Assembly: GCF_008632075.1 (NCBI RefSeq)
Contig: NZ_VWVM01000002.1
Coordinates: forward strand, 193,462 to 257,461
Direction of reading: 5' to 3'
Length of the DNA: 64,000 nt
From: Candidatus Pantoea gossypiicola
Lineage (GTDB): Bacteria > Pseudomonadota > Gammaproteobacteria > Enterobacterales > Enterobacteriaceae
Shown here: positions 1 through 64,000 of the stretch, piece by piece
Position numbering within the stretch: position 1 is the stretch's first letter
Layout of the letters: each line of letters begins with the position of its first letter
Made by a program: the position numbers and the translations under genes
The notes under the pieces: generated by a model
Database searches by the model: none
The model's input: the letters and a program-made list of their open reading frames with translations, nothing else
What the model was told of the DNA's origin: nothing

Positions 1-278
1 TCGTAGCACGCGTAGCGCGTGCCGTTCAGCTCCTGGCTGCGCACGGCTACCCGGGTGATTTTGCCGTTGAGGTAGCGCGGACTCAGCGCGCTCATCAGGC
101 CATCGGTCGGCAGCGAAAAGGTGACCGGCTTGCCCAGCAGGGCGTGACGGTCGATGCGCGCGTCGGTGGCCAGCAGTTCGGCGGTGAGCACAAACGGACG
201 GGACAGCGTCTCGGTGCCCGTGAGCGTATGGAACAACAGGCCGTCCGCCGGCAGCTGTGCAGTAATGCGTGAGAACAT
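1..278 (-). CDS. vgrG: VgrG (TssI) spike protein, N-terminal fragment
   Basis: Only the first 92 or so codons are inside the window; the gene runs off the left edge. The translation begins MFSRITAQLPADGLLFHTL and continues with a run of short beta-strand-like segments and an RPFVLTAELL stretch, the pattern of the gp27-like N-terminal domain of VgrG. VgrG trimerises at the tip of the Hcp tube and is expelled with it, carrying effectors. It is the last gene in the window of the minus-strand T6SS locus, directly downstream of ppkA. Whether it has a C-terminal effector extension cannot be seen. The family call rests on the N-terminal pattern plus context. Confidence 0.8.
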   Translation of the reverse strand, partial: MFSRITAQLPADGLLFHTLTGTETLSRPFVLTAELLATDARIDRHALLGKPVTFSLPTDGLMSALSPRYLNGKITRVAVRSQELNGTRYACY

Positions 279-294
279 AAGTAATCCCTGACTA

Positions 295-1797
295 TTAACT
301 GTGTGGATCGAGCAACCAGACACCTTCTTCGCTGATGTTCAGCGTCTGCTGGCGGGTGCCACTCTGGCCACTGATGGCAAAGGTGTAGTTACCCGGTGCC
401 AGCTGCAGCGTGGCGAAGCCGTTCACCGCCGGGACCAGCGCCTGCGGCTGACCGTTGACCTGAACACGTTCACCCTGCTGCAGACGGATATAGACCTGGG
501 CGACCGGCGCGGGTGGCGGTGACGGTTGAGGATCGGGTTCGCGTGCGGCGGTCTGCGCAGGCTCAGCAGTCTGAGCCGGCGCGCTGGCAACGGTATCCCG
601 CGGGGTGTCAGGCTGCGTCGGTGGTGCAGCAACCGGCTGATTAACCGGCGCGACGGTGACGGCAGGCGCGCTGTTTTGTGCGGTCTCAGCCGACGTTGTC
701 TGGTCATCACCACGCGACATCAGCAGACCGGCGCACAGGCCGACCAGCACGCCCGCGGCCACCAGGCCCGGCAGTGCAAAGCGGTGTCCCAGCAGCGTTT
801 TCAGCGGCGAGGCGGGCGGGATGATCTCTTCTTCTTCGATCGGCACCAGCATGGTGCCCGGCCCGCTCATTTTTGCACTGAGCAGCGGTTCCGGTTCACG
901 CTCCGGCAGTGCCATCAGCACAGCAAAATCATCAATGCTCTGCGGACGGTCTTCCGGTTTCAGCGCCAGCGCGCGATCCACGGCGCTAAGCAGCGCCGTC
1001 GAGTAGCCCGCCAGACGACGCTGCACCAGCGGCTGATAGTTATCTTCAATGCTGCGCACCACGCTCACCGGCGGTGGCGCACCGGTAATCAGCGTATGCA
1101 GCACCGCGCCCAGCGCGTAGATATCGGTCCACGCGCCCTGCTCACTCTCGTCGTTGTCGCTGTACTGCTCAATCGGCGCATAGCCGGGACGCAGCATGGT
1201 CTCGCTCTCATCCGACAGGTTACCGATGGTTTTACGCGCCGACCCGAAGTCCAGCAGGATCGGCTCGCCGCTGCTCTGGATCTGGATGTTATCCAGCGAG
1301 ATATCGCGATGCAGATAACCCGCCTCATGGATGGTTTTAATCGCCCCCAGCAGCGGCGGCAGCATGCGACGGATCCAGGCCTCATTCACCGACTGCGGAT
1401 GACGTTCGCGGAAGTTCGAGAGCGTGGTGCCGCTGTAGAACACCGTGCCCATGTAGGCGGTGTCGTTCTGCACCCAGAAACGCAGCACGTGCAGCAGGTT
1501 CGGATGGTTAAAGCGCGCCAGCAACCGTGCCTCCTGAATAAAGCTGTTCAGCCCGGCATGAAAGGTTTTGCTGAAGCGCTCACTGCGCAGCACCAGATTC
1601 AGGTCATCGCTGCGCACCGCCAGCGAGGCAGGCATGAACTCTTTGATGGCGATATCACGCTCAAGCTGGTGATCCCAGGCGCGATAGACGATGCCAAAGC
1701 CGCCACCGCCGATGACCTCTTTAATCTCAAACTCATTGAAGCGGTAACCCAGCGGCAGGGCGTTGGGGACATTCAGGGGTTGATCATGTTCCGACAT
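295..1797 (-). CDS. ppkA: T6SS serine/threonine protein kinase PpkA
   Basis: 500 aa. A Hanks-type kinase domain occupies the N-terminal 300 residues: glycine loop GGGGFGIVY near residues 29-38, the catalytic-site lysine in AIKEF, HRD motif in LHRDISLDN near 162, and DFG in LLDFGSARK near 184. A single membrane segment follows near 340-361, then a Pro/Ala/Thr-rich linker and a short C-terminal PEGA-like beta domain (VYIRLQQGERVQVNG). This is the usual layout of an inner-membrane PpkA with a periplasmic sensor tail. In the known threonine phosphorylation pathway PpkA phosphorylates the FHA protein, which triggers T6SS firing. Its partners pppA (9803-10594) and tagH (10591-12450) are in the same locus. 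Confidence 0.93.
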   Translation of the reverse strand: MSEHDQPLNVPNALPLGYRFNEFEIKEVIGGGGFGIVYRAWDHQLERDIAIKEFMPASLAVRSDDLNLVLRSERFSKTFHAGLNSFIQEARLLARFNHPNLLHVLRFWVQNDTAYMGTVFYSGTTLSNFRERHPQSVNEAWIRRMLPPLLGAIKTIHEAGYLHRDISLDNIQIQSSGEPILLDFGSARKTIGNLSDESETMLRPGYAPIEQYSDNDESEQGAWTDIYALGAVLHTLITGAPPPVSVVRSIEDNYQPLVQRRLAGYSTALLSAVDRALALKPEDRPQSIDDFAVLMALPEREPEPLLSAKMSGPGTMLVPIEEEEIIPPASPLKTLLGHRFALPGLVAAGVLVGLCAGLLMSRGDDQTTSAETAQNSAPAVTVAPVNQPVAAPPTQPDTPRDTVASAPAQTAEPAQTAAREPDPQPSPPPAPVAQVYIRLQQGERVQVNGQPQALVPAVNGFATLQLAPGNYTFAISGQSGTRQQTLNISEEGVWLLDPHS

Positions 1798-1824
1798 ATT
1801 CGAAAACTCTCTGATGACTGGGCT

Positions 1825-4434
1825 TTAAACAGCGAACTGGCAGACAAATTCGCCCTGCTCACAACGCACCTCAACGCGGCGATAGCGTTCATCGCGGGCG
1901 TGGGCGCTGAGCAGTATCTGGCTCATCTGCGGCAACAGCGTGTTGGTGAGGATGGCGTCGACCATGCGACCACCCGACTCTACTTCTGTACAGCGCTGGA
2001 CGATCTGGCTCACTACCGACTCGTCAATCTGCGCCTCAATGCCGTGGTTCTCGGCCAGACGACGCACAATACGCGCCAGCTGCAGCCGCACAATCTCCGC
2101 CAGCATGTCATCGCTGAGCGGGTAATACGGCACCACCAGCAGACGACCCAGCAACGCAGGCGGGAACACCTCCAGCAGCGGCTTACGCAGCGCGGTACTC
2201 AGGGCATCGGGATCGGGTATCAGCTCAGGATCGGCGCACATGGCGCTGATCAGTTGCGTGCCGACATTCGAGGTCAGAATGATGATGGTGTTGCGGAAAT
2301 CGATGTGGCGGCCTTCGCCATCCTCCATCCAGCCTTTGTCGAACACCTGGAAGAACAGCTCATGCACATCCGGATGCGCTTTCTCAATCTCATCCAGCAG
2401 CACCACGCTGTAGGGACGACGTCGCACGGCTTCGGTCAGCACGCCGCCCTCGCCGTAACCGACGTAGCCCGGCGGTGCGCCTTTCAGCGTCGAGACGGTG
2501 TGCGCTTCCTGAAACTCGCTCATGTTGATAGTGATGATGTTCTGCTCGCCGCCATACAACGACTCGGCCAGCGCCAGCGCGGTCTCGGTTTTCCCGACAC
2601 CGGACGGCCCGCACAGCATAAAGACGCCCGCCGGTTTGTTGGGGTTGTCGAGACGCGCGCGCGTGGTGCGAACCCGCTTCGCGATCAGATCCAGACCGTG
2701 ACGCTGGCCAATAACGCGCTGGTTCAGGGTGTCAGCGAGATTGAGTACGGCGTCGATCTCATTTTTCACCATCCGGCCCAGCGGAATGCCGGTCCAGTCC
2801 GACACCACGGCAGCGACGACGCCCGCATCGACGGCGGCAAACAGCAGCGGGGTGTCATCCTGCAGCGCAGTGAGTTGCTGCTGCGTTGCATCACGCTGTT
2901 CACGCAGCGCCGCATCCTCTTCGGTCACACAGCGGGCGCGCAGCGCAATCAGGGTCTCGACCAGTTCGCGCTCTTCCAGCCAGCGCTGTTGCAGCGCATC
3001 GCGTTCAGCTTCCAGGGCAGTGCGCTCTGCGGCAATCGCCTGCTGGCGGGTGATGTCACCAAGGCCGACCCTGATTTCGCGTTCAATGATCTCTGCTTCA
3101 ATCTCCAGCGCGGCCAGACGGTGCAGGCAATCTTCCAGCGCCGCAGGCTGCGCGCCCTGGCTGACCGCCACGCGGGCGCAGGCGGTATCCAGCAGCGCCA
3201 CGGCTTTATCGGGCAACTGACGCGCCGGGATGTAGCGATGGGAGAGTTTCACCGCCGCACTGACCGCATCATCCAGCAGCAGCACCCGATGATGTTTCTC
3301 CAGCGCGCTGACGGTGCTGCGCAGCATCAGAATCGCTTTGGCTTCATCCGGCTCCTGCACCTGCACGGTCTGGAAGCGACGGGTCAGCGCCGGGTCTTTC
3401 TCAATGTACTTTTTGTATTCGGCCCAGGTGGTCGCGCCGATGGTGCGCAGCTGGCCGCGCGCCAGCGCCGGTTTCAGCAGGTTAGCGGCATCGCCGGTGC
3501 CCTGCTGACCGCCTGCGCCGACCAGGGTGTGGATCTCATCCACAAACAGCACAATCGGCGTCGGGCTGGACTGCACCTCGTTGATCAGCGCCTGCAGTCG
3601 CGCTTCAAACTCCCCTTTCATCCCGGCACCGGCCTGCAGCAGCCCGATATCCAGCAGCCAGAGCTGCACATCACGCAGCGGCGCAGGCACATCGCCCGCC
3701 GCGATACGCAGCGCGAGACCTTCGACCACCGCAGTCTTTCCGACACCCGCTTCGCCGGTCAGCAAAGGATTGTTCTGACGGCGACGCATCAGAATATCCA
3801 CCATCTGACGAATCTCGTCGTCCCGGCCGGTCACCGGATCGATGCGGCCTTCACGCGCGCGCGCAGTCAGGTCCTGCCCGTACTGTTCCAGCGTCGTGCC
3901 GCTGGCGGCAGAGGGAGCACCAGCGGCGTTCACCGGGGCGCTCAGCGCCTGCTGCGTTTCTTTGCTATTGCTGAGTAGTGAGTCGAACTGCTCCAGCAGG
4001 GCATCGGCGTTGACGCGGCTGAACTGGCCGGAAATGCCTTTCAGCACGCTGGCCAGGTTGAAGGTTTTCAGCATGCCGATCAGCAGATGGCCGCCTCGGA
4101 TGCGGGTCGCGCCATATTTCAGCGAGGCGTAAACCCACGCCCGCTCGACGGCGCTGTCGATATGCTCAGAGAGGTCGGAGACCGCACTGGCTCCGCGCGG
4201 CAGGCGATCCAGCGCGGCAACGATGTCCTGCGTCAGGGCCTTTTCATCCAGTGAAAAATGTGTGATGACCTGCTGTAAGTCGCCATCCTGCTGCTGCATC
4301 AGCTGATGCAGCCAGTGCACCAGCTCAACATAGGGATTGCCGCGCAGTTTGCAAAAGGCGGTGGCGCTTTCCAGCGAGGTAAATAACAGCGTATCCAGTT
4401 TGCCGAATAGCACGGCACGGCTGATTTCTGACAT
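1825..4434 (-). CDS. clpV: T6SS sheath-recycling AAA+ ATPase ClpV (TssH)
   Basis: 869 aa, the usual ClpV length. The N-terminal Clp repeat domain (about 1-160) binds the contracted sheath protein TssC. The first AAA+ module has a Walker A GEAGVGKT at residues 227-234 and [12 protein letters not shown] as Walker B. The coiled-coil middle domain is rich in Glu and Gln. The second module has GPSGVGKTE near 610 and [14 protein letters not shown]. It unfolds contracted TssB/TssC sheath so that it can be reused in the cytosol. It lies between tssG and ppkA on the same strand. The presence of tagJ (7971-8798) fits the T6SS class in which TagJ links ClpV and TssB. Confidence 0.97.
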
Positions 4435-4488
4435 AGGGGGCTCTCTTCAATGAAAGACGCAGGCTGTGTAACAGGGAAAGCGGCTGGG

Positions 4489-5535
4489 CTAGCGCGGGGC
4501 AGCCTCAACCTCAAATATAAAATCCTCGCGATCCTGCGGCTGCGGCATCTGCCCCAGCCAGCTGGTGTAACCAAGCCGGGCAGCGCCGCCCAGCGCTACA
4601 CCCTGCACCGCGTCTGCGGCCAGGATCAGGCTGAGATCCCACTGCATTTCGATGCCGAGGTAGTGACGTACCCAGTCGCGCACTTCCTGCGCGCCGGGGG
4701 CATCGGGCAGGAAATGTGCATACTGCGCGGCGCTGAGCGGCCCCAGATGCAGGCGGAAACGGTGCTGCACGTCGCGTACTGCCACGCCGAGAAAAGCAGA
4801 GGCACCCAGCCGGGGCATATGGCGTCCCGCGCCCAGCCGGGCCTGATCGCGGCTGTCCAGCGTCAGCCAGTGCGGCAGGTTCTGCGTCAGCTGCACCGGC
4901 ACGCCAAAGTAGTGGCGCAGAATGCGGACCAGCCCTTCAGCATCATGACCGTGACGGCTGAGATGGCCCACCAGCATCAGCCGTGCATGGAGGCTCAGCG
5001 AGCTGGCCTGCTGCTGAGCCGGTAAACCGATGCCGCCCAGGCAGGCGAGATAGTTCAGGAAGCGGCTGTCGTCGGGGCGATCCAGGGAGACCGTCGGCTG
5101 CGCATCCGCCCAGGCGCGATAGAACAGCAGCGTGGCGCGATGATGAAACAGGTCAGCAAATGCCGACAGGCTGTGATCCTGATGATGCACGATCCGTTCG
5201 TGCACATATTCGGTCAGATGGGTCGGCAGCGGGCCGTTGGGACCAAACAAGCCAAAGCTGTAAATCGACAGCTCATGCCGTCCCGACTCTTCACGTGGCG
5301 TGGCGCTGGCGATGGTGGCGGGCGCAAACGCCAGTGACGGCGTCTGACCGATGCGCACCGATTCGAACTTCGGCAGCGGCGCACGGCCCAGCGGATAACG
5401 CTGACCGCCCTGCGCATCCAGCCGCCGCAGCAGCTGGAACAGATCGTAGCGCCACGGTGCGGCCATCACCTTCTGCCAGAAATCATCCGGCAGACGGGTG
5501 AGCCGCGGCAGCGTAATGACTTTTTCGCCACTCAT
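4489..5535 (-). CDS. tssG: T6SS baseplate subunit TssG
   Basis: 348 aa, with the TssG/ImpH/VasB opening PWRYDLFQLLRRLDAQGG near residues 27-44. TssG forms the baseplate wedge with TssE, TssF and TssK, onto which the sheath assembles. The start codon overlaps the tssF stop (ATGA arrangement at 5532-5535), which indicates translational coupling. The order tssE-tssF-tssG is the common one. Confidence 0.95.
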   Translation of the reverse strand: MSGEKVITLPRLTRLPDDFWQKVMAAPWRYDLFQLLRRLDAQGGQRYPLGRAPLPKFESVRIGQTPSLAFAPATIASATPREESGRHELSIYSFGLFGPNGPLPTHLTEYVHERIVHHQDHSLSAFADLFHHRATLLFYRAWADAQPTVSLDRPDDSRFLNYLACLGGIGLPAQQQASSLSLHARLMLVGHLSRHGHDAEGLVRILRHYFGVPVQLTQNLPHWLTLDSRDQARLGAGRHMPRLGASAFLGVAVRDVQHRFRLHLGPLSAAQYAHFLPDAPGAQEVRDWVRHYLGIEMQWDLSLILAADAVQGVALGGAARLGYTSWLGQMPQPQDREDFIFEVEAAPR

Positions 5536-7403
5536 ATCAGCGCTTTCCGGCCCATGCGCGGTGGCCAGTAGCCCACTTCCCCACGCTGCTGGCTGTTCAG
5601 GGTGAACTCCGTAAAACTGTTCAGCGCCACGAGGCGGCTACAGACCCGCTCCAGCACGCTGCCAAACAGCCACGGGCTGGCACCCGAAAACGCCTGCTCA
5701 TCGACTTCCAGCGTGATGCTGATACCACGGGCAAACACCACCGGACCTGGCTCCGGCACGCGGCGGTTCACCGCGCTGAGCGTACAGTGGCGGATGCCAT
5801 CTATCTGGCGGGCAACCGGCGCTTCCGCGAGGTTGGCATAGAGGCTTAGCAGCTGACGCAGCGCCGCCGCACCTTCCCCGTCGCTGCTGTCCATCAGGCT
5901 GAGGTAGTTCATCTGCAGATGGCTGATCAGCCGCCAGGCCGAAAGGCCTTCCGCCAGCGCCGGACGCGGCGGGGTCGGCCCTTTGCACAGTTTCAGCTCC
6001 GACACCGGAATCGAGTCCGGCATCACGAAGTTGCCCTGATCCTGCTGCAGCATCAGCGGCAGATCGCGGCTGGTGCACATCACCTCGGCGGAGAGATAGC
6101 GCACGTCATCGCGCCACGGCGCGTGATGTTCATCCACCAGCGACAAAAAGACTTCGGAACCGATGTAGCCGGTGCGCGTGCCGTAGCGCTGCGCCTGCTC
6201 TGACAGGGTGCGCTGTTCACGCCGCAGTGAGAAGTAAGCACCGTAATCACCCTGGTCACCGCTGAAGGTGCTCCAGAACGGACGGAAAACCTGCTCTTCC
6301 CGCTGGCCTTCTACGGTGGCGAACAGCCGCTGCACCGAATGCACTTCGTAATCCAGCGGCCGGATGTTATCCACCACCAGATGATATTCATGCTGGCTGT
6401 CGCTGACCTTCAGACGCTCGGCGGTTTTCGGGAACAGATTGATGACCGGCGTGCAGTGCAGCGCCAGATGGCTGTGATCGACCACGCTTTCCAGCGCGCT
6501 GTCCGCTTTATCGAGCAGAATGATGATGTCGAATGCGGTGGCGTTGTCGCAGCGGCGCAGAAACGGGCCGAGTTGACTGAGACTGATAAACTGGAAGCGC
6601 GCCGGAAACGCAAAATACTCCTGCAACAGACGATAGCCGTCGAAGTTGCGCAGATCGTCCGGCAGCAGCGCCTGCTCCGGCGCAAAACCCTCCTGCTGCA
6701 GGGCCTCATCCGTCAGCACCTGACGCTGTGGCCGCTGCTCTGCGGACTGCAACACGATGCCCACCCGGTGCTGCATCAGCAGCTCCAGCAGTTTCAGGGC
6801 CTGAATATCGGGGCCGCTCAGGAACAGCATCAGGTCATCCACACGGAGCTGACTCAGCGAGGAGATCCCTTCGCAGCTGATGCGGATGCGCAGCGCACTG
6901 GCCGCGCCCAGGCCGCTGAGTTTCAGCTCCCCCGTGGGCAGATCGCCGGGCACGCCGCCGAGAGTGACTTCGCTGATGCGCAGCGGATGCAGCACCACAT
7001 CGTGTGCGGTGGTGTAGCTGCAGGTCACCCCGGTTTTTTTCAGGTTCTGGCTCTCCATCATGGTGCCGCGCGGCACGCGAAAGCCCTGGGTGATGTCACC
7101 CTTGCGGCTGTCCGGCGTCAGTTGAGCAATCGCCATTGACGGGGTTGGTGAGAGATAGGATGGCGCAATCATCTCCAGCAGGCGCTGCGAGAAGCGCGGA
7201 AACTCCGCATCCATCTTCAGCTGCACGCGCGACGTCAGGAAGGCAAATCCCTCCATCAGCCGCTCGACATAAGGGTCTGCCACGTCGATGCCATGCATGC
7301 CAAGACGCCCTGCCACTTTCGGGTAACGCGTCGCGAACTCCGCCCCCATCTCACGCAGGTAAGCCAGTTCACGGTTGTAGTAGTCGAGCAGATTGCTGTC
7401 CAT
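5532..7403 (-). CDS. tssF: T6SS baseplate subunit TssF
   Basis: 623 aa. It opens MDSNLLDYYNRELAYLREMG and continues with EFATRYPKVAGRLGM, the highly conserved start of the TssF/ImpG/VasA family. Two copies of TssF with one TssG make the wedge that binds TssE and the cytoplasmic face of the membrane complex. It sits 2 bp after the tssE stop and overlaps tssG by 4 bp, so the three wedge genes are one translational cluster. Full length, with no sign of damage. Confidence 0.97.
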   Translation of the reverse strand: MDSNLLDYYNRELAYLREMGAEFATRYPKVAGRLGMHGIDVADPYVERLMEGFAFLTSRVQLKMDAEFPRFSQRLLEMIAPSYLSPTPSMAIAQLTPDSRKGDITQGFRVPRGTMMESQNLKKTGVTCSYTTAHDVVLHPLRISEVTLGGVPGDLPTGELKLSGLGAASALRIRISCEGISSLSQLRVDDLMLFLSGPDIQALKLLELLMQHRVGIVLQSAEQRPQRQVLTDEALQQEGFAPEQALLPDDLRNFDGYRLLQEYFAFPARFQFISLSQLGPFLRRCDNATAFDIIILLDKADSALESVVDHSHLALHCTPVINLFPKTAERLKVSDSQHEYHLVVDNIRPLDYEVHSVQRLFATVEGQREEQVFRPFWSTFSGDQGDYGAYFSLRREQRTLSEQAQRYGTRTGYIGSEVFLSLVDEHHAPWRDDVRYLSAEVMCTSRDLPLMLQQDQGNFVMPDSIPVSELKLCKGPTPPRPALAEGLSAWRLISHLQMNYLSLMDSSDGEGAAALRQLLSLYANLAEAPVARQIDGIRHCTLSAVNRRVPEPGPVVFARGISITLEVDEQAFSGASPWLFGSVLERVCSRLVALNSFTEFTLNSQQRGEVGYWPPRMGRKALI

Positions 7404-7405
7404 GA

Positions 7406-7981
7406 TTACCCTGCATCCTGAAGTTCGAAATGGCCGCTCTCCAGATCAACCTGAGTGCGGAACAGAAACGCCAGCGGATAAGGCACGCACCAGAGCCGCC
7501 CTTTGATCTCAATCGACAGTACGTTGTGCAGACTGAGCGAACTGAGATCGCTGACGCAGCGCACCTGGAGTCCCTGCGGCAGAATGCGCGGTTCGAAGTG
7601 CAGAATGGCGTTGGTCATTTTGCGCTGCATATCCTGCCATTCGATATCGGAGACGTTCTGTCCGGCCAGCGGCGCTACGCCGAAATTCCAGACCGAGCGC
7701 TGTACCTGATCGAAACCGCCCAGATCCTGCTGCGCTTCATTGTTGATGGTGTTAAACAGCCACTGCAGATCGCGCAGCACGTGGCGGCGCAGCGTGCTGT
7801 GGCTGATCAGCATGCTGTTCTCCGGCTCCTGTTGCTTGTCCGGCGCGTTGTCGGTCAGGCGATCCAGCAGAGAGGATTGCAGCTTGTCGCGGGCGGTTAA
7901 CGCATCGCGCTTTTTGCGCGCACGAAAGCCGCCATGCAGCTGGACATAGCCGTCGTTGTGCGTGCCTGAATCATGGCTCAT
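7406..7981 (-). CDS. tssE: T6SS baseplate subunit TssE (gp25-like)
   Basis: About 191 aa from the ATG at 7979-7981 (MSHDSG). An in-frame start further upstream at 8002 is possible, but it lies deeper in tagJ. The chosen start overlaps the tagJ stop by 11 bp. The protein has the gp25 core: SLLDRLTDNAP near the N-terminus, then SHSTLRRHVLRDLQWLFNTIN and SVWNFGVAPLAG. TssE is the T4 gp25 homologue of the baseplate and starts sheath polymerisation. Confidence 0.93.
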   Translation of the reverse strand: MSHDSGTHNDGYVQLHGGFRARKKRDALTARDKLQSSLLDRLTDNAPDKQQEPENSMLISHSTLRRHVLRDLQWLFNTINNEAQQDLGGFDQVQRSVWNFGVAPLAGQNVSDIEWQDMQRKMTNAILHFEPRILPQGLQVRCVSDLSSLSLHNVLSIEIKGRLWCVPYPLAFLFRTQVDLESGHFELQDAG

Positions 7982-8798
7982 CGGCGGACTCAACGTTATC
8001 AAACGCGACCTTGTGCAGGCTCAGCAGTGAGAACTCTGCGCTGTCGCTGAGCCACATTTTTTGTCCCTGGCCGATAAACTGGTCCGGGTCGTTGCCCAGC
8101 GGCTGCCATTCGGTGACGCTGGCGCGCAGAAAACGCTCTTCCGCACCCGCCAGCAGCGGATAGCGCGCCGGGATCTGGCACACCTGCTCGCTGCCATCCA
8201 CGAGTTGCACCCGCGTATGACGCCACACCAGATCGGTGACGCTGGCGGGTGCCTGGAACTGCATCTCACGAATGGCGGCAAACGGGATCCAGTAATAACG
8301 GCCCTGATTGATCACTTCACACACCGGCCCGAAACGACTGTCGCCATCCATCAGCCAGCTGAAGGCGGCGGGCTGATCCTGCCCGGTCGCGGTGCCGGGA
8401 TTAACGGCAGCAAGCTCCAGCGCGTCAGCCCGCAGTGCGCTGCCGCGCGCGACATCGCCCACGGTTTCGGCCTGCAACGCGGCCAGCAGCGTATCGCACC
8501 AGTGCCACGCGCTGCCCGGCAGCACCGGCTGTGCCTCGCCACGCAGCACGGCGTCACGCTGCAGCTCACCGGCAATCGCCTGTTGCAACAGATTGACGGT
8601 CGGTTGCGCCTGCGGGCTTAATGCCAGCCAGGATTGCAGCTGCGTCTGCGCACGCATCCAGTTGCCCGCCAGACAGAGCAGTTGCACAAAGGCAGCCCGC
8701 AGGTCGGCGTTCGCCGGATTGGCCTGAATCTGGCGGGTCACATCAGCCAGCGTCTCGCTGAGCGTGGCGTTAGCCAGACGGTGTTGTAAGGATTCCAT
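7971..8798 (-). CDS. tagJ: T6SS accessory protein TagJ (ImpE family)
   Basis: 275 aa of the ImpE/SciE family. The N-terminal half is helical and TPR-like (ANPANADLRAAFVQLLCLAGNWMRAQTQL). The C-terminal half carries the conserved RYYWIPFAAIREMQFQAP segment. In related systems TagJ binds the sheath component TssB and the ClpV N-terminal domain and helps recycle contracted sheaths. It precedes and overlaps tssE. Confidence 0.9.
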   Translation of the reverse strand: MESLQHRLANATLSETLADVTRQIQANPANADLRAAFVQLLCLAGNWMRAQTQLQSWLALSPQAQPTVNLLQQAIAGELQRDAVLRGEAQPVLPGSAWHWCDTLLAALQAETVGDVARGSALRADALELAAVNPGTATGQDQPAAFSWLMDGDSRFGPVCEVINQGRYYWIPFAAIREMQFQAPASVTDLVWRHTRVQLVDGSEQVCQIPARYPLLAGAEERFLRASVTEWQPLGNDPDQFIGQGQKMWLSDSAEFSLLSLHKVAFDNVESADEP

Positions 8799-8814
8799 GC
8801 AAACTCCTTTTGCG

Positions 8815-9792
8815 TCAGTTAAGGGTGCGATAGACCGCAGCGGCGGGATCTTTCAGTTCAGGGTGCAGTTTTTCCACCAGCTTTACGCTCAGCGTGGCAT
8901 CACCGCTGACCCACGGTGACCAGACTTTGCGGACTTCCTGCAGACGTGCCTGCAGCGCACTCTCATCAGCGGCTTCACTGGCGGGCATCTGCACCACCAC
9001 CTGACGCGTTGACTGCCAGCCGTTAAAACGGTTGCTGAACGGCAGAACCAGCCAGCTGTCCGGAGATTTCTCGTTACTCAGCACCATGCGCTCGCTGTTG
9101 ACCGTGGTGATATGCAGTTCAGCGGTAGACCACTGACTGCTCAGTCCCATCACCGGGAAGCCCTGCAGGAAGGTCACGCCGACGGCTGCCGGCGCACCGT
9201 TACCCTGCTGCGTCAGGCGGCTGTGTCCGCTGAGCCAGCCATCGGAACCGCAAACCAGCCCCTGCTTAGCTGGCACAAACAGTGCGCTGCCCTGCGCCGG
9301 ATGCTGCCACCAGGTGCGGAAATGGCAGCCGTCGAGAAGGCTGAACTGCAGCCATGGCGAGGTGTCAGCCTGAGCGGCATTGACCAATGGGTCCGCAGGC
9401 ACGGCAGTCGTCGCTGGCTGTTGCTGTGCAGGCGGCGCAGACGGCGTCACCACGGTCTTCCACTGCTGCGCCCGGGCGGCACTGCCGGTGGCGATTTCAC
9501 TGCCCGCTGTATCGGTCAGCTGCCAGTGCAGCTGCTGCAGCGGCTTACACTGCGACGCCATCAGGCCAGCCACCCGTGGCAGAAACTCTTTTAAGACCGT
9601 TGGGTTTTTCTCACCCAGCGTGACGATGCGCAGGTTAATGGTGCTGTTACACCAGCTCGACAGCTGATTGTTTTTGACGTCATCAATCCAGACATCCAGT
9701 TTCTGTGCCGGGGACTGAACGATGCGATAGTTTTCAGCATAAGCGTGCGTGCTGAGCAGCAGCGCAGCCAGACCCAGTAATCCATATTTCAT
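8815..9792 (-). CDS. Exported T6SS-locus protein of unknown function
   Basis: 325 aa with a clear Sec signal peptide (MKYGLLGLAALLLSTHAYA, cleavage after AYA at about residue 19), so the mature protein should be periplasmic. Three cysteines in the first 200 residues could form disulfides. A Pro/Ala/Gln-rich linker near residues 115-135 separates an N-terminal domain from a C-terminal beta-rich domain. I do not recognise a named family. It lies between pppA and tagJ in the same direction, which suggests a T6SS accessory role in the envelope. Confidence 0.7.
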   Translation of the reverse strand: MKYGLLGLAALLLSTHAYAENYRIVQSPAQKLDVWIDDVKNNQLSSWCNSTINLRIVTLGEKNPTVLKEFLPRVAGLMASQCKPLQQLHWQLTDTAGSEIATGSAARAQQWKTVVTPSAPPAQQQPATTAVPADPLVNAAQADTSPWLQFSLLDGCHFRTWWQHPAQGSALFVPAKQGLVCGSDGWLSGHSRLTQQGNGAPAAVGVTFLQGFPVMGLSSQWSTAELHITTVNSERMVLSNEKSPDSWLVLPFSNRFNGWQSTRQVVVQMPASEAADESALQARLQEVRKVWSPWVSGDATLSVKLVEKLHPELKDPAAAVYRTLN

Positions 9793-9802
9793 GTTGGCGT
9801 TC

Positions 9803-10594
9803 TCAATCTCGCAGAGGGAAGAACTGCGCCGCTTCAGAGAGCGAGTGCAGCAAAGTGGTGTCCTGGGGCGATCCGATCCAGACGGCCAGTGCGCTGAAAT
9901 TATCCTGCTGCCCCTGATCTGACTGATCGTTTTTGATGATTTGCTGCATCAGCGTCAGCCACTCTTCCGGCGTATTCACCATGTGCAGTGACTGCTGCAT
10001 CTGCTCCAGCGTCACACCGTGCCAGAAACCATCGGTGCAGAGCAGAAAGGCATCGCCATCCTCAATCCCGACCACGTCGCTGTAGCTGGCGTCGCGCTGC
10101 TCATCACCCATTCCCAGCGCAAAATAGAGCAGATTGCTGTTGATGCCTTCGGTGCGATGTCCGGCATCTTTCATCTGCTGTACCAGGCTGTGGTCGGTGG
10201 TGACCAGATAGAGATAGCCGCGGCGGAACAGATAAAGGCGGCTGTCACCGGCATGCGCCCAGCAGGCAAGGTGGTAGTCGCGGTCGATGAACAGGCTGAC
10301 CAGCGTGGTTCCCATCCGACTGTGCTCGCTGCTGGCTTTCTGCTGCTGCCGGATGGCGTGATTCGCGTGATTAACGTAGTTGCGAATCGACTGCGCATTG
10401 AGGTGCGCATCCCCATCAAACGCTTCCAGCAGGCTGCTGCGGGCGATCGCGGCCGCCCTGTCGCCGCCGGGAAACCCGGCCACACCGTCGCACACCACAA
10501 AACAGGCGGAGCGCTTACCGATGACATCACCGATCTGATCCTGATTACTGGCGCGATCGCCCTGATTCGACGTCGAGGCAATAGTGATATTCAT
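9803..10594 (-). CDS. pppA: T6SS PP2C-type protein phosphatase PppA
   Basis: 263 aa. PP2C metal-binding motifs are present in order: VVCDGVAGFPGGD near residues 34-46, CWAHAGDSRLYLF near 110, LLCTDGFW near 183 and QDNFSALAVW near 230. In the threonine phosphorylation pathway it reverses the PpkA phosphorylation of the FHA protein and so switches the T6SS off. The start overlaps the tagH stop by 4 bp (ATGA). Confidence 0.94.
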   Translation of the reverse strand: MNITIASTSNQGDRASNQDQIGDVIGKRSACFVVCDGVAGFPGGDRAAAIARSSLLEAFDGDAHLNAQSIRNYVNHANHAIRQQQKASSEHSRMGTTLVSLFIDRDYHLACWAHAGDSRLYLFRRGYLYLVTTDHSLVQQMKDAGHRTEGINSNLLYFALGMGDEQRDASYSDVVGIEDGDAFLLCTDGFWHGVTLEQMQQSLHMVNTPEEWLTLMQQIIKNDQSDQGQQDNFSALAVWIGSPQDTTLLHSLSEAAQFFPLRD

Positions 10595-12450
10595 GCGTCA
10601 TCCGTGTGGGTTTGTGAGTCTTTGTACTGATTAACTTCCAGGTCATAGGCGTGCAGAAACGCTTCACCAAACAGGGTGTGGAAATCGTCTTCGATCTCGC
10701 CCGCCGTCTCACCGTAGCGCTCAACAAAATGCTCCCACAGTGCCGCCTTGCGGCTGCCCGGCAGGCCGATACGGGAAACCGACCCCGCCTGACGCGCCTC
10801 CTCTTCCAGCTGCTCCGGATTAAAGGATTGCAGCATTGAGGCGATGATGGCGCGGATACCGGCGATCATGCCCAGCTGGTGCGCCTGCAAATCGATCAGC
10901 GCATCCCGCACCGCCTGACGCGGTGGCATAAAGCCCGGCATCCGGCTGCCGAACATCTGCATCAGGACGGTTTTACCCGATGGCAGCAGCTTGAAGGGGT
11001 TATTGGCGTCGTCGAGGATCACCGTCATGTCGGCCTTAACGCCGCGCTTAAGGATCGAGCGCGATGACAGCAGTGCGACCGTGCCCTGCGAGAACATGCT
11101 GAGCATCTGACCAAACTGCAGCATCTGCTCGCGGTCAAACTGCGGCGTTGGCTGCAGATCGCGCAGACCCATGCCTTCCAGCAGCGCGTCCAGCAGTTCA
11201 CCTTTCAGCGCATCGCCGCTGCTCTGGCTGGATGTGGAGGGCTGCACGGCGGCGGCATGCTGGTGACCCGAGGCAACCGGATCAATGCGCAGCCGCCCTT
11301 TCGGCGTCGGTGAGGGAGTACGCTGCACCGCCTGGGGTGTCGGCAGCGTAATGCCGCCGTAGTCGTTTTGCGGATTAACCGCATCTGTCTGACCGGATTC
11401 CGCCTCATCCGCCAGCAGCGTCTGGCGCGGGGCCTCACTATGAGGCTGGTCATCAACGGGTAAGTCGATGCCGTTGAACAGCGGTGAGTGATCCATTTCG
11501 TTCACACTGACGGGAGCCTGCTCAGGTGAGCGTGCGGCAACCGGCTCAGGCTTTGTCTCTGGCTGAGGCGGCACATGCAGCGTCGCCGGTTTCGCTGGCT
11601 CCGGCTGCGCCAGCGGCACCGCGTTCCCCATCATCAGTCCTAAGGGATCATCATGGTTGCGCACATCCGCACTGCTCTCGCCGTCGAACAGGCTCAGTGG
11701 ATCCAGTTCAGCGGTGGGCGCTTCAGACTGCTTTGGCGCGCTGGGCTGCTGAGCTGACAGCGTGCTCGGCGTGCGGTCGTCAAAAATGCTCTGCTGCGCG
11801 AACAGCGCATCGCCGTCGTCAAACAGGCTGCTGTTTTTGGGCTGCTGACCGTAATCCAGCGGCGCATCGTTGATCAGCTGTGCCAGTGGATCTTCCGGAT
11901 TGCGGTCTGGCATAGCGGGCGCGGTCAGCGGATGGGCATCCGGCATCTCCGGCACGGCTTTGCGTTTAGAGAGATCGTCGGAAATCGAAAACTCTTTCGC
12001 CAGGCTGTCCCAGATTTCGCTGGGGATGGCGGCGGTGGTGCTGGCTTTTTCGGCTACAGGTTCACGAGGAGCCGCGGCAGGCTGGACCGGCTCCGGACGC
12101 GGAACCGCCCTTTCAGCCTGCGGTTGCTGTGCACTGTTGAGATCGCTGACCAGCAGCTGATAATCATCGATGCCCAGAATGTCCCCATCCTGCAGCTCAA
12201 CCTGACGACCGCGTTCCAGCGGAATATCGTTGAGCAGCACGCGCGTCACATTGCCACGATTAGTCAGGCGACACTCACCGTTCGCGGTGATGTGCACAAT
12301 GGCCTGCAACCGGGAGAGCGTTCGGTCGTCATCCGGCAGCACCAGATTGTTATCCACACCGCGACCAATGGTGCCGCCGGGCGGGAAAAAATCACAATGA
12401 GTTTGCGGCGGCTGTTGGCCGGGTTTAGTCGTTATTATCGTAAAGCGCAT
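10591..12450 (-). CDS. tagH: T6SS FHA-domain scaffold TagH (Fha)
   Basis: 619 aa. The N-terminal FHA domain (about 1-105) shows the phosphothreonine-binding pattern GTIGRGVDNNLVLPDDDRTLSRLQA and the closing LNDIPLERGRQVELQDGDILGI. A long, low-complexity Pro/Gln/Asp-rich middle (about 115-390) follows. The C-terminal T6SS-specific domain (about 410-619) contains EGMGLRDLQP and AFLHAYDLEVNQYK. TagH is the target of PpkA. It is the first gene after the AT-rich cargo island and is translationally coupled to pppA. Confidence 0.93.
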   Translation of the reverse strand: MRFTIITTKPGQQPPQTHCDFFPPGGTIGRGVDNNLVLPDDDRTLSRLQAIVHITANGECRLTNRGNVTRVLLNDIPLERGRQVELQDGDILGIDDYQLLVSDLNSAQQPQAERAVPRPEPVQPAAAPREPVAEKASTTAAIPSEIWDSLAKEFSISDDLSKRKAVPEMPDAHPLTAPAMPDRNPEDPLAQLINDAPLDYGQQPKNSSLFDDGDALFAQQSIFDDRTPSTLSAQQPSAPKQSEAPTAELDPLSLFDGESSADVRNHDDPLGLMMGNAVPLAQPEPAKPATLHVPPQPETKPEPVAARSPEQAPVSVNEMDHSPLFNGIDLPVDDQPHSEAPRQTLLADEAESGQTDAVNPQNDYGGITLPTPQAVQRTPSPTPKGRLRIDPVASGHQHAAAVQPSTSSQSSGDALKGELLDALLEGMGLRDLQPTPQFDREQMLQFGQMLSMFSQGTVALLSSRSILKRGVKADMTVILDDANNPFKLLPSGKTVLMQMFGSRMPGFMPPRQAVRDALIDLQAHQLGMIAGIRAIIASMLQSFNPEQLEEEARQAGSVSRIGLPGSRKAALWEHFVERYGETAGEIEDDFHTLFGEAFLHAYDLEVNQYKDSQTHTDDA

Positions 12451-12746
12451 AACGGATTCCTGCGGTTAGCGGTTCGGCATCTATACCGCGCACCTCTCGG
12501 GGAAAGGCGCGGGGTATAGGGAGCAGGGAGTTTAATTTTGGAGCTGAGTTTATTTAAATTAGTAATGCCGGATACGTTACTTAAATTGACAGAGTGACTG
12601 GTTAATAAATTAAATCCACTGCGATGGGAATTAATTCTTAATTAAAGAAGCATGCAGCATAATTCCGAATCAGAAAAGACAGCATATCAGAAACGAATAA
12701 GAGTAATTTTTTTGAATTTTAAACAGACATAAATCTTTCTGGGTAA
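12451..12746. other. AT-rich gene-free stretch upstream of tagH
   Basis: About 300 bp without a credible gene, lying between the tagH start and the end of the LprI-like gene. It is visibly more AT-rich than tagH and belongs with the cargo island in composition. A promoter for the tagH-to-vgrG half of the locus may lie here, but no clear -35/-10 pair could be assigned by eye. Confidence 0.5.
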
Positions 12747-13139
12747 TCAGTAAGGTAGTTGCTTCAGAATTGCAGTGCGTTCCTTATCGAGACGGTCAAT
12801 ACAGAAATTCATGACACTCACATAAGCATCGCTGCCCTCTTCAGCGGCATAGGCTTCCAGCCTGAACTGACTATCACGGTATTTAAGCCAGTGGCGCTGA
12901 GTATCAAGGAAGGCACTTCGGTACTGGCTGAACTCCTGATCATGGCCTTTATAAAAGTGCTCGATTCGGTTCTTCGCCGCTTTATACTCTTTATTTAAAG
13001 TCAGCTCAGACTCTATTTTATTTTTTTCTGCACATTCATTAACTTCCTGAGTGTTATTCCCGTTCGAACAATCACTCATCGCCTGGACGGAGGAAACATA
13101 AGAAGCTAAAACGCATAGCAGTAAATAAAAATATTTCAT
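12747..13139 (-). CDS. Exported LprI/DUF1311-family protein, putative lysozyme-inhibitor-like immunity protein
   Basis: About 130 aa from the ATG at 13137-13139. The signal peptide is MKYFYLLLCVLASYVSSVQA. The mature part has the DUF1311/LprI pattern: a cysteine-containing NTQEVNECAEK motif, a helical KEYKAAKNRIEHF segment, then AFLDTQRHWLKYRDSQFRLE and a late MNFCIDRL cysteine. Members of this family inhibit lysozymes or sit beside peptidoglycan-targeting toxins. It follows the Tai4-like gene by about 19 bp in the same direction. A periplasmic immunity or general anti-muramidase role is inferred. Confidence 0.75.
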   Translation of the reverse strand: MKYFYLLLCVLASYVSSVQAMSDCSNGNNTQEVNECAEKNKIESELTLNKEYKAAKNRIEHFYKGHDQEFSQYRSAFLDTQRHWLKYRDSQFRLEAYAAEEGSDAYVSVMNFCIDRLDKERTAILKQLPY

Positions 13140-13158
13140 CAGAAACTTACCATTGATA

Positions 13159-13524
13159 TTAACTTTTATTTTTATATCTTTCGTAAAGCATCTTAGCATC
13201 CTGGCTTTGCGAAAGTAATGTGCATTTCATCATATTGAAGTTACCTGATACCGAGCCGGTCAGGTTCATCTTCAGATACGCATTAATCAACTTATCACCA
13301 TCACTGAATGCTTCAACAGGGAGGTGGCTTACCTCTAACCAGGCTGATGCACTTTTAAAGGCATCATCGGTGAAGGCCTTGTCAGTCGAAGCCTTACCTG
13401 CACAGCGGTTCAGAAGCCAGTTCCTGAAAATCTGCGGTTGCTTAAAGGCGTCTGGGACCGGAGACGTTATCGCCAGCACTGCAGGAGAAAACGTCAGAAC
13501 GAATAACATCAGGACTTTTTTCAT
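13159..13524 (-). CDS. Tai4-like T6SS amidase immunity protein (orphan)
   Basis: 121 aa from the ATG at 13522-13524; a GTG four codons earlier is also possible. The signal peptide MKKVLMLFVLTFSPAVLA predicts a periplasmic protein. The mature part resembles the Tai4 family: NWLLNRCAGKASTDKAFTDDAFKSASAWLE, a DKLINAYLKM segment, and a closing GNFNMMKC with the second cysteine. Tai4 proteins neutralise the Tae4 DL-endopeptidase effector. No Tae4-like gene is visible in the window, so this looks like an orphan immunity gene in the cargo island. The family call was made by eye. Confidence 0.72.
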   Translation of the reverse strand: MKKVLMLFVLTFSPAVLAITSPVPDAFKQPQIFRNWLLNRCAGKASTDKAFTDDAFKSASAWLEVSHLPVEAFSDGDKLINAYLKMNLTGSVSGNFNMMKCTLLSQSQDAKMLYERYKNKS

Positions 13525-13677
13525 TTTAGTATCCACAGGGAAGCGACATCAGGGACACACTGCCATAATCTGCGCATTCAGGAAGCGACAGGTATCAGAA
13601 CAGATATTGCTTTTTCAGGGTGTCACATGCACTCGGATATTACTGAAGCCATCTCCATGATCATAGTTAAGCACATA

Positions 13678-14091
13678 CTAGTTATAAAAATGACGCCAGA
13701 TAATAAAACCTAAACCTCCGCCAATCATCATTACCGCAGTCACCATATTTAAAGTATGAAGGCGTATTAGCCAGCCTATTTCTTTTTCAGGTAACGATTG
13801 AATAAAATCATAAGTCTCCTGGCTAACGCTCTCCTTACCTCTACGCTGAAGTTTCACACCTTTATATAAGCGTGCAAACCAGGAAATTTTCACAGGATGG
13901 AATGATGGACTGAAAAAGGAGCTAACCTGAGTGCTGAAATCAAGATCCAATCTTCTTTTACGAAACTCGCCAATTAATGATTCATAGTTTTGAACATTTT
14001 TTCTGAATATTATGTAGCCTACAATTTGCAAAGCAATCGAACTCAGAAAAGACATCACTGACACAGCAATCAAAATGCAAGGCCAGGTCAT
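13678..14091 (-). CDS. Membrane protein, putative T6SS immunity protein (paralogue 2)
   Basis: 137 aa. A long hydrophobic N-terminal segment (about 5-28) and a second near the C-terminus (about 112-132) enclose a basic soluble loop. It is the same length as the preceding gene product (14110-14523) and matches it over the FRxNxxxY, LDxxTxV, KGxKxxR and ExVSxxxYxFxQxxP positions, so the two are diverged paralogues. Two transmembrane segments and a place right behind the effector gene fit an inner-membrane immunity protein. No named family recognised. Confidence 0.75.
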   Translation of the reverse strand: MTWPCILIAVSVMSFLSSIALQIVGYIIFRKNVQNYESLIGEFRKRRLDLDFSTQVSSFFSPSFHPVKISWFARLYKGVKLQRRGKESVSQETYDFIQSLPEKEIGWLIRLHTLNMVTAVMMIGGGLGFIIWRHFYN

Positions 14092-14109
14092 AAAGTCTTA
14101 TCCATAGCT

Positions 14110-14523
14110 TCAGTTAAATACATAAATAAAAATAGCCATAAAAAAAGCCCAGACAACTGTCAGAAAAAAAGTAAGCTGGTAAAGATAGAGCGTCTTTTCC
14201 ATCCAAACCATTTTGTCTTTAGGTTGTTTTTGTACAAATTCATAGGCCTTTATGCTGACATTTTCAGATTTAGAAAAGCGCATTTTCCGCCCTTTCCTGA
14301 GATTCATGAAAAAGGCTAACTTCTGATAATTAGCATAGAACCCCAAATGATTTGCAACTTTCGTGGTTAGGTCTAATTGCAAGCCAGCATTTTGATAAAG
14401 ATCGATAAAATCCTGATACGCCTTTCGATTAACTCTAAAGAACCACGCAGCATAGACATGCAGAAGAATAACCAAAACAGATAAAATCACACTGCCATAC
14501 ATAAAAAAATCATACAAACTCAT
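14110..14523 (-). CDS. Membrane protein, putative cognate T6SS immunity protein (paralogue 1)
   Basis: 137 aa with hydrophobic segments at about residues 8-31 and 112-135 and a basic loop between them (LRKGRKMRFSKSENVS). Its start overlaps the stop of the effector gene (14520-14523), so it is translationally coupled to it. That is the usual arrangement for an effector and its cognate immunity protein. It is paralogous to the next gene (13678-14091). Membrane immunity proteins are known to guard against pore-forming T6SS effectors. The function is inferred from position and topology. Confidence 0.78.
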   Translation of the reverse strand: MSLYDFFMYGSVILSVLVILLHVYAAWFFRVNRKAYQDFIDLYQNAGLQLDLTTKVANHLGFYANYQKLAFFMNLRKGRKMRFSKSENVSIKAYEFVQKQPKDKMVWMEKTLYLYQLTFFLTVVWAFFMAIFIYVFN

Positions 14524-15512
14524 AAAATCTTATCCATTAAAATGCCTGCCCCTTTTTCACCCAGCTTAGCAGCACCAAAACCACCTGCAGCGGATCCGAC
14601 TATTCCACAAGCTAACGCACCTATACCTCCGGTTGCAACACCCAGTGCTACGCAGGCAGAAGTTGCGATTGCACCCGCCGCCGTGCCGCCCAGGATACCT
14701 GCAGTCGTGCTTGCTGCAAACTGAGAATACCCTTTCACCGCTACTTTTGAGCATTCTTCTTCTCTTTCAGTGGTACAGCTGTGATAAACCTCATTCGTTG
14801 TATTCACAGCACTAAATCCTATCGAAACCCATCCACCCATTTTCATAAATTTCGCTGCTTTGGCTGCACTATCGACATAGGTCGAATAACCACGTATTAC
14901 TCCTGTGCCAGCAGTTTGCCAGTCATGAATAATAGATGAGCTGGAAAGGTTTAAAGCATGCTTAATTTTTTCATAGGGGCGCAAGTTCAACATAAATCGG
15001 GATAAACGATTCAGTAATACTTCAACTTCACCAAACAGGCGTTTACGCTCGATAAAAAACTGCTGCCCGAACAATGTTCCTGATGTCAGATATTGGTTAC
15101 GGTAGGCATTCTCAATAGCGACAAGTTTCTTGCCAATTTCATTGAAATAGCGCTCTCCCGCATCGCCGATGATACCTGATGCTTTATCCATAAAATTGGT
15201 AATAGCAGCAATGGAAGCATAATGGCGGTTAAAGAAATCAGCCTCATCAACGGTCAGATGAGTGACACTATTATTGGTTCTGGATTTAGCTTCTTCCAGC
15301 GTGCGCATGGCTGCCGGGTGATTATTACCATTCGGATCGGCAACGATTAAAATCTGGCCGGGTTTAGCCCATGCAACATCAGCATTTAATTGCAAAAAAT
15401 AGTTCGCGGCAGACATATTGCGCGTGCCATAAAGCCACATTGCCTGCTCAGTCAGTCTTCCTGGACGCTGAACAACACAAAATCCCGGCTCAATTGAGTT
15501 TTTCTCAGCCAT
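14520..15512 (-). CDS. Putative membrane-acting T6SS effector linked to hcp
   Basis: About 330 aa from the ATG at 15510-15512, which has a strong AAGGAGG ribosome site six bases upstream. The N-terminal part (PGFCVVQRPGRLTEQAMWLYG to AWAKPGQILIVADPNG, residues 10-65) looks LysM-like, a feature shared by a broad group of T6SS cargo proteins. The middle is helical and charged. The last 70 residues are a glycine/alanine-rich hydrophobic zipper (GILGGTAAGAIATSACVALGVATGGIGALACGI in short GxxxG steps), which suggests membrane insertion. There is no signal peptide, as expected for T6SS cargo. It lies just downstream of hcp and is coupled to a membrane immunity candidate. A pore-forming mode is inferred. 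Confidence 0.75.
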   Translation of the reverse strand: MAEKNSIEPGFCVVQRPGRLTEQAMWLYGTRNMSAANYFLQLNADVAWAKPGQILIVADPNGNNHPAAMRTLEEAKSRTNNSVTHLTVDEADFFNRHYASIAAITNFMDKASGIIGDAGERYFNEIGKKLVAIENAYRNQYLTSGTLFGQQFFIERKRLFGEVEVLLNRLSRFMLNLRPYEKIKHALNLSSSSIIHDWQTAGTGVIRGYSTYVDSAAKAAKFMKMGGWVSIGFSAVNTTNEVYHSCTTEREEECSKVAVKGYSQFAASTTAGILGGTAAGAIATSACVALGVATGGIGALACGIVGSAAGGFGAAKLGEKGAGILMDKIL

Positions 15513-15584
15513 AACAACCTCCTTTTGCAATTAAATGTTCGAAACGTATAACTATTGCATCTGATTCCTTGAATTTTAATGAAG

Positions 15585-15609
15585 ATACGCCCCCTTTTCG
15601 GAGGCGTAT
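15585..15609 (-). terminator. Hairpin between hcp and the effector gene
   Basis: ATACGCC and GGCGTAT arms (7 bp, extended by two more G-C pairs after one mismatch) enclose a short loop just after the hcp stop. The following minus-strand tail is only moderately T-rich, so partial termination is likely. That would let hcp be made in excess over the downstream effector and immunity genes. Confidence 0.5.
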
Positions 15610-15613
15610 TTTA

Positions 15614-16096
15614 TTAAGCTTCTTTATTGCCTTTGATGTCCCAGCCAGCGCTGCTCTCTGCGCCTTTGCCGCCGGAAGAACTCTGCTCCCAGTACTGCTG
15701 CTTCACTTTGGATGCCTGGAAGGAGTAGGTCATTCCCAGGGTATCGCCGTTGTCGGAGCCATTGTAATTCACCGCGGTCACCAGAACGTCTTCCAGGGTG
15801 ATGCGCGCATACTCGACCTGAGAACCGCCCGCTTTACAGATAGAGAGTTCAACTTTAGTGAGATGCTTACCGCTTGCGCAGTTCTTCAGCAGCGCAGTGG
15901 TGGATTTGTCGATCAGTGCATTCACGTGCAGGTCGTTGAAGTTAACTTTACCCGCACCGCCGCCGCCGCCCACAGACATGTTGCCTGGCTGAGAAGCACC
16001 CCATGAGAAAGAGGTAATATCAGTCCAGCCAGTGTGGTTAGAGTCTTTAGATTCGCCGGTGACACCGTCGACCTTCATAAACATATCAATAGCCAT
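15614..16096 (-). CDS. hcp: T6SS tube protein Hcp (TssD)
   Basis: 160 aa, the standard Hcp length. It starts MAIDMFMKVDGVTGESKD and contains the conserved ITSFSWGASQPG, LVTAVNYNGSDNGDTLGMTYSFQASKVKQQYWEQ and closing AGWDIKGNKEA. Hcp hexamers stack into the secreted inner tube and also act as a chaperone for small effectors. It has its own upstream gap of about 240 bp and a hairpin behind it, consistent with separate, high expression. Confidence 0.98.
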   Translation of the reverse strand: MAIDMFMKVDGVTGESKDSNHTGWTDITSFSWGASQPGNMSVGGGGGAGKVNFNDLHVNALIDKSTTALLKNCASGKHLTKVELSICKAGGSQVEYARITLEDVLVTAVNYNGSDNGDTLGMTYSFQASKVKQQYWEQSSSGGKGAESSAGWDIKGNKEA

Positions 16097-16337
16097 TATC
16101 TTTCACTCTTTATTGGTTGAGATGATTGCTTTCAAAAAAAGCAAGGATATGGCAAAAAGAAAAGCATGGGGCTGAATAAAACAGTCCATATTTTACCTTT
16201 GCCTTGCTTCTGAAATATCGTCATAAACCATATTTCAGATAGTGCATTGCCGGGCACCAGACCGGGCAATGTATTTAATCAATTGTCATGATGAGAAATT
16301 GAGGTTCTGACCGGTTATTCAGGAAGCAGAAAAGCGC
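16097..16337 (-). promoter_or_regulatory. Upstream region of hcp with two inverted repeats
   Basis: A 241-bp gap in front of hcp. It holds a perfect 8-bp inverted repeat, TGAAATAT at 16211-16218 and ATATTTCA at 16230-16237, and a second imperfect one (CATTGCC at 16245-16251 with GGCAATG at 16265-16271). The latter could end the upstream transcript or stabilise the hcp 5' end. An hcp promoter here is inferred; the -35/-10 boxes were not assigned. Confidence 0.4.
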
Positions 16338-16550
16338 TCAATAAATTCTTCTTAGCTTATCCGCTGCCCAATAAAAACCTAATGATGCAGTGACTGAAAG
16401 AGTAATCAGAATGCCGTTAATTATTTCCCCCATCATCGTGACATTCCAGTCAAAGACGAAGAGGTAATAACCTGCGCATGTGAATAAAATCAGGGCTGAA
16501 ATAAAAACCAGCAGATAACGGAGTAAATACAGAGCTAATTTTTTAACCAT
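16338..16550 (-). CDS. Small inner-membrane protein between tssC and hcp
   Basis: 70 aa from the ATG at 16548-16550, chosen because GGGAGGA lies eight bases upstream. Two hydrophobic segments (ALYLLRYLLVFISALILFTCAGYYLFV and GILITLSVTASLGFYWAADKL) with basic ends predict a two-pass membrane protein. It is more AT-rich than its T6SS neighbours, like the cargo island. I recognise no family. The position between tssC and hcp suggests an accessory role or a small immunity-type protein. Confidence 0.6.
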   Translation of the reverse strand: MVKKLALYLLRYLLVFISALILFTCAGYYLFVFDWNVTMMGEIINGILITLSVTASLGFYWAADKLRRIY

Positions 16551-16643
16551 TCTTTTATCCTCCCTGACATTCACCTCAGCAATCTTTCTGTGAGGCATCA
16601 GGCGCAAAACCTTTTCGCGCCTGATAACCTTACGACTCAGCCC

Positions 16644-18143
16644 TTAAGCATTGTCATTTTTCAGTGACGGCAGCTTAGAGACCAGACGCAGCGAAACGGT
16701 TAAACCTTCCAGCTGGTAGTGCGGACGCAGGAAGAACTTCGCGGCGTAATAGCCGGGATTGTCTTCCTGCTCTTCCACATTCACCTCGGCAGCGGCCAGC
16801 GGCTTGCGAGACTTGGTCTCCTGCGAGGAGTTAGCTGGATCGCCATCGACGTAGTTCATCACCCAGTCGTTCAGCCAGCGTTCCATCTCATCGCGCTCGC
16901 GGAAGGAGCCGATCTTGTCACGCACGATGCACTTCAGGTAATGCGCAAAGCGGCAGCAGGCGAACAGATAAGGCAGACGCGCGGCCAGACGGGCATTGGC
17001 GGTGGCATCGGCGTCGTGATATTCCGTCGGCTTCTGCAGTGACTGCGCGCCAATAAAGGCGGCGAAGTCAGAGTTTTTGCGATGCACCAGCGGCATAAAG
17101 CCGTTTTTAGCCAGCTCGGCCTCACGACGATCGCTGATGGCGATTTCGGTCGGACACTTCATGTCCACGCCGCCATCATCGCTCGGGAAGGTGTGGCACG
17201 GCAGGTTCTCAACCGCCCCGCCCGATTCCACGCCGCGGATTGCGGTACACCAGCCATACTCCTTAAAGGAGCGGTTGATGTTGGCGGCCATCGCGTACGC
17301 CGCATTGCTCCAGGTGTAGTTGCCGTGATCGGAACCGTCGGTCTGCTCTTCAAAATCGAAACTGTCGACCGGGTTGGTACGAATGCCATAAGGCAGACGC
17401 GCCAGGAAACGCGGCATCACCAGGCCCAGATAGCGTGCATCTTCCGACTCACGCAGGCTGCGCCAGGCGGCATATTCGGTGTTCTGGAAGATTTTGGTCA
17501 GATCGCGCGGATTCGCCAGCTCCTGCCAGGATTCCATCTGCATCACTTCCGGCGCGGTGCCGGTGATAAACGGACAGTGTGCCGCCGAACCGATGCGTGC
17601 CATCTCACCCAGCAGCTCAACATCCTGCGGGCTGTGGTCGAAGTAGTAGTCGCCCACCAGACAGCCAAACGGCTCGCCGCCGAACTGACCATACTCCTGC
17701 TCGTAAATCTTCTTGAACAGCGGGCTTTGGTCCCAGCCAGCACCTTTGTAGCGCTTCAGAGAGCGGCCCAGCTCCTGTTTGGAGATGCTCATAAAGCGAA
17801 TTTTCAGCATCTCGTCTGTTTCAGTGTTGTTCACCAGATAGCTCAGGCCGCGCCAGGCGCTCTCCAGCGATTGAAACTCCGGATGGTGAATAATCTGGTT
17901 AACCTGCTGCGACAGCTTTTCGTCGATCTCCGCAATCAGCGCCTGAATGGTGCGATAGGCGTCGCTGGAAACGGTGACGGTGTTCTCCAGCGCCTGCTGC
18001 GCCAGGGTTTTTACCGCGCTTTCGACCGCGGCGCGTGCCTGGTCGCTTTTCGGCCGGAACTCTTTGTTCAGCAGCGCGCTGAACTCATCCTGACTGAAAC
18101 TGGCTGCGCCCTGCGACTGGGGTTGTTGTGAAGTCTGCGTCAT
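16644..18143 (-). CDS. tssC: T6SS contractile sheath large subunit TssC (VipB)
   Basis: 499 aa. Conserved family stretches include FQSLESAWRGLSYLVNNTE, GCLVGDYYFDHSPQDVELL, LARLPYGIRTNPVDSFDFEE and the closing YYAAKFFLRPHYQLEGLTVSLRLVSKLP. With TssB it forms the cytosolic sheath whose contraction drives the Hcp tube outward. The start overlaps the tssB stop by 4 bp. Confidence 0.98.
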   Translation of the reverse strand: MTQTSQQPQSQGAASFSQDEFSALLNKEFRPKSDQARAAVESAVKTLAQQALENTVTVSSDAYRTIQALIAEIDEKLSQQVNQIIHHPEFQSLESAWRGLSYLVNNTETDEMLKIRFMSISKQELGRSLKRYKGAGWDQSPLFKKIYEQEYGQFGGEPFGCLVGDYYFDHSPQDVELLGEMARIGSAAHCPFITGTAPEVMQMESWQELANPRDLTKIFQNTEYAAWRSLRESEDARYLGLVMPRFLARLPYGIRTNPVDSFDFEEQTDGSDHGNYTWSNAAYAMAANINRSFKEYGWCTAIRGVESGGAVENLPCHTFPSDDGGVDMKCPTEIAISDRREAELAKNGFMPLVHRKNSDFAAFIGAQSLQKPTEYHDADATANARLAARLPYLFACCRFAHYLKCIVRDKIGSFRERDEMERWLNDWVMNYVDGDPANSSQETKSRKPLAAAEVNVEEQEDNPGYYAAKFFLRPHYQLEGLTVSLRLVSKLPSLKNDNA

Positions 18144-18673
18144 GCCTGCGGCTCCTTACCTTCAGTGGCCTCATCCTGCTTCGGCAGATGAGTCAGGGCC
18201 TGTAACAACGTCGGATCCTGCAGCACTTTACCAATCAACTCTTCTGCGCCGTTTTTGCCGTCCATGTAGGTCAGCAGATTTGCCAGCTGGGTCCGGGCTT
18301 CCAGCAGCTTGCTCAGCGGCTCAACGTTGCGGGCCACGGCATCCGGCGAAAAGTCATCCATGCTGTCGAAGGTGAGATCGATGTTGAGCTTGCCTTCGCC
18401 ATTCAGGGTGTTGTCTACCTGGAACGCGGCGCGTGGCTTCAGCGCTTTCATGCGCTCATCGAAGTTATCGATGTCGATCTCAAGGAATTTGCGGTCGTCG
18501 ATGCCCGGCTGCGGCTCCAGCGGTTTACCCACCAGATCCGCCAGCACGCCCATCACAAACGGCAGCTGGATTTTGCGTTCCGCGCCATAAATTTCCACGT
18601 CATATTCAATCTGAACGCGAGGCGCGCGATTGCGGGCAATGAACTTCTGCCCACTGGATTTGCTTGTTGCCAT
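18140..18673 (-). CDS. tssB: T6SS contractile sheath small subunit TssB (VipA)
   Basis: 177 aa from the ATG at 18671-18673, which has GGAG at a suitable distance; five codons more are possible upstream. The family signature RAPRVQIEYDVEIYGAERKIQLPFVMGVLADLVGKP is present near the N-terminus, followed by DRKFLEIDIDNFDERMKALKPR. It pairs with TssC in the sheath and is bound by TagJ in systems of this class. Confidence 0.97.
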   Translation of the reverse strand: MATSKSSGQKFIARNRAPRVQIEYDVEIYGAERKIQLPFVMGVLADLVGKPLEPQPGIDDRKFLEIDIDNFDERMKALKPRAAFQVDNTLNGEGKLNIDLTFDSMDDFSPDAVARNVEPLSKLLEARTQLANLLTYMDGKNGAEELIGKVLQDPTLLQALTHLPKQDEATEGKEPQA

Positions 18674-18752
18674 GGTTTTCTCCATCAATGATGCGCGGAT
18701 AATGTGTCACAGCAGGCGCGCAGGTCCCGCTGTGTGAGTGGGTCACGCCTGC

Positions 18753-19775
18753 TTAGTCGCGACGTCCGAAAATGGTTTCCAGCTGATGCACGCCATCGGG
18801 TGCCAGCTCGCGGATGATCTCCAGGAAGTCGCGCTCGATTAAGCGCTGCACCCGGTCGATCATCAGCGGAGCGGGATGACTCGGCTCATGTTGGGTAAAA
18901 TAGAGCTTCACTTTCTCCAGCATCAGCTGGGCATCGGCGCGGGAACTGATCTGTACCGTGCGCCAGTCCGCGGCCGCGCGCGGCACCGCTGCGACCGCCG
19001 CCGGGGCCGCCGCTTCTGCGGATTGTTCCGCCGCTGCGGCAGGAATCAACTGGCTGATGTCGGTGGCCTGGCAGCGTTCGGCGATCAGCGCAATCTGTCT
19101 GCGCAGCAGGGCCAGTTCCGGCACCGCCGCGTCGCCCAGCCGTTCGGCCACGGTTTCACAGATGGTCTGCAGCCGCTCATGAATCTGCAGCACCGCCTCA
19201 ATACCGGGCTGGTCGCCGCGCGCCAGTTCATCGATCAGACGCGGCAGGCCACCAGGGTAGTCCGCCACCTCGGTTTTGCTGCCGTCGCACAGGGCGGCCG
19301 CATCGCGCAGCGTGATGCAGTCGGACGGGTAGCGCAGCAGCCAGCACTGACGCACCGCGCCACTGAGTTCCGTCTTGTCACCCAGCAGCGCCAGGGCATT
19401 AATGCGGTAGAACGGGTCCTGCTCGCCGTACTCTTCCAGCCGGGGCCACAGCGGTTCCCAGTAGAGCAGCAGCGCCTGTTCAATCAGCTTCAGGCCCTGC
19501 GCATAGCCCGGCAGCCCTTTCAGCTCCGTCCAGGCGTGGGTCAGCGCCAGCATCACCCGTAAATCTTTACTGCGGGCCAGCAGCGCTATCGCCAGCTTCT
19601 CAACTTTGTTCCAGTCGGCGGGTTCGGCCGGAATGATGGTGTTGCCGAACTGCTGTTCGGCTTTACCGGCACTGGCCTGCTCCATCGCCTGAAAATCAGC
19701 GTCGTACTCCAGGTTATCGCCACCGGGATTGTCATCACTGACCGGAGATAGCAAAGCCTCTGTATTCATCGTCAT
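18753..19775 (-). CDS. tssA: T6SS assembly protein TssA
   Basis: About 340 aa from the ATG at 19773-19775, which follows a GAGG site and sits 10 bp after the tagF stop. The ImpA N-terminal domain (about 1-150) has the opening LLSPVSDDNPGGDNLEYDADF. An Ala/Pro-rich linker lies near residue 250, and a C-terminal domain ends LIERDFLEIIRELAPDGVHQLETIFG. TssA docks the baseplate on the membrane complex and guides sheath growth. The C-terminal type is that of short TssA proteins. Confidence 0.94.
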   Translation of the reverse strand: MTMNTEALLSPVSDDNPGGDNLEYDADFQAMEQASAGKAEQQFGNTIIPAEPADWNKVEKLAIALLARSKDLRVMLALTHAWTELKGLPGYAQGLKLIEQALLLYWEPLWPRLEEYGEQDPFYRINALALLGDKTELSGAVRQCWLLRYPSDCITLRDAAALCDGSKTEVADYPGGLPRLIDELARGDQPGIEAVLQIHERLQTICETVAERLGDAAVPELALLRRQIALIAERCQATDISQLIPAAAAEQSAEAAAPAAVAAVPRAAADWRTVQISSRADAQLMLEKVKLYFTQHEPSHPAPLMIDRVQRLIERDFLEIIRELAPDGVHQLETIFGRRD

Positions 19776-19785
19776 GGGTGTCGCC

Positions 19786-20502
19786 TCAGGATTCAAACAT
19801 CGGGGGATAAAGTCCGTTTCGTCCCGGCTTTGCCCCTCCGGCCGGATCAAACAGCAATGAAAAGAGCTGCGCGGTGAAGTTACCGCTATGGACCTGGGTA
19901 TAAAGCGGGAACCCGTCGCTCTGATTAGTCCACCAGAAACTGGTGTAAAACTGCGGGTCGAAGTTCTCGCCCGGCAGCGTCCAGTTCAGTGTGGAAGGCG
20001 TATCGCCATGCCCGATAACGTTGAGGATATCTGACGGCTCACCCGTCTCCTGCGGCGGTTGCGGCTGCGGAATGCTGATCAGTGCCTGATCCAGCTGCTC
20101 CGGCGACCCGCCGCCCTGCACCACCCGCAGCAGCGTATTGCCCACCTGCTGATACCACTCGCCGGAGCGTGCCAGCAGGGCCGGCGACCACTCGGCGGGG
20201 GTGAAGTGACGCAGCGCGCAGAGCGGGTAGTTACGTCCCACGCTGTCCCGTGCCGCAATCAGGCAGCCCATCTGGATCAGCTGACTGCCCAGCATCGGCG
20301 GCACCACAAAATTCCAGACCGGCGCGTTGAGGAACGGGCGCGACGGCGCGTTATCCCCCTCCTGACTGCTCTGCCAGTGATGCAGGCCCACCTGAAACCA
20401 GCTGGACCATTGGCGATAGAGGACGTCAGGAAAGCGGCGCTTCACAAAGTCACCCGCGCTGGGCAATTTGCCGTACCAGCAGGGTGCAGCGTAATGAGTC
20501 AT
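19786..20502 (-). CDS. tagF: T6SS regulator TagF
   Basis: 238 aa. It opens MTHYAAPCWYGKLPSAGDFVKRRF, the diagnostic TagF/ImpM/SciT start, and continues WNFVVPPMLGS. TagF represses T6SS assembly after translation, in part by holding the FHA protein. Together with ppkA, pppA and tagH in the same locus it completes the known on/off switch. It is full length and separate, not fused to pppA as in some species. Confidence 0.93.
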   Translation of the reverse strand: MTHYAAPCWYGKLPSAGDFVKRRFPDVLYRQWSSWFQVGLHHWQSSQEGDNAPSRPFLNAPVWNFVVPPMLGSQLIQMGCLIAARDSVGRNYPLCALRHFTPAEWSPALLARSGEWYQQVGNTLLRVVQGGGSPEQLDQALISIPQPQPPQETGEPSDILNVIGHGDTPSTLNWTLPGENFDPQFYTSFWWTNQSDGFPLYTQVHSGNFTAQLFSLLFDPAGGAKPGRNGLYPPMFES

Positions 20503-20516
20503 TGTCGGGTCCTGTT

Positions 20517-23500
20517 TCAGGGGCAGCTAAAGCCGGGAAGCTGGAACGGGTTACGAATGCTGCCAGGGGTGAACGACAGCGTGACCTGATGCCCCTCCAC
20601 GCTGAACGTGGCTTCGCGGGTCAGGCCGCCGGCCGCGGTAACACGGGCGCGGTCGAAGAAGCGATTGAGTGCCCAAGGCCCACTGGTGACCAGCGTTGAG
20701 GTGGTGCCGTTGGTCAGGCCCAGCTGCATTCGTACCTGGCTGGTGCCGCCCGGACCGGGCCAGCTGACCATCTGTACTGCCTGCGGCCCGTGGGAGTAAC
20801 GCAATTGCTGTCCATCCACATCCAGCGTCAGGTTAAGAATGTCGTTGTCCATTTTTACGGTGCGCAGCGTGACGCGGAAGCCTGGCGTAGTCGCACCGTT
20901 GGCAAAGAACGCATCACGAATTGACTGCGCCTGCTGGAAAGGACGCAGCAGCGCTTCGCCGCCCGGCAGCGTTTTGCCGTCGATACCCGGCGTAAAGCGC
21001 CATGAGGCGTTGGTGGTGTCGACTTTGCTGGCCAGGTTGTCGCGGAAGAAGCTGTCCATCATGCCGCTACCGGGGGCGAACATCCGTGCCAGATCGTCGG
21101 GTGTGACTTCACTGCGCGCGGAGCGCACCAGCGGATAACGACCGGCGATCGCCTGACGACAGAAACTGCCCACTTCCATAGTGATGCGTTTACGGACGTT
21201 ATCCATGTCGCGGCGCTGCGCATCGCTGCTCGCCCCGACCGCCATACTGGAGACCATATTCTGCAGCGAACCGGGCAGACGTCCGGCGCTGGCCTGCAAA
21301 CGACTGATCGCATCGCTGGCCGGTGGCGGCATCCCGCTGTTGGCGGCATCCTGCACCGCCGTGAGGTAGCGATAGAGATCGTCAATCTGATGCAGGAAGT
21401 CATCCACCGCCAGCACCTTGCTGCCCTGCTGTAATGGCTGAGCCAGCTCAAGCACAGGCGCAAAATGCACGGCAACCGCCTGCTCCGGTGACGCCTGCGC
21501 TGCCGCCTGCCCACGCGCCGCAGCCGCTTCAGGCGAGGTAAACAGCGCTTCAAGGGTGCGGGTGGCGCTGTTATCCGACGGCTTTGCCGCCTGCGCGGTT
21601 TTCTCATCGGGCTGCGCCCGGTTCAGCGTCAGCAGGTTACTGAGGTTGATCACCAGCTGGCGCAGCGGCGAGTGGTTGCCCGACAGCAAGCGCGCGGTGT
21701 TAATACGCTGCGAGAGATCGGCACTGCTGTTGAGCTGGATATCGCTCAGAAACAGCTCCCACTGCCGGATATAGTCCTGCACATAGAGCTGACGCACTGC
21801 AAGATCGGTCTGCTCACTTTTCTGCTGCGGCGCAGCGCCGTCCAGTACCCAGAGATCGTCCTGATAAAGCGCCTGCGTGACCGGACCCATCTGCTTGTCC
21901 ACATGCTGCCAGTAGCCGTCCGGCGTATAGAGACCTGCCACACCGTCATTAACCGATTTACCGCTTTTGCGGGAAAACACCAGCTCGCTCTGGGGACCAC
22001 CCAGCGCCGCCAGCGTCACCGTCTGCAGGCTGTCATCACGTTGCAGCAGGCGCTTCAGCCGTCCATAGACGCGCTGTGACAGCGGCATCTGATTAATCAG
22101 CGCCTGTTCGCGCTTTACCAGTGCGTCATCCTTCGCATACGGCGACGAGTGAATCTGCGTCTCCAGCAGCTGTTGCAGATGCCACGCCAGCTGTTTTACC
22201 TGCTGCTGCGTCACGTTCTGCGGCAGCTCGCGCGACAGGTTAAGCATCAGCCACGCCTGCAGGAACTTGCCATCGTAGTGCTTCGGCTGGTAGAGCATCT
22301 GATACGCCTTCAGCGCTTCATAGCTGTAGTCAGCGTCGCTGCCATTGTCATTGCGCAGCCAGCGGGTGATGTTCTGCGCTACCTGCGGCAACAGAAGCTG
22401 CTTCAGCGCTTTGTCGTAGAGCGCACGCGTCGCATCGCTGACCTCGGTGCCACGATAAAGGCCCATACGGCGGGTCAGCGGCGGCGATTCCAGCGAGAAG
22501 TCGGCGCTTTCCGGCAGGTGCAACAGGGTGTTGAGATAAGGCACCAGCGCAAAGAGATCGCCGTTGACCTGCTTCTGAAGCTGGTCGCCCAGCTGCTCCA
22601 CCTGCGGCGCTTTAGCGGCCATCTCCTGCAGATAGGCTTTGTTCTTGCTGTAGCTGGTGAGCCACAGTCCGCCCGCGACCAGTAGCAGCAACAGCAGCGC
22701 CAGATAGCCTGACCAGAGTCCGGCGCGGTTGCGCAGCTCCCACCAGCGGTTGCTGCCCGCCAGACCCGACTCCTGGAAAATCACATTTTCCAGCACGCCT
22801 TTCAGGAAGAAGCTCTGCCCTTTGTTCTGCGGAATCGGGGCGTCTTTATCGACCTGATCCCAGCTGCCCGATTCGCCTGCCTGCTGGCCTGGCAGATTCA
22901 GGGCGCGGTTCAGCTCGCCCATTACCCGGTCAAACGGCAGACCTTCCTGGGTGCCGCTGGCAAAGTAGATGCCGCGTGGTGCGAACTGGGTTTCAAAATC
23001 GGAGCGGGCAAACAGCGTGTCGAGCGCGTCGGCCAGCAGTGGACGCAGCGCAGCAAACTCCTGCGGGAAGAGATAGCTTTCTGCCCGCGCCTGCGCGTCG
23101 CTCTCCGTCAGCAGGCGATCGGCCAGTCCGGCATCGAGTCGCTGTTGCAGCAGTGAATACTCCTGCTGGAACTGGCTGTTCAGCTCAAAATCAGCAGCGG
23201 ATGCCTTCGCCCACGGGAATGTAAATCCCCAGATCTGCTCACGCTGCGCTTTATCCAGCGAGGCGAAGTAGCTGCGGAAGCCTTTGAGCAGGTCCGCTTT
23301 GGTGACCAGCACGTAGACCGGGAAACGGATGCCGAGACGATCGTGCAGCTCCATCAGGCGCTGACGCAGCGCCAGCGCCTGGTTGCGCAGTGCCTCGGGC
23401 GACTGGCTCAGCAGATCGGAGACGCTCAGCGTGACGATGACGCCGTTGATCGGCTGACGTCCGCGATATTTACGCAGCAGGTCGAGGAAATGGTGCCATT

Positions 23501-24146
23501 CGCTGGCATCGCGCTCCTGCTGACTCTCCTGGGTGCTGTAGCGCCCGGCGGTATCGAGCAGCACCGCGTCGTTAGTAAACCACCAGTCGCAGTTGCGGGT
23601 GCCGCCAATGCCGCGCAGGGCCGACTTACCAAACTTATCCGCCAGCGGGAACTGCAGGCCCGAGTTGACCAGCGCGGTGGTTTTACCGGCACCGGGTGCG
23701 CCGATGATCATGTACCACGGCAGTTGATAGAGGAATTGACGACCAAAGCGCTGCGCCCAGAACGGCGTCCCTTTGCTGCTGTGGCGCTGGAAGTGCGCTT
23801 TTCTCAGCATTTCAGTCGCTTCGGAGAAACGGCCCGCCAGCACCTGCTCTTCACTGGTCAGACGCTGACGATCGGCTTCCGGCGCATCGCTTTTGCCGGT
23901 TTCCAGACTCGACATCAGCTTGCGGTTAAGCCAGTAATTATAGAGCCGCGGGATCGCCTGCCCCAGGCCCCAGACCAGATAAAGCAGCGCGATACTGATC
24001 ATGCGGTTCTGTTCTGGCTCAAGCGGCCGCGAATCCACGATAGAGAAGACCGGGCCAATCACCCAGATAATAAATGAGAGCGCAGTGATGCCGACAAAGC
24101 CCCACGCAAGGCGGCTGGTCAGCACTGCAAACAGAATATTCAGCAT
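20517..24146 (-). CDS. tssM: T6SS membrane-complex protein TssM (IcmF)
   Basis: 1209 aa. Hydrophobic segments near residues 8-30 and 45-62 anchor it, followed by a cytoplasmic GTPase-like domain with Walker A GAPGAGKTTALVNSG near residue 152. A further membrane segment (LALLLLLLVAGGLWLTSY) lies near 475-495. The large remaining part is periplasmic and ends in the IcmF C-terminal beta domain. TssM, TssL and TssJ form the envelope-spanning channel. The Walker lysine is retained. Confidence 0.97.
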   Translation of the reverse strand: MLNILFAVLTSRLAWGFVGITALSFIIWVIGPVFSIVDSRPLEPEQNRMISIALLYLVWGLGQAIPRLYNYWLNRKLMSSLETGKSDAPEADRQRLTSEEQVLAGRFSEATEMLRKAHFQRHSSKGTPFWAQRFGRQFLYQLPWYMIIGAPGAGKTTALVNSGLQFPLADKFGKSALRGIGGTRNCDWWFTNDAVLLDTAGRYSTQESQQERDASEWHHFLDLLRKYRGRQPINGVIVTLSVSDLLSQSPEALRNQALALRQRLMELHDRLGIRFPVYVLVTKADLLKGFRSYFASLDKAQREQIWGFTFPWAKASAADFELNSQFQQEYSLLQQRLDAGLADRLLTESDAQARAESYLFPQEFAALRPLLADALDTLFARSDFETQFAPRGIYFASGTQEGLPFDRVMGELNRALNLPGQQAGESGSWDQVDKDAPIPQNKGQSFFLKGVLENVIFQESGLAGSNRWWELRNRAGLWSGYLALLLLLLVAGGLWLTSYSKNKAYLQEMAAKAPQVEQLGDQLQKQVNGDLFALVPYLNTLLHLPESADFSLESPPLTRRMGLYRGTEVSDATRALYDKALKQLLLPQVAQNITRWLRNDNGSDADYSYEALKAYQMLYQPKHYDGKFLQAWLMLNLSRELPQNVTQQQVKQLAWHLQQLLETQIHSSPYAKDDALVKREQALINQMPLSQRVYGRLKRLLQRDDSLQTVTLAALGGPQSELVFSRKSGKSVNDGVAGLYTPDGYWQHVDKQMGPVTQALYQDDLWVLDGAAPQQKSEQTDLAVRQLYVQDYIRQWELFLSDIQLNSSADLSQRINTARLLSGNHSPLRQLVINLSNLLTLNRAQPDEKTAQAAKPSDNSATRTLEALFTSPEAAAARGQAAAQASPEQAVAVHFAPVLELAQPLQQGSKVLAVDDFLHQIDDLYRYLTAVQDAANSGMPPPASDAISRLQASAGRLPGSLQNMVSSMAVGASSDAQRRDMDNVRKRITMEVGSFCRQAIAGRYPLVRSARSEVTPDDLARMFAPGSGMMDSFFRDNLASKVDTTNASWRFTPGIDGKTLPGGEALLRPFQQAQSIRDAFFANGATTPGFRVTLRTVKMDNDILNLTLDVDGQQLRYSHGPQAVQMVSWPGPGGTSQVRMQLGLTNGTTSTLVTSGPWALNRFFDRARVTAAGGLTREATFSVEGHQVTLSFTPGSIRNPFQLPGFSCP

Positions 24147-24149
24147 GGA

Positions 24150-25388
24150 TCAGTTCCCTCTCGCCAGGCCGTTGAGTTCGGCATGCGTCGCATCCGGCGC
24201 AACCAGTAACGTGATTTCAACACGACGGTTACGCGCGCGATTCTCTGCACTGGTGTTTGGCACCAGCGGATTGCTCTCGCCGCGCCCTTCCGCTTTCACC
24301 CGTGACGGCTGCGTCAGCTGCTGTTGCAGCAGGGTCTGCACCGAACGGGCGCGCGCCAGCGACAGCTCAAAGTTAGAGGCAAAGCGCGCACTGCGGATCG
24401 GCACGTTGTCGCTGTAGCCAATCACCTGAATCTGGCCGCTCACATTGTTCATGGCCGCCGCGATGCGCTGGATCACGTCAATGTAGCCGCCGCGCACCTC
24501 GGTCGCCGCCGAAGCAAACAGCCCATCCCCTTTCAGCGTCACCACGCTGCGGTCCGCTTCATCACGCACCGCCACCAGTCCGGCATCAATTTCCGGCTTC
24601 AGGAAGGCGCGCAGGTTGAGCGTGGCAGGCGGAGGCGGTGCCGGGTTGCCGATCTTCACTTCCGGCAGCGCCGTCTGATAGATGCGGGCCAGCACCGGCG
24701 AGGTGTAATCGCCCAGACGCCAGTTGAGCACGATGTAGAACAGACAGGCGGCCAGCCCGGCGACTGCGGCGCAGGCCCACAGCGGGATCATCGGCCGCCA
24801 CAGCTTGCGCAGCACCGGCTGATCGGTGGGATGCGGTGACAGCGCCGCGGCGTAACTGCCGCGCACGCTTTTGATCATCTGCAGCAGGCGCTGTTTGATG
24901 GTCTCAAGCTGCGAGCGGCCATTGTCCAGCACCCGGTAGCGTCCTTCGAACCCCAGCAGCAGGCAGAAGTAGATCAGCTCCAGCATCAGAATGTGACGTC
25001 TTGGGTTTTGCGATAGCTTCGCCAGCAACTGGAAAAACTTCTCGCCGCCCCAGGTTTCGTTGTGAAAGGTGACCAGCAGACCGTTGCTGGTCCAGACGCC
25101 GCGACTGCCCCACGGCGTCAGCGCCGCCGCCTCATCCAGCGCGGTACAGAGACAGTAGCGCGCGCCGATGATCACTTCGTAGCCGAGGCCCGACTGCTGG
25201 CAGCTCAGCTCAAAGCGGCGGATCTGGTCGATCAGCTGCTGACGCAGTTGCGCCGGGTCTTCATGCGACACCGAATGGCGGATCTGTGGAATCGCGTTAA
25301 TCAGGGGGTTGGCCGCCGCGACCAGCACATTCTGGTGGCTGGCATCCGGCGCAAGATCGCTGTGTGAATGTTGTTGTTCCTGCATCAT
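24150..25388 (-). CDS. tssL: T6SS membrane-complex protein TssL with OmpA-like peptidoglycan-binding domain
   Basis: 412 aa. The DotU domain (about 20-210) contains YCLCTALDEAAALTPWGSRGVW and LLGFEGRYRVLDNGRSQLE. One membrane segment (MIPLWACAAVAGLAACLFYIVL) follows near 220-240. The C-terminal half is an OmpA-like domain with SARFASNFELSLARARSV and NRARNRRVEITLL. This is an extended TssL that anchors the complex to peptidoglycan by itself. It sits directly upstream of tssM. Confidence 0.97.
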   Translation of the reverse strand: MMQEQQHSHSDLAPDASHQNVLVAAANPLINAIPQIRHSVSHEDPAQLRQQLIDQIRRFELSCQQSGLGYEVIIGARYCLCTALDEAAALTPWGSRGVWTSNGLLVTFHNETWGGEKFFQLLAKLSQNPRRHILMLELIYFCLLLGFEGRYRVLDNGRSQLETIKQRLLQMIKSVRGSYAAALSPHPTDQPVLRKLWRPMIPLWACAAVAGLAACLFYIVLNWRLGDYTSPVLARIYQTALPEVKIGNPAPPPPATLNLRAFLKPEIDAGLVAVRDEADRSVVTLKGDGLFASAATEVRGGYIDVIQRIAAAMNNVSGQIQVIGYSDNVPIRSARFASNFELSLARARSVQTLLQQQLTQPSRVKAEGRGESNPLVPNTSAENRARNRRVEITLLVAPDATHAELNGLARGN

Positions 25389-25405
25389 GCTGCGTGCTCA
25401 GTTTA

Positions 25406-26752
25406 TTATTCTGACTGACTGCGGATGGCCCAGAACTCCATGTTCAGGCCCGGAAACTCACCGGCAAGGTGCAGCGCAAAAGCGCCTGAGCGCTCCATCT
25501 CTTTCCATAGCTCGCTGTTCTTATCCAGTTCGAAATAGCTGTATCCGGCATGCCACGGGATCTGCGGCGGCGCGCCGGGCATCGCCCGAAGAGCCAGACC
25601 CGGCAACTGCAGCTGCACCAGATCGCGGATTTTGCTGACCGGCGCGACTTTCATCTGGGCCGGGAAATGGGTTTTCAGGGTGTCGGCCGGCACGCTGGCT
25701 TTCACCGCCAGCACAAAGCCGAACTCATGCACCATGCTGCTCTCCGGCACGGTTGCGACGTTCAGGCCGTGCGAACGCTGCGTCAGCGGCAGCTGAATGG
25801 CGCTCTCCTCCATCACCTGCGACAGACCCTGACGCAGCAGCAGCGACAGACGGCTGAAGCAGTTATGCAGGTCATCATGATCGTAGAGCGGCAGTCCTTC
25901 CGGCGCGCGCGCGGGCGTCCAGGTACTCAGCTCTGCGGCCAGTTGCAGCCAGTGGCTATAGAGGGTTTCAGGATGCAGCAGCGGCAGATGTTGCAGATGG
26001 CTGTGCAGGCCAAGCTGACGATTGAGCAGCGCCAGCAGCATAAAATCGACCATGTCGGCGCTGTTGAAGCGGCCGGTGCCGGGTGCACGCTGACTCAGCT
26101 GCTGGCTGCGCTGCTGGATCAGCCCGTGCAGGTCGTTAAACATGTTTTGCAGCGGACGGCTGCTGTTCAGGGTCAGCATCGGCGGGATGTAGTCGCTGTC
26201 GAGCCGGATATGGTTGTCGCTGCGTTTTTCTATTACCTGCGCCACGCCCATTGCGGTCCACTCGGCGGTCAGATCCTGCTCCAGCATCAGCCGCAGGCGC
26301 AGCTTGCCGAACTGTACCGTCGCGCTGCCCACGGCCTGGGCGTTGTCATCTTCCACTTCCGCTTCCCAGGCCAGATAGCGCGCCAGAGAATCCTGCGACT
26401 CCTGGAAGGCGACGGCTTCGCGGCCATTGCGCCGGGTCGGTATCGCCAGCACCACTTTGCTGCGGTCTACTGAGGCCGGCAGATCAAGCGGTGCCGGGCC
26501 ATGCTGTGGCTGGCTGAAGGCGAAAAACGTGCCGTCTGGCAGACAGCCGCTGGCCGCGCTCAGTGCCAGTTTGCCCTGACGCAGCAGCGCTTCATCAAAC
26601 TCAAGATCGTAAAAGCCCCAGGTGTAGACGCGCTGTGACTGACCCCATTCACGCAGGGTGCTGAGAAGATAATTTTCTGACTGCTGGAAATGGTGAGGAC
26701 GCAGAAACATCCCTTCGGTCCAGACGACCTTTTCGGCTCTGTTCATCGGCAT
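25406..26752 (-). CDS. tssK: T6SS baseplate adaptor TssK
   Basis: About 448 aa; the ATG at 26750-26752 overlaps the tssJ stop, with a second ATG two codons further in. The family start AEKVVWTEGMFLRPHHFQQSENY is unmistakable. TssK forms trimers that connect the baseplate wedges (TssF/TssG) to the cytoplasmic parts of TssL and TssM. Full length. Confidence 0.97.
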   Translation of the reverse strand: MPMNRAEKVVWTEGMFLRPHHFQQSENYLLSTLREWGQSQRVYTWGFYDLEFDEALLRQGKLALSAASGCLPDGTFFAFSQPQHGPAPLDLPASVDRSKVVLAIPTRRNGREAVAFQESQDSLARYLAWEAEVEDDNAQAVGSATVQFGKLRLRLMLEQDLTAEWTAMGVAQVIEKRSDNHIRLDSDYIPPMLTLNSSRPLQNMFNDLHGLIQQRSQQLSQRAPGTGRFNSADMVDFMLLALLNRQLGLHSHLQHLPLLHPETLYSHWLQLAAELSTWTPARAPEGLPLYDHDDLHNCFSRLSLLLRQGLSQVMEESAIQLPLTQRSHGLNVATVPESSMVHEFGFVLAVKASVPADTLKTHFPAQMKVAPVSKIRDLVQLQLPGLALRAMPGAPPQIPWHAGYSYFELDKNSELWKEMERSGAFALHLAGEFPGLNMEFWAIRSQSE

Positions 26753-27252
26753 CACTGTTTTTCCACGCGAAGGCCATTCATTCCCGCCACGATGCGCGCA
26801 TTCAGCTCGCTATCGTCACGTTGCCAGAATGCCCAGAATGAGGGCGACTCCGCTTCGGGAACCGGCAGCGACAGTCGCCATACCTTGCCATCCAGCGCCT
26901 GATATTCCGCCATGATGCCGATGAAGCGCGCCTCAGGCAGGCTCTTAATCCGCAGCGTTTTGCTGCGCTGCTCTGGCGTCAGGAAGAATTGCTGGGTGTT
27001 AAGCTGCGCACTGCCCAGCACCGTTGCGGACTGGTTTTGCAGGGAGTAGAAGTCTGCTGACATGAACTCCGCATCGGAACTCAGTAACACCACACGGACC
27101 TTCAGCGGCGCACCGCCGTTCAGCTGATTCTGCCCCTGCACATCCAGGTTGTAGTAAGCCACCGGCGGCGTGCTGTTGCTGCTACTGCAGGCCGCCAGCA
27201 GCCACACCAGCAGTACGATCAGCCCACCGCGCAGTTGTGTTGTTCTCATCAT
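26752..27252 (-). CDS. tssJ: T6SS outer-membrane lipoprotein TssJ
   Basis: 166 aa. The lipoprotein signal MMRTTQLRGGLIVLLVWLLAAC ends in a lipobox LAAC, with Ser after Cys, predicting outer-membrane sorting. The mature domain has the TssJ pattern AYYNLDVQGQNQLNGGAPLKVRVVLLSSDAEFMSADF. It anchors the periplasmic part of TssM to the outer membrane. Confidence 0.95.
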   Translation of the reverse strand: MMRTTQLRGGLIVLLVWLLAACSSSNSTPPVAYYNLDVQGQNQLNGGAPLKVRVVLLSSDAEFMSADFYSLQNQSATVLGSAQLNTQQFFLTPEQRSKTLRIKSLPEARFIGIMAEYQALDGKVWRLSLPVPEAESPSFWAFWQRDDSELNARIVAGMNGLRVEKQ

Positions 27253-27275
27253 CCAGCCCTCCCTGCTCAGTGCGA

Positions 27276-27875
27276 TTAGTTAATGATCCAGGTTCCGTTA
27301 GTGCTGTTCTGACAGGCGGTGCTGTCACCGTTAACCGCGACGCAGGTTTTTTTCTTGCTGCTGCTGCGCACGCGGCGTTTCGGCTGATCGGCTTTAACGG
27401 TCTGGTCGTAGAGTGCGCTTTTCACCACGGCGCGGAATGGCACATAGCCTGTCAGCTGGACGGTTGCCTGCGGCGCGGCAGGATGAACGGCATCTTTCAC
27501 GGCAGCGGTGGCGCTGTCCGGCTTAGCTTCTGCTGCGGCCTGAGCAGGTTCACCCAGCGCCAGCCAGTTGTTCTCGACCTGACCAATCACGGTGTAGCTT
27601 TCGCCGGTTTTCAGCGTCTCTACCACCTTGCCGCCGTAACCTGGCTGGCTCATCACCGAGCCGGGATAGAGCGCGCGATAGGTTTCATTGACCGGGCTGA
27701 ATTGCGCTGGCGGTTTTACGGCATAACGGTGACTGATCGCCACACCGTCCACCGTGGTGGTGACCAGGGTGTCATCGGTCATTTTTGGCGGGGTTTTACA
27801 ACCGGCGACTGAAAAAACAAACATCAGGCCTAACGCAACGCGGAGCTTCACCATTTTTTTCATGTTGTGTTCCAT
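27276..27875 (-). CDS. SH3-like lipoprotein, first gene of the T6SS locus
   Basis: 199 aa, or 195 aa if the later ATG is used. The lipobox is FSVAGC, about 25 residues in. The mature protein has a stretch like a bacterial SH3 fold (GYGGKVVETLKTGESYTVIGQVENNWLALGE) and a basic C-terminal tail (KRRVRSSSKKK) with two cysteines close to the end. It is the promoter-proximal gene of the operon. The SH3-like domain suggests peptidoglycan contact, perhaps helping the envelope complex. No exact family name recognised. Confidence 0.75.
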   Translation of the reverse strand: MEHNMKKMVKLRVALGLMFVFSVAGCKTPPKMTDDTLVTTTVDGVAISHRYAVKPPAQFSPVNETYRALYPGSVMSQPGYGGKVVETLKTGESYTVIGQVENNWLALGEPAQAAAEAKPDSATAAVKDAVHPAAPQATVQLTGYVPFRAVVKSALYDQTVKADQPKRRVRSSSKKKTCVAVNGDSTACQNSTNGTWIIN

Positions 27876-28854
27876 TCATACCTTGGAGAGTGGCCAGAGG
27901 CCGGGTGTCAGTAATGAAAATCAGAGATGTCATCTGCGCAGGAAGCCACTTAGTGCCAGATTAAAAAATAATCCTTAAACAAAAAGCGCCTAAGCGTCTT
28001 GCTGCGAAGCGTTAACCGATCAGCAAAAGTTAAGTATAAAAAAGCAACATCGGGGACGTAAACGGGAAAAGGAAGGAATCTGACCTGGCAAACAACGATC
28101 AGAAACATGATCAATTTTTTCCCGGCAAATTTAATAAGGTGGGGTAAACCCAAGCTTTCCTTATGCCATCCCTGGTCGAAAAACCGTCGCATTGAATTAA
28201 GCCGATAACAGTGAGTCAATTATCCGGCAGTAAGAAATGACACATTACGCCCGAATAATTTTCATTATATTGCTTTATTTTCAATGCGTTATAACTTTAG
28301 AGAAATTTCATAGCTACCGCACGAGTCAGGTAGATCCTGCCCGTGGGTCTGAAATTACAATCCATGTGTAAATATTAGCTGCGAGTTTACAGAAGATTGA
28401 CAAAATTTCAACGGCCCACTTTCACAAGAATTTACTTAAGTAAAGTTTAACTAATTAAGTTAATACAAATAGGAGTTACTTTTAAGCACTCGGTTAGGAC
28501 TAATCTTAGCAACATGCGAAAGTATGAAGTATTTTTGCACATAAATAAGTTTGTTCTGAGAATGGCATTAAAAGCACTCATGTTTTAAATGGTTCTGATT
28601 TAAGCCAAATCAAAAGAAGTTCATATCGTGCAGGCAGCCATACTCAGCGCTTTGCGTCAGCCAGCAGCGCGATAAATGCCTGATTATCAGATGGTTAAGC
28701 AGCCATGCGCCTGGCGTGGCGCAGACAGAGAAGGGATAGCGATTAAGACGCAATAAGCGAAGCGTGAAGCAGGACAGGCCCGCTTTAAGAACAGACTGAT
28801 TAATTGTGCTTTACCGGCTCGCTTAATCAGCAGCTCACAACCCCGACAGAGCAT
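27876..28854. other. Gene-free AT-rich region upstream of the T6SS locus
   Basis: About 980 bp with no credible gene; an 89-codon open frame on the minus strand has no family resemblance and no good start. The part from about 27,960 to 28,640 is strongly AT-rich, typical of silenced, H-NS-bound promoter regions of accessory loci. The promoter of the tssJ-K-L-M operon must lie at the left end of this region. The right part (28,640-28,850) is of normal composition and shows nothing I can identify. Confidence 0.55.
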
Positions 28855-28880
28855 AAAAAAACCACGCCGTAGCGTGGTTT
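28855..28880 (-). terminator. Intrinsic terminator of the aldehyde dehydrogenase gene
   Basis: Perfect 9-bp stem AAACCACGC / GCGTGGTTT with a four-base loop. On the minus strand it is followed by a run of seven T. It lies about 30 bp after the stop of the aldehyde dehydrogenase gene. Confidence 0.88.
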
Positions 28881-28910
28881 AGTGAGAGAGCGTGCCGCAT
28901 TAAGCGATCA

Positions 28911-30431
28911 TCAGAAGAAGCCCAGCGGTTCGATGCTGTAGCTGACCAGCAGGTTTTTCGTCTGCTGATAGTGATCGAGCATCATTTTATGGGTTTCACG
29001 CCCGATGCCCGATTTTTTGTACCCGCCAAAGGCAGCGTGCGCCGGATAGAGGTGATAACAGTTTGTCCAGACGCGCCCCGCTTTGATTGCCCTGCCCACC
29101 CGATAGGCACGGTTGATATCGCGGGTCCAGACGCCGGCACCCAGGCCATAAATCGAGTCGTTGGCGATGCTGATCGCTTCCGCCTCATCTTTAAAAGTAG
29201 TGATGCCGATCACCGGGCCAAAGATCTCCTCCTGGAAAACCCGCATGCTGTTGTTACCTTTCAGCAGGGTTGGCTGGATGTAGTAGCCGCTGTTGAGTGA
29301 GTCATCCAGCTTCTCTACGCCGCCGCCCACCAGCACTTCTGCGCCCTCTTGCCGTGCCACCTCAAGATAAGAGAGGATTTTATCGAACTGCTGCTGCGAG
29401 GCCTGCGCGCCTACCATGGTATCGGTGTCGAGCGGGTCACCGCGTTTGATGGTTTTTACCCGCTTCATTACGGCTGCCATAAACGGCTCGTAGATCGACT
29501 CCTGCACCAGCGCACGCGATGGACAGGTACAGACTTCACCCTGATTCAGGAAGCCCAACACCACGCCTTCGGCCGCTTTCTCAATAAAGCTCTCCTCCGC
29601 CTGCATGATGTCTTCAAAGAAGATGTTCGGTGACTTGCCACCCAGTTCGACCGTCGAGGGGATCAGACTTTTGGCGGCCAGCTCCAGAATGTGCCCGCCG
29701 GTAGCGGTAGAGCCGGTAAAGGCGACCTTGGCGATACCGGGATGGGACGCCAGCGCTTCCCCTGCCTCTTTACCAAAGCCGTGCACCACATTCAGCACGC
29801 CCGGCGGCAGCAAATCTTTAATCAGATCGACAAAGATGGTGATCGACAGCGGCGTCTGTTCAGCCGGTTTCAGCACCACGCAGTTCCCTGCGCCCAGCGC
29901 CGGGGCCAGTTTCCAGGCCGCCATTAACAACGGGAAGTTCCAGGGGATAATCTGCGCCACCACGCCCAGCGGCTCATGGAAATGGTAGGCGGCGGTGAAC
30001 TCATCAATCTCTGCCGCGCTGCCCTCCTGCGCCCGGACGCAACCGGCAAAGTAGCGGAAGTGATCGACCGCCAGCGGCATATCAGCCGCCAGCGTTTCGC
30101 GCACCGGTTTACCGTTATCCCAGGTTTCATAGACCGCCATGGTCTCCAGATGCTGTTCCAGCCGATCGGCAATTTTCAGTAGCAGCAGCGCGCGTTGTTG
30201 CGGTGAGGTTTTGCCCCATGCATCCGCTGCGGCGGCTGCGGCGGCCACCGCGTTATCCACATCGGCTCCGTCTGAGCGCGGAAACTCACCGGCCGCCGAG
30301 CCGTTTACCGGCGAGGTGTTAGTAAAGTAGTTACCCTTCACCGGCGCGACGAATTCACCATTAATGAAGTTGCCATAATTCTTCTGTAGCGTAATCAGAG
30401 AACCCTGTTCTCCGGGGGCAGCGTAACGCAT
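28911..30431 (-). CDS. aldB: AldB/ExaC-type NAD(P)-dependent aldehyde dehydrogenase
   Basis: 506 aa from the ATG at 30429-30431, which stands seven bases behind AGGAG; this equals the usual length of the family. The NAD-binding region has [22 protein letters not shown] and the FTGSTATGG motif. The catalytic Glu is in VELGGKSPN (near 262) and the catalytic Cys in NQGEVCTC (near 301). The C-terminal FQEEIFGPV and [25 protein letters not shown] are typical of acetaldehyde dehydrogenases of the AldB/ExaC group, which oxidise acetaldehyde and similar aldehydes to acids. It stands alone with its own terminator. Confidence 0.88.
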
Positions 30432-30664
30432 GATCATTCTCCTGACAGGTGACTGACGTAACAATGATGAAACTTATTATTAACATGAAGGATCATTGTG
30501 AGCCTGTCAGGTCTGTTAACCGGAAACTGTGACCGCCCCGAAGGAATAGGCGTTTACGCTGCGCTTAGAGAAAATTCCGACTTTTCCCCGAAAGCGTAGT
30601 CAGCGAGAAACTTGTGCGGCACAAAGGGGGTCAACCTGAGGATGAATTCATTCCGGAGATAAGC

Positions 30665-31228
30665 ATGCTGGCTTCAGCTTTTACCCAGATGCGCGCTAAA
30701 GCCAATTTCGTGCATCAGTTTATCCGCAATCCGCGCAAGATGGGCAGCATTACCCCCTCGTCAGAGGCGTTGTGCCGGACGATGATTACATCGGTGAAAT
30801 GGCCTGAAGCGTCACGCATCGCGGAACTTGGTGCAGGCGATGGCGTACTGACCCGACAGATACTGGCACAGATGTCACCCGACGCCACGCTTGATGCCTT
30901 TGAAATCAGCACTACGCTGGCAGACAAGCTAACCGCGCTGGAGGATCCGCGCATGACCGTGCGTACCTGTTCTGCGGAGTATCTGAACGGCAACTATGAC
31001 GTGATCTTCTCCGGCCTGCCGCTGCTCTCATTACCGCCCGAACTGCGTGAAGCCATTCTGCGAGCGGTCTATAACGCCCTTGGCCCGGACGGCGTTTTTG
31101 TCCAGTTTCAGTACACCTCGCTGACCCAGCCGGATCTGTCGCGTTACTTCACCTGGGAGCGCCAGCGGGTGCTGAAAAACGTGCCACCCGCCTGGGTCTA
31201 TCGCTGCACGCGTCACTACGCGCCCTGA
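30665..31228 (+). CDS. Class I SAM-dependent methyltransferase (phospholipid N-methyltransferase-like)
   Basis: 187 aa from the ATG at 30665-30667, behind GGAG. The opening FVHQFIRNPRKMGSITPSSEALCRTM matches PmtA/KsgA-like phospholipid methyltransferase relatives. The SAM-binding motif I is IAELGAGDGVLTR near residues 50-62, and motif IV-like YDVIFSGLPLLSLP follows near 120. No membrane segment. Its substrate is not defined by the sequence. The stop overlaps the convergent amidotransferase gene by 13 bp. Confidence 0.8.
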   Translation: MLASAFTQMRAKANFVHQFIRNPRKMGSITPSSEALCRTMITSVKWPEASRIAELGAGDGVLTRQILAQMSPDATLDAFEISTTLADKLTALEDPRMTVRTCSAEYLNGNYDVIFSGLPLLSLPPELREAILRAVYNALGPDGVFVQFQYTSLTQPDLSRYFTWERQRVLKNVPPAWVYRCTRHYAP

Positions 31229-31941
31229 GCACGATCCACTGCCGGGCGCGTCTGTTGCCAGAACGTCACCAGCAACTCGCGCGCCCAGTCTTTGCCCTCA
31301 ATCTCGTTGGCCCCATCCTCTTTGCAGCCTGGCGGCGTACAGACACTCATAATGTGCCGTGAAAACTCGGGATGAAACTGTACCGAGAGCGCCTGCGGTG
31401 AATAACGCACAATCTGACAACCATCGCGCGCAGAAGCCGCCAGCACCTGCACCCCGGACGGCGCGCTGACAACCGACTGACGATGCGACAGCCAGACGCT
31501 GAAGTCGGCGGGCAGCTTCTGCAGCAGCGGGTCGCACTGGGCCTGATCAGAGCAGCGAATGGGTAACAGACCGCGTTCCCAGCCGCTGGGATTGTCTGCC
31601 ACTTCACCGCCCAGCGCATAGGCCATCAGCTGATGGCCGTAACAGACACCGAGCAGCGGCAGCCCCTGATCAATCGCCGCTCTGACCCAGGCGGCGCTGC
31701 GCTCACTCCAGTCGGCGTGATCGGTGACCATCGCCCAGGAACCACTGAGGATCGCGCCGGAAATCCTGTCAAAATCGGGTAACGCTTCGCCCAGATGGGG
31801 CCGCACAATCAGGTACTCATCGGGTTGCAGATTCAGTGCATCAATAAACCAGCGCGGCTGTTCACCAATCTCTGAAACAACGTTTGCAGGCGGGACTTCA
31901 AGCTGAATTAACGCAAGGGGTAAGGCGGACGTATAGGTCAT
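31216..31941 (-). CDS. Class I glutamine amidotransferase domain protein
   Basis: 241 aa single-domain GATase. The nucleophile Cys100 is in LGVCYGHQL, and the His190/Glu192 pair is in VQFHPEFS, so the catalytic triad is complete. Such stand-alone proteins (YfeJ, GuaA-like) hydrolyse glutamine or, in some cases, gamma-glutamyl compounds. No synthetase partner is adjacent, so the acceptor is unknown. Confidence 0.85.
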   Translation of the reverse strand: MTYTSALPLALIQLEVPPANVVSEIGEQPRWFIDALNLQPDEYLIVRPHLGEALPDFDRISGAILSGSWAMVTDHADWSERSAAWVRAAIDQGLPLLGVCYGHQLMAYALGGEVADNPSGWERGLLPIRCSDQAQCDPLLQKLPADFSVWLSHRQSVVSAPSGVQVLAASARDGCQIVRYSPQALSVQFHPEFSRHIMSVCTPPGCKEDGANEIEGKDWARELLVTFWQQTRPAVDRAQGA

Positions 31942-32113
31942 ACCGAATCGGTTCCTTTAAGAAGTCGTTTCAAATCAGTCTGCCAGCATCGCGCCCGAAA
32001 GTCTCATCAGGCTGCACCGCCATCGCAGAAAATTTCTCACTGCGATTGGCTGGAGTGCCGCAGTTCGTGCCATCATTAGCGGGCTAAGCAAAAATCATCA
32101 AAAGGATATTATC

Positions 32114-32998
32114 GTGGCTGTGCGGCATTTTTTTCTGATTCTGATGGTGGTTTCTATCTGGGCCTTCAACAACGTGGCGGTGAAATGGGGCCTGCTGGAG
32201 CTGCCGCCGCTGTTTCTGACGTTTATGCGCTTTGTGGTCGTCGCCATCGTGCTGGTGCCGTTCTGCCGTATTAACCGTCAGCAGTTGCCCTGGCTGCTGT
32301 GGCTGGCTTTTACCTTCGGCTTTATGCATTTCTCGCTGCTGTTTGTCGGCCTGCGCTATACCGATGCCGGTACCGGCGCGATTGTGGTGCAGCTGGGCAC
32401 ACCGATTGCGATGTTGCTGGCGATGGTGGTACTGAAAGAGAAGCTGAAGCTGGTGCAGCTGCTGGGTATTATGATTTCGCTGAGCGGCGTGGTGGTGCTG
32501 TCGGGTAGTCCGACGATTCCCTCGTGGTGGGTGCTCTGTCTGCTGTTGTGCAGCGCCACCGGCTGGGCCGTCAGTAACCTGATAGTGAAAAAGTCACCGC
32601 CGATTAAACCGCTGACCATGACCGGCTGGATTGCGTTTCTGGCGATTCCCATCGTCGGTGGCTCCAGTCTGGTGATGGAATCCCATCAGCTTTATGCGCT
32701 GCAGCATGCGTGCTGGCGCGGCTGGTTTGCCATTCTTTATAGCGCCATCGCCTCGTCGATTGTGGCCTATACGCTGTGGTATATGCTGCTGAAGAAATAT
32801 AACGTCAATCTGATCATGCCCTACTCGCTGCTGACGCCGGTTTTATCGGTGGTGATGGGGATTATCGTGCTGGGTGACAGCCTCAACAGCTTCAAGATTA
32901 TCGGGGCATCGCTGGTGATTCTGGGCACGGCTATTGCGGTGCTCAACCTGCGAAACCTGCGGATGCATGCCCGCTTCCCGCGCCTGCGGCGACGTTGA
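32114..32998 (+). CDS. EamA/DMT-superfamily inner-membrane transporter
   Basis: 294 aa, starting at GTG 32114 behind AAGGA. Ten hydrophobic segments in two EamA repeats are apparent, with typical features such as FLTFMRFVVVAIVLVPF in the first half and LLTPVLSVVMGIIVLGDSLNSFKIIGASLVILGTA in the second. Family members export or import small metabolites such as amino acids; the substrate is unknown. It ends in a basic cytoplasmic tail. Confidence 0.88.
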   Translation: MAVRHFFLILMVVSIWAFNNVAVKWGLLELPPLFLTFMRFVVVAIVLVPFCRINRQQLPWLLWLAFTFGFMHFSLLFVGLRYTDAGTGAIVVQLGTPIAMLLAMVVLKEKLKLVQLLGIMISLSGVVVLSGSPTIPSWWVLCLLLCSATGWAVSNLIVKKSPPIKPLTMTGWIAFLAIPIVGGSSLVMESHQLYALQHACWRGWFAILYSAIASSIVAYTLWYMLLKKYNVNLIMPYSLLTPVLSVVMGIIVLGDSLNSFKIIGASLVILGTAIAVLNLRNLRMHARFPRLRRR

Positions 32999-33044
32999 TC
33001 CTGCGTGCTATGCTTGAGAAATCACCCCTTTCAGGAAGCACAAC

Positions 33045-34433
33045 ATGGACTCACAGCTTGCCGCCGCGCTCTGGCAGCAGATGCAGCAGGGATTGCGGGG
33101 TCGTGACGACGCCTTGCCTCTTCCTGCCTTCCTTGATCGCGCCACCTTCGCTTCTGCTTTTGCCGTCAGTGAACTGGCAGCCACCAGCATCGGTCTGGCA
33201 ACCCAGGCCACCGCCGCACTGATCGCCGCATCCTGCCCTGAATATCGCTCTCCGCCTGTCGCCGTCAATGTACGCCTGGCGTCGCGCTGGTTTCAGCAGA
33301 GCTTTATTCCGCTGAACCGTGCTGCGCCCGCGATGTGGGATGCGTTTGCTGGTGACTATCGCAGCCGCGATGGCTGGATCCGCCTGCACACCAACGCCGC
33401 GCATCACCGGCAGGCGATGGAGCAGGTGCTGGGCGCGCACGCCGATCGCGCGGCGCTGGCACAGCAGGTGCAACAGTGGCAGGCCAGCGAACTGGAGCAG
33501 GCGATTATTGATGCCGGTGGCTGCGCCGCTGAAATGCGCAGTGCCGCCGCCTGGCAGCTGCATCCGCAGGGCCAGGCCGTGCAGCATGAGCCGCTGTTTA
33601 GCTGGAAAACAACACTCGCGGCACCTGCTCCGGCGTGGCCGCTGGCCGAAGCGCGTCCGTTACTGGGCATCAGGGTACTGGATCTGACACGGATTATTGC
33701 CGGGCCGGTCGCCACGCGGTTCCTGGCCAGCCTGGGAGCCAGTGTGTTGCGCATCGATCCGCCCGGCTGGCAGGAGCCGACGCTGGATGAGGAGATGAGC
33801 TGCGGCAAACGTCGGGCGGTGCTCGACCTGACCCAGCCCGCCGATCGCGATCAGTTTATCCACCTGCTGCGTGAAGCGGACGTGCTGGTGCATGGCTATC
33901 GGGCTGATGCACTGGAACGGCTGGGGTTTGATGCAGAGACACTTCAGTCACTCTCACCCGGTCTGGTTGATGCCGGTCTGAATGCCTGGGGCTGGCAGGG
34001 GCCGTGGCGCAATCGCCGGGGCTTTGACAGTCTGGTGCAGATGGGGTGCGGCATTGCTGAACGCGGCATGCAGTGGCAGCAGAGCGACAAACCGGTTCCG
34101 CTGCCGGTGCAGGCGCTGGATCACGCCACGGGCTATCTGCTGGCGGCCGCCGTGCTGGAAGGATTACGGCGACGCGTTACGCAAGGAGATGGCAGCCAGG
34201 TGCGGCTGTCGCTGGCACGCACCGCGTGGCTGTTGCAGCAACATCCCACCGGTGAGCACGCGGGTTCCGGCATTGTGCCGCAGGTTAAGGATAACCTGCC
34301 CTGTTACGAGTTAACGCCATGGGGGTTTGGGGTCAGGCTCAGGGCAGCCGCCTGGCTGCCCGGCACCCCGCAGCTCTGCGCGACACCGGGCTGTGCGCCG
34401 GGTTCACACCCGGCGAGGTGGTGGAACCAATAA
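33045..34433 (+). CDS. Family III (CaiB/BaiF) CoA-transferase
   Basis: 462 aa. The CoA-transferase core starts late, near residue 205 (LLGIRVLDLTRIIAGPVATRFLASLGASVLRIDPP), after a roughly 200-residue N-terminal half. The likely active-site Asp is in NRRGFDSLVQ near residue 327. Enzymes of this family move CoA between carboxylic acids in the cytosol. The donor and acceptor here are unknown. The last 13 codons run through a hairpin sequence that occurs again at 35332, so the present C-terminus may differ from the ancestral one: read in the same frame, the second copy would end three residues after the shared part. Confidence 0.8.
   Translation: MDSQLAAALWQQMQQGLRGRDDALPLPAFLDRATFASAFAVSELAATSIGLATQATAALIAASCPEYRSPPVAVNVRLASRWFQQSFIPLNRAAPAMWDAFAGDYRSRDGWIRLHTNAAHHRQAMEQVLGAHADRAALAQQVQQWQASELEQAIIDAGGCAAEMRSAAAWQLHPQGQAVQHEPLFSWKTTLAAPAPAWPLAEARPLLGIRVLDLTRIIAGPVATRFLASLGASVLRIDPPGWQEPTLDEEMSCGKRRAVLDLTQPADRDQFIHLLREADVLVHGYRADALERLGFDAETLQSLSPGLVDAGLNAWGWQGPWRNRRGFDSLVQMGCGIAERGMQWQQSDKPVPLPVQALDHATGYLLAAAVLEGLRRRVTQGDGSQVRLSLARTAWLLQQHPTGEHAGSGIVPQVKDNLPCYELTPWGFGVRLRAAAWLPGTPQLCATPGCAPGSHPARWWNQ
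34392..34415 (+). repeat. Direct repeat copy 1 with perfect hairpin
   Basis: 24 bp matching positions 35332-35355 at 23 of 24 bases in the same orientation. Its core is a perfect 8-bp inverted repeat, CGCCGGGT and ACCCGGCG around TCAC. The two copies bracket the toxin-antitoxin pair. The hairpin could be the terminator between the convergent CoA-transferase and ycdY genes, duplicated when the module arrived. Confidence 0.8.
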
Positions 34434-34528
34434 TTAGATAATTAGAAAAACCATCTTGATGACATTAGATTGATATCTTATCATTTGCCCATGACTCAGG
34501 GACGATGTTCATTAAGATGGGGTGCGGA

Positions 34529-34837
34529 ATGGTCAGGGTGGACTGGTCCAGGCGGGCTTTGAAGCATCTTATGAAAATCGATAAACGTTACCAGAAAATC
34601 ATTTACCAGAAGGTAGGTGAGTTGGTCAGTTTCCCGGTCGTCACATTAGATATTAAAAAAATGCAGGGCAGCGATAATCACTACCGGTTGCGGATTGGCA
34701 ACTACCGCGTCCTTTTTACATTAACCGGAGGCGAACCGGTGATTCTGGAAATTACAGAGGTAGCCCGAAGAACGTCAGTCACTTACCAGAGTCTATTGAT
34801 GCCCGGCGGTTTCATCTATAACCACTCGCATCCATAA
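34529..34837 (+). CDS. RelE/ParE-superfamily toxin
   Basis: About 102 aa from the ATG at 34529; ATGs 12 and 24 bases further upstream are possible. The fold pattern is clear: VDWSRRALKHLMKIDKRYQKIIYQKVGEL helices, then KKMQGSDNHYRLRIGNYRVLFTLTGG and ILEITEVARRTSVTY. The RLRIGNYRVLF strand with basic residues is the RelE core, so an mRNA-cleaving or translation-blocking activity is expected. It is the first gene of a pair with the Xre antitoxin, 34 bp apart. Base composition is lower in GC than the flanking genes, consistent with acquisition. Confidence 0.85.
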   Translation: MVRVDWSRRALKHLMKIDKRYQKIIYQKVGELVSFPVVTLDIKKMQGSDNHYRLRIGNYRVLFTLTGGEPVILEITEVARRTSVTYQSLLMPGGFIYNHSHP

Positions 34838-34871
34838 CCCCTGCATCGACTTACAGAGTCCCGGATAAACT

Positions 34872-35237
34872 ATGTCAAAACAGTACATCTATGATGAAGC
34901 AGGCAAACCTCAGTATGTGGTCTTGCCGGTGGCGGAATATGAAAAGCTGCTCTCGGCCAGCGATGACGCGTGGGAAACGATCCCCGTAGAAACTGACGAG
35001 CACGATGATGAGACGATCCCGCATGACGTTACAGGGATTATGATTGAGCAGGAAGTGAGCCTTCAGGCGGCATGGCGTATATTGCGGGGTTTAAGCCAAC
35101 AGGATGTGGCTCAACAGCTAGGCACCACGCAGAGTGCGATCTCTCAACTGGAACGACCCGACAGTAAGCCGCAGAAAAAGACGCGTGAGCGTCTCGCAAA
35201 ACTCTATGGCTGCCGACCCGAGCAACTGATCCTGTAA
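34872..35237 (+). CDS. Xre-family antitoxin
   Basis: 121 aa. The N-terminal 40 residues (YIYDEAGKPQYVVLPVAEYEKLL) resemble the Phd-like part seen in several antitoxins, and an acidic linker follows. The C-terminal helix-turn-helix is RGLSQQDVAQQLGTTQSAISQLE. It should bind the RelE-like toxin encoded just upstream and autoregulate the pair. The toxin-first order with an Xre antitoxin is HigBA-like. Confidence 0.87.
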   Translation: MSKQYIYDEAGKPQYVVLPVAEYEKLLSASDDAWETIPVETDEHDDETIPHDVTGIMIEQEVSLQAAWRILRGLSQQDVAQQLGTTQSAISQLERPDSKPQKKTRERLAKLYGCRPEQLIL

Positions 35238-35331
35238 ACCTTCAGAATAAACGCGATTCAGGTTTCAGCGGATAATCACGCTGTATCCGGAGAATTTTCT
35301 CAAGATCCCGGCCGTTAAGATGATTTAATTA

Positions 35332-35355
35332 TGTGCGCCAGGTTCACACCCGGCG
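35332..35355 (+). repeat. Direct repeat copy 2 with near-perfect hairpin
   Basis: Second copy of the sequence at 34392-34415, with one base changed, which breaks one pair of the hairpin. It ends 10 bp before the ycdY stop. Weak similarity to copy 1 continues for about 15 bp beyond the repeat, suggesting that both derive from one original intergenic site. Confidence 0.8.
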
Positions 35356-35365
35356 CAGTAGTGAA

Positions 35366-35932
35366 TCAGGCGTCTGGCGCTTCTTCGCTGCTCTCGAGCA
35401 GTTCGTTGTACATCGCCTGAATCGCTTCGCGGCTCAGCATCGCCAGCGTGCGATAGAACGCCGTGGTTGCATGCGCTTCCACTTTGCCCAGGAACGTTCC
35501 GCACCACGGCAGCAGGTACTCTTCAAACAGGGCCAGCTGCGCTGCGCTCTCATCTTCCGCTGACTGATCCTCCAGCCAGGATGCGGCCAGCAGCAGCACG
35601 CCAAAATGGTCAGCAGGCGCATCGCTCAGCGGCATGCCGCGTGAGGTTAAGAATGCACGTACTTCCGGCTCCGTTTTGCCTTCCGGCCACTGTGAGGCGT
35701 AAGGCGGCACATTACAGTCGCTGCCGACAAACAGCGCATTGTAATCGGCGGCCAGCGCCTGCGGATCGCTGTTCTGTTGCAGACGCGTCAACAGCTCATC
35801 CTGCTCCAGCGGCCACTGCGACTGCAGTTTGCCTTCACGCAGCAGCGTGAACAGCGGCACCAGCAGCGGGTCCTGCGGCTGACGATTAAATAGTGAGCCG
35901 ATCACGCGGCACAGAATGGAAAACTCATTCAT
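35366..35932 (-). CDS. ycdY: TorD-family chaperone YcdY
   Basis: 188 aa all-helical protein of the TorD/DmsD family, with the diagnostic DYNALFVGSDCNVPPYASQWPEGKTEPEVRAFL segment. In E. coli YcdY serves as chaperone for the zinc phosphatase YcdX and aids its metal loading; ycdX is the adjacent upstream gene here, and ghrA (ycdW) is next. The order ghrA-ycdX-ycdY is the same as in E. coli. Confidence 0.88.
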   Translation of the reverse strand: MNEFSILCRVIGSLFNRQPQDPLLVPLFTLLREGKLQSQWPLEQDELLTRLQQNSDPQALAADYNALFVGSDCNVPPYASQWPEGKTEPEVRAFLTSRGMPLSDAPADHFGVLLLAASWLEDQSAEDESAAQLALFEEYLLPWCGTFLGKVEAHATTAFYRTLAMLSREAIQAMYNELLESSEEAPDA

Positions 35933-35960
35933 GAGTCAGATTTCCTTGAGGCAAAATAAA

Positions 35961-36698
35961 TTAAAAGTCAGCCAGTTCAGCAATAGGTTTGCCGCTACGC
36001 ATTTCCAGAAAGTCGAGCAGGCGACGCGGCGTGACATTTAACACCCGATCTTCAGGAAAATCCACTTCGCGGGCAATCCGCAGGCAGTGATCGAAATGGC
36101 CCAGCGTAAACGCGGTGTGGGAATCGGAACCAAACGCCAGTCGTCCCCCGGCATCGCGCACGGCGGCGGCGATAGCGCGGCAGTTAGGTTCGCTGCCCGG
36201 ACGCGAATGGGTAAAGGAGGAGTTGTTCAGCTCCAGCGCCACGTCATAGTGCGCTGCGGCCTCGGCAATCGCCGGGATATCGACCGGGAATTTCGGGTTG
36301 CCCGGATGGCTGATGATATGAACCAGTCCACCCGCCATGGCGGCGATCATCGCGTCTGTGTGATGCTTTCTGTCGCGCGGCGCATAAACCGGCTCGTGAA
36401 AACCGGCGACGATTAAATCCAGCGCATCGAGCATCGGGCCGGAACAGTCGATCTCACCCTGCTGGTTTTTAATGTTGGCTTCGATACCGCGCAGAATCCC
36501 CACGCCATCAATCACGCGCGGCCAGACGCGCATGTTAATGAAGTGCCAGTAGTGCGGCGCGTCAGCCATGTCGGGGCCGTGGTCAGTAATGGCAAACAGC
36601 TTCATGCCGGTTTGTTTCGCCTGGGTCACGTAGTCGTGCAGCGTGCTGTAAGCATGCGTACTGGCGATGGTGTGCATATGCAGATCTACCGGATACAT
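35961..36698 (-). CDS. ycdX: PHP-family metal-dependent phosphatase YcdX
   Basis: 245 aa, the E. coli YcdX length. The PHP metal motifs are present: [10 protein letters not shown] at the N-terminus, [10 protein letters not shown] near residue 36, and [12 protein letters not shown] near 190. It is a trinuclear-zinc phosphatase linked with swarming in E. coli. It lies in one cluster with ghrA and ycdY. Confidence 0.92.
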
Positions 36699-36737
36699 CC
36701 TCTTCTCCTGCTGAATGCCCCTGACGGGGCCGGTTCA

Positions 36738-37679
36738 TTAATAGCCGCGCTGACGGTCAACTCTGCCCTGCGGCGGCTCGCCTGCCTGATCCTGGGTGAT
36801 GGCGCGGGCGATGTAATCGATAGCTTCGTCGATCAAGGTTACCGCCGCATTATGAGGCGTGATCGTGACGCGCGGATGTGACCAGAGCGGATGCGCTTCG
36901 GGCAGCGGTTCAACCTGAAATACATCCAGCGCGGCCGCTTTCAACTGCCCGCTATTGAGCGCAGCCAGCAGGTCCGCTTCCACCACTTGCGCGCCACGTG
37001 CGATGTTGAGGAAGAACGCGCCGTGCGGCAACTGCTCTAAAAAGTGCTGGTCGATGAGATTGATCGTCTCGTGCGTGCTCGGCAGCAGGTTGATCACCAC
37101 ACGCGTCTCCTGCAAAAACGCAGGTAGCGCATCGCGTCCGGCAAAGCTGGTCACGCCGTCGATTTCTTTGGGTGAGCGGCTCCAGACACGTAACGGGAAT
37201 CCCCAGGGTTTCAGGCTCTCCGCCACGCTCTGTCCCAGCACGCCCGCGCCCAGAATCCCGACGGTGAAGCTTTCACGCGGGTAAGCGGGCAGCGGCTGCC
37301 AGCACTGTTGCTGCTGCTGAAGACGGTAGTCGTCAAAACGACGGAACCAGTTCAGTACGCTATGAACGGCGTACTCCTGCATCTGGCGCGCCATTCCGGT
37401 ATCTTCCAGCCGGTAGAGCGGCACGCTGTCGGGCAGCATCTCAGGGTGCTGCTGCAGCTGTTTCAGAATCTCGTCAACCCCTGCACCCAGCGCAAAGACG
37501 CCGCGCAGTGTGGCGCGCCCCTGCAGCATCTCTGCGGGGGGTGAGCGGACCAGCGCATAATCTGCTGGTCCGTTGTCGCCTGGTTGCCAGGCACGTACAC
37601 GCGCATGTGGCAGACGCTGTTGTAAACCGTTAATCCAGGCCGCTGCAGACTGCGACGGGTGATACCAGATGATCTCCAT
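36738..37679 (-). CDS. ghrA: Glyoxylate/hydroxypyruvate reductase A
   Basis: 313 aa from the ATG at 37677-37679 ([11 protein letters not shown]), behind AGGAG; the open frame continues far upstream but without family resemblance. The NAD(P)-binding motif is [17 protein letters not shown] near residues 137-153. The catalytic Arg is in [13 protein letters not shown] near 228 and the His in [16 protein letters not shown] near 280. It reduces glyoxylate and hydroxypyruvate in the cytosol. First gene of the ghrA-ycdX-ycdY cluster, divergent from treA. Confidence 0.92.
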
Positions 37680-37888
37680 CCTGCTCTCCTTTTTTCTTTC
37701 AGCGTCGGGGAAAAGTGAGGTGAGAGCAAGAAAAAACCCGCGTGAAAAAGCGGTTTTTTCCATAAAAATAATTCCCGTGGCTTCACATTTCCGGCTCGCT
37801 TCAGGGTGAAGTGGGCAGATAAGGTCTAAAGTTGGTCCTGTGGTCAATGCGTTACGCGCGGCCGCATTTCGGACAAGGAGAAAAACCG

Positions 37889-39574
37889 ATGACAAAAATT
37901 GAGGTAAACGCCGACTCACGGCGTCAGCGTTATGCGCCCTTTCTGCTCACGTTGCTGCTGAGCGTACCTGCTTTCACCGCCCATGCCGACGACAACAGCC
38001 GCATGCTGAATAATCAGCCGCAGCCGCCGGACGTTCGTTTAGGGCCGCTGTTTAATGCCGTGCAGCAGGCGAAGTTCTATCCCGATCAGAAGACCTTTGC
38101 CGATGCGGTGCCGAAATTTGATCCCGCGTCGATTCTTGCCGACTGGCAGATGCAGAAGAAACAGCGCAATTTCGATCTCAAACGTTTTGTTGACGCTAAC
38201 TTTACCCTGCCCGCTGCGGGCGACAAATATGTGCCGCCCGCCGGACAAAACCTGCGTGAGCACATTGATGGCCTGTGGCCGGTGCTGACGCACACCACCA
38301 ACAGCGCCGGTCAGTATGACTCGCTGCTGCCGTTGCCTAAGCCCTATGTAGTGCCGGGCGGGCGTTTCCGCGAAGTCTATTACTGGGACAGCTACTTCAC
38401 CATGCTGGGGCTGGCCGAGAGCGGACACTGGGATAAAGTCCAGGATATGACGGATAACTTCGCCTCACTCCTCGACCGTTATGGGCATATCCCCAACGGC
38501 AACCGCAGCTACTACCTGAGCCGTTCACAGCCGCCGTTCTTCAGCCTGATGGTCGACCTGCTGGCGACGCACGATGACGGCAAAGCTTATACCCACTACC
38601 TGCCGCAGCTGCAGAAAGAGTACGACTACTGGATGGCCGACAGCGATAACGTCGCGGCGGGTGCAGCCAGCAAGCGGGTGATTAAGCTGGCAGATGGCAC
38701 CCTGCTCAACCGCTACTGGGATGCGCGCGATGTACCACGCACCGAATCCTGGATGGATGATATTGCCACCGCGCAGAAAGCGCCGCAGCGCAATAAAGCT
38801 GAACTTTATCGCGATCTGCGTTCCGGTGCCGCATCGGGCTGGGACTTTAGCTCACGCTGGTTTACCGACGCGCACAACCTGTCGACAATCCGTACCACTC
38901 AGCTTGCACCGGTTGACCTGAACAGCCTGCTGTTCCATCTGGAGCAGACCCTGTCGAAAGGCTACCAGATGAACAAGCAGAGCGATCTGGCGAAGCAGTA
39001 CGCCGATCGTGCGGAGAAGCGCCAGGCGGCGATCAACCGCTATCTGTGGGACAGTAAACAGAACTGGTATGCCGACTATGACTGGCAGAAAAAGCAGGTT
39101 CATCCGCAGCTGACGGCTGCCGCGCTGTTCCCGCTCTATCTGCAGGTCGCCAGTGATAAGCAGGCTGAAAGCACTGCCAGCGCAGTTGAAAAGCAGCTGC
39201 TGAAGCCCGGCGGTCTGGTGACCACCACCGTGAACAACGGCCAGCAGTGGGATGCACCAAATGGCTGGGCACCGCTGCAGTGGGTTGCCGTGGAAGGCCT
39301 GGAGCATTACAACCAGCCAAAACTGGCGAAAGAGGTAGGCTTACGCTTCCTGCAAAACGTCCAGACAACCTATGACCGCGAGCATAAGCTGGTGGAGAAA
39401 TATGTCGTCGACGGCAAAAATCTCGGTGGCGGCGGCGGCGGTGAGTATCCGCTGCAGGACGGCTTTGGCTGGACCAACGGCGTCACGCTGAAACTGCTCG
39501 ATAAGTACTGCCCGAAAGATAAGACCTGTAACAGCGCCCACGATATTCCGCAGGCGTCTGCCCCGCAAAACTGA
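37889..39574 (+). CDS. treA: Periplasmic trehalase TreA
   Basis: 561 aa from the ATG at 37889, eight bases behind AAGGAG. The signal peptide has its hydrophobic core at [19 protein letters not shown]. Both trehalase signatures are present: [15 protein letters not shown] near residue 155 and [13 protein letters not shown] near 452, as well as the glycine-rich [19 protein letters not shown]. It splits trehalose into two glucose in the periplasm, which matters under osmotic stress. It is monocistronic with its own terminator. Confidence 0.96.
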
Positions 39575-39582
39575 TCCACTCT

Positions 39583-39620
39583 GGATACCTCTGGCCTCGC
39601 CGGAGGTATCCGCACGCCTT
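39583..39620 (+). terminator. Terminator after treA
   Basis: Perfect 9-bp arms GGATACCTC (39583-39591) and GAGGTATCC (39603-39611), starting 9 bp after the treA stop. The following sequence has only a short T run (CTTTT), so it is moderately strong. Confidence 0.65.
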
Positions 39621-39690
39621 TTCAGCGAATTTTACTTGACCTTCTTACATCAACAGGCAAAATTGCAGCCAATTTACAAAAGGTAATAAT

Positions 39691-39709
39691 TCTCATTATG
39701 ATAATGAGA
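39691..39709 (+). promoter_or_regulatory. Fur box upstream of the siderophore receptor
   Basis: Perfect palindrome TCTCATTA-TGA-TAATGAGA embedded in an AATAATTCTCATTATGAT context, closely resembling the Fur consensus of GATAAT repeats. It lies 57-75 bp upstream of the receptor start. Iron-replete repression of the receptor by Fur is inferred from the match. Confidence 0.85.
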
Positions 39710-39765
39710 TTACCTATTAATAACTTTACTCACCTGCCTTAATCTTTGCTATGAAAGGAACTCCG

Positions 39766-41865
39766 ATGAAACTGTCACTGTCGCTGAGAGGATATATTCG
39801 CCTCTGCACCCTGGCGCTGACCGCGCCTGCTCTGAGTTTCGCTGCCGATATGGTGGTGACTGCACAACCGCAGGAAGACTCGACTTCACCTACCCAGGGC
39901 TATCTGGCGACGACCAGCCAGGGCGCAACCAAAAGCGACCGTCCGCTGATCACCACGCCGCAATCGATATCCGTGGTCACCCGCCAGCAGATGCAGGATC
40001 AGGGCGCGCTGACTTTGAACCAGGCGCTGGGCTACAGCTCTGGCGTCTTCACCAACTTTGGCGGTGCCGCGACCCGTTACGACACCATTGCGCTGCGCGG
40101 CTTCCACGGCGGCGATGTCGATAACACCTTCCTCGACGGCATGCGGCTGATGAGCGACGGCGGCAGTTTCAACGTATTGCAGGTGGATAACGCCTTCCTT
40201 GAGCGCATCGACGTGATCAAAGGTCCCTCTTCTGCCCTTTATGGTCAGACGGTGCCAGGCGGCCTGGTGAATATGGTGACCAAACGTCCTCAGTTCAGCG
40301 AAGAGGGCCATATCCAGTTGCAGGCGGGTACCAATGGCACCACCGGCACGATGTTTGACTACACCAATGCGATCAACGACCAATGGGCATTTCGCCTGAC
40401 CGGCGTAACCCGCAACAGCGATACGCAATACGATCACACCCGTGAAGAGAAATATGCACTGATGCCGCAGCTGATGTGGCAGCCGGATGAAGATACCCAT
40501 CTGATCCTGAAAGCCTATCTGCAGAAAGATCCTTCAGGCGGTTACCACGGTTCCGTACCGGGCGACGGCAGCCTCACCGAACACAACGGCTACAAGCTGA
40601 GCAATGGCTTTTATGAGGGCAACAGCGACCTCGATCAGTTCAAGCGTCGCGAGCAGATCTACAGCTTCGACTTCGCCCATCGCTTTAACGACGTCTGGTC
40701 ATTCTCCTCAACCGGCAGCTACAGTCACTCAAATGTCGATCTCGATCAGGTCTATCAGATTGGCTGGGACAGCGTGAATCCCGATCTGCTTAACCGCTAC
40801 TACTCTGGCGAGCGCTCCTCGCTCTCCGCCTGGTCCACCGATAACCGTTTACAGGCAGAATTTAATACGGGCGAACTGGAACACCGCGTCACGGTAGGTG
40901 CCGAGTATCATCGTTATAAAAATGAGATCAGTGAGGCTTCCGGTGCGGCGAACCAGCTTAATGCGCTGACTGGCGAGCAGGTGGGCGAAATGCCTTCTCA
41001 GAGCTGGGCTGAAAACACCCGTCGTTACTACCAGACCGGCCTCTATCTGCAGGATGAGATGAAGCTGGACCGCTGGCATCTGGATCTCTCCGGCCGTTAT
41101 GACCGCATAGTCGCCGAAAACAGCGGCAGCGATCGCCGTCAGGATGATCACATCAGCGGACGCGCCGCCCTGCTCTATGCGTTCGACAACGGTATCTCGC
41201 CTTACGTGAGCTGGAGCCAGGCGATTACCCCGACCGCGCTCACCGATCCCAACAATAATCTGCTAAAGCCGACCACTGCTGAGCAGTATGAAGCCGGGGT
41301 GAAATATCAGCCAAATGGCACCCGCGATCTCTATAGCGTGGCGGTCTATGACCTGACGCAAAAAGATGTGGCGAACCGCAACGTTAAGGACGGAACCTTT
41401 ACTCCCTCAGGCAAAGTTCACTCACAGGGTATCGAGCTGGAAGCGCGTAACCAGCTCACCCCGCGTCTGAGCACCGTGGCGAGCTATACGCTGAATCATC
41501 TGCGCTTTAAAGATTCGGTGGATGGCAACAGCGGGCATACGCCGTATGTCACCCCCAACAGCATGGCAGCGCTCTGGGGTCACTATCAGTTTGATTACGG
41601 TCTGAGTGCAGGCGCAGGCGTGCGTTACATCGGCAAACAGTGGGCGGACAATGAAAACACCACGCGCGTGCCGTCTGTGACGCTGTTTGATGCGTCAGTG
41701 CGGGCCGATCTTGGCGTCTGGAACAGCAGCCTGAAAGGGGCCTGGGTTCAGGTCAATGCTAACAACCTGACCGATCGTACTTATGTGGCGGGCTGTTACG
41801 GTACGGGCTACTGCTACTGGGGTGCAGAACGCAGCGTGATGGCGACCGTCGGTTACGACTTCTGA
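39766..41865 (+). CDS. TonB-dependent hydroxamate siderophore receptor (FhuA/FoxA type)
   Basis: 699 aa from the ATG at 39766, which follows AAGGA. A signal peptide ends near SFA|AD and a TonB box DMVVTA follows directly. The plug domain carries QSISVVTRQQMQDQGALTLNQAL and IDVIKGPSSALYGQTVPGGLVNMVTKRP. The 22-strand barrel ends in VNANNLTDRTYVAGCYGTGYCYWGAERSVMATVGYDF, with the two-Cys loop and terminal Phe typical of the ferrichrome/ferrioxamine receptors. It imports ferric hydroxamates across the outer membrane. FoxA (ferrioxamine) is the best guess for a Pantoea-like host, but FhuA-like use cannot be excluded. Confidence 0.88.
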   Translation: MKLSLSLRGYIRLCTLALTAPALSFAADMVVTAQPQEDSTSPTQGYLATTSQGATKSDRPLITTPQSISVVTRQQMQDQGALTLNQALGYSSGVFTNFGGAATRYDTIALRGFHGGDVDNTFLDGMRLMSDGGSFNVLQVDNAFLERIDVIKGPSSALYGQTVPGGLVNMVTKRPQFSEEGHIQLQAGTNGTTGTMFDYTNAINDQWAFRLTGVTRNSDTQYDHTREEKYALMPQLMWQPDEDTHLILKAYLQKDPSGGYHGSVPGDGSLTEHNGYKLSNGFYEGNSDLDQFKRREQIYSFDFAHRFNDVWSFSSTGSYSHSNVDLDQVYQIGWDSVNPDLLNRYYSGERSSLSAWSTDNRLQAEFNTGELEHRVTVGAEYHRYKNEISEASGAANQLNALTGEQVGEMPSQSWAENTRRYYQTGLYLQDEMKLDRWHLDLSGRYDRIVAENSGSDRRQDDHISGRAALLYAFDNGISPYVSWSQAITPTALTDPNNNLLKPTTAEQYEAGVKYQPNGTRDLYSVAVYDLTQKDVANRNVKDGTFTPSGKVHSQGIELEARNQLTPRLSTVASYTLNHLRFKDSVDGNSGHTPYVTPNSMAALWGHYQFDYGLSAGAGVRYIGKQWADNENTTRVPSVTLFDASVRADLGVWNSSLKGAWVQVNANNLTDRTYVAGCYGTGYCYWGAERSVMATVGYDF

Positions 41866-41882
41866 TTAAACGTAAAAGATAA

Positions 41883-41912
41883 AAAAGGGGACGAATCGCT
41901 TCGTCCCCTTTT
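41883..41912. terminator. Bidirectional terminator
   Basis: Perfect 13-bp stem AAAAGGGGACGAA / TTCGTCCCCTTTT with a four-base loop. A-run and T-run flanks serve both the receptor gene (plus) and the convergent GlsB/YeaQ gene (minus). Confidence 0.92.
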
Positions 41913-41930
41913 CTGTTGAAACCGTTACGG

Positions 41931-42179
41931 TTAACTGCGTACTTTGCGGTATACGAACAGCACTACGATGGCACCGATAACAGCGACCACAAAGCTTCCG
42001 AAGTTAAACCCATCGACGCGGCCGAAGCCAAACAGCGTACTGATCCAGCCACCCACTACGGCACCGATAATACCCAGAACGATAGTCAGAATGAAACCGC
42101 CACCGTCTTTACCCGGCATAATCCACTTCGCCAGAATACCCGCGATTAAGCCAAAGACGATCCAGGAAATAATACCCAT
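41931..42179 (-). CDS. GlsB/YeaQ/YmgE-family small membrane protein
   Basis: 82 aa, three hydrophobic segments, with the family pattern MGIISWIVFGLIAGILAKWIMPGKDGGGFILTIVLGIIGAVVGGWI. This transglycosylase-associated family is stress-induced in enterobacteria; the exact function is unknown. Confidence 0.93.
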   Translation of the reverse strand: MGIISWIVFGLIAGILAKWIMPGKDGGGFILTIVLGIIGAVVGGWISTLFGFGRVDGFNFGSFVVAVIGAIVVLFVYRKVRS

Positions 42180-42307
42180 CTGTTGCTCCTTCCTTTTTAT
42201 GATTAAAGCGTGAACGCCTGATTTATCAAGCGGTTTACCGCGATAAGTATAGTCAGCTTTTTGAAAAACGCCTCACGGGTCACACTATTTTTTAAGAATT
42301 CAGCGAC

Positions 42308-42334
42308 TAAAGCTTTTTTTTGCCGCGCCGATAA
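42308..42334 (+). promoter_or_regulatory. Sigma-28 (FliA) promoter of ycgR
   Basis: TAAAGCTT, 11 bases, GCCGATAA. The flagellar class 3 consensus is TAAAGTTT-N11-GCCGATAA, so the -10 box is perfect, the spacing exact and the -35 box differs at one base. It is 55 bp upstream of the ycgR start. This places ycgR in the flagellar regulon, as in E. coli and Salmonella. Confidence 0.88.
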
Positions 42335-42388
42335 CCGGGATGAGGCAAAAAAAAAGCATAAATACAGTAACCCCTAGCGGAGCAGGAC

Positions 42389-43123
42389 GTGAAAGAAGCC
42401 GACCAGGAACAATATTTAAAACGTGGCACGCTGGCGGTTCTGGGCGTGATGAAAGATCTGCTGCGCCTGCAGACGCCACTACTGGTGCGCTTCGCGCGCG
42501 GGCAGTTTATCAGCCGGATGCTGGCTGCCGATGAAGATCGCCTGCTGTTTGACCTGGGCAGTAATAATCTGGATAACGAATACGCCCTGACCAGCGACGA
42601 TCTCAGCATTACCGCTGAAACCTATGGCGCGAAGGTAGAGTTCAGCCTCGCTTCACTGGAAAGGGTGGAGTTTGAAGGATTGCCCGCCTTCAGCGCACCG
42701 TTGCCGGAGCTGCTGTGGCAGATTCAGCGACGTGAGTTTTTCCGCGTCTGCGCGCCGCTGGAGCCGCAGTTCTGGTGTCATACCCTGTGGCCAGATGGCA
42801 GTAAAACGCGCCTGCGTTTACAGGATCTGTCACTGGGCGGCATCGGCGTGCTGGTGGATGAGCCGCTGCCGGAAGGCTTACAGAACGGCGACAGCTTCAA
42901 TCCGTTCCGGGTCGAGCTGGGCGAGTATGGTATTTTTGAAGTGCCGGTGAAGCTGCTGCATATTGGCGAGCGTTGCGTGGTGACCCGCAAGAACGAAACC
43001 CGTATTACTCCCCGACTGAGCTTTCGTTTTGCCACGCTGACCCCGGCGCAGGAGCGGCAGCTTCAGCAGATTATTTTTGCCCTTGAGCGTCTGGCTCGCG
43101 ATAAATCAACCCGCTTCCAGTAA
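42389..43123 (+). CDS. ycgR: Flagellar brake protein YcgR
   Basis: 244 aa, GTG start at 42389 behind GGAG. The N-terminal YcgR domain (about 1-110) is followed by a PilZ domain with the c-di-GMP motifs QRREFFRV near residues 112-119 and DLSLGGIGV near 150. On binding c-di-GMP it acts at the flagellar motor to slow swimming. The sigma-28 promoter upstream supports the call. Confidence 0.95.
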   Translation: MKEADQEQYLKRGTLAVLGVMKDLLRLQTPLLVRFARGQFISRMLAADEDRLLFDLGSNNLDNEYALTSDDLSITAETYGAKVEFSLASLERVEFEGLPAFSAPLPELLWQIQRREFFRVCAPLEPQFWCHTLWPDGSKTRLRLQDLSLGGIGVLVDEPLPEGLQNGDSFNPFRVELGEYGIFEVPVKLLHIGERCVVTRKNETRITPRLSFRFATLTPAQERQLQQIIFALERLARDKSTRFQ

Positions 43124-43219
43124 CCGCTTTCTGGATGCGCCACACAGGTGGGCCGCATCCAGGCTATGCTTCTTGCTTGTTTTCTTACAAACCGGAAACC
43201 AGCAAGGAGATCTTCCCCA

Positions 43220-44350
43220 ATGGAAAACTGGCTCTCTTCACGTCGTTTTCACTCCCTCTTTTTTAATCAGGAATTCTGGCTCAACAGCGCCATCGTAGTC
43301 GTTTCCACGCTGGTGATTTACTGGATATTACGTACCCTGATTCGCTTTATCTCCAACCGGATTGCGCTTTACAGCGAACATCGTCATGTCCGCGTGACCG
43401 CGATTCTGGTGGAGATACTGCGCAGCACCAGCCAGACTCTGCTGCTGATCTTTTCACTGCTGATTGCCCTGAAGTTTGTGGATCTGCCCGCGTCCTGGAG
43501 CGTGACCATCGCACACGGCTGGTTCCTGGCGCTGATCGTTCAGCTCGCGCTGTGGATCGACTGCGGCATCCGGCTCTGGCTGAAAAGTCTGCTGCGCGAT
43601 CCGCTGCACGTGCGGAACCCGGTGACGACGGTAATCCTTGGGATTCTGCTGCGGGTCGTGGTCTGGATCATGATGTTTCTGGCCATTCTGTCGAATATGG
43701 GTATCAACATTACCGCACTGGTCGCCAGCCTGGGCGTCGGCGGGATTGCGATTGCGCTGGCGATTCAGACCGTGCTGAGCGATGTGTTTGCGTCGCTGGC
43801 GATAGGCTTCGATAAGCCGTTCGAGCATGGCGATTTCATTGTCTTTGGTGATATAGCCGGTTCTATCGAGCATATCGGCCTGAAGACCACCCGACTGCGC
43901 AGCCTGAGTGGTGAGCAGATCGTCTGCTCAAACACCATTCTGTTGCAGCAGACCATCCACAACTATAAGCGTATGCAGCAGCGCCGCATCGTGTTTAAGT
44001 TTGGCATCAGCTACGCCACGCCTTCTGAGCAGGTGCGCGAGATCAGCCCGCTGGTGAAAGAGATTATCCAGGGCGTTGAGACCACTCGTTTTGACCGCGC
44101 CCACTTCCTGGCTTTTGAGGATTCAAAGCTGACTTTTGAAGTGGTCTATTTTGTGCTGGATGCAGATTACAACAAGTACATGGATATTCAGCAGGAGATT
44201 AACCTGCAACTCATGGCGGCGCTGGAAGAGCGTAACATCCGCTTCGCCTTCCCGATCCGTCAGGTTGAGTTCAGCGGGGGTAATTTGCCGCCGGTGGATC
44301 TGGTTGCCGTGGAAAGTGACGATGGCGAAGTGCGCAGAATGGCGCGCTAA
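43220..44350 (+). CDS. MscS-family mechanosensitive channel
   Basis: 376 aa from the ATG at 43220, ten bases after AAGGAG. Four or five hydrophobic segments precede the pore helix TALVASLGVGGIAIALAIQTVLSDVFASLAIGFDKPFEHGDFI (about residues 170-215), which has the MscS Gly/Ala pattern. The cytoplasmic beta/vestibule domain (GSIEHIGLKTTRLRSLSGEQIVCSNTIL) follows. It should release solutes on hypo-osmotic shock. Confidence 0.9.
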   Translation: MENWLSSRRFHSLFFNQEFWLNSAIVVVSTLVIYWILRTLIRFISNRIALYSEHRHVRVTAILVEILRSTSQTLLLIFSLLIALKFVDLPASWSVTIAHGWFLALIVQLALWIDCGIRLWLKSLLRDPLHVRNPVTTVILGILLRVVVWIMMFLAILSNMGINITALVASLGVGGIAIALAIQTVLSDVFASLAIGFDKPFEHGDFIVFGDIAGSIEHIGLKTTRLRSLSGEQIVCSNTILLQQTIHNYKRMQQRRIVFKFGISYATPSEQVREISPLVKEIIQGVETTRFDRAHFLAFEDSKLTFEVVYFVLDADYNKYMDIQQEINLQLMAALEERNIRFAFPIRQVEFSGGNLPPVDLVAVESDDGEVRRMAR

Positions 44351-44391
44351 GCCCATGCCCGCCCTCCTCTCCTGAGGATGGCGGGCCATGA

Positions 44392-44425
44392 AGCCGATGC
44401 GGTAAGAACCGTGATCGCATCGGCT
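44392..44425. repeat. Inverted repeat between convergent genes
   Basis: Perfect 10-bp arms AGCCGATGCG and CGCATCGGCT around 14 bases. It is preceded by a second inverted repeat (GCCCGCC at 44357-44363, GGCGGGC at 44380-44386). Both lie between the convergent channel gene and the isomerase gene. They probably act as terminators or transcript-end stabilisers; no T-run is present. Confidence 0.5.
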
Positions 44426-44469
44426 GTCCCACCTCGCTCTAATCACGCTCTGCGATTCACTCTCATCGT

Positions 44470-45888
44470 TTACTGATGCCGGTAACAACTTACGCCGAGA
44501 TACTCTCTGAATGCTTCCTGCAGCACACCGGCCGTGGCCGAGTGGTTCATCGCGACATGATGCTCAAAGCCATTGCGGCAGATCCACGCCAGCAGCGTCT
44601 CCAGCTGCGGCACCTGAATGACCGCGCGACAGCCGACCGTGTCCAGCGGATCGGTGACCGACATCCCTTCGCCCACATAGGCTTTGATTTCGCCGCTGAA
44701 GTCGTCGGTCGAGAGGCGAAAATAGGTGAGATCGCCCTGCTTCATCCGGCCATGCACCGCGCCGCAGGTGTTCTCTTTGCCCACGGTGGTGCCAATAATG
44801 TCCGCCGTGCCCATCGTTGGTGACTCCAGACTGGCGCTGGCAAAATTCCCGCAATGAAACAGCACACATTTGTCCCGCTCGTCGCCAAAGTTGTTGTTCC
44901 AGTCCGCCAGTGAAGCAGGACTCAGCGAACAGCTGGCAAGTGCATACATCGACAGCGCACCCATCACGTCCACTTCACAGGCGCTTGGCATCAGTTGACC
45001 CGACATCACACTCATGATTGAGCAGACGTTGATGCCCAGGTTTTCCTGCAGCGACGTCCAGCACTGAATGGCAGTCGTGTCGATATCGTTGTCGCTAATC
45101 CACTCGCTGATCACCACAAACAGTTTGGCCATGGTCACCAGTTTGTCGCCCGGAATACCGCGCGCATCGGCGTTGGCTTCCAGGATCTCACGCTTCTCTG
45201 CCACGCGAATATCGTCATCGCGCAGCCTGTTGGTGCGGGTGAAGATCTCCGATAGATCCAGGGTTTCTACCGCGATGCCCATCTTCTCCAGCAGCTTTTC
45301 GCTGTAGCGCACGGTGTTGAATCCGGCGGGCCGCGCACCAATCGCGCCGACACGCACCCGCCGCATCGCATTCACTACCCGGCAGAGCTGGCTGAAGCGC
45401 TGTAAATCCTGCTGAAAAACTTCGCCGCTCAGGGCACAGACGTGCTGGCGGGTCAGGGTAAACGGAATGCCATATTGCCGCAGGTTGTTGCAGAGCGAGA
45501 TTTTGCCGCAGAAGCTGTCGCGTCGGGTCGCCAGCCCCATTTTATCCAGGTTGTCCTCTTCCGCCTGCACCAGCACCGGCACATTCAGCCCGGCCAGACG
45601 CAGCGCCTCGGCAATGGCCTTTTCATCACCAAAGTTAGGCAGCAGCACCACAATGCCGTGAATCGCTTCGCGATGCTGGCGAAACAGCGCCGCGCAGGTT
45701 TTGGCCTCCTGTCGTGTCTCGACGCCACCCAGATTGGTCTGGGTTTCATCCAGCATCACCGTATTGATGTTCATCTTTTCAAACAGCGTAACCGCCTGCT
45801 GGCGCGCCTCGCCCACCAGATAGCTGGGGAAAAAACCCCGGTTGCCAATAATGACACCGAAGGTTAACTGCTGAGGAAGTGTTGACAT
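44470..45888 (-). CDS. Sugar isomerase of the L-fucose/L-arabinose isomerase superfamily
   Basis: 472 aa. The N-terminal half is Rossmann-like (LTFGVIIGNRGFFPSYLVGEAR, HGIVVLLPNFGDEKAIAEAL). The C-terminal half has the conserved WTSLQENLGINVCSIMSVMS and CEVDVMGALSMYALA segments, with the acidic residues that hold the metal in this superfamily. An aldose-ketose isomerisation is expected. It is the last gene of the transketolase-kinase-isomerase unit and provides the first step. D-apiose to D-apulose is my leading guess from the pathway set; other branched or rare pentoses are possible. Confidence 0.78.
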   Translation of the reverse strand: MSTLPQQLTFGVIIGNRGFFPSYLVGEARQQAVTLFEKMNINTVMLDETQTNLGGVETRQEAKTCAALFRQHREAIHGIVVLLPNFGDEKAIAEALRLAGLNVPVLVQAEEDNLDKMGLATRRDSFCGKISLCNNLRQYGIPFTLTRQHVCALSGEVFQQDLQRFSQLCRVVNAMRRVRVGAIGARPAGFNTVRYSEKLLEKMGIAVETLDLSEIFTRTNRLRDDDIRVAEKREILEANADARGIPGDKLVTMAKLFVVISEWISDNDIDTTAIQCWTSLQENLGINVCSIMSVMSGQLMPSACEVDVMGALSMYALASCSLSPASLADWNNNFGDERDKCVLFHCGNFASASLESPTMGTADIIGTTVGKENTCGAVHGRMKQGDLTYFRLSTDDFSGEIKAYVGEGMSVTDPLDTVGCRAVIQVPQLETLLAWICRNGFEHHVAMNHSATAGVLQEAFREYLGVSCYRHQ

Positions 45889-45908
45889 GGCTCTGCTCCG
45901 GTTAAGGA

Positions 45909-47396
45909 TTAATGTGGCTGATAACGACAGCGTGCAACAGCGTCAATCCAGCCTTTATAGTTTTCCTGCATACGCCGCGCGTGCTCTTCACGCGGCATGA
46001 TGACGCTGCCGCCCTGCAGCGCCTGCATATCACTGCCCTGCTGCCACCATCCCAGTACTTTGCCCGCCAGCAGCGCCGCACCCAGCGCGGAGACCTCGGC
46101 GGTCGGCACCCGCTGCAGCGGCCGCTGTAACACATCCGCCTGTAGCTGCATCAGCCAGCTGTTTTCCGTGGCGCTGCCATCCACACAGAGTGCCGGGAGC
46201 TGCTGGCCGCTGGCCTGCTCCATTGCAAAAAAGACGTCGGCGATTTGCCAGACGATCGACTCCAGCGCGACCCGTGCCAGTACGTCGGGCGTGGCGGCGT
46301 CCGTCAGTCCGCACACCATGCCGCGCGCCTGCAGATCCCACCAGGGCGCGCCCAGGCCGGAGAGCGCCGGGACAAAATAGATGCCCTGATTGTCGTCGCA
46401 GCGCTGCGCCATGTCGGTCAGCGCGCGCGGATCCTGCACGCCGAGCAGTTTGCCCAGCCAGGCAGCACCGGAACCGGTGTGGGTGATATTGCCTTCAAAG
46501 GCATAACGCAGCGTGCCGTCGTGCCAGGCCACGGTGGTGCTGAGGCCATTTTCCGTCAGCAGCGGCGTCGCCATCGACATCATCAGTGAAGAGCCGGTGC
46601 CGTAGGTGGCTTTCACCACTTCTGACTCGCCGCGCCGCTGCGCCTGCAGCGCAGCATGGGAGTCACCGATGCGTGCCAGAATGGGCGTGCCGGGCGCTAA
46701 GCCGGGAATGTCACGTACCGCGACCACGCCCTGTTGGCTGGCGGAAGAGGTAATACGCGGCAGTGCGGCGCGCGGTAGCTGAAACAGCGTCAGCAGCTCG
46801 TCGTCCCAGTCATTGAGATGCAGGCTGTAAAGTTGAGTACGGGCGGCGTTGGCGTGATCGGTAACGAATATCTCGCCTGCGCTGAGCTGCCAGCTGAGCC
46901 AGCTATCGACGGTGCCGATGCAAAGCTCACCGGCTGCGGCCCGCGCTGCGCCGTCGGGAATGGCGGCCAGCATCCCGGTCAGCTTGGCGGCCGGAAACAT
47001 CGGATCAACGGCCAGCCCGGTTAAGCCGGTGATACGTGGCGCTTTGCCCGCCTGATGCAGATCGCGACAGAATGATTCAGAGCGGCGATCCTGCCAGCTC
47101 ACCAGTGGTGTCAGAGGCTGACCATCACACCGCTGCCAGATCAGCACCGACTCGCGCTGATTGCTGATCGCCACGGCCGCGACAGGCGCGCCAACACAGG
47201 CTGACAGACACTGGATGATTGCCTGCTTTACCGCCTGCCAGATTGCCATAGGGTCCTGCTCCGCCAGTCCGGGCTGAGGATGTTGCAGGGTTAAACTCTG
47301 GCTGCCGCGCGCCACGACGCGGCCACTGCGATCCACCGCAATCGCCTTGGCGTTGGTGGTGCCTTCGTCGATCGCCAGAATCAGGGGTCCCACCAT
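45909..47396 (-). CDS. FGGY-family carbohydrate kinase
   Basis: 495 aa. The N-terminal phosphate motif is LILAIDEGTTNAKAIAVDRSG, and the second FGGY domain has TYGTGSSLMMSM and LCVDGSATENSWLMQLQADVLQRPLQRVPTAEVSALGAALLA. It phosphorylates the ketose made by the isomerase with ATP. It is 2 bp from the transketolase C-terminal subunit gene. In the D-apiose scheme it would be the D-apulose kinase; this is inferred. Confidence 0.88.
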   Translation of the reverse strand: MVGPLILAIDEGTTNAKAIAVDRSGRVVARGSQSLTLQHPQPGLAEQDPMAIWQAVKQAIIQCLSACVGAPVAAVAISNQRESVLIWQRCDGQPLTPLVSWQDRRSESFCRDLHQAGKAPRITGLTGLAVDPMFPAAKLTGMLAAIPDGAARAAAGELCIGTVDSWLSWQLSAGEIFVTDHANAARTQLYSLHLNDWDDELLTLFQLPRAALPRITSSASQQGVVAVRDIPGLAPGTPILARIGDSHAALQAQRRGESEVVKATYGTGSSLMMSMATPLLTENGLSTTVAWHDGTLRYAFEGNITHTGSGAAWLGKLLGVQDPRALTDMAQRCDDNQGIYFVPALSGLGAPWWDLQARGMVCGLTDAATPDVLARVALESIVWQIADVFFAMEQASGQQLPALCVDGSATENSWLMQLQADVLQRPLQRVPTAEVSALGAALLAGKVLGWWQQGSDMQALQGGSVIMPREEHARRMQENYKGWIDAVARCRYQPH

Positions 47397-47398
47397 GT

Positions 47399-48343
47399 TT
47401 ATGCTCCTGCGCAGATGCGTGCTGCACTGTTAACTACGCTGCTGGCATCAATGCCATGACGGGCGCGGGTCGAGGCGCGATCGCCGGCAATCGCATATTC
47501 GCCATCCGGAATGCCGAGCCGTAACAGCGGGATGCCGCAGCCGCCTTCCGCCAGCACTTCGGCCACCAGGCTGCCGACACCACCATTGACGTTGTGCTCT
47601 TCTACGGTAATCACCGCTGGGTAGTGATTTAACAGGTTACTCAACTGTTGGGTATCACAGGGACGAATCGATGGAACCGCGATCACACCGGCTGAAATGC
47701 CCTGTTCAGCCAGTTGCTCAGCGGCGTGAACCACCTCGTGAACCGTTGAGCCCATGGCCACCAACGCGATGTCGCTGCCTTCCCGCAACAGGTCGATCGC
47801 ACCCGGCCTGAACCGGTAGTTTTCGTCGTGCAGCTGCGGCAGATCTTTGCCATCCAGACGGATATAGACCGGGCCGACATGCTCAAGGGCGTAGTCGATG
47901 ATCTGGCGGCACTCCAGCGGGCAGGAAGGCGCATAGATCTCGATATTGCCGAAACCGCGCATCACCGCGATATCATCAATGCTGTGGTGGGTGCTGGCTA
48001 ACGGGCCATAGCTGGCCCCGGCATTCAGCCCGAACAGTTTGACGTTGGTGTTGTTGTAACAGACGTCAACTTTCACCTGCTCATTGGCGCGTGATACCAG
48101 AAACGGCGCGGCGTTACAGGTCACCGCAACTTTGCCGCCCAGCGCCAGCCCGGCCGCTGTGCCCACCAGCGTCTGCTCGGCGATGCCGACGTTGATCAGC
48201 CGGTCGGGAAACGCTTTGATGAAGGGGGCGATTTTGGCGGTAGAGGTGGAGTCAGCTACCACCGGCACCAGATCCACGCCGCGATTCACCGCGTCAATGA
48301 AAGCCGTCACCATGACGCTTGCTAAATGTTGTGCATTACTCAT
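47399..48343 (-). CDS. Transketolase-like enzyme, C-terminal subunit
   Basis: 314 aa: the pyrimidine-binding and C-terminal domains of a transketolase as a separate chain. The key Glu is in LINVGIAEQTLVGTAAGLALGG near residue 55, and the C-terminal domain has VAVPSIRPCDTQQLSNLL. It overlaps the N-terminal subunit gene by 8 bp, so the two chains are co-translated. Split transketolases of this kind act on sugar phosphates outside the pentose phosphate pathway, including apulose 4-phosphate. Confidence 0.88.
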   Translation of the reverse strand: MSNAQHLASVMVTAFIDAVNRGVDLVPVVADSTSTAKIAPFIKAFPDRLINVGIAEQTLVGTAAGLALGGKVAVTCNAAPFLVSRANEQVKVDVCYNNTNVKLFGLNAGASYGPLASTHHSIDDIAVMRGFGNIEIYAPSCPLECRQIIDYALEHVGPVYIRLDGKDLPQLHDENYRFRPGAIDLLREGSDIALVAMGSTVHEVVHAAEQLAEQGISAGVIAVPSIRPCDTQQLSNLLNHYPAVITVEEHNVNGGVGSLVAEVLAEGGCGIPLLRLGIPDGEYAIAGDRASTRARHGIDASSVVNSAARICAGA

Positions 48344-49166
48344 CTTTCAGTTCCTCCAGTGCCAGCGCGATCTCTTCGCCTTTCGGCACCCGGTGATGCC
48401 ATTCGGCTTTGCTCTGAATAAAGGAGATACCAAATCCCTTTTCGGTATGTGCCACGATCACCTGCGGCTTGCCGTTCTTTGGCAGGTTTTCAATAGTGTC
48501 GACGACCGCCGCCATCTCATTGCCGTTGCACTCGGTGACCTCGAGGCCAAAAGCGCGCCATTTTTCCGGCAGCGGATCGGTGTTCATGATGTCGCGGGTC
48601 GCGCCGGCCAGTTGCAGCTTGTTCTTGTCATTAATGATGATCAGGTTGTCGAGGCCGTAATGCGCCGCGACCAGTGCCGCCTCCCAGTTGCTGCCTTCGG
48701 CCAGCTCACCATCACCAGTCACCACAAAGATGCGACGCGAACTGTTATCTTTTTTCGCTGCGATAGCGATGCCCACCGCCACCGGCAGGCCGTGTCCCAG
48801 CGCGCCGGTATTCAGTTCAACGCCAGGCGTTTTTTGCCGCACCGGATGGCCGGGCAGATGTGAGTCGGCATGCTGATACGTTGCCAGCCAGTCGGCTGGA
48901 AAGTAGCCCGCTTCCGCCAGCACGCAGTAATAGCCGCCCACCGCGTGCCCTTTGGACTGGATATAGATGTCACGCTGATCGTCGTCAGTACGATCCGGGG
49001 CGCAGTTCAGAATGCGGAAGTAAAGCGCGGTGAGGATCTCCACCTGCGACAGATCGGCACCGGTATGACCGCCTGCCGGGCTACCTGCATTTAGCTGGAT
49101 GATGCGACGACGGATAGCACGTGCCCGACGCTCAAGGTCTTCGACAGGAAGATTGAAAGGATTCAT
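48336..49166 (-). CDS. Transketolase-like enzyme, N-terminal subunit
   Basis: 276 aa thiamine-diphosphate-binding half. It shows GGHTGADLSQVEILTALYF near residue 33, the TPP motif GDGELAEGSNWEAALVAAHYGLDNLIIINDKNKLQ near 151-185, and the catalytic-site His in GHAVGGYYCVLAEAGY. It is the first gene of its transcription unit and has the 14-bp palindrome 29 bp upstream. It combines with the next gene product into an active enzyme. Confidence 0.88.
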   Translation of the reverse strand: MNPFNLPVEDLERRARAIRRRIIQLNAGSPAGGHTGADLSQVEILTALYFRILNCAPDRTDDDQRDIYIQSKGHAVGGYYCVLAEAGYFPADWLATYQHADSHLPGHPVRQKTPGVELNTGALGHGLPVAVGIAIAAKKDNSSRRIFVVTGDGELAEGSNWEAALVAAHYGLDNLIIINDKNKLQLAGATRDIMNTDPLPEKWRAFGLEVTECNGNEMAAVVDTIENLPKNGKPQVIVAHTEKGFGISFIQSKAEWHHRVPKGEEIALALEELKDE

Positions 49167-49194
49167 ACACTACCTCTGAATTTTAAGTCGGTTA

Positions 49195-49208
49195 TGAATA
49201 TATATTCA
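49195..49208. promoter_or_regulatory. Candidate operator, copy 1
   Basis: Perfect palindrome TGAATATATATTCA, 28 bp upstream of the start of the transketolase N-terminal subunit gene. An identical palindrome is at 53531-53544 in front of the ABC-transporter unit. It is proposed as the binding site of the SorC-family regulator encoded at 53700-54656. Confidence 0.75.
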
Positions 49209-49349
49209 AATCGGTTAAAAAAATTTCTGCCAGAAAAGGTGTGCCTTACACTGGCACTCCCCTTTGTCTGCCCCTCTGCCCGTTAATCCGGGCAGGCCAT
49301 CCCCGTGAGCAGAAACATGCAGCAGTCCCGCCTGCCTGGCTCAGCGCGT

Positions 49350-50456
49350 TCAGGATTTTGCCGGTGAGCCCTCCTCGATTAATGCTTTCTGTGCCACCAC
49401 CGCCGCCTTCTGCTGCATCCGGCTCTGCGTCTGATCGATAATGACCGCGATGATGATGACAATGCCCTTAATAACCATCTGCCAGAATTCGCTGACGCCC
49501 ATCATGATCAGGCCATCTGCCAGAAAGCCGATGACGAACGCCCCAATCAACGTGCCGACAATGGTGCCGCGTCCGCCCGCCAGCGAGGTGCCGCCCAGCA
49601 CCACGGCGGCAATCGCGTTCATCTCAAACGCGGTGCCGTTCGCCGGATGGCTGGCGACCAGTTGCGATGAGACCACAATGCCGGCAATGGCTGCGCAGAA
49701 GCCCGACAGCGTGTAGACCAGAATTTTCACCTGCCGGGTTTTCACCCCCGAAAGTTCAGCGGCACGCTCGTTGTCGCCGATGGCATAGACCTGACGGCCA
49801 AACGGCAGACGACGGGCGATATAGGCGATGACCATCGCCAGCAGCACCATCATCCAGATGGCATACGGCAGCCCGAGAAACGTCCCCGCACCAATCCTGT
49901 CGAAACCGGTATTGCCCAGTAGCGGATTCCCCTGCAAACCGGGAAAGGTCTCGCCGCCGGAGGTGAGCATTGCCGCGCCGCGCAGGATGTACATGGTGCC
50001 GAGGGTGCAGATAAAGGGGGCCACGTTGTAACGGGTAATGATCCAGCCGTTGCCCGCGCCAATCAGCGCGCCGACCAACAGCACCACCGGCACAATGACC
50101 CAGACGCTGGGAAAGATAGCGATGCCAAACATCGGCAGCACAATCCCTTTAGTGATCAGCCAGCCGGCGATCATGCCGCACAGCCCTAAGGTGGCCCCAA
50201 TCGACAGGTCAATGCCTGCGGTGATAATGACAAAGGTGATGCCCAGCGCCAGAAAGGCGTTGATGGCGATATGTTTCACCATGATCACCAGGCTGCCGGT
50301 AGCGAGAAAGTCCGGCACGGTGATGGCGAAGAAGCCGACAATCAGAATCAGCGCAATAAAGGTGCGCAGTTTCAGAAGCAGCAGCAGAATGCTTTCGCGT
50401 GAACTGAACGCTTTAGCCGGGAGTGTGTTCAGCGCGACGCTGTTATTGCTTTTCAT
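49350..50456 (-). CDS. Ribose-type sugar ABC transporter permease
   Basis: 368 aa with about ten hydrophobic segments. The family signature is ITAGIDLSIGATLGLCGMIAGWL near residues 80-102 and AIAAVVLGGTSLAGGRGTIVGTLIGA near 280. It is the membrane channel of an RbsC-like importer. Two base pairs separate it from the ATPase gene. The extended N-terminus is cytosolic. Confidence 0.93.
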   Translation of the reverse strand: MKSNNSVALNTLPAKAFSSRESILLLLLKLRTFIALILIVGFFAITVPDFLATGSLVIMVKHIAINAFLALGITFVIITAGIDLSIGATLGLCGMIAGWLITKGIVLPMFGIAIFPSVWVIVPVVLLVGALIGAGNGWIITRYNVAPFICTLGTMYILRGAAMLTSGGETFPGLQGNPLLGNTGFDRIGAGTFLGLPYAIWMMVLLAMVIAYIARRLPFGRQVYAIGDNERAAELSGVKTRQVKILVYTLSGFCAAIAGIVVSSQLVASHPANGTAFEMNAIAAVVLGGTSLAGGRGTIVGTLIGAFVIGFLADGLIMMGVSEFWQMVIKGIVIIIAVIIDQTQSRMQQKAAVVAQKALIEEGSPAKS

Positions 50457-50458
50457 GC

Positions 50459-51973
50459 TCAGAACCCCTGCGCACTTGCTTTCACCAGCGCTGCCTCTTC
50501 CGCCTGGTCGCGGGGAAGATCAGCCGTAAGTTTGCCGCCCGACATCACCAGGATGCGATCGGCTACCGCCATAATCTCTTTCAGGTCTGAGGTGGAGAAC
50601 AGCACGGCTATGCCCTGCTGTGACAGCGCCACCATGGTACGAAACACCTCGGCTTTAGCCCCGACGTCAATGCCGCGGCTCGGCTCGTCCAGCAGCAGCA
50701 GACGTGGGTTGGTCAGCAGCGCACGGCCAATCACCACTTTCTGCTGGTTGCCGCCGCTGAGTGCACTGATGGCGACATCAGGCGAAGAGATTTTGATCGC
50801 CAGTTTGCCCACCGTCTGGTTCACTGCCTGCTGCTCCGCCTGATGCGCAATGGCAAAACGGTGCGACAGCCGCCGCCACAGGCTGGCGATGGTGAGATTA
50901 CTGGCGACCGAGGAGACCGGAAAAATCCCGGCGCGTTTGCGATCTTCCGGCACCAGGCTCATGCCCATGCGGATGCGATCGGCGGTCGGCAGACGGGTTG
51001 GCAGCGGTTTACTGTCAAGCCACAGCCTGCCGAGATAGTGGCGCTGGCTGCCGAGCAGACACTCAAACAGTTCAGTGCGACCCGCGCCCATCAGGCCGTA
51101 GATCCCGACAATTTCCCCAGCCCGCACCTGAAAACTAACGTCATCCACCAGCGTATTGCCGTTGGGGCTGACGCAGGTAATATGCTCTGCCTCCAGCACC
51201 GGCGCGCCAGACTCACGCCGATCCGGCAAAAAGGTCGTGACCGGTTCACTGCCCAGCATCTCGCGCACGATCCACGGCACATCAATGGTGCTGACCGGTG
51301 CTTCCGCCTGGAAACGTCCGTCACGCAGAATGGTAATCACGTCACCAATTGCCATCAGCTCCTCCAGCCGGTGGGAGATATAGATGAGGGTCACGCCCTG
51401 TTGCGTCAGGTCGCGGATCACCCGGAACAGGATCTCCACTTCGGTTTTGCTCAGCGCGGAGGTCGGCTCGTCGAGGATCAGAATGTCTGCATCTTCCGCC
51501 AGCGCTTTGGCGATCTCCACCAGCTGCTGCTGACCCACTTTGAGATTGCCGACCCGCTCAGTGGGCGAAATCGGCTGGTCGAGTCGTGCCATCAGTGCGG
51601 CGGTGCGGCGTGCCTGCTCCGCCTCATTGATGGGTGACAGGCCGCGCTGGATCTCCCGGCCCAGAAACAGATTCTCCGCCACCGTGAGGTTTTCAAACAG
51701 ATTCAGCTCCTGATGCACCATGCCGATACCGTGCCGGGCAGCGTCACGGGGGCTGCTCAGCGTCAGCGGCTCGCCATTCAGGAACAGCGAACCGGCGGTG
51801 GGCTGCTGTACCCCGGCCAGAATCTTCATCAGGGTTGATTTTCCCGCCCCGTTTTCACCGATGATGACGTTAACTTTGCCGCGCCAGACCCGGTAGTCGA
51901 CGCGATCCAGCGCCAGCGTGCCGGGAAACAGCATTGATATCTGCTCGGCCCGCAGAATGATCTCATCGTGCAT
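50459..51973 (-). CDS. Ribose-type sugar ABC transporter ATPase
   Basis: 504 aa tandem ABC protein of the RbsA/MglA group. The first half has Walker A GENGAGKSTLMKIL near residue 38 and ADILILDEPTSAL. The second half has the usual degenerate A site GLMGAGRTELFE and an intact signature LSGGNQQKVVIGRALLTNPRLLLLDEPSRGIDVGAK. It drives import with the permease at 49350-50456. Its start overlaps the DUF2291 gene stop by one base. Confidence 0.95.
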   Translation of the reverse strand: MHDEIILRAEQISMLFPGTLALDRVDYRVWRGKVNVIIGENGAGKSTLMKILAGVQQPTAGSLFLNGEPLTLSSPRDAARHGIGMVHQELNLFENLTVAENLFLGREIQRGLSPINEAEQARRTAALMARLDQPISPTERVGNLKVGQQQLVEIAKALAEDADILILDEPTSALSKTEVEILFRVIRDLTQQGVTLIYISHRLEELMAIGDVITILRDGRFQAEAPVSTIDVPWIVREMLGSEPVTTFLPDRRESGAPVLEAEHITCVSPNGNTLVDDVSFQVRAGEIVGIYGLMGAGRTELFECLLGSQRHYLGRLWLDSKPLPTRLPTADRIRMGMSLVPEDRKRAGIFPVSSVASNLTIASLWRRLSHRFAIAHQAEQQAVNQTVGKLAIKISSPDVAISALSGGNQQKVVIGRALLTNPRLLLLDEPSRGIDVGAKAEVFRTMVALSQQGIAVLFSTSDLKEIMAVADRILVMSGGKLTADLPRDQAEEAALVKASAQGF

Positions 51974-52572
51974 CAGGGTGTCCCCCGCTTCAGCTCAACC
52001 GCCACCACCTCTTCAACGCTGTCGTGACCGATGCTCACCGCCAGCAGCGCCTGCACCGACTGGTTGACCCAGCTGGCATCCAGCGGCGGCAGTTGCTTCA
52101 CTGCGTGACGGTTCAGCGCCCGCGTCAGTTGGGCGTACTGCACCTGATTCGTAAACTCCTCGAAACGGAACCCGGCGGCGTCGCGAATAGCGTTGCTGCG
52201 CAGCACCGGCCCGACGCTGACTGCCACCGGTTTACCGTTGATCGTCAGCGTTAGCGTGCGTTCACGCGGGTTACTCTCATCAAAGGCGCTGGCCGTCCCG
52301 CTGGCCCGTACGAAGACGCTTTCACGCCCGCCGGGTTTAACCGTCTGACTTTTCGCCTCCATGTCGGCCCAGCTCAGCGCGTGGCTGTTCGCGGTGGTCA
52401 TTACCCGCGGCTGCCAGGTCTCCTCCGCAATCTGCTGTGGCGTCCGGGTGGTATAGCTGGGCTTCGCGTGCGGATCTTTCGGCAGAATCGGGTTACCGTC
52501 CGCATCCAGATCCACCACGGTGCAGGCGCTGAGCAGCGCCATACCGATCGATAACGCCAGTATCCGTTTCAT
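51973..52572 (-). CDS. DUF2291 lipoprotein associated with sugar ABC importer
   Basis: 199 aa. The lipobox LLSAC lies about 17 residues in (MKRILALSIGMALLSAC), with Thr after Cys. The mature domain includes FVRASGTASAFDESNPRERTLTLTINGKPVAVSVGPVLRSNAIRDA, the DUF2291 pattern. Genes of this family regularly sit inside ribose-type sugar importer operons, but their job is not established. It lies between the binding-protein gene and the ATPase gene. Confidence 0.85.
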   Translation of the reverse strand: MKRILALSIGMALLSACTVVDLDADGNPILPKDPHAKPSYTTRTPQQIAEETWQPRVMTTANSHALSWADMEAKSQTVKPGGRESVFVRASGTASAFDESNPRERTLTLTINGKPVAVSVGPVLRSNAIRDAAGFRFEEFTNQVQYAQLTRALNRHAVKQLPPLDASWVNQSVQALLAVSIGHDSVEEVVAVELKRGTP

Positions 52573-52574
52573 GG

Positions 52575-53624
<1,050 letters not shown>

Positions 53625-53699
53625 TCACAAATTAGCCTGCGTTGTGATTTTGATCATCCTGGTTAACAATACCGGGCAGATTCAGAGAGGGAAAAACCG

Positions 53700-54656
53700 A
53701 TGGCAAAACAGGATGAACAGCGACTGATGGTGAAGATTGCCACGCTTTACTATGTCGAAGGACTAAAGCAGTCAGAGATCGCGCAGTCGCTAACCCTATC
53801 GCAGTCGTTTGTCTCACGCATTCTTAATCGCAGCGTGAAAGAGGGTGTGGTCAAGATCAGCGTGGTGCCACCGGCCAACGTCTATCCGGAACTGGAAAAG
53901 GCGATTGAGCAGACCTACAACCTGCCGCAGGCGATTGTAGTGGATGTGCCGGATCAGGCGTCGTCACTGCAGATTAAGCAGGCGATTGGTTCGGCGGCCG
54001 CTCACTACCTGGAGACACGACTGCGTAACGATGAGCTGATCGGGATTTCGTCGTGGAGCGGCACTATCCGGGCGATGGTGGATGCGCTGCATCCGCTCAA
54101 CAGCGCCTGTAAGGGCGTGATCCAGCTGCTGGGCGGCGTCGGCGCCAACGGCAACGTGCAGGCTACCATTCTGACCCAGAATCTGGCGGCGCTGCTGAAC
54201 TGCCCCGCCTGGCTACTGCCGTCGCAGTCGATTGAGCATTCGGTCAGCGATCGCCAGCGGCTGTCGGCCAATGCCGAGGTTGCCGAAGTGCTGAGTAAAT
54301 TTGAGCAGGTCGATCTGGCGATTGTCGGCATCGGCGATCTGGAGCCGTCGGCGCTGCTGCGCAATTCTGGCAACTACTACGATGGCAAAATGCTGCAGAC
54401 GCTGGCGGCACGCGGTGCGGTCGGTGATATCTGCCTGCACTATTTTGACGCCTGCGGCCAGCCGGTATTGAAAGCTGAAGAAGATCCGGTGATAGGAATG
54501 GAACTGGCGCAGGTGAAACAGTGCCCACAGGTCGTCGGGCTGGCTGGCGGACGGGAGAAAGCGCAGGCGATTCGCGGTGCGCTATTGGGCGGTTATATCA
54601 AGGTGCTGATTATCGACTATCCCACGGCGCGGCTGCTGCTCACGCCGCAGGCGTAG
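53700..54656 (+). CDS. SorC-family sugar-responsive transcriptional regulator
   Basis: 318 aa. The N-terminal helix-turn-helix is LYYVEGLKQSEIAQSLTLSQSFVSRILNRSVKEGVVKISV (about residues 15-55). The C-terminal sugar-phosphate-binding domain shows ELIGISSWSGTIRAMVDAL, QLLGGVGANGNVQ and VVGLAGGREKAQAIRGALLGGYIKVLIID. It is divergent from the importer unit with a gap of about 180 bp and probably controls the whole sugar locus in response to a phosphorylated intermediate. The target palindrome is proposed at 49195 and 53531. Confidence 0.92.
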   Translation: MAKQDEQRLMVKIATLYYVEGLKQSEIAQSLTLSQSFVSRILNRSVKEGVVKISVVPPANVYPELEKAIEQTYNLPQAIVVDVPDQASSLQIKQAIGSAAAHYLETRLRNDELIGISSWSGTIRAMVDALHPLNSACKGVIQLLGGVGANGNVQATILTQNLAALLNCPAWLLPSQSIEHSVSDRQRLSANAEVAEVLSKFEQVDLAIVGIGDLEPSALLRNSGNYYDGKMLQTLAARGAVGDICLHYFDACGQPVLKAEEDPVIGMELAQVKQCPQVVGLAGGREKAQAIRGALLGGYIKVLIIDYPTARLLLTPQA

Positions 54657-54666
54657 TCAAAACGGG

Positions 54667-55296
54667 TCAGATGGTGCGGTAAGCGGTAGTGACTTTCCAG
54701 AGATAGCGCGGTGCCTGCGCCGCCGGATGCTTGTTCTGCACATGCTGATAGAACTCATCCGGTGACATGGCATTGATCATCGCAATGGCCCGCTCGCGGT
54801 CGCGGGAAAATGTTCGCAATAGCGCACCGGCACCGTTGGCATAAGAGACGATAGTGGCGTAGCGCAGGGTCAGCGGATCGCGGATGCCCGACAGCGCAGA
54901 GTCCTGCAGGATGCGGATATAGGCGGTGCCAATATCAATATTTTTGGCCGGATCGCGCAACTCGGCATTCGACGGCTGGCCCCTGCGGCCCAGCGTGCGA
55001 TAGACTTCTCGCCCCGCAGTCGACGCTTTGATCTGCATCAGCCCTACCGCATTGGAACGGCTCACTACGCCCGGATTTCCACCCGATTCGACACTGATAA
55101 TGGCGCTGATCAACTTCTCATCAACGCCATAATGACTGGCGGCATCTTCGGTAAACATGGCCCAGGTGCCATTGACGCTGGAAGGCGGTGCCTGCGTTAA
55201 CGGCGTGTTGCGCTGCTTAACGGCATGGTGCGGTGGCTCGCTGGCACAGCCAGTCAGGAGTAACGCCGAGAGTATAAGGTGTCGGATTTTCAGCAA
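54667..55296 (-). CDS. emtA: Membrane-bound endo-type lytic murein transglycosylase EmtA (MltE)
   Basis: 209 aa. Lipoprotein signal with lipobox LLTGC (Cys17). The SLT catalytic Glu70 is in IISVESGGNPGVVS, followed by SNAVGLMQIKAST and YANGAGALLRTFSRDR. It cleaves inside glycan strands of peptidoglycan from the outer membrane. Divergent from ldcA, the same pairing as in E. coli. Confidence 0.94.
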   Translation of the reverse strand: MLKIRHLILSALLLTGCASEPPHHAVKQRNTPLTQAPPSSVNGTWAMFTEDAASHYGVDEKLISAIISVESGGNPGVVSRSNAVGLMQIKASTAGREVYRTLGRRGQPSNAELRDPAKNIDIGTAYIRILQDSALSGIRDPLTLRYATIVSYANGAGALLRTFSRDRERAIAMINAMSPDEFYQHVQNKHPAAQAPRYLWKVTTAYRTI

Positions 55297-55459
55297 TTTT
55301 TCGTCTCATCGCGGTTGTGGCGAATGCTATCATACCCAGGCAGCCTGAGAGCAAAATTACCGTTTATCCTAAATAGACGATTATGTGGCACGCACCGTGA
55401 CTTCAGCGGAGGTTTTCGCCATCATCGCCGTCAGTCATGAGCGCTAACAGCAGGAAAGT

Positions 55460-56386
55460 ATGATGATTTCACGTTCAGTTCGTCTTATCTCCCCCTCCGG
55501 TTACTGTCACAATCAGCCTGCGGCGCTGCAGGGCATTGCGCGTCTGCGTGCGGCGGGCCATCAGGTGGAGAATGATCAGGTGATTACCCGCCGTTTTCAG
55601 CGCTTCGCCGGAACGGATGCTGAACGCCTGGCGGATATCAACCAGCTTGCCAGCCTCACTACGCTGCCCGACGTGGTGCTGGCGGTGCGCGGCGGTTACG
55701 GGGCCAGCCGGTTACTGGCGTCCATCGACTACGTCGCCCTGCAGCGCCGTCTGCTGAATCAGCCGCTGGCGCTGTGCGGCCACAGCGACTTCACCGCCAT
55801 TCAGCTGGCTCTGCTGGCGCAGGTCGGCCTGATTACCTTTAGTGCGCCGATGCTGGCGGGTAATTTCGGTGCCGCGACCTTATCTGAATTTACCCTGCAC
55901 CACTTCTGGCAGGCACTGACATCACCTACAGTAGAGGTGAACTGGCAGAGCGAAACGCCAGACCAGGGCGAGTGGCAGGGTACGCTGTGGGGCGGGAATC
56001 TGGCGATGATCTGCTCACTGATCGGCACGCCGTGGATGCCGCAGATTGAGAACGGTATTCTGGTGATAGAGGACGTGAATGAACATCCGTTTCGTATTGA
56101 ACGCATGCTGATTCAGCTGGAGCAGAGCGGCATTCTGGCACGTCAGCGGGCAATCGTCACCGGCAGCTTCACCAGCACGGCCCTGTCGGAATATGACAAT
56201 GGGTTTGATTTCAGTACCGTCTGGCAGCGCGTGCGTGACACTACCGGTCTTCCGGTGATCTGTGGATTAGATTTTGGTCATGCCGCCGACACCGTCACAC
56301 TGCCGCTGGGTGCCAGCGCACGATTAGCGGTCAGCCAGGGCAACGCCCATTTGCAGGCGACCGGGCATCCCGTCCTGCGGAAATAG
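55460..56386 (+). CDS. ldcA: Murein tetrapeptide carboxypeptidase LdcA
   Basis: 308 aa (one less if the second ATG is used). The S66 peptidase triad is present: Ser109 in ALCGHSDFTAIQ, Glu in ILVIEDVNEHPFRIERML, and His in GLDFGHAADTVTLPLG. It removes the terminal D-Ala from murein tetrapeptides in the cytosol during wall recycling. Confidence 0.96.
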   Translation: MMISRSVRLISPSGYCHNQPAALQGIARLRAAGHQVENDQVITRRFQRFAGTDAERLADINQLASLTTLPDVVLAVRGGYGASRLLASIDYVALQRRLLNQPLALCGHSDFTAIQLALLAQVGLITFSAPMLAGNFGAATLSEFTLHHFWQALTSPTVEVNWQSETPDQGEWQGTLWGGNLAMICSLIGTPWMPQIENGILVIEDVNEHPFRIERMLIQLEQSGILARQRAIVTGSFTSTALSEYDNGFDFSTVWQRVRDTTGLPVICGLDFGHAADTVTLPLGASARLAVSQGNAHLQATGHPVLRK

Positions 56387-56408
56387 AGAGCGTTTCAGGA
56401 GATCGACA

Positions 56409-57071
56409 TTGAAGCCGTTGTATGACGATTTGTGGATCTCAACCCCGGAATTCCCGGTGGAAGATGCCGTTAATGACCTGATGATGCATGGCTTTATGCT
56501 GCGTCACCCGCGCGGCAATCTGCTGATTGGCCGCGTAGAGAACCCGCTCGATCATGAAGTGATTGCCGATATCGGCGGCGTGATCCGTCACTATCTGACC
56601 CACTGGCACGAATCCGCGCCTGGTACGGCGGTGATCCAGCAGCGGTTTAGCAGCGCGCTTTACTGCCACAGCCGCTCATTAGGCCCCATCAGCCGTTTTG
56701 CGGAGCCTGATGACACCTTTTCGCAGCCGGAGACGCACTTCGGCGATTTCCATCTGCTGCCAACGCCCGGACACACGCCGGGCAGTTGCAGCTTTCTCTA
56801 CACCTCGCCGCTGGGGCTGACCTATCTGTTTGTCGGCGATACCGTAACCCGTTCTCATGACAACTGGATCACGGTGCTGGTGCCGGACAGTAATCCGGCT
56901 GAACTGAGTCAGACGCTGGAATTTTACCGCTCGCTGCGCCCCGACGTGGTACTGATGAGCACCACGCGCGGCCATCTTTCCTGGAAAAAAGTGACGCTGC
57001 AAAGCTGGCTGGCTGCCATTGATGAAGCTGAACAGCATCCCCTGGATCTGCGGGAAAATCCGCTGTTCTGA
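56409..57071 (+). CDS. Metallo-beta-lactamase-fold protein with altered metal motif
   Basis: 220 aa, TTG start at 56409 after AGGAG. The MBL fold is recognisable from YLTHWHES (in place of HxHxDH), PTPGHTPGSCSFLY, and TYLFVGDTVTRS, with a late His in TTRGHLSW. The third and fourth ligands of the first motif are changed to Glu-Ser, so metal binding may be reduced or single-site. It is 23 bp behind ldcA, likely in one transcript. The substrate is unknown. Confidence 0.8.
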   Translation: MKPLYDDLWISTPEFPVEDAVNDLMMHGFMLRHPRGNLLIGRVENPLDHEVIADIGGVIRHYLTHWHESAPGTAVIQQRFSSALYCHSRSLGPISRFAEPDDTFSQPETHFGDFHLLPTPGHTPGSCSFLYTSPLGLTYLFVGDTVTRSHDNWITVLVPDSNPAELSQTLEFYRSLRPDVVLMSTTRGHLSWKKVTLQSWLAAIDEAEQHPLDLRENPLF

Positions 57072-57485
57072 TTACAGTTCTTTGGTCAGATAGTGCCGCT
57101 GATGATGATCCATGTAGTTCGCCAGCGTGAGCCGCAGGGTGTAGCCAAGTTTTTCATAAAACGGCCGCGCCTGAAAACTGGCGGTATCCACCTGTGCATA
57201 GCGGCAGCCGCGATCCCGCGCCTCCTGCTCGGCAGCCTGTATAAGCCTGCTGCCTGCCCCCTGTCCGCGCTGCGCCTCACTCACCCAGAGCATATCAATC
57301 CGCAGCCAGTTACCGGTGGTTGAGCCGGTCAGCCCGGCCAGCTTTTTGCCCTGTTCGTCACGGATAAACACCCCAATTGACCTGATCGTATTCACATCAA
57401 TAAATTTGCTGTTGAAGGCGTTGAGACCCAGCCTGACCTCATCCAGATCCTGCGCGGTAACGTTGTCGGTAATCTCAGGTTGCAT
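57072..57485 (-). CDS. GNAT-family N-acetyltransferase
   Basis: 137 aa. Acetyl-CoA motif A is RGQGAGSRLIQAAEQEARDRGC near residues 79-100, and motif B is FYEKLGYTL near 115. A single-domain cytosolic acetyltransferase with unknown acceptor. Its stop directly abuts the stop of the convergent MBL-fold gene. Confidence 0.9.
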   Translation of the reverse strand: MQPEITDNVTAQDLDEVRLGLNAFNSKFIDVNTIRSIGVFIRDEQGKKLAGLTGSTTGNWLRIDMLWVSEAQRGQGAGSRLIQAAEQEARDRGCRYAQVDTASFQARPFYEKLGYTLRLTLANYMDHHQRHYLTKEL

Positions 57486-57500
57486 AGTGGCTCCAGAGGA

Positions 57501-57884
57501 TTAACTGTCGGAACGCTGACGATCGTCGTAACGCTCCAGGCTTAATGCATCCACATCGCGTTTTTCGCTGCGGCTGCAGGGCAGCAGTTTATCGGTGTCG
57601 CGGTAAACAAAGAAGGTTGCCTGGCTGCGCTGGTTCACAATCAGCTGATCGCCATTGCGAAAGCGGGTAATCGCCACCTGATCGCCCGCTTCTAAGCGGG
57701 TCCGCTGCTGACCGGCGGCAATCTGGAAGTGATTTTCCGGCCACATCAGGGTGGTTAAACCATATTCGGCACGCGAAACGGTCATGGTCGGCCGTCCGGG
57801 ACAGTTAAGCTGAAATTCGGTTTCACTCCAGGCGGGTGCGATATGACAGGCCAGCAGGCCCAGGGCAATTAACGCTGCCTTCAT
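57501..57884 (-). CDS. Exported protein of unknown function
   Basis: 127 aa. The signal peptide MKAALIALGLLACHIAPAWS predicts a periplasmic protein of about 107 residues with two cysteines (LNCPGRP and LLPCSRS) that may pair. The body is beta-rich. It lies 15 bp upstream of the GNAT gene in the same direction. No family recognised. Confidence 0.75.
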   Translation of the reverse strand: MKAALIALGLLACHIAPAWSETEFQLNCPGRPTMTVSRAEYGLTTLMWPENHFQIAAGQQRTRLEAGDQVAITRFRNGDQLIVNQRSQATFFVYRDTDKLLPCSRSEKRDVDALSLERYDDRQRSDS

Positions 57885-58027
57885 GCTGTGTCTCCACTGA
57901 TTTCATTGAGAATTTTCTTAGCTTAACATATAAAAACCAGATGAGAGGCGTGAGGCGAGCGTGACTAAGACCATTAAAAGGTAGAATCGGCGTGCGAAAA
58001 AAGCTGAAAGTTGAGAAAAGATAAAGT

Positions 58028-58066
58028 AATCCGGCCAGCCTGACAGCGTGCCCGCCTGGCCGGATT
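58028..58066 (-). terminator. Terminator of the 60-aa gene
   Basis: Perfect 11-bp arms AATCCGGCCAG and CTGGCCGGATT around 17 bases, followed on the minus strand by a T-rich stretch (ACTTTATCTTTT). It starts 5 bp after the stop at 58071. Confidence 0.8.
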
Positions 58067-58070
58067 ATGC

Positions 58071-58253
58071 CTATTCGGCGGCCACCTCGGCGGCCACTAA
58101 CATCAGCGCCAGCCCGGCATTTTCGCTATCATAAGCCTGCATGGCTGCACGAATATTCGCTGAGCAGGCGAGCACCTGTTGCTTTTTATCGGCTTCCAGT
58201 TCGTCAATCGCGTGGCGAATAATCATTAGACTTGCTTCTTCTTCTTTCATCAT
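58071..58253 (-). CDS. Small acidic helical protein of unknown function
   Basis: 60 aa, or 59 from the second ATG. It is predicted all-helical and rich in Glu and Ala (EEEASLMIIRHAIDELEADKKQQVLACSANIRAAMQAY), with no membrane segment. A strong terminator behind it supports that it is a real gene. No family recognised. Confidence 0.6.
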   Translation of the reverse strand: MMKEEEASLMIIRHAIDELEADKKQQVLACSANIRAAMQAYDSENAGLALMLVAAEVAAE

Positions 58254-58464
58254 TTATCCCTGGATTTGCCTAAGTGGTGCGCAAAGGAGCCAAGAATACC
58301 GTTTATTGCTAAGCAAAGTCACCCCTTTACATTCCTGTTGCTTAACGATTAAACAAATCACAAACAGGAAGCGTAGCGGAAACTGCTATAATTGAGTGAT
58401 TGGTGGTGCAACAGGATAGACTCTGTGCCACAAGACTCCCAGGGATTGAAGCAGGTAGAAAATC

Positions 58465-58794
58465 ATGATGCGACTCAGCATTTTTATCCTCATCGCATTG
58501 GTGACTGGATGTTCATCTGGCCCGAAAGGGGTGGAATGTCCGGGTGAGGTCTCGACAATTTATGGTCAGTCGATGGGACAGACACAGGGCGTGATTTTTG
58601 ACCTGGTTAACAGCTTTACCGTGACACGAGACAATGTCAGCGTTAACAGTGGCCCGTTGCAGTCGCTGGATCGGTTTAAATATGTCCCCTCCGCTGTGAC
58701 GCGTGAAGGTTACTATGCGCAGCGCCTGTCAGATAAGCAGTTCCGCCTGATTAATCCTTACCAGGACACCCAAATCACCTGGACCTGTCCATAA
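58465..58794 (+). CDS. Small lipoprotein of unknown function
   Basis: 109 aa. The lipobox VTGC lies 16 residues in (MMRLSIFILIALVTGC), with Ser-Ser after Cys, so outer-membrane sorting is expected. Two further cysteines (VECPGE and the penultimate residue) could pair. No family recognised. Confidence 0.75.
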   Translation: MMRLSIFILIALVTGCSSGPKGVECPGEVSTIYGQSMGQTQGVIFDLVNSFTVTRDNVSVNSGPLQSLDRFKYVPSAVTREGYYAQRLSDKQFRLINPYQDTQITWTCP

Positions 58795-58855
58795 GGGATG
58801 AATCCTGCTGCCAGATCGTTTATTGTCAGGAAACGTCAAGCAGCAGGGCTCCCCG

Positions 58856-59413
58856 ATGGAAAAGCGTCTGGATAACAACGGTTATATTGACTTCCCCTTC
58901 CCCGCTACGCGCAATGCGGATGGCTCTGTTAATCCCTGTGGCTTTGATCTGACGCTGGAAACCGGTCGTCTTGAAGAGATCGTCGTGCTGAATCGCTCAG
59001 CGAATCTGCGGCGACTGGTCGAGGAGGTTAATCTGCAGGAGGGGCTGTTTATGACCCTGGCCTGTGACTGGCAGCAGCAGGAAGATGCGGTCTGTGGTTT
59101 TATCGATGTGGCTTTTCGTCCCGACCTGCCGCAGCACGATCACCAGGAAGCTCTGCAGCTGGAAGCGAGCTTTCACCATTACCTGACCGGACAGGAGCAG
59201 CAACATCAACTGCCCGCCGGAACACTGGTCAACTATGCCCGTTCAGTACTTGACTGGAGCTGGTCGCCGCTGCGCCAGCGTCAGCGCGACTATGAAAAGA
59301 TTACCATTCAGTTCTATTGCCCGCAGGCGGATGATGCCGAATGGTGTTTTGATCACCTGCGTCATTTTCTGGTGAGCGTTTATCCGGCCTGCATCGCCGG
59401 CCGTTCTCTCTGA
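58856..59413 (+). CDS. Cytosolic protein of unknown function
   Basis: 185 aa from the ATG at 58856 behind an AGGG site; a TTG 33 bases earlier is less likely. No signal peptide or membrane segment. Trp- and Gln-rich, with NNGYIDFPFPATRNADGSVNPCGFDL near the N-terminus and DYEKITIQFYCPQADDAEWCF near the C-terminus. It precedes the exported Ppx/GppA-like gene by 22 bp. No family recognised. Confidence 0.68.
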   Translation: MEKRLDNNGYIDFPFPATRNADGSVNPCGFDLTLETGRLEEIVVLNRSANLRRLVEEVNLQEGLFMTLACDWQQQEDAVCGFIDVAFRPDLPQHDHQEALQLEASFHHYLTGQEQQHQLPAGTLVNYARSVLDWSWSPLRQRQRDYEKITIQFYCPQADDAEWCFDHLRHFLVSVYPACIAGRSL

Positions 59414-59435
59414 TCCCCTTTATCCAGGAGTCGCT

Positions 59436-60446
59436 ATGCGTTCTGCTGCGCTGTCAGTTTTCACGCTGTTCTGCTCGCTGTTTTTTGCCGCGGCGGCCCA
59501 GGCCGATCGCTGCCAGCAAATCCGTGCCGGTCTGGATATCGGTTCCGGTACCACCAAAATTGCGGTGGCGCGCGTCAATGTCTGCCAGCAGCGCATCGAA
59601 AAAGTGCTGTATCAGGATCAGCGCGCCGTGGCCTGGAACGACGCATTAGCCCATTCAGCGGATAACCAGCTGAGTCCGGCAGTCACCCACGAAGGTGCCG
59701 CCGCACTGCAGCAGCTGGTAGCGCACGCACAGCGCTTTCATCCACAGCGAATCAGCGGCGTGGCGACGGCGGTGTTTCGCAATGCCAGCAACGGTCAGGC
59801 CGTAATTGAACAGTTGCAGCGCCAGAGTGGTGCACAAATCAGCATTATTTCGCAGCAGCAGGAAGCGATGCTCGGCTTTCTCTCTGCCAAAGCCGCGCTT
59901 AAGGATCCAATGGTCCGGGATGAGCAGTTGCTGGTCTGGGATATTGGCGGTGGGTCAATGCAGATGACGGCATGGCGACAGCAGGCGGGCAAACCGGTAG
60001 CGGATATTTACCAGGGCAGACTGGCCTCAGTGACGCTGAAAAACTTTATCCTGACGGTGCTGAAGAACAGCCCGGAGGCTAAATCGCCCAACCCGATTGG
60101 TTCCTGGCGGCAGTCGGTGCTGCGCTTTGTGCAGTTTTACGCGACTAACGAAGTCAGTCCGCAGATCAAACAGGATGTGGCCGGTCGTCGGGTGATTGGG
60201 ATCGGAGGCGTGCACGGTTTTTCGATTCGCAATCAGTTACCGGGTAAACTCAACCGCTATACGCTGGCGACCCTGAGCCAGCTCTCGCAGCAGCAGGTCT
60301 GGAAAGGCGACAGCGAATTGCAGGGTGACTACCGCGCCACTGACGTGAGTAACCTGTTACTGGTGGAAGGTTATATGCAGGCGCTGAAAATGGATGAGGT
60401 GGAGATTGTTGAGACCAGCCTGATTCAGGGCGTGCTGTTGCAATAG
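59436..60446 (+). CDS. Exported Ppx/GppA-like phosphatase
   Basis: 336 aa. A signal peptide (MRSAALSVFTLFCSLFFAAAAQA) is followed by an ASKHA-fold Ppx/GppA domain: the first phosphate loop RAGLDIGSGTTKIAV near residues 29-43, the catalytic-type Glu in SQQQEAMLGFLSA near 145, the second phosphate loop VWDIGGGSMQMTAW near 170, and a late IGIGGVHG. Family members are normally cytosolic and hydrolyse polyphosphate or pppGpp. A periplasmic location for this one is inferred from the signal peptide; its substrate is unknown. Confidence 0.85.
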   Translation: MRSAALSVFTLFCSLFFAAAAQADRCQQIRAGLDIGSGTTKIAVARVNVCQQRIEKVLYQDQRAVAWNDALAHSADNQLSPAVTHEGAAALQQLVAHAQRFHPQRISGVATAVFRNASNGQAVIEQLQRQSGAQISIISQQQEAMLGFLSAKAALKDPMVRDEQLLVWDIGGGSMQMTAWRQQAGKPVADIYQGRLASVTLKNFILTVLKNSPEAKSPNPIGSWRQSVLRFVQFYATNEVSPQIKQDVAGRRVIGIGGVHGFSIRNQLPGKLNRYTLATLSQLSQQQVWKGDSELQGDYRATDVSNLLLVEGYMQALKMDEVEIVETSLIQGVLLQ

Positions 60447-60466
60447 CGCAACGCTTCCACACTTCG

Positions 60467-60679
60467 CTACACGTCAGATTTAACCAGCCGGATAGCGTGA
60501 TCCAGCATCCGCTGCTCATCCCGTTCACTGTGGGCGCGCTGCTGGCGGGTACGCTTAAGCAGGTCGTAGATTTCGCCACGCCGGGTGTCATGACCGCGCT
60601 CCATCAGCACAATGACTGCATCGCCAATAACGCGGCAGACTTCATCATAGTCATCATCATTCAGTGCATCACGTTTCAT
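60467..60679 (-). CDS. Small helical protein, possible YmgB/AriR relative
   Basis: 70 aa. The arrangement YDEVCRVIGDAVIVLMERGHDTRRGEIYDLL followed by a charged helix RDEQRMLDHAIRLV resembles the YmgB/AriR biofilm and acid-response family, but the match by eye is weak. No signal or membrane segment. It is convergent with the exported Ppx/GppA-like gene. Confidence 0.55.
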   Translation of the reverse strand: MKRDALNDDDYDEVCRVIGDAVIVLMERGHDTRRGEIYDLLKRTRQQRAHSERDEQRMLDHAIRLVKSDV

Positions 60680-60859
60680 CGTTTCTCCTCCGTCTGTGAC
60701 TTTCTTCTCAAAAGGCTAGACAGGAAATGGCGGGCCCGCAAATGCAGCGCCATTAACAGCCAGAAATGATTTTTTAGGCCCTTATCGGGCGCTGGCGGAG
60801 CAGAACTCACTATCTTTGCTACGCTTTGAGAGTCTTACTCAAAACCAAGGAGCATTTAA

Positions 60860-61108
60860 ATGTCAGGAAAAATCGAAGATAAAGTAAAAGAAGCCGCTGG
60901 CGCAGTTCAGGAACAATGGGGTGCAGCAACCGGTTCATCTGAGCATCAGGCTAAAGGCGCAGCGCGTCGTTACACCAACCAGGCAAGCTATGCTGCACGT
61001 GATGCTGCTGAGACCATTCGCGATCAGGTTCAGTCCAATCCTGCTGCCGGTCTGGCCATTGCTGCAGGCGTTGGCGTATTTATTGGCTTCCTGCTGGGTC
61101 GCAAGTAA
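60860..61108 (+). CDS. CsbD/DUF883-type stress protein
   Basis: 82 aa. The N-terminus MSGKIEDKVKEAAGAVQEQWG matches the CsbD-like pattern. The C-terminus DQVQSNPAAGLAIAAGVGVFIGFLLGRK is a YqjD/ElaB-type single membrane anchor with a glycine zipper. Proteins of this kind are abundant in stationary phase and sit at the inner membrane. It has its own terminator. Confidence 0.88.
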   Translation: MSGKIEDKVKEAAGAVQEQWGAATGSSEHQAKGAARRYTNQASYAARDAAETIRDQVQSNPAAGLAIAAGVGVFIGFLLGRK

Positions 61109-61127
61109 TACCGCCACACGTCAACAG

Positions 61128-61156
61128 AACGGGAGCCACGGGCTTCCGTTTTTTTT
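61128..61156 (+). terminator. Intrinsic terminator after the CsbD/DUF883-type gene
   Basis: Stem AACGGGAGCC / GGCTTCCGTT with one wobble pair and a three-base loop, followed by a run of eight T. Confidence 0.92.
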
Positions 61157-61271
61157 GGCTTTAGCTGACCGCATGCTGAGAAACATCTGAAAGATACGCC
61201 TTAACAGGCCAGCGCACGGTGAGTCTTCAGTCTTAATTACGTTCTCTTTCTGACAACATCAAGGTGACCTC

Positions 61272-61442
61272 ATGAAAACGATTCCTGCTTTGCTGCTGGT
61301 TGCAGCGACCTTAACCTCTCTGGCGGGCTGCTCACATAAGAGCGACGCGATTAAAGAAGATGGCCGTCCCCATGCGCCAAGTGGCCAGTCTTCTCCTGGC
61401 GGCACCCTGGGTTCAGGCCCGGTGGGTCAGCCTCAGTCGTAA
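61272..61442 (+). CDS. Small lipoprotein
   Basis: 56 aa. The signal MKTIPALLLVAATLTSLAGC ends in a lipobox LAGC, with Ser-His after Cys. The mature 37 residues are polar and rich in Gly, Pro and Ser (GQSSPGGTLGSGPVGQPQS) and probably unstructured. AAGGTGA upstream and a strong terminator downstream support a real gene. No family recognised. Confidence 0.78.
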   Translation: MKTIPALLLVAATLTSLAGCSHKSDAIKEDGRPHAPSGQSSPGGTLGSGPVGQPQS

Positions 61443-61449
61443 TACCCTG

Positions 61450-61480
61450 CCCCGGCACACGTGCCGGGGTTTGTTTATTT
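61450..61480 (+). terminator. Intrinsic terminator after the 56-aa lipoprotein gene
   Basis: Perfect 9-bp stem CCCCGGCAC / GTGCCGGGG with a two-base loop and a T-rich tail (TTTGTTTATTT), 8 bp after the stop. Confidence 0.93.
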
Positions 61481-61794
61481 ATATTGAATAGCACCCGTAA
61501 AATAAATCCGCTATTAGTTAACCTGCTAGTAATTAAGGACGGAATTAAAAAATCCTTAAATGTTATTTTTATAACAATCATCTCAACTCTTTTCAATAAT
61601 TGCCTACCTCTTTTACACAATTCTGTATATATATCCTGAATAAACAACACTAAAATTGTGGAAACAGTTTAAACAAATATTCTACGAACGATAAAAAACA
61701 TTCCTCCCTGCTGAACTTTAGACGTAAAAATACCCTCTAATAATGCACAACACCTTTTGTTTAATAGTATTGATACGTTCAAGAGAATTCAGAC
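61481..61794. other. AT-rich gene-free stretch upstream of the glycosyltransferase
   Basis: About 315 bp, strongly AT-rich, with no credible gene. It presumably carries the promoter of the glycosyltransferase gene that follows; the low GC continues into that gene's first third. No clear boxes or repeats could be assigned. Confidence 0.5.
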
Positions 61795-62856
61795 GTGAAG
61801 AAAAAAAAGATTTATCTGATAGACCGAATTTTAACGCTTTATTCTCGATTTTCAGGCAGAACAAAACCGCAGGCCTTGCAGGCGCTGAAACCCGGCACAG
61901 TCGTGATTTACTCCACTACGGCTCTGGGCGATTTTCTGATGAATACACCGGCTATCTGGAGCCTGAAAAATCGCTTTCCCACCAGCAAATTTATTCTGGT
62001 TTCCAGTAAGAAAAATAAGGATCTGGTCAGCCGTTATAACTGGTTCGATAAGATCTATATCTGGGATAACAAAGTGGCTAATTTCCTGCCGCTATTTTTC
62101 AAACTGCGTCGCCAGAAACCTGATCTGTCAGTGATATTACACGCCCATTTTCCTTACGATATTATGAGTTCGGTGCTGACCGGGAGTAAGGCGATTGTGC
62201 GCGATCATTACGGCAGCGAATCGCCTGTGCTGAATAAATATCTTGATCACTATTCAGGCTATTTCGACGACCACACCATCAAGCGTAAGCTGAAACTGAT
62301 AGAAGCGCTGGGTGCAGAGACAGAGCAGACCCGGATGCATCTGCCCGAGATAAATAATTGTCCTGCTGCAACGGTGAGCCATCGCCGTATCGGTTTTCAG
62401 TTAGGTGCTTCGAAAGATATTCGCCGCTGGCCGTTGACTTCATTCAGCCAGCTGGCGACCGCGTTGCTCGAACGCTGGCCTGACGCTGAAATTATTGTTA
62501 CCGGTACAGCCGCTGAGCAGCCGCTTGAGAAACAATTTATCGAGAGCCTGCCGCTGCACTGCCGTAAGCGTGTGACGCCAATGGCGGGCAAAACGAATCT
62601 CAGCGGCCTGATCACCCTGATCCGCACGCTGGACCTGCTGGTCACCGGCGATACCGGCCCACTGCACATCGCCGTGGCGGCACAGACGCCAACGGTCAGC
62701 CTGTTCTCTACCGCCAATCCACGCTATACCGGCCCCTGTCAGGACAGCGATCGTCATATTGTTATTCATCGACCGGATAAAACGGCGTCACAGCATCCTA
62801 TGGCGTCGATCAAGGCCGAAGAAGTCGAGCAGGCCGTGGCCAGACTGGTGGGGTAA
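61795..62856 (+). CDS. Family 9 (heptosyltransferase-like) glycosyltransferase
   Basis: 353 aa, GTG start at 61795. The N-terminal part has VVIYSTTALGDFLMNTPAIWSLKNRFPTSKFILVSS, the GT9 acceptor domain pattern with Asp in GDFLMNTP. The C-terminal part has IGFQLGASKDIRRWP and the donor motif DLLVTGDTGPLHIAVAAQTPTVSLFSTANP. It adds a heptose or related sugar during LPS core building at the inner membrane. The first third is AT-rich, hinting at transfer. It overlaps the next gene by one base. Confidence 0.87.
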   Translation: MKKKKIYLIDRILTLYSRFSGRTKPQALQALKPGTVVIYSTTALGDFLMNTPAIWSLKNRFPTSKFILVSSKKNKDLVSRYNWFDKIYIWDNKVANFLPLFFKLRRQKPDLSVILHAHFPYDIMSSVLTGSKAIVRDHYGSESPVLNKYLDHYSGYFDDHTIKRKLKLIEALGAETEQTRMHLPEINNCPAATVSHRRIGFQLGASKDIRRWPLTSFSQLATALLERWPDAEIIVTGTAAEQPLEKQFIESLPLHCRKRVTPMAGKTNLSGLITLIRTLDLLVTGDTGPLHIAVAAQTPTVSLFSTANPRYTGPCQDSDRHIVIHRPDKTASQHPMASIKAEEVEQAVARLVG

Positions 62857-63185
62857 TGAACGATCTTTCTCACGCCATTATTGCGCTGATTGAATACCAC
62901 AATCAGCCAACCGCCCTGGGCAGGTTCCGGAAAGTGGATCGGGCAGGTTTTCATCTGCAGCAGCTGCCGCTGAATGAGGTGGAGTTCGCGATTCTGATGA
63001 ATGATTTTTTTGCCACGTTCAACGTCTGCTCTGAGCATTATGATGATGCCCGCTATTTTCCGGCGACGCTCCCGCGGCGTATGACACTGATGAAGGGATT
63101 TAAATCTGGCGGATATTATCCCGTAACGGTCGCGATGCTATGTGAAGCGGCCAGCCGGGGGCGCTGGCCTGAAGCAGATTACTGA
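62856..63185 (+). CDS. DUF1493-like small protein
   Basis: 109 aa. The pattern LPLNEVEFAILMNDFFATFNVCSEHYDDARYFPATLP and a closing TVAMLCEAASRGRWP suggests the DUF1493 group of acyl-carrier-like small proteins, but I cannot see a clear phosphopantetheine Ser. The start overlaps the glycosyltransferase stop (TAATG), indicating coupling. Function unknown. Confidence 0.65.
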   Translation: MNDLSHAIIALIEYHNQPTALGRFRKVDRAGFHLQQLPLNEVEFAILMNDFFATFNVCSEHYDDARYFPATLPRRMTLMKGFKSGGYYPVTVAMLCEAASRGRWPEADY

Positions 63186-64000
63186 ATAATCGTATGGGCG
63201 AAGGCGTCATAGACCTCGCGGCTGCTCAGCGCGTTGACCTCACGTGACGCCGGTTGCAGCACCTGATAGTTAACCTGCCACGGATGCCAGCACGCCGGAT
63301 CGCTGTCGCCAAACAGCGCCACTACCGGCAGCCCCAGTGCGGCACCGATGTGCATTGCCCCGCCATCGCTGCTCACCAGCCCCTGACACAACGACATAGC
63401 CGCAATCAGCTGCGGCAGGCTGGTAGTCGCCACCGCCTTTATCGGCAGGTGCGGACAGAGCGCCATGATTTCACGCGCTTTTTCATCATCCCCCGGATGA
63501 CGCGGATTGTCGCGGCTGCCAGGTGACCAGAGCAGCATGATCTGGCAGGGATGATGCGCCGCGATCTTCTCCGCCAGCCCGGCAAACCGCGTGGCTTCCC
63601 ACTGCTGGCTTGGCTTACGGGCGCTGATCTGAAGTGCATAGACCGGAAGAGTGGAATCAATGGCGTGGGTGTCTCGCAGGCTGGCCGCCATAGCCGTATC
63701 CGGCTGCAGGGTCAGTTTGCCTGGCGCGGTGGCGCTGAGATGCAAATCCCGTCCCAGACTAAACAGGGTTTCGCTGATATGACAGGGTGACTGGCTGGGT
63801 GGTGGCAATAACTCTGTGATCAGCGGATGCGACTGCTGCCCCAGCGCGATTACTCTGGCGGGACGCACGATTTTAACCCACTTCAGACCATGCTGATCCC
63901 AGCGGCTTTTGGCCAGAATCACGATGTCGTAACGTTGCTTTTTCAGATTCAGCATCAGCTTCAGTCGCTGCAACACACAGGCCAGTCGTCCCTGCCCTGC
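63179..64000 (-). CDS. Family 9 (heptosyltransferase-like) glycosyltransferase, C-terminal part
   Basis: The open frame continues to the window edge without a stop, so the true start and probably the first 60-80 residues are outside. Visible are KKQRYDIVILAKSRWDQHG, LPVYALQISARKPSQQWEATRFAGLAEKI, and the donor motif CQGLVSSDGGAMHIGAALGLPVVALFGDSDPACWHPW. It has the GT9 fold with the SDGGAMH variant of the donor-site loop. It is convergent with the DUF1493-like gene, overlapping by 7 bp. Confidence 0.85.
   Translation of the reverse strand, partial: AGQGRLACVLQRLKLMLNLKKQRYDIVILAKSRWDQHGLKWVKIVRPARVIALGQQSHPLITELLPPPSQSPCHISETLFSLGRDLHLSATAPGKLTLQPDTAMAASLRDTHAIDSTLPVYALQISARKPSQQWEATRFAGLAEKIAAHHPCQIMLLWSPGSRDNPRHPGDDEKAREIMALCPHLPIKAVATTSLPQLIAAMSLCQGLVSSDGGAMHIGAALGLPVVALFGDSDPACWHPWQVNYQVLQPASREVNALSSREVYDAFAHTIIQ

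What the first reader, a model, noticed from the sequence alone, without database searches (positions are those of the whole stretch)
13678..15512. Putative membrane-acting T6SS effector with two tandem paralogous membrane immunity proteins behind hcp
A 330-aa protein with no signal peptide, a LysM-like N-terminus and a long glycine-zipper hydrophobic C-terminus is encoded right after hcp. It overlaps a two-TM 137-aa protein, and a second, diverged 137-aa two-TM protein follows. Matching positions (FRxNxxxY, LDxxTxV, KGxKxxR, ExVSxxxYxFxQxxP) show the two are duplicates. Membrane immunity proteins usually guard against pore formers. The duplicate may protect against a sister-strain variant of the toxin. 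I do not recognise a described effector family for this trio.
Basis: partly seen in the sequence, partly recalled or inferred. Interest (0 to 1): 0.75.

Follow-up and report, generated by a model that had tools for sequence, protein, structure and literature searches.

The report
Injected membrane toxin with spare antidotes
This Pantoea gene island most likely encodes a toxin injected into rival bacteria to damage their inner membrane, with its own antidote and a spare antidote that matches the toxin variant of a sister lineage; this is a prediction from sequence comparison and nothing was tested at the bench.

Summary
The three genes are real. The 330-aa protein belongs to a large, mostly unnamed family in Enterobacterales, with distant relatives in Marinobacter and on Vibrio plasmids. 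In the window's clade it sits behind hcp (11 of 12 loci); in another clade some members are fused to PAAR. Of 86 distinct homologues, 85 are followed at once by an ORF of 105-175 aa, and 82 of these 85 have a hydrophobic helix at each end. I read it as a T6SS effector acting at the inner membrane, probably an alpha-type pore former, with imm1 as antidote.

It is 24% identical to imm1 but 68% identical to the front antidote of another Pantoea (G043), whose toxin is 88% identical over residues 1-240 and 46% over the last 90. In this clade antidote divergence follows the toxin's C-terminus (not so in the PAAR clade). The island also holds Tai4, LprI-type and Sip6-like antidote genes.

Orthologues were noted in 2011 and 2014 as weakly colicin S4-like. 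It is neither Ssp4 nor Ssp6; PIX membership was not testable. Delivery, pore and protection are untested.

The parts
14520..15512 (-). Effector candidate, 330 aa
   Evidence: family; no Pfam or NCBIfam family
15333..15485 (-). Residues 10-60 of the effector: LysM-topology subdomain
   Evidence: AlphaFold model, strand-helix-helix-strand, pLDDT 86-92 in blocks 11-60; profile comparison weak, 26%
14523..14702 (-). Residues 271-330 of the effector: variable C-terminal segment that co-varies with the adjacent antidote
   Evidence: DNA homology to G043 stops at 14701; co-variation at residues 281-330
14110..14523 (-). imm1, 137 aa, two hydrophobic helices, front (cognate) antidote candidate, 4-nt overlap with the effector
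   Evidence: 93% and 85% identical partners beside the closest effectors
13678..14091 (-). imm2, 137 aa, two hydrophobic helices, orphan antidote of the G043/P. wallisii toxin type
   Evidence: 68% and 60% identical to front antidotes of G043 (L005) and P. wallisii (L006), 24% to imm1; absent in G016
13159..13536 (-). Tai4-family antidote gene without a Tae4 in this genome
   Evidence: PF16695, 57.3 bits; no PF14113 match in G000
12747..13199 (-). LprI-family (lysozyme inhibitor) gene
   Evidence: PF07007, 45.8 bits
16338..16550 (-). 70-aa two-helix ORF between tssC and hcp, Sip6-like orphan antidote candidate
   Evidence: 53% identical to the ORF overlapping an Ssp6-like gene in G044; no Ssp6-like match in G000
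15614..16096 (-). hcp (tssD), the likely carrier
   Evidence: PF05638, 126.4 bits; TIGR03344, 59.0 bits, just over its cut-off of 58.9

Best explanation
The 330-aa protein is a T6SS cargo effector that travels with the Hcp encoded just upstream. In the periplasm of an injected neighbour its helical C-terminal half inserts into the inner membrane and depolarises it, most likely as an alpha-type pore. imm1 sits in the producer's inner membrane and neutralises the toxin by recognising its C-terminal end. The last 60 or so residues of the toxin and the overlapping antidote gene behave as one exchangeable cassette behind a conserved front part. When a new cassette came in, the former antidote (imm2) stayed behind it, so the strain should still resist relatives that carry the older toxin type. 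Shown by computation: the constant pairing, the T6SS linkage, the co-variation of toxin C-terminus and front antidote in the hcp clade, the homology break inside the toxin gene, and the match of imm2 to another lineage's front antidote. Inferred: delivery, membrane insertion, pore, neutralisation, cross-protection and the direction of replacement.
For: Pairing: 85 of 86 distinct effectors have an adjacent ORF of 105-175 aa, 82 of 85 with a hydrophobic helix at both ends; among ORFs of that size in the loci, partners and spurious frames included, 176 of 918. T6SS linkage: hcp in 11 of 12 loci L001-L012; PAAR motif over the Pfam cut-off in 3 of 6 long forms; the window's cluster has TssBCFGHKLM over NCBIfam cut-offs. 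Co-variation, 18 hcp-type pairs: antidote with effector 241-330 given 1-240, partial r 0.45, 0 of 2000 permutations; reverse 0.16, 211 of 2000; 59 pairs of the shorter forms: 0.34 (0 of 2000) and 0.06 (194 of 2000). Break: G045 and G043 are 90.6% identical in DNA into effector codon 271, then no match until imm2. Orphans: 8 of 8 full-length extra antidotes in the 18 hcp-type loci are closer to another genome's front antidote than to their own. Four Cys invariant in 85 of 85 homologues fit action from the periplasm.
Against: No toxicity or secretion data. The C-terminal half is unresolved in the model (pLDDT under 50 over nearly all of 171-329). Sequence comparison with colicin pore domains is weak (20%). 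In the 25 PAAR-type pairs the N-terminal part co-varies more (0.56) than the C-terminal part (0.31), and in the 59-pair set windows 1-20, 21-40, 81-100 and 161-180 also reach 0 of 500 permutations. The permutations do not correct for phylogeny. In the antidote the loop at 61-82 co-varies more than either helix (0.58 against 0.36), which does not favour recognition by the helices alone. Many homologues lie away from T6SS genes. 'Best of 17 others' favours others over own.
Confidence: 0.7

Rival explanations
1. An envelope effector that does not form a pore: the LysM-topology N-terminus binds peptidoglycan and the rest has an unrecognised enzymatic or lipid-disrupting action; the membrane partner blocks it at the membrane.
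For: LysM topology at residues 10-57. A two-helix membrane antidote does not prove a pore: Imm-Act1 of the Salmonella effector Tox-Act1, from a paper whose title names lipid-targeting activities, also has two transmembrane helices (PMC12994826, passages).
Against: No enzymatic family found by Pfam or NCBIfam or in the families shown for 50 homologues. The co-varying C-terminal end of the hcp clade is small-residue rich and hydrophobic.
Confidence: 0.18
2. imm2 is a decaying remnant, or both antidotes act together on the one toxin, and imm2 gives no protection against sister variants.
For: Antidote fragments exist: 61 aa in L002, 107 and 65 aa in L010, 68 aa in G020.
Against: imm2 is full length, is 81% identical in G045 and 68% in G043, stands intact behind another toxin in G054, and is missing in G016 while the toxin and imm1 remain.
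Confidence: 0.15
3. The pair is not T6SS cargo but a stand-alone bacteriocin or toxin-antitoxin pair that happens to sit behind hcp.
For: In many loci no T6SS gene is next door, and homologues with a partner ORF lie on plasmids.
Against: Recurrent place behind hcp and PAAR fusions. Ssp4 and Ssp6 are T6SS-delivered though encoded away from the cluster (PMC12669606, PMC6889166, passages). The same slot holds Tae4 in G020 and a pesticin-like protein in G054.
Confidence: 0.07

Closest known systems
hcp-island proteins Pvag_1032, Pat9b_2515, PANABDRAFT_2446 and N454_00628 (PMC3235180, PMC3942780)
   Same: Probably direct orthologues: At-9b and P. ananatis LMG 2665 carry 74% and 72% identical proteins; named there as hcp-island, weakly colicin S4-like (passages)
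   Different: The passages seen describe no antidote, no family beyond Pantoea and no C-terminal exchange; locus tags were not verified here
Ssp4-Sip4 family (PMC12669606)
   Same: 331-aa helical T6SS pore former acting from the periplasm, Hcp-dependent, small downstream membrane antidote
   Different: No sequence relation: 331-aa gene located in Serratia ilv loci gives no hit with this family's profile, hhalign probability 0.1%; Sip4 has four helices
Ssp6-Sip6 family (PMC6889166)
   Same: T6SS pore former with a two-helix antidote, sometimes beside hcp (passages)
   Different: Unrelated in sequence (hhalign 0.08%, using Ssp6-like proteins assigned by size, place and a small overlapping two-helix ORF); Sip6 is 67 aa
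Colicin-type pore-forming domain and membrane immunity proteins
   Same: Helical toxin half with a membrane antidote; weak profile similarity (20%, 51 columns)
   Different: No Pfam colicin hit; delivery is by T6SS here; immunity helix number differs (recalled: three or four in colicin immunity proteins)
TpeV-TpiV (PMC8386463)
   Same: T6SS toxin that depolarises cells, broad family near hcp and vgrG, several Cys (passages)
   Different: TpiV has a Sec signal and is periplasmic; TpeV has 11 Cys; no sequence comparison was made
Immunity gene arrays by effector displacement in Vibrio cholerae (PMC5361080)
   Same: New toxin-antidote modules displace old toxin parts and leave old antidotes downstream (passages)
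   Different: Here the exchanged piece appears to be only about the last 60 residues of one membrane toxin plus its antidote

Membership tests
T6SS effector-immunity pair (general kind) | Linkage to a T6SS carrier component | tested here: met
   hcp in 11 of 12 loci; PAAR motif fused in 3 of 6 long forms
T6SS effector-immunity pair (general kind) | Adjacent antidote-type gene | tested here: met
   85 of 86
T6SS effector-immunity pair (general kind) | T6SS-dependent secretion, toxicity, relief by the partner | not testable with these tools
   Bench work needed
Ssp4-like family (PMC12669606) | Sequence homology to Ssp4 | tested here: not met
   No hit of the 331-aa ilv-locus proteins at E up to 10 with filters off; hhalign 0.14%
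Ssp4-like family (PMC12669606) | Four-helix antidote | tested here: not met
   Two end helices in 82 of 85 partners
Ssp6-like family (PMC6889166) | Sequence homology to Ssp6 | tested here: not met
   hhalign 0.08% against 4 Ssp6-like proteins; their assignment to Ssp6 rests on size, place and overlap with a two-helix ORF
Colicin pore-forming domain (PF01024) | Profile match | tested here: inconclusive
   No Pfam hit; hhalign 20%, E 0.0011, over 51 columns against 12 colicin domains
LysM domain (PF01476) | Profile match over the gathering score | tested here: not met
   No hit for the window protein up to E 1; not among the 25 shown of 33 families for 50 homologues
LysM domain (PF01476) | Strand-helix-helix-strand fold | tested here: inconclusive
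   Order of elements seen in the model with high confidence; hhalign 26%; the structure comparison did not cover this part
PIX-domain polymorphic T6SS effectors (Carobbi et al. 2024, Cell Rep) | N-terminal PIX domain shared by effectors with different toxin domains | not tested
   Paper not held, no profile at hand. In held loci 124 ORFs have both halves of this family and the 11 N-only ORFs are 76-218 aa, short or split, but those loci were fetched with this family or its neighbours
Pore-forming toxin | Membrane depolarisation or conductance | not testable with these tools
   Bench work needed

The most novel reading that the evidence does not exclude
A family of T6SS membrane toxins in which the specificity unit is just the final 60 or so residues: this end and an overlapping two-helix antidote move as one cassette behind a fixed front half, the antidote recognises the inserted end at the membrane, and each extra antidote in a strain predicts the toxin variant of a neighbouring lineage.
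Probability: 0.4. Interest if true: 0.68.

Novelty: new member of a known kind. Interest (0 to 1): 0.5.

Why it matters
The comparison turns a guess into named, testable pairings: imm2 should protect against the native G043 (or P. wallisii) toxin and not against the strain's own. Because close relatives differ mainly in a short C-terminal end plus the antidote, the family offers a natural system for asking how a small membrane antidote recognises an inserted toxin. It also gives a role to a widespread protein family (300 database hits with one sequence and 650 with a profile, both from capped candidate lists) most of whose listed members carry no functional name.

Full report
What is there. 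The window lies in a T6SS cluster: TssH, TssG, TssF, TssC, TssB, TssM, TssL and TssK score over NCBIfam cut-offs, TagH and Hcp too, Hcp only just (59.0 against 58.9 bits). Between hcp and the FHA gene (tagH, 10591-12450) sits a low-GC island: 0.36-0.45 in the 500-base windows from 12500 to 15499, against 0.53-0.67 in the windows of the core on either side (15500-16499: 0.51 and 0.40). In reading order on the minus strand it holds the effector candidate (14520-15512), imm1 (14110-14523, 4-nt overlap), imm2 (13678-14091), a Tai4-family gene (13159-13536) and an LprI-family gene (12747-13199).

The family. The effector matches no Pfam or NCBIfam family. A single-sequence search gave 300 database proteins and a profile 650, each from about 8,000 candidates kept and with 120 listed, mostly Enterobacter, with Pantoea, Cronobacter, Kosakonia and others. 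It occurs in 28 of 147 relatives. The scan of species genomes gave 141 pattern matches, 115 of them relatives, of which 80 were kept as 78 loci: Pantoea, Erwinia, Enterobacter, Kosakonia, Serratia, Photorhabdus, Citrobacter, Klebsiella and other Enterobacterales, and two Marinobacter. Plasmid records add Vibrio relatives at 23-26% identity. hcp lies within the 4-kb locus in 11 of 12 close relatives (L001-L012; not in L006). Of six long forms scanned, L104, L107 and L127 have a PAAR motif over the Pfam cut-off and L114, L119 and L125 do not. Many of the other loci show no T6SS gene next door (read by eye).

The partner. From 98 full-length hits, 86 distinct effectors remained after removal of duplicates; partial and split copies had been dropped before that. 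For 85 of 86 an ORF of 105-175 aa starts within -60..+80 nt of the effector stop (exception L091), and 82 of the 85 have a hydrophobic helix near each end; L004, L054 and L055 lack the second one at my threshold. Among all same-strand ORFs of that size in the loci, partners and spurious frames included, the count is 176 of 918. Partner sequences fall to 6% aligned identity within the shorter forms while the two-helix plan stays, as expected of a fast-evolving antidote. The loop between the helices has on average 13.6 Lys/Arg against 1.2 on the two ends, more in 85 of 85, which by the positive-inside rule suggests ends outside and loop inside. Two partners show a third hydrophobic stretch in the loop (L073, L075), so the topology is not settled.

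Co-variation. In 18 hcp-type pairs antidote distance follows effector residues 241-330 given 1-240 (partial r 0.45, 0 of 2000 permutations), not the reverse (0.16, 211 of 2000). In all 59 pairs of the shorter forms the figures are 0.34 (0 of 2000) and 0.06 (194 of 2000). In 25 long forms both parts correlate, the N-terminal part more (C-part 0.31, N-part 0.56, both 0 of 2000); one form of 390 aa was in neither set. In finer windows the hcp-type signal is strongest at 281-330 (0 of 500), weaker at 241-280; in the 59-pair set windows 1-20, 21-40, 81-100, 161-180 and 261-330 all reach 0 of 500. In the antidote the loop 61-82 co-varies more (0.58) than either helix region (0.36) in the hcp set. 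The permutations do not correct for phylogeny.

The cassette. The window effector and that of G043 (L005) are 88% identical over residues 1-240 and 46% over the last 90, and their front antidotes 28%. G045 (L002; its contig length equals that of the Pantoea deleyi record) and G043 are 90.6% identical in DNA from hcp into effector codon 271; similarity returns at imm2 (72%) and, further down, at 97.6%; the window's own match to G043 stops at the same codon (14701). G016 (L003) is 89.4% identical to the window through imm1 (to 14094) and matches again from 13677, so imm2 is what it lacks.

Extra antidotes. The 18 hcp-type loci hold 11 extra antidote ORFs, a lower bound because some loci are only 4 kb; 3 are fragments (61, 107 and 65 aa). 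All 8 full-length ones are closer to another genome's front antidote than to their own: window 0.68 against 0.24; L002 0.69 against 0.25; L006 0.50 against 0.39; L007 0.92 against 0.32 and 0.71 against 0.28; L010 0.66 against 0.36; L011 0.83 against 0.27 and 0.91 against 0.39. Taking the best of 17 others favours others, but most gaps are large, and L007, L010 and L011 point at each other's front antidotes. G020 has three antidote matches and no effector match. This is the pattern of stored antidotes against rival variants rather than of local duplication.

The slot in sisters. In G020 the hcp slot holds Tae4 and Tai4 (76% identical to the window's Tai4) and then a 68-aa piece of an antidote of this family. 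In G054 it holds a pesticin-like protein (PF16754, 23.5 bits, under its cut-off of 25.8) and an LprI gene (38% to the window's), then an imm2-type antidote. In G061 two antidotes of this family follow hcp without an effector of the family in the stretch. The window's genome has no Tae4 match (one of six genomes tested has one, G020) and no Ssp6-like match (18 of 147 relatives do). The 70-aa two-helix ORF at 16338-16550 is 53% identical to an ORF that overlaps a 219-aa Ssp6-like gene between tssC and hcp in G044; that gene has relatives in 12 of 30 Serratia genomes. So the island seems to hold one toxin and antidotes to several toxins found at this place in relatives. Whether a pesticin-like toxin lies elsewhere in this genome was not searched.

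Mechanism. Four Cys (246, 254, 287, 302) are invariant in 85 of 85 homologues, which suggests disulfides and action from the periplasm; the antidote is a membrane protein by sequence, which points to the membrane as target. The AlphaFold model (50 sequences, mean pLDDT 55) is confident only for about residues 11-90 and resolves LysM-type order of elements at 10-57; nearly all of 171-329 is under 50. LysM proteins in vgrG loci were reported to help effectors bind VgrG (PMC10673891, passages), so a loading role of this part is plausible though sequence membership is not met. A pore is inferred from the location of the antidote, the small-residue-rich hydrophobic end and the older weak likeness to colicin S4; it is not shown.

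Known work. PMC3235180 and PMC3942780 (passages) list hcp-island proteins of P. vagans, Pantoea sp. At-9b, Pantoea sp. aB-valens and P. ananatis LMG 2665 as weakly colicin S4-like; At-9b and LMG 2665 carry 74% and 72% identical proteins; tags were not verified. PMC12669606 (outline, sections 11, 14, 29, part 1 of 15, and passages) describes Ssp4, whose 331-aa gene I located in Serratia ilv loci and found unrelated. PMC6889166 (passages) describes Ssp6. PMC5361080 (passages) gives the displacement model for antidote arrays. Surveys of Enterobacter and Klebsiella showed no account of this family in what I saw (PMC13185608 and PMC12469244, passages; PMC10763514, passages and sections 12 and 17). 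The PIX effector paper is not held and could bear on the N-terminal part; a homologue lies on a plasmid of P. agglomerans pv. betae 4188.

Verdict. The layout and the stored-antidote reading are well supported by comparison; the pore is a reasonable inference; nothing here is bench evidence. The kind is known (T6SS membrane toxins, antidote arrays); the family and its short exchangeable end are the new part.

Noticed in passing
window 16338-16550 (-): 70-aa two-helix ORF between tssC and hcp, a likely orphan Sip6-type antidote: homologues in 12 of 147 genomes (own included), and in G044 one overlaps an Ssp6-like gene; no Ssp6-like match in this genome.
   Followed up: partly
window 12747-13536 (-): Tai4-family and LprI-family antidote genes follow imm2; the matching Tae4 toxin is absent from this genome but sits in the same slot of G020.
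   Followed up: partly
L107, L109, L118, L119, L026, just upstream of the long effectors: A gene of about 157-189 aa ends directly before the long (PAAR-type) effectors; it may be a second spike-tip or loading protein.
   Followed up: no
L063, L072, L089, L103, L117, L172 and others: Split copies of the effector are frequent (11 ORFs with only the front part, 18 with only the back part among the held loci, duplicates of loci included), so the family also decays often.
   Followed up: no
L171 4752-6422 (Vibrio cholerae plasmid pW7G, IncC-typed): Distant homologue (26%) followed by a 127-aa ORF on a plasmid; the family reaches beyond Enterobacterales on mobile DNA.
   Followed up: partly
L170 3989-5393 (P. 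agglomerans pv. betae 4188 plasmid pPAB02): Effector homologue and a 134-aa partner away from T6SS genes on a plasmid, both annotated as hypothetical proteins.
   Followed up: partly
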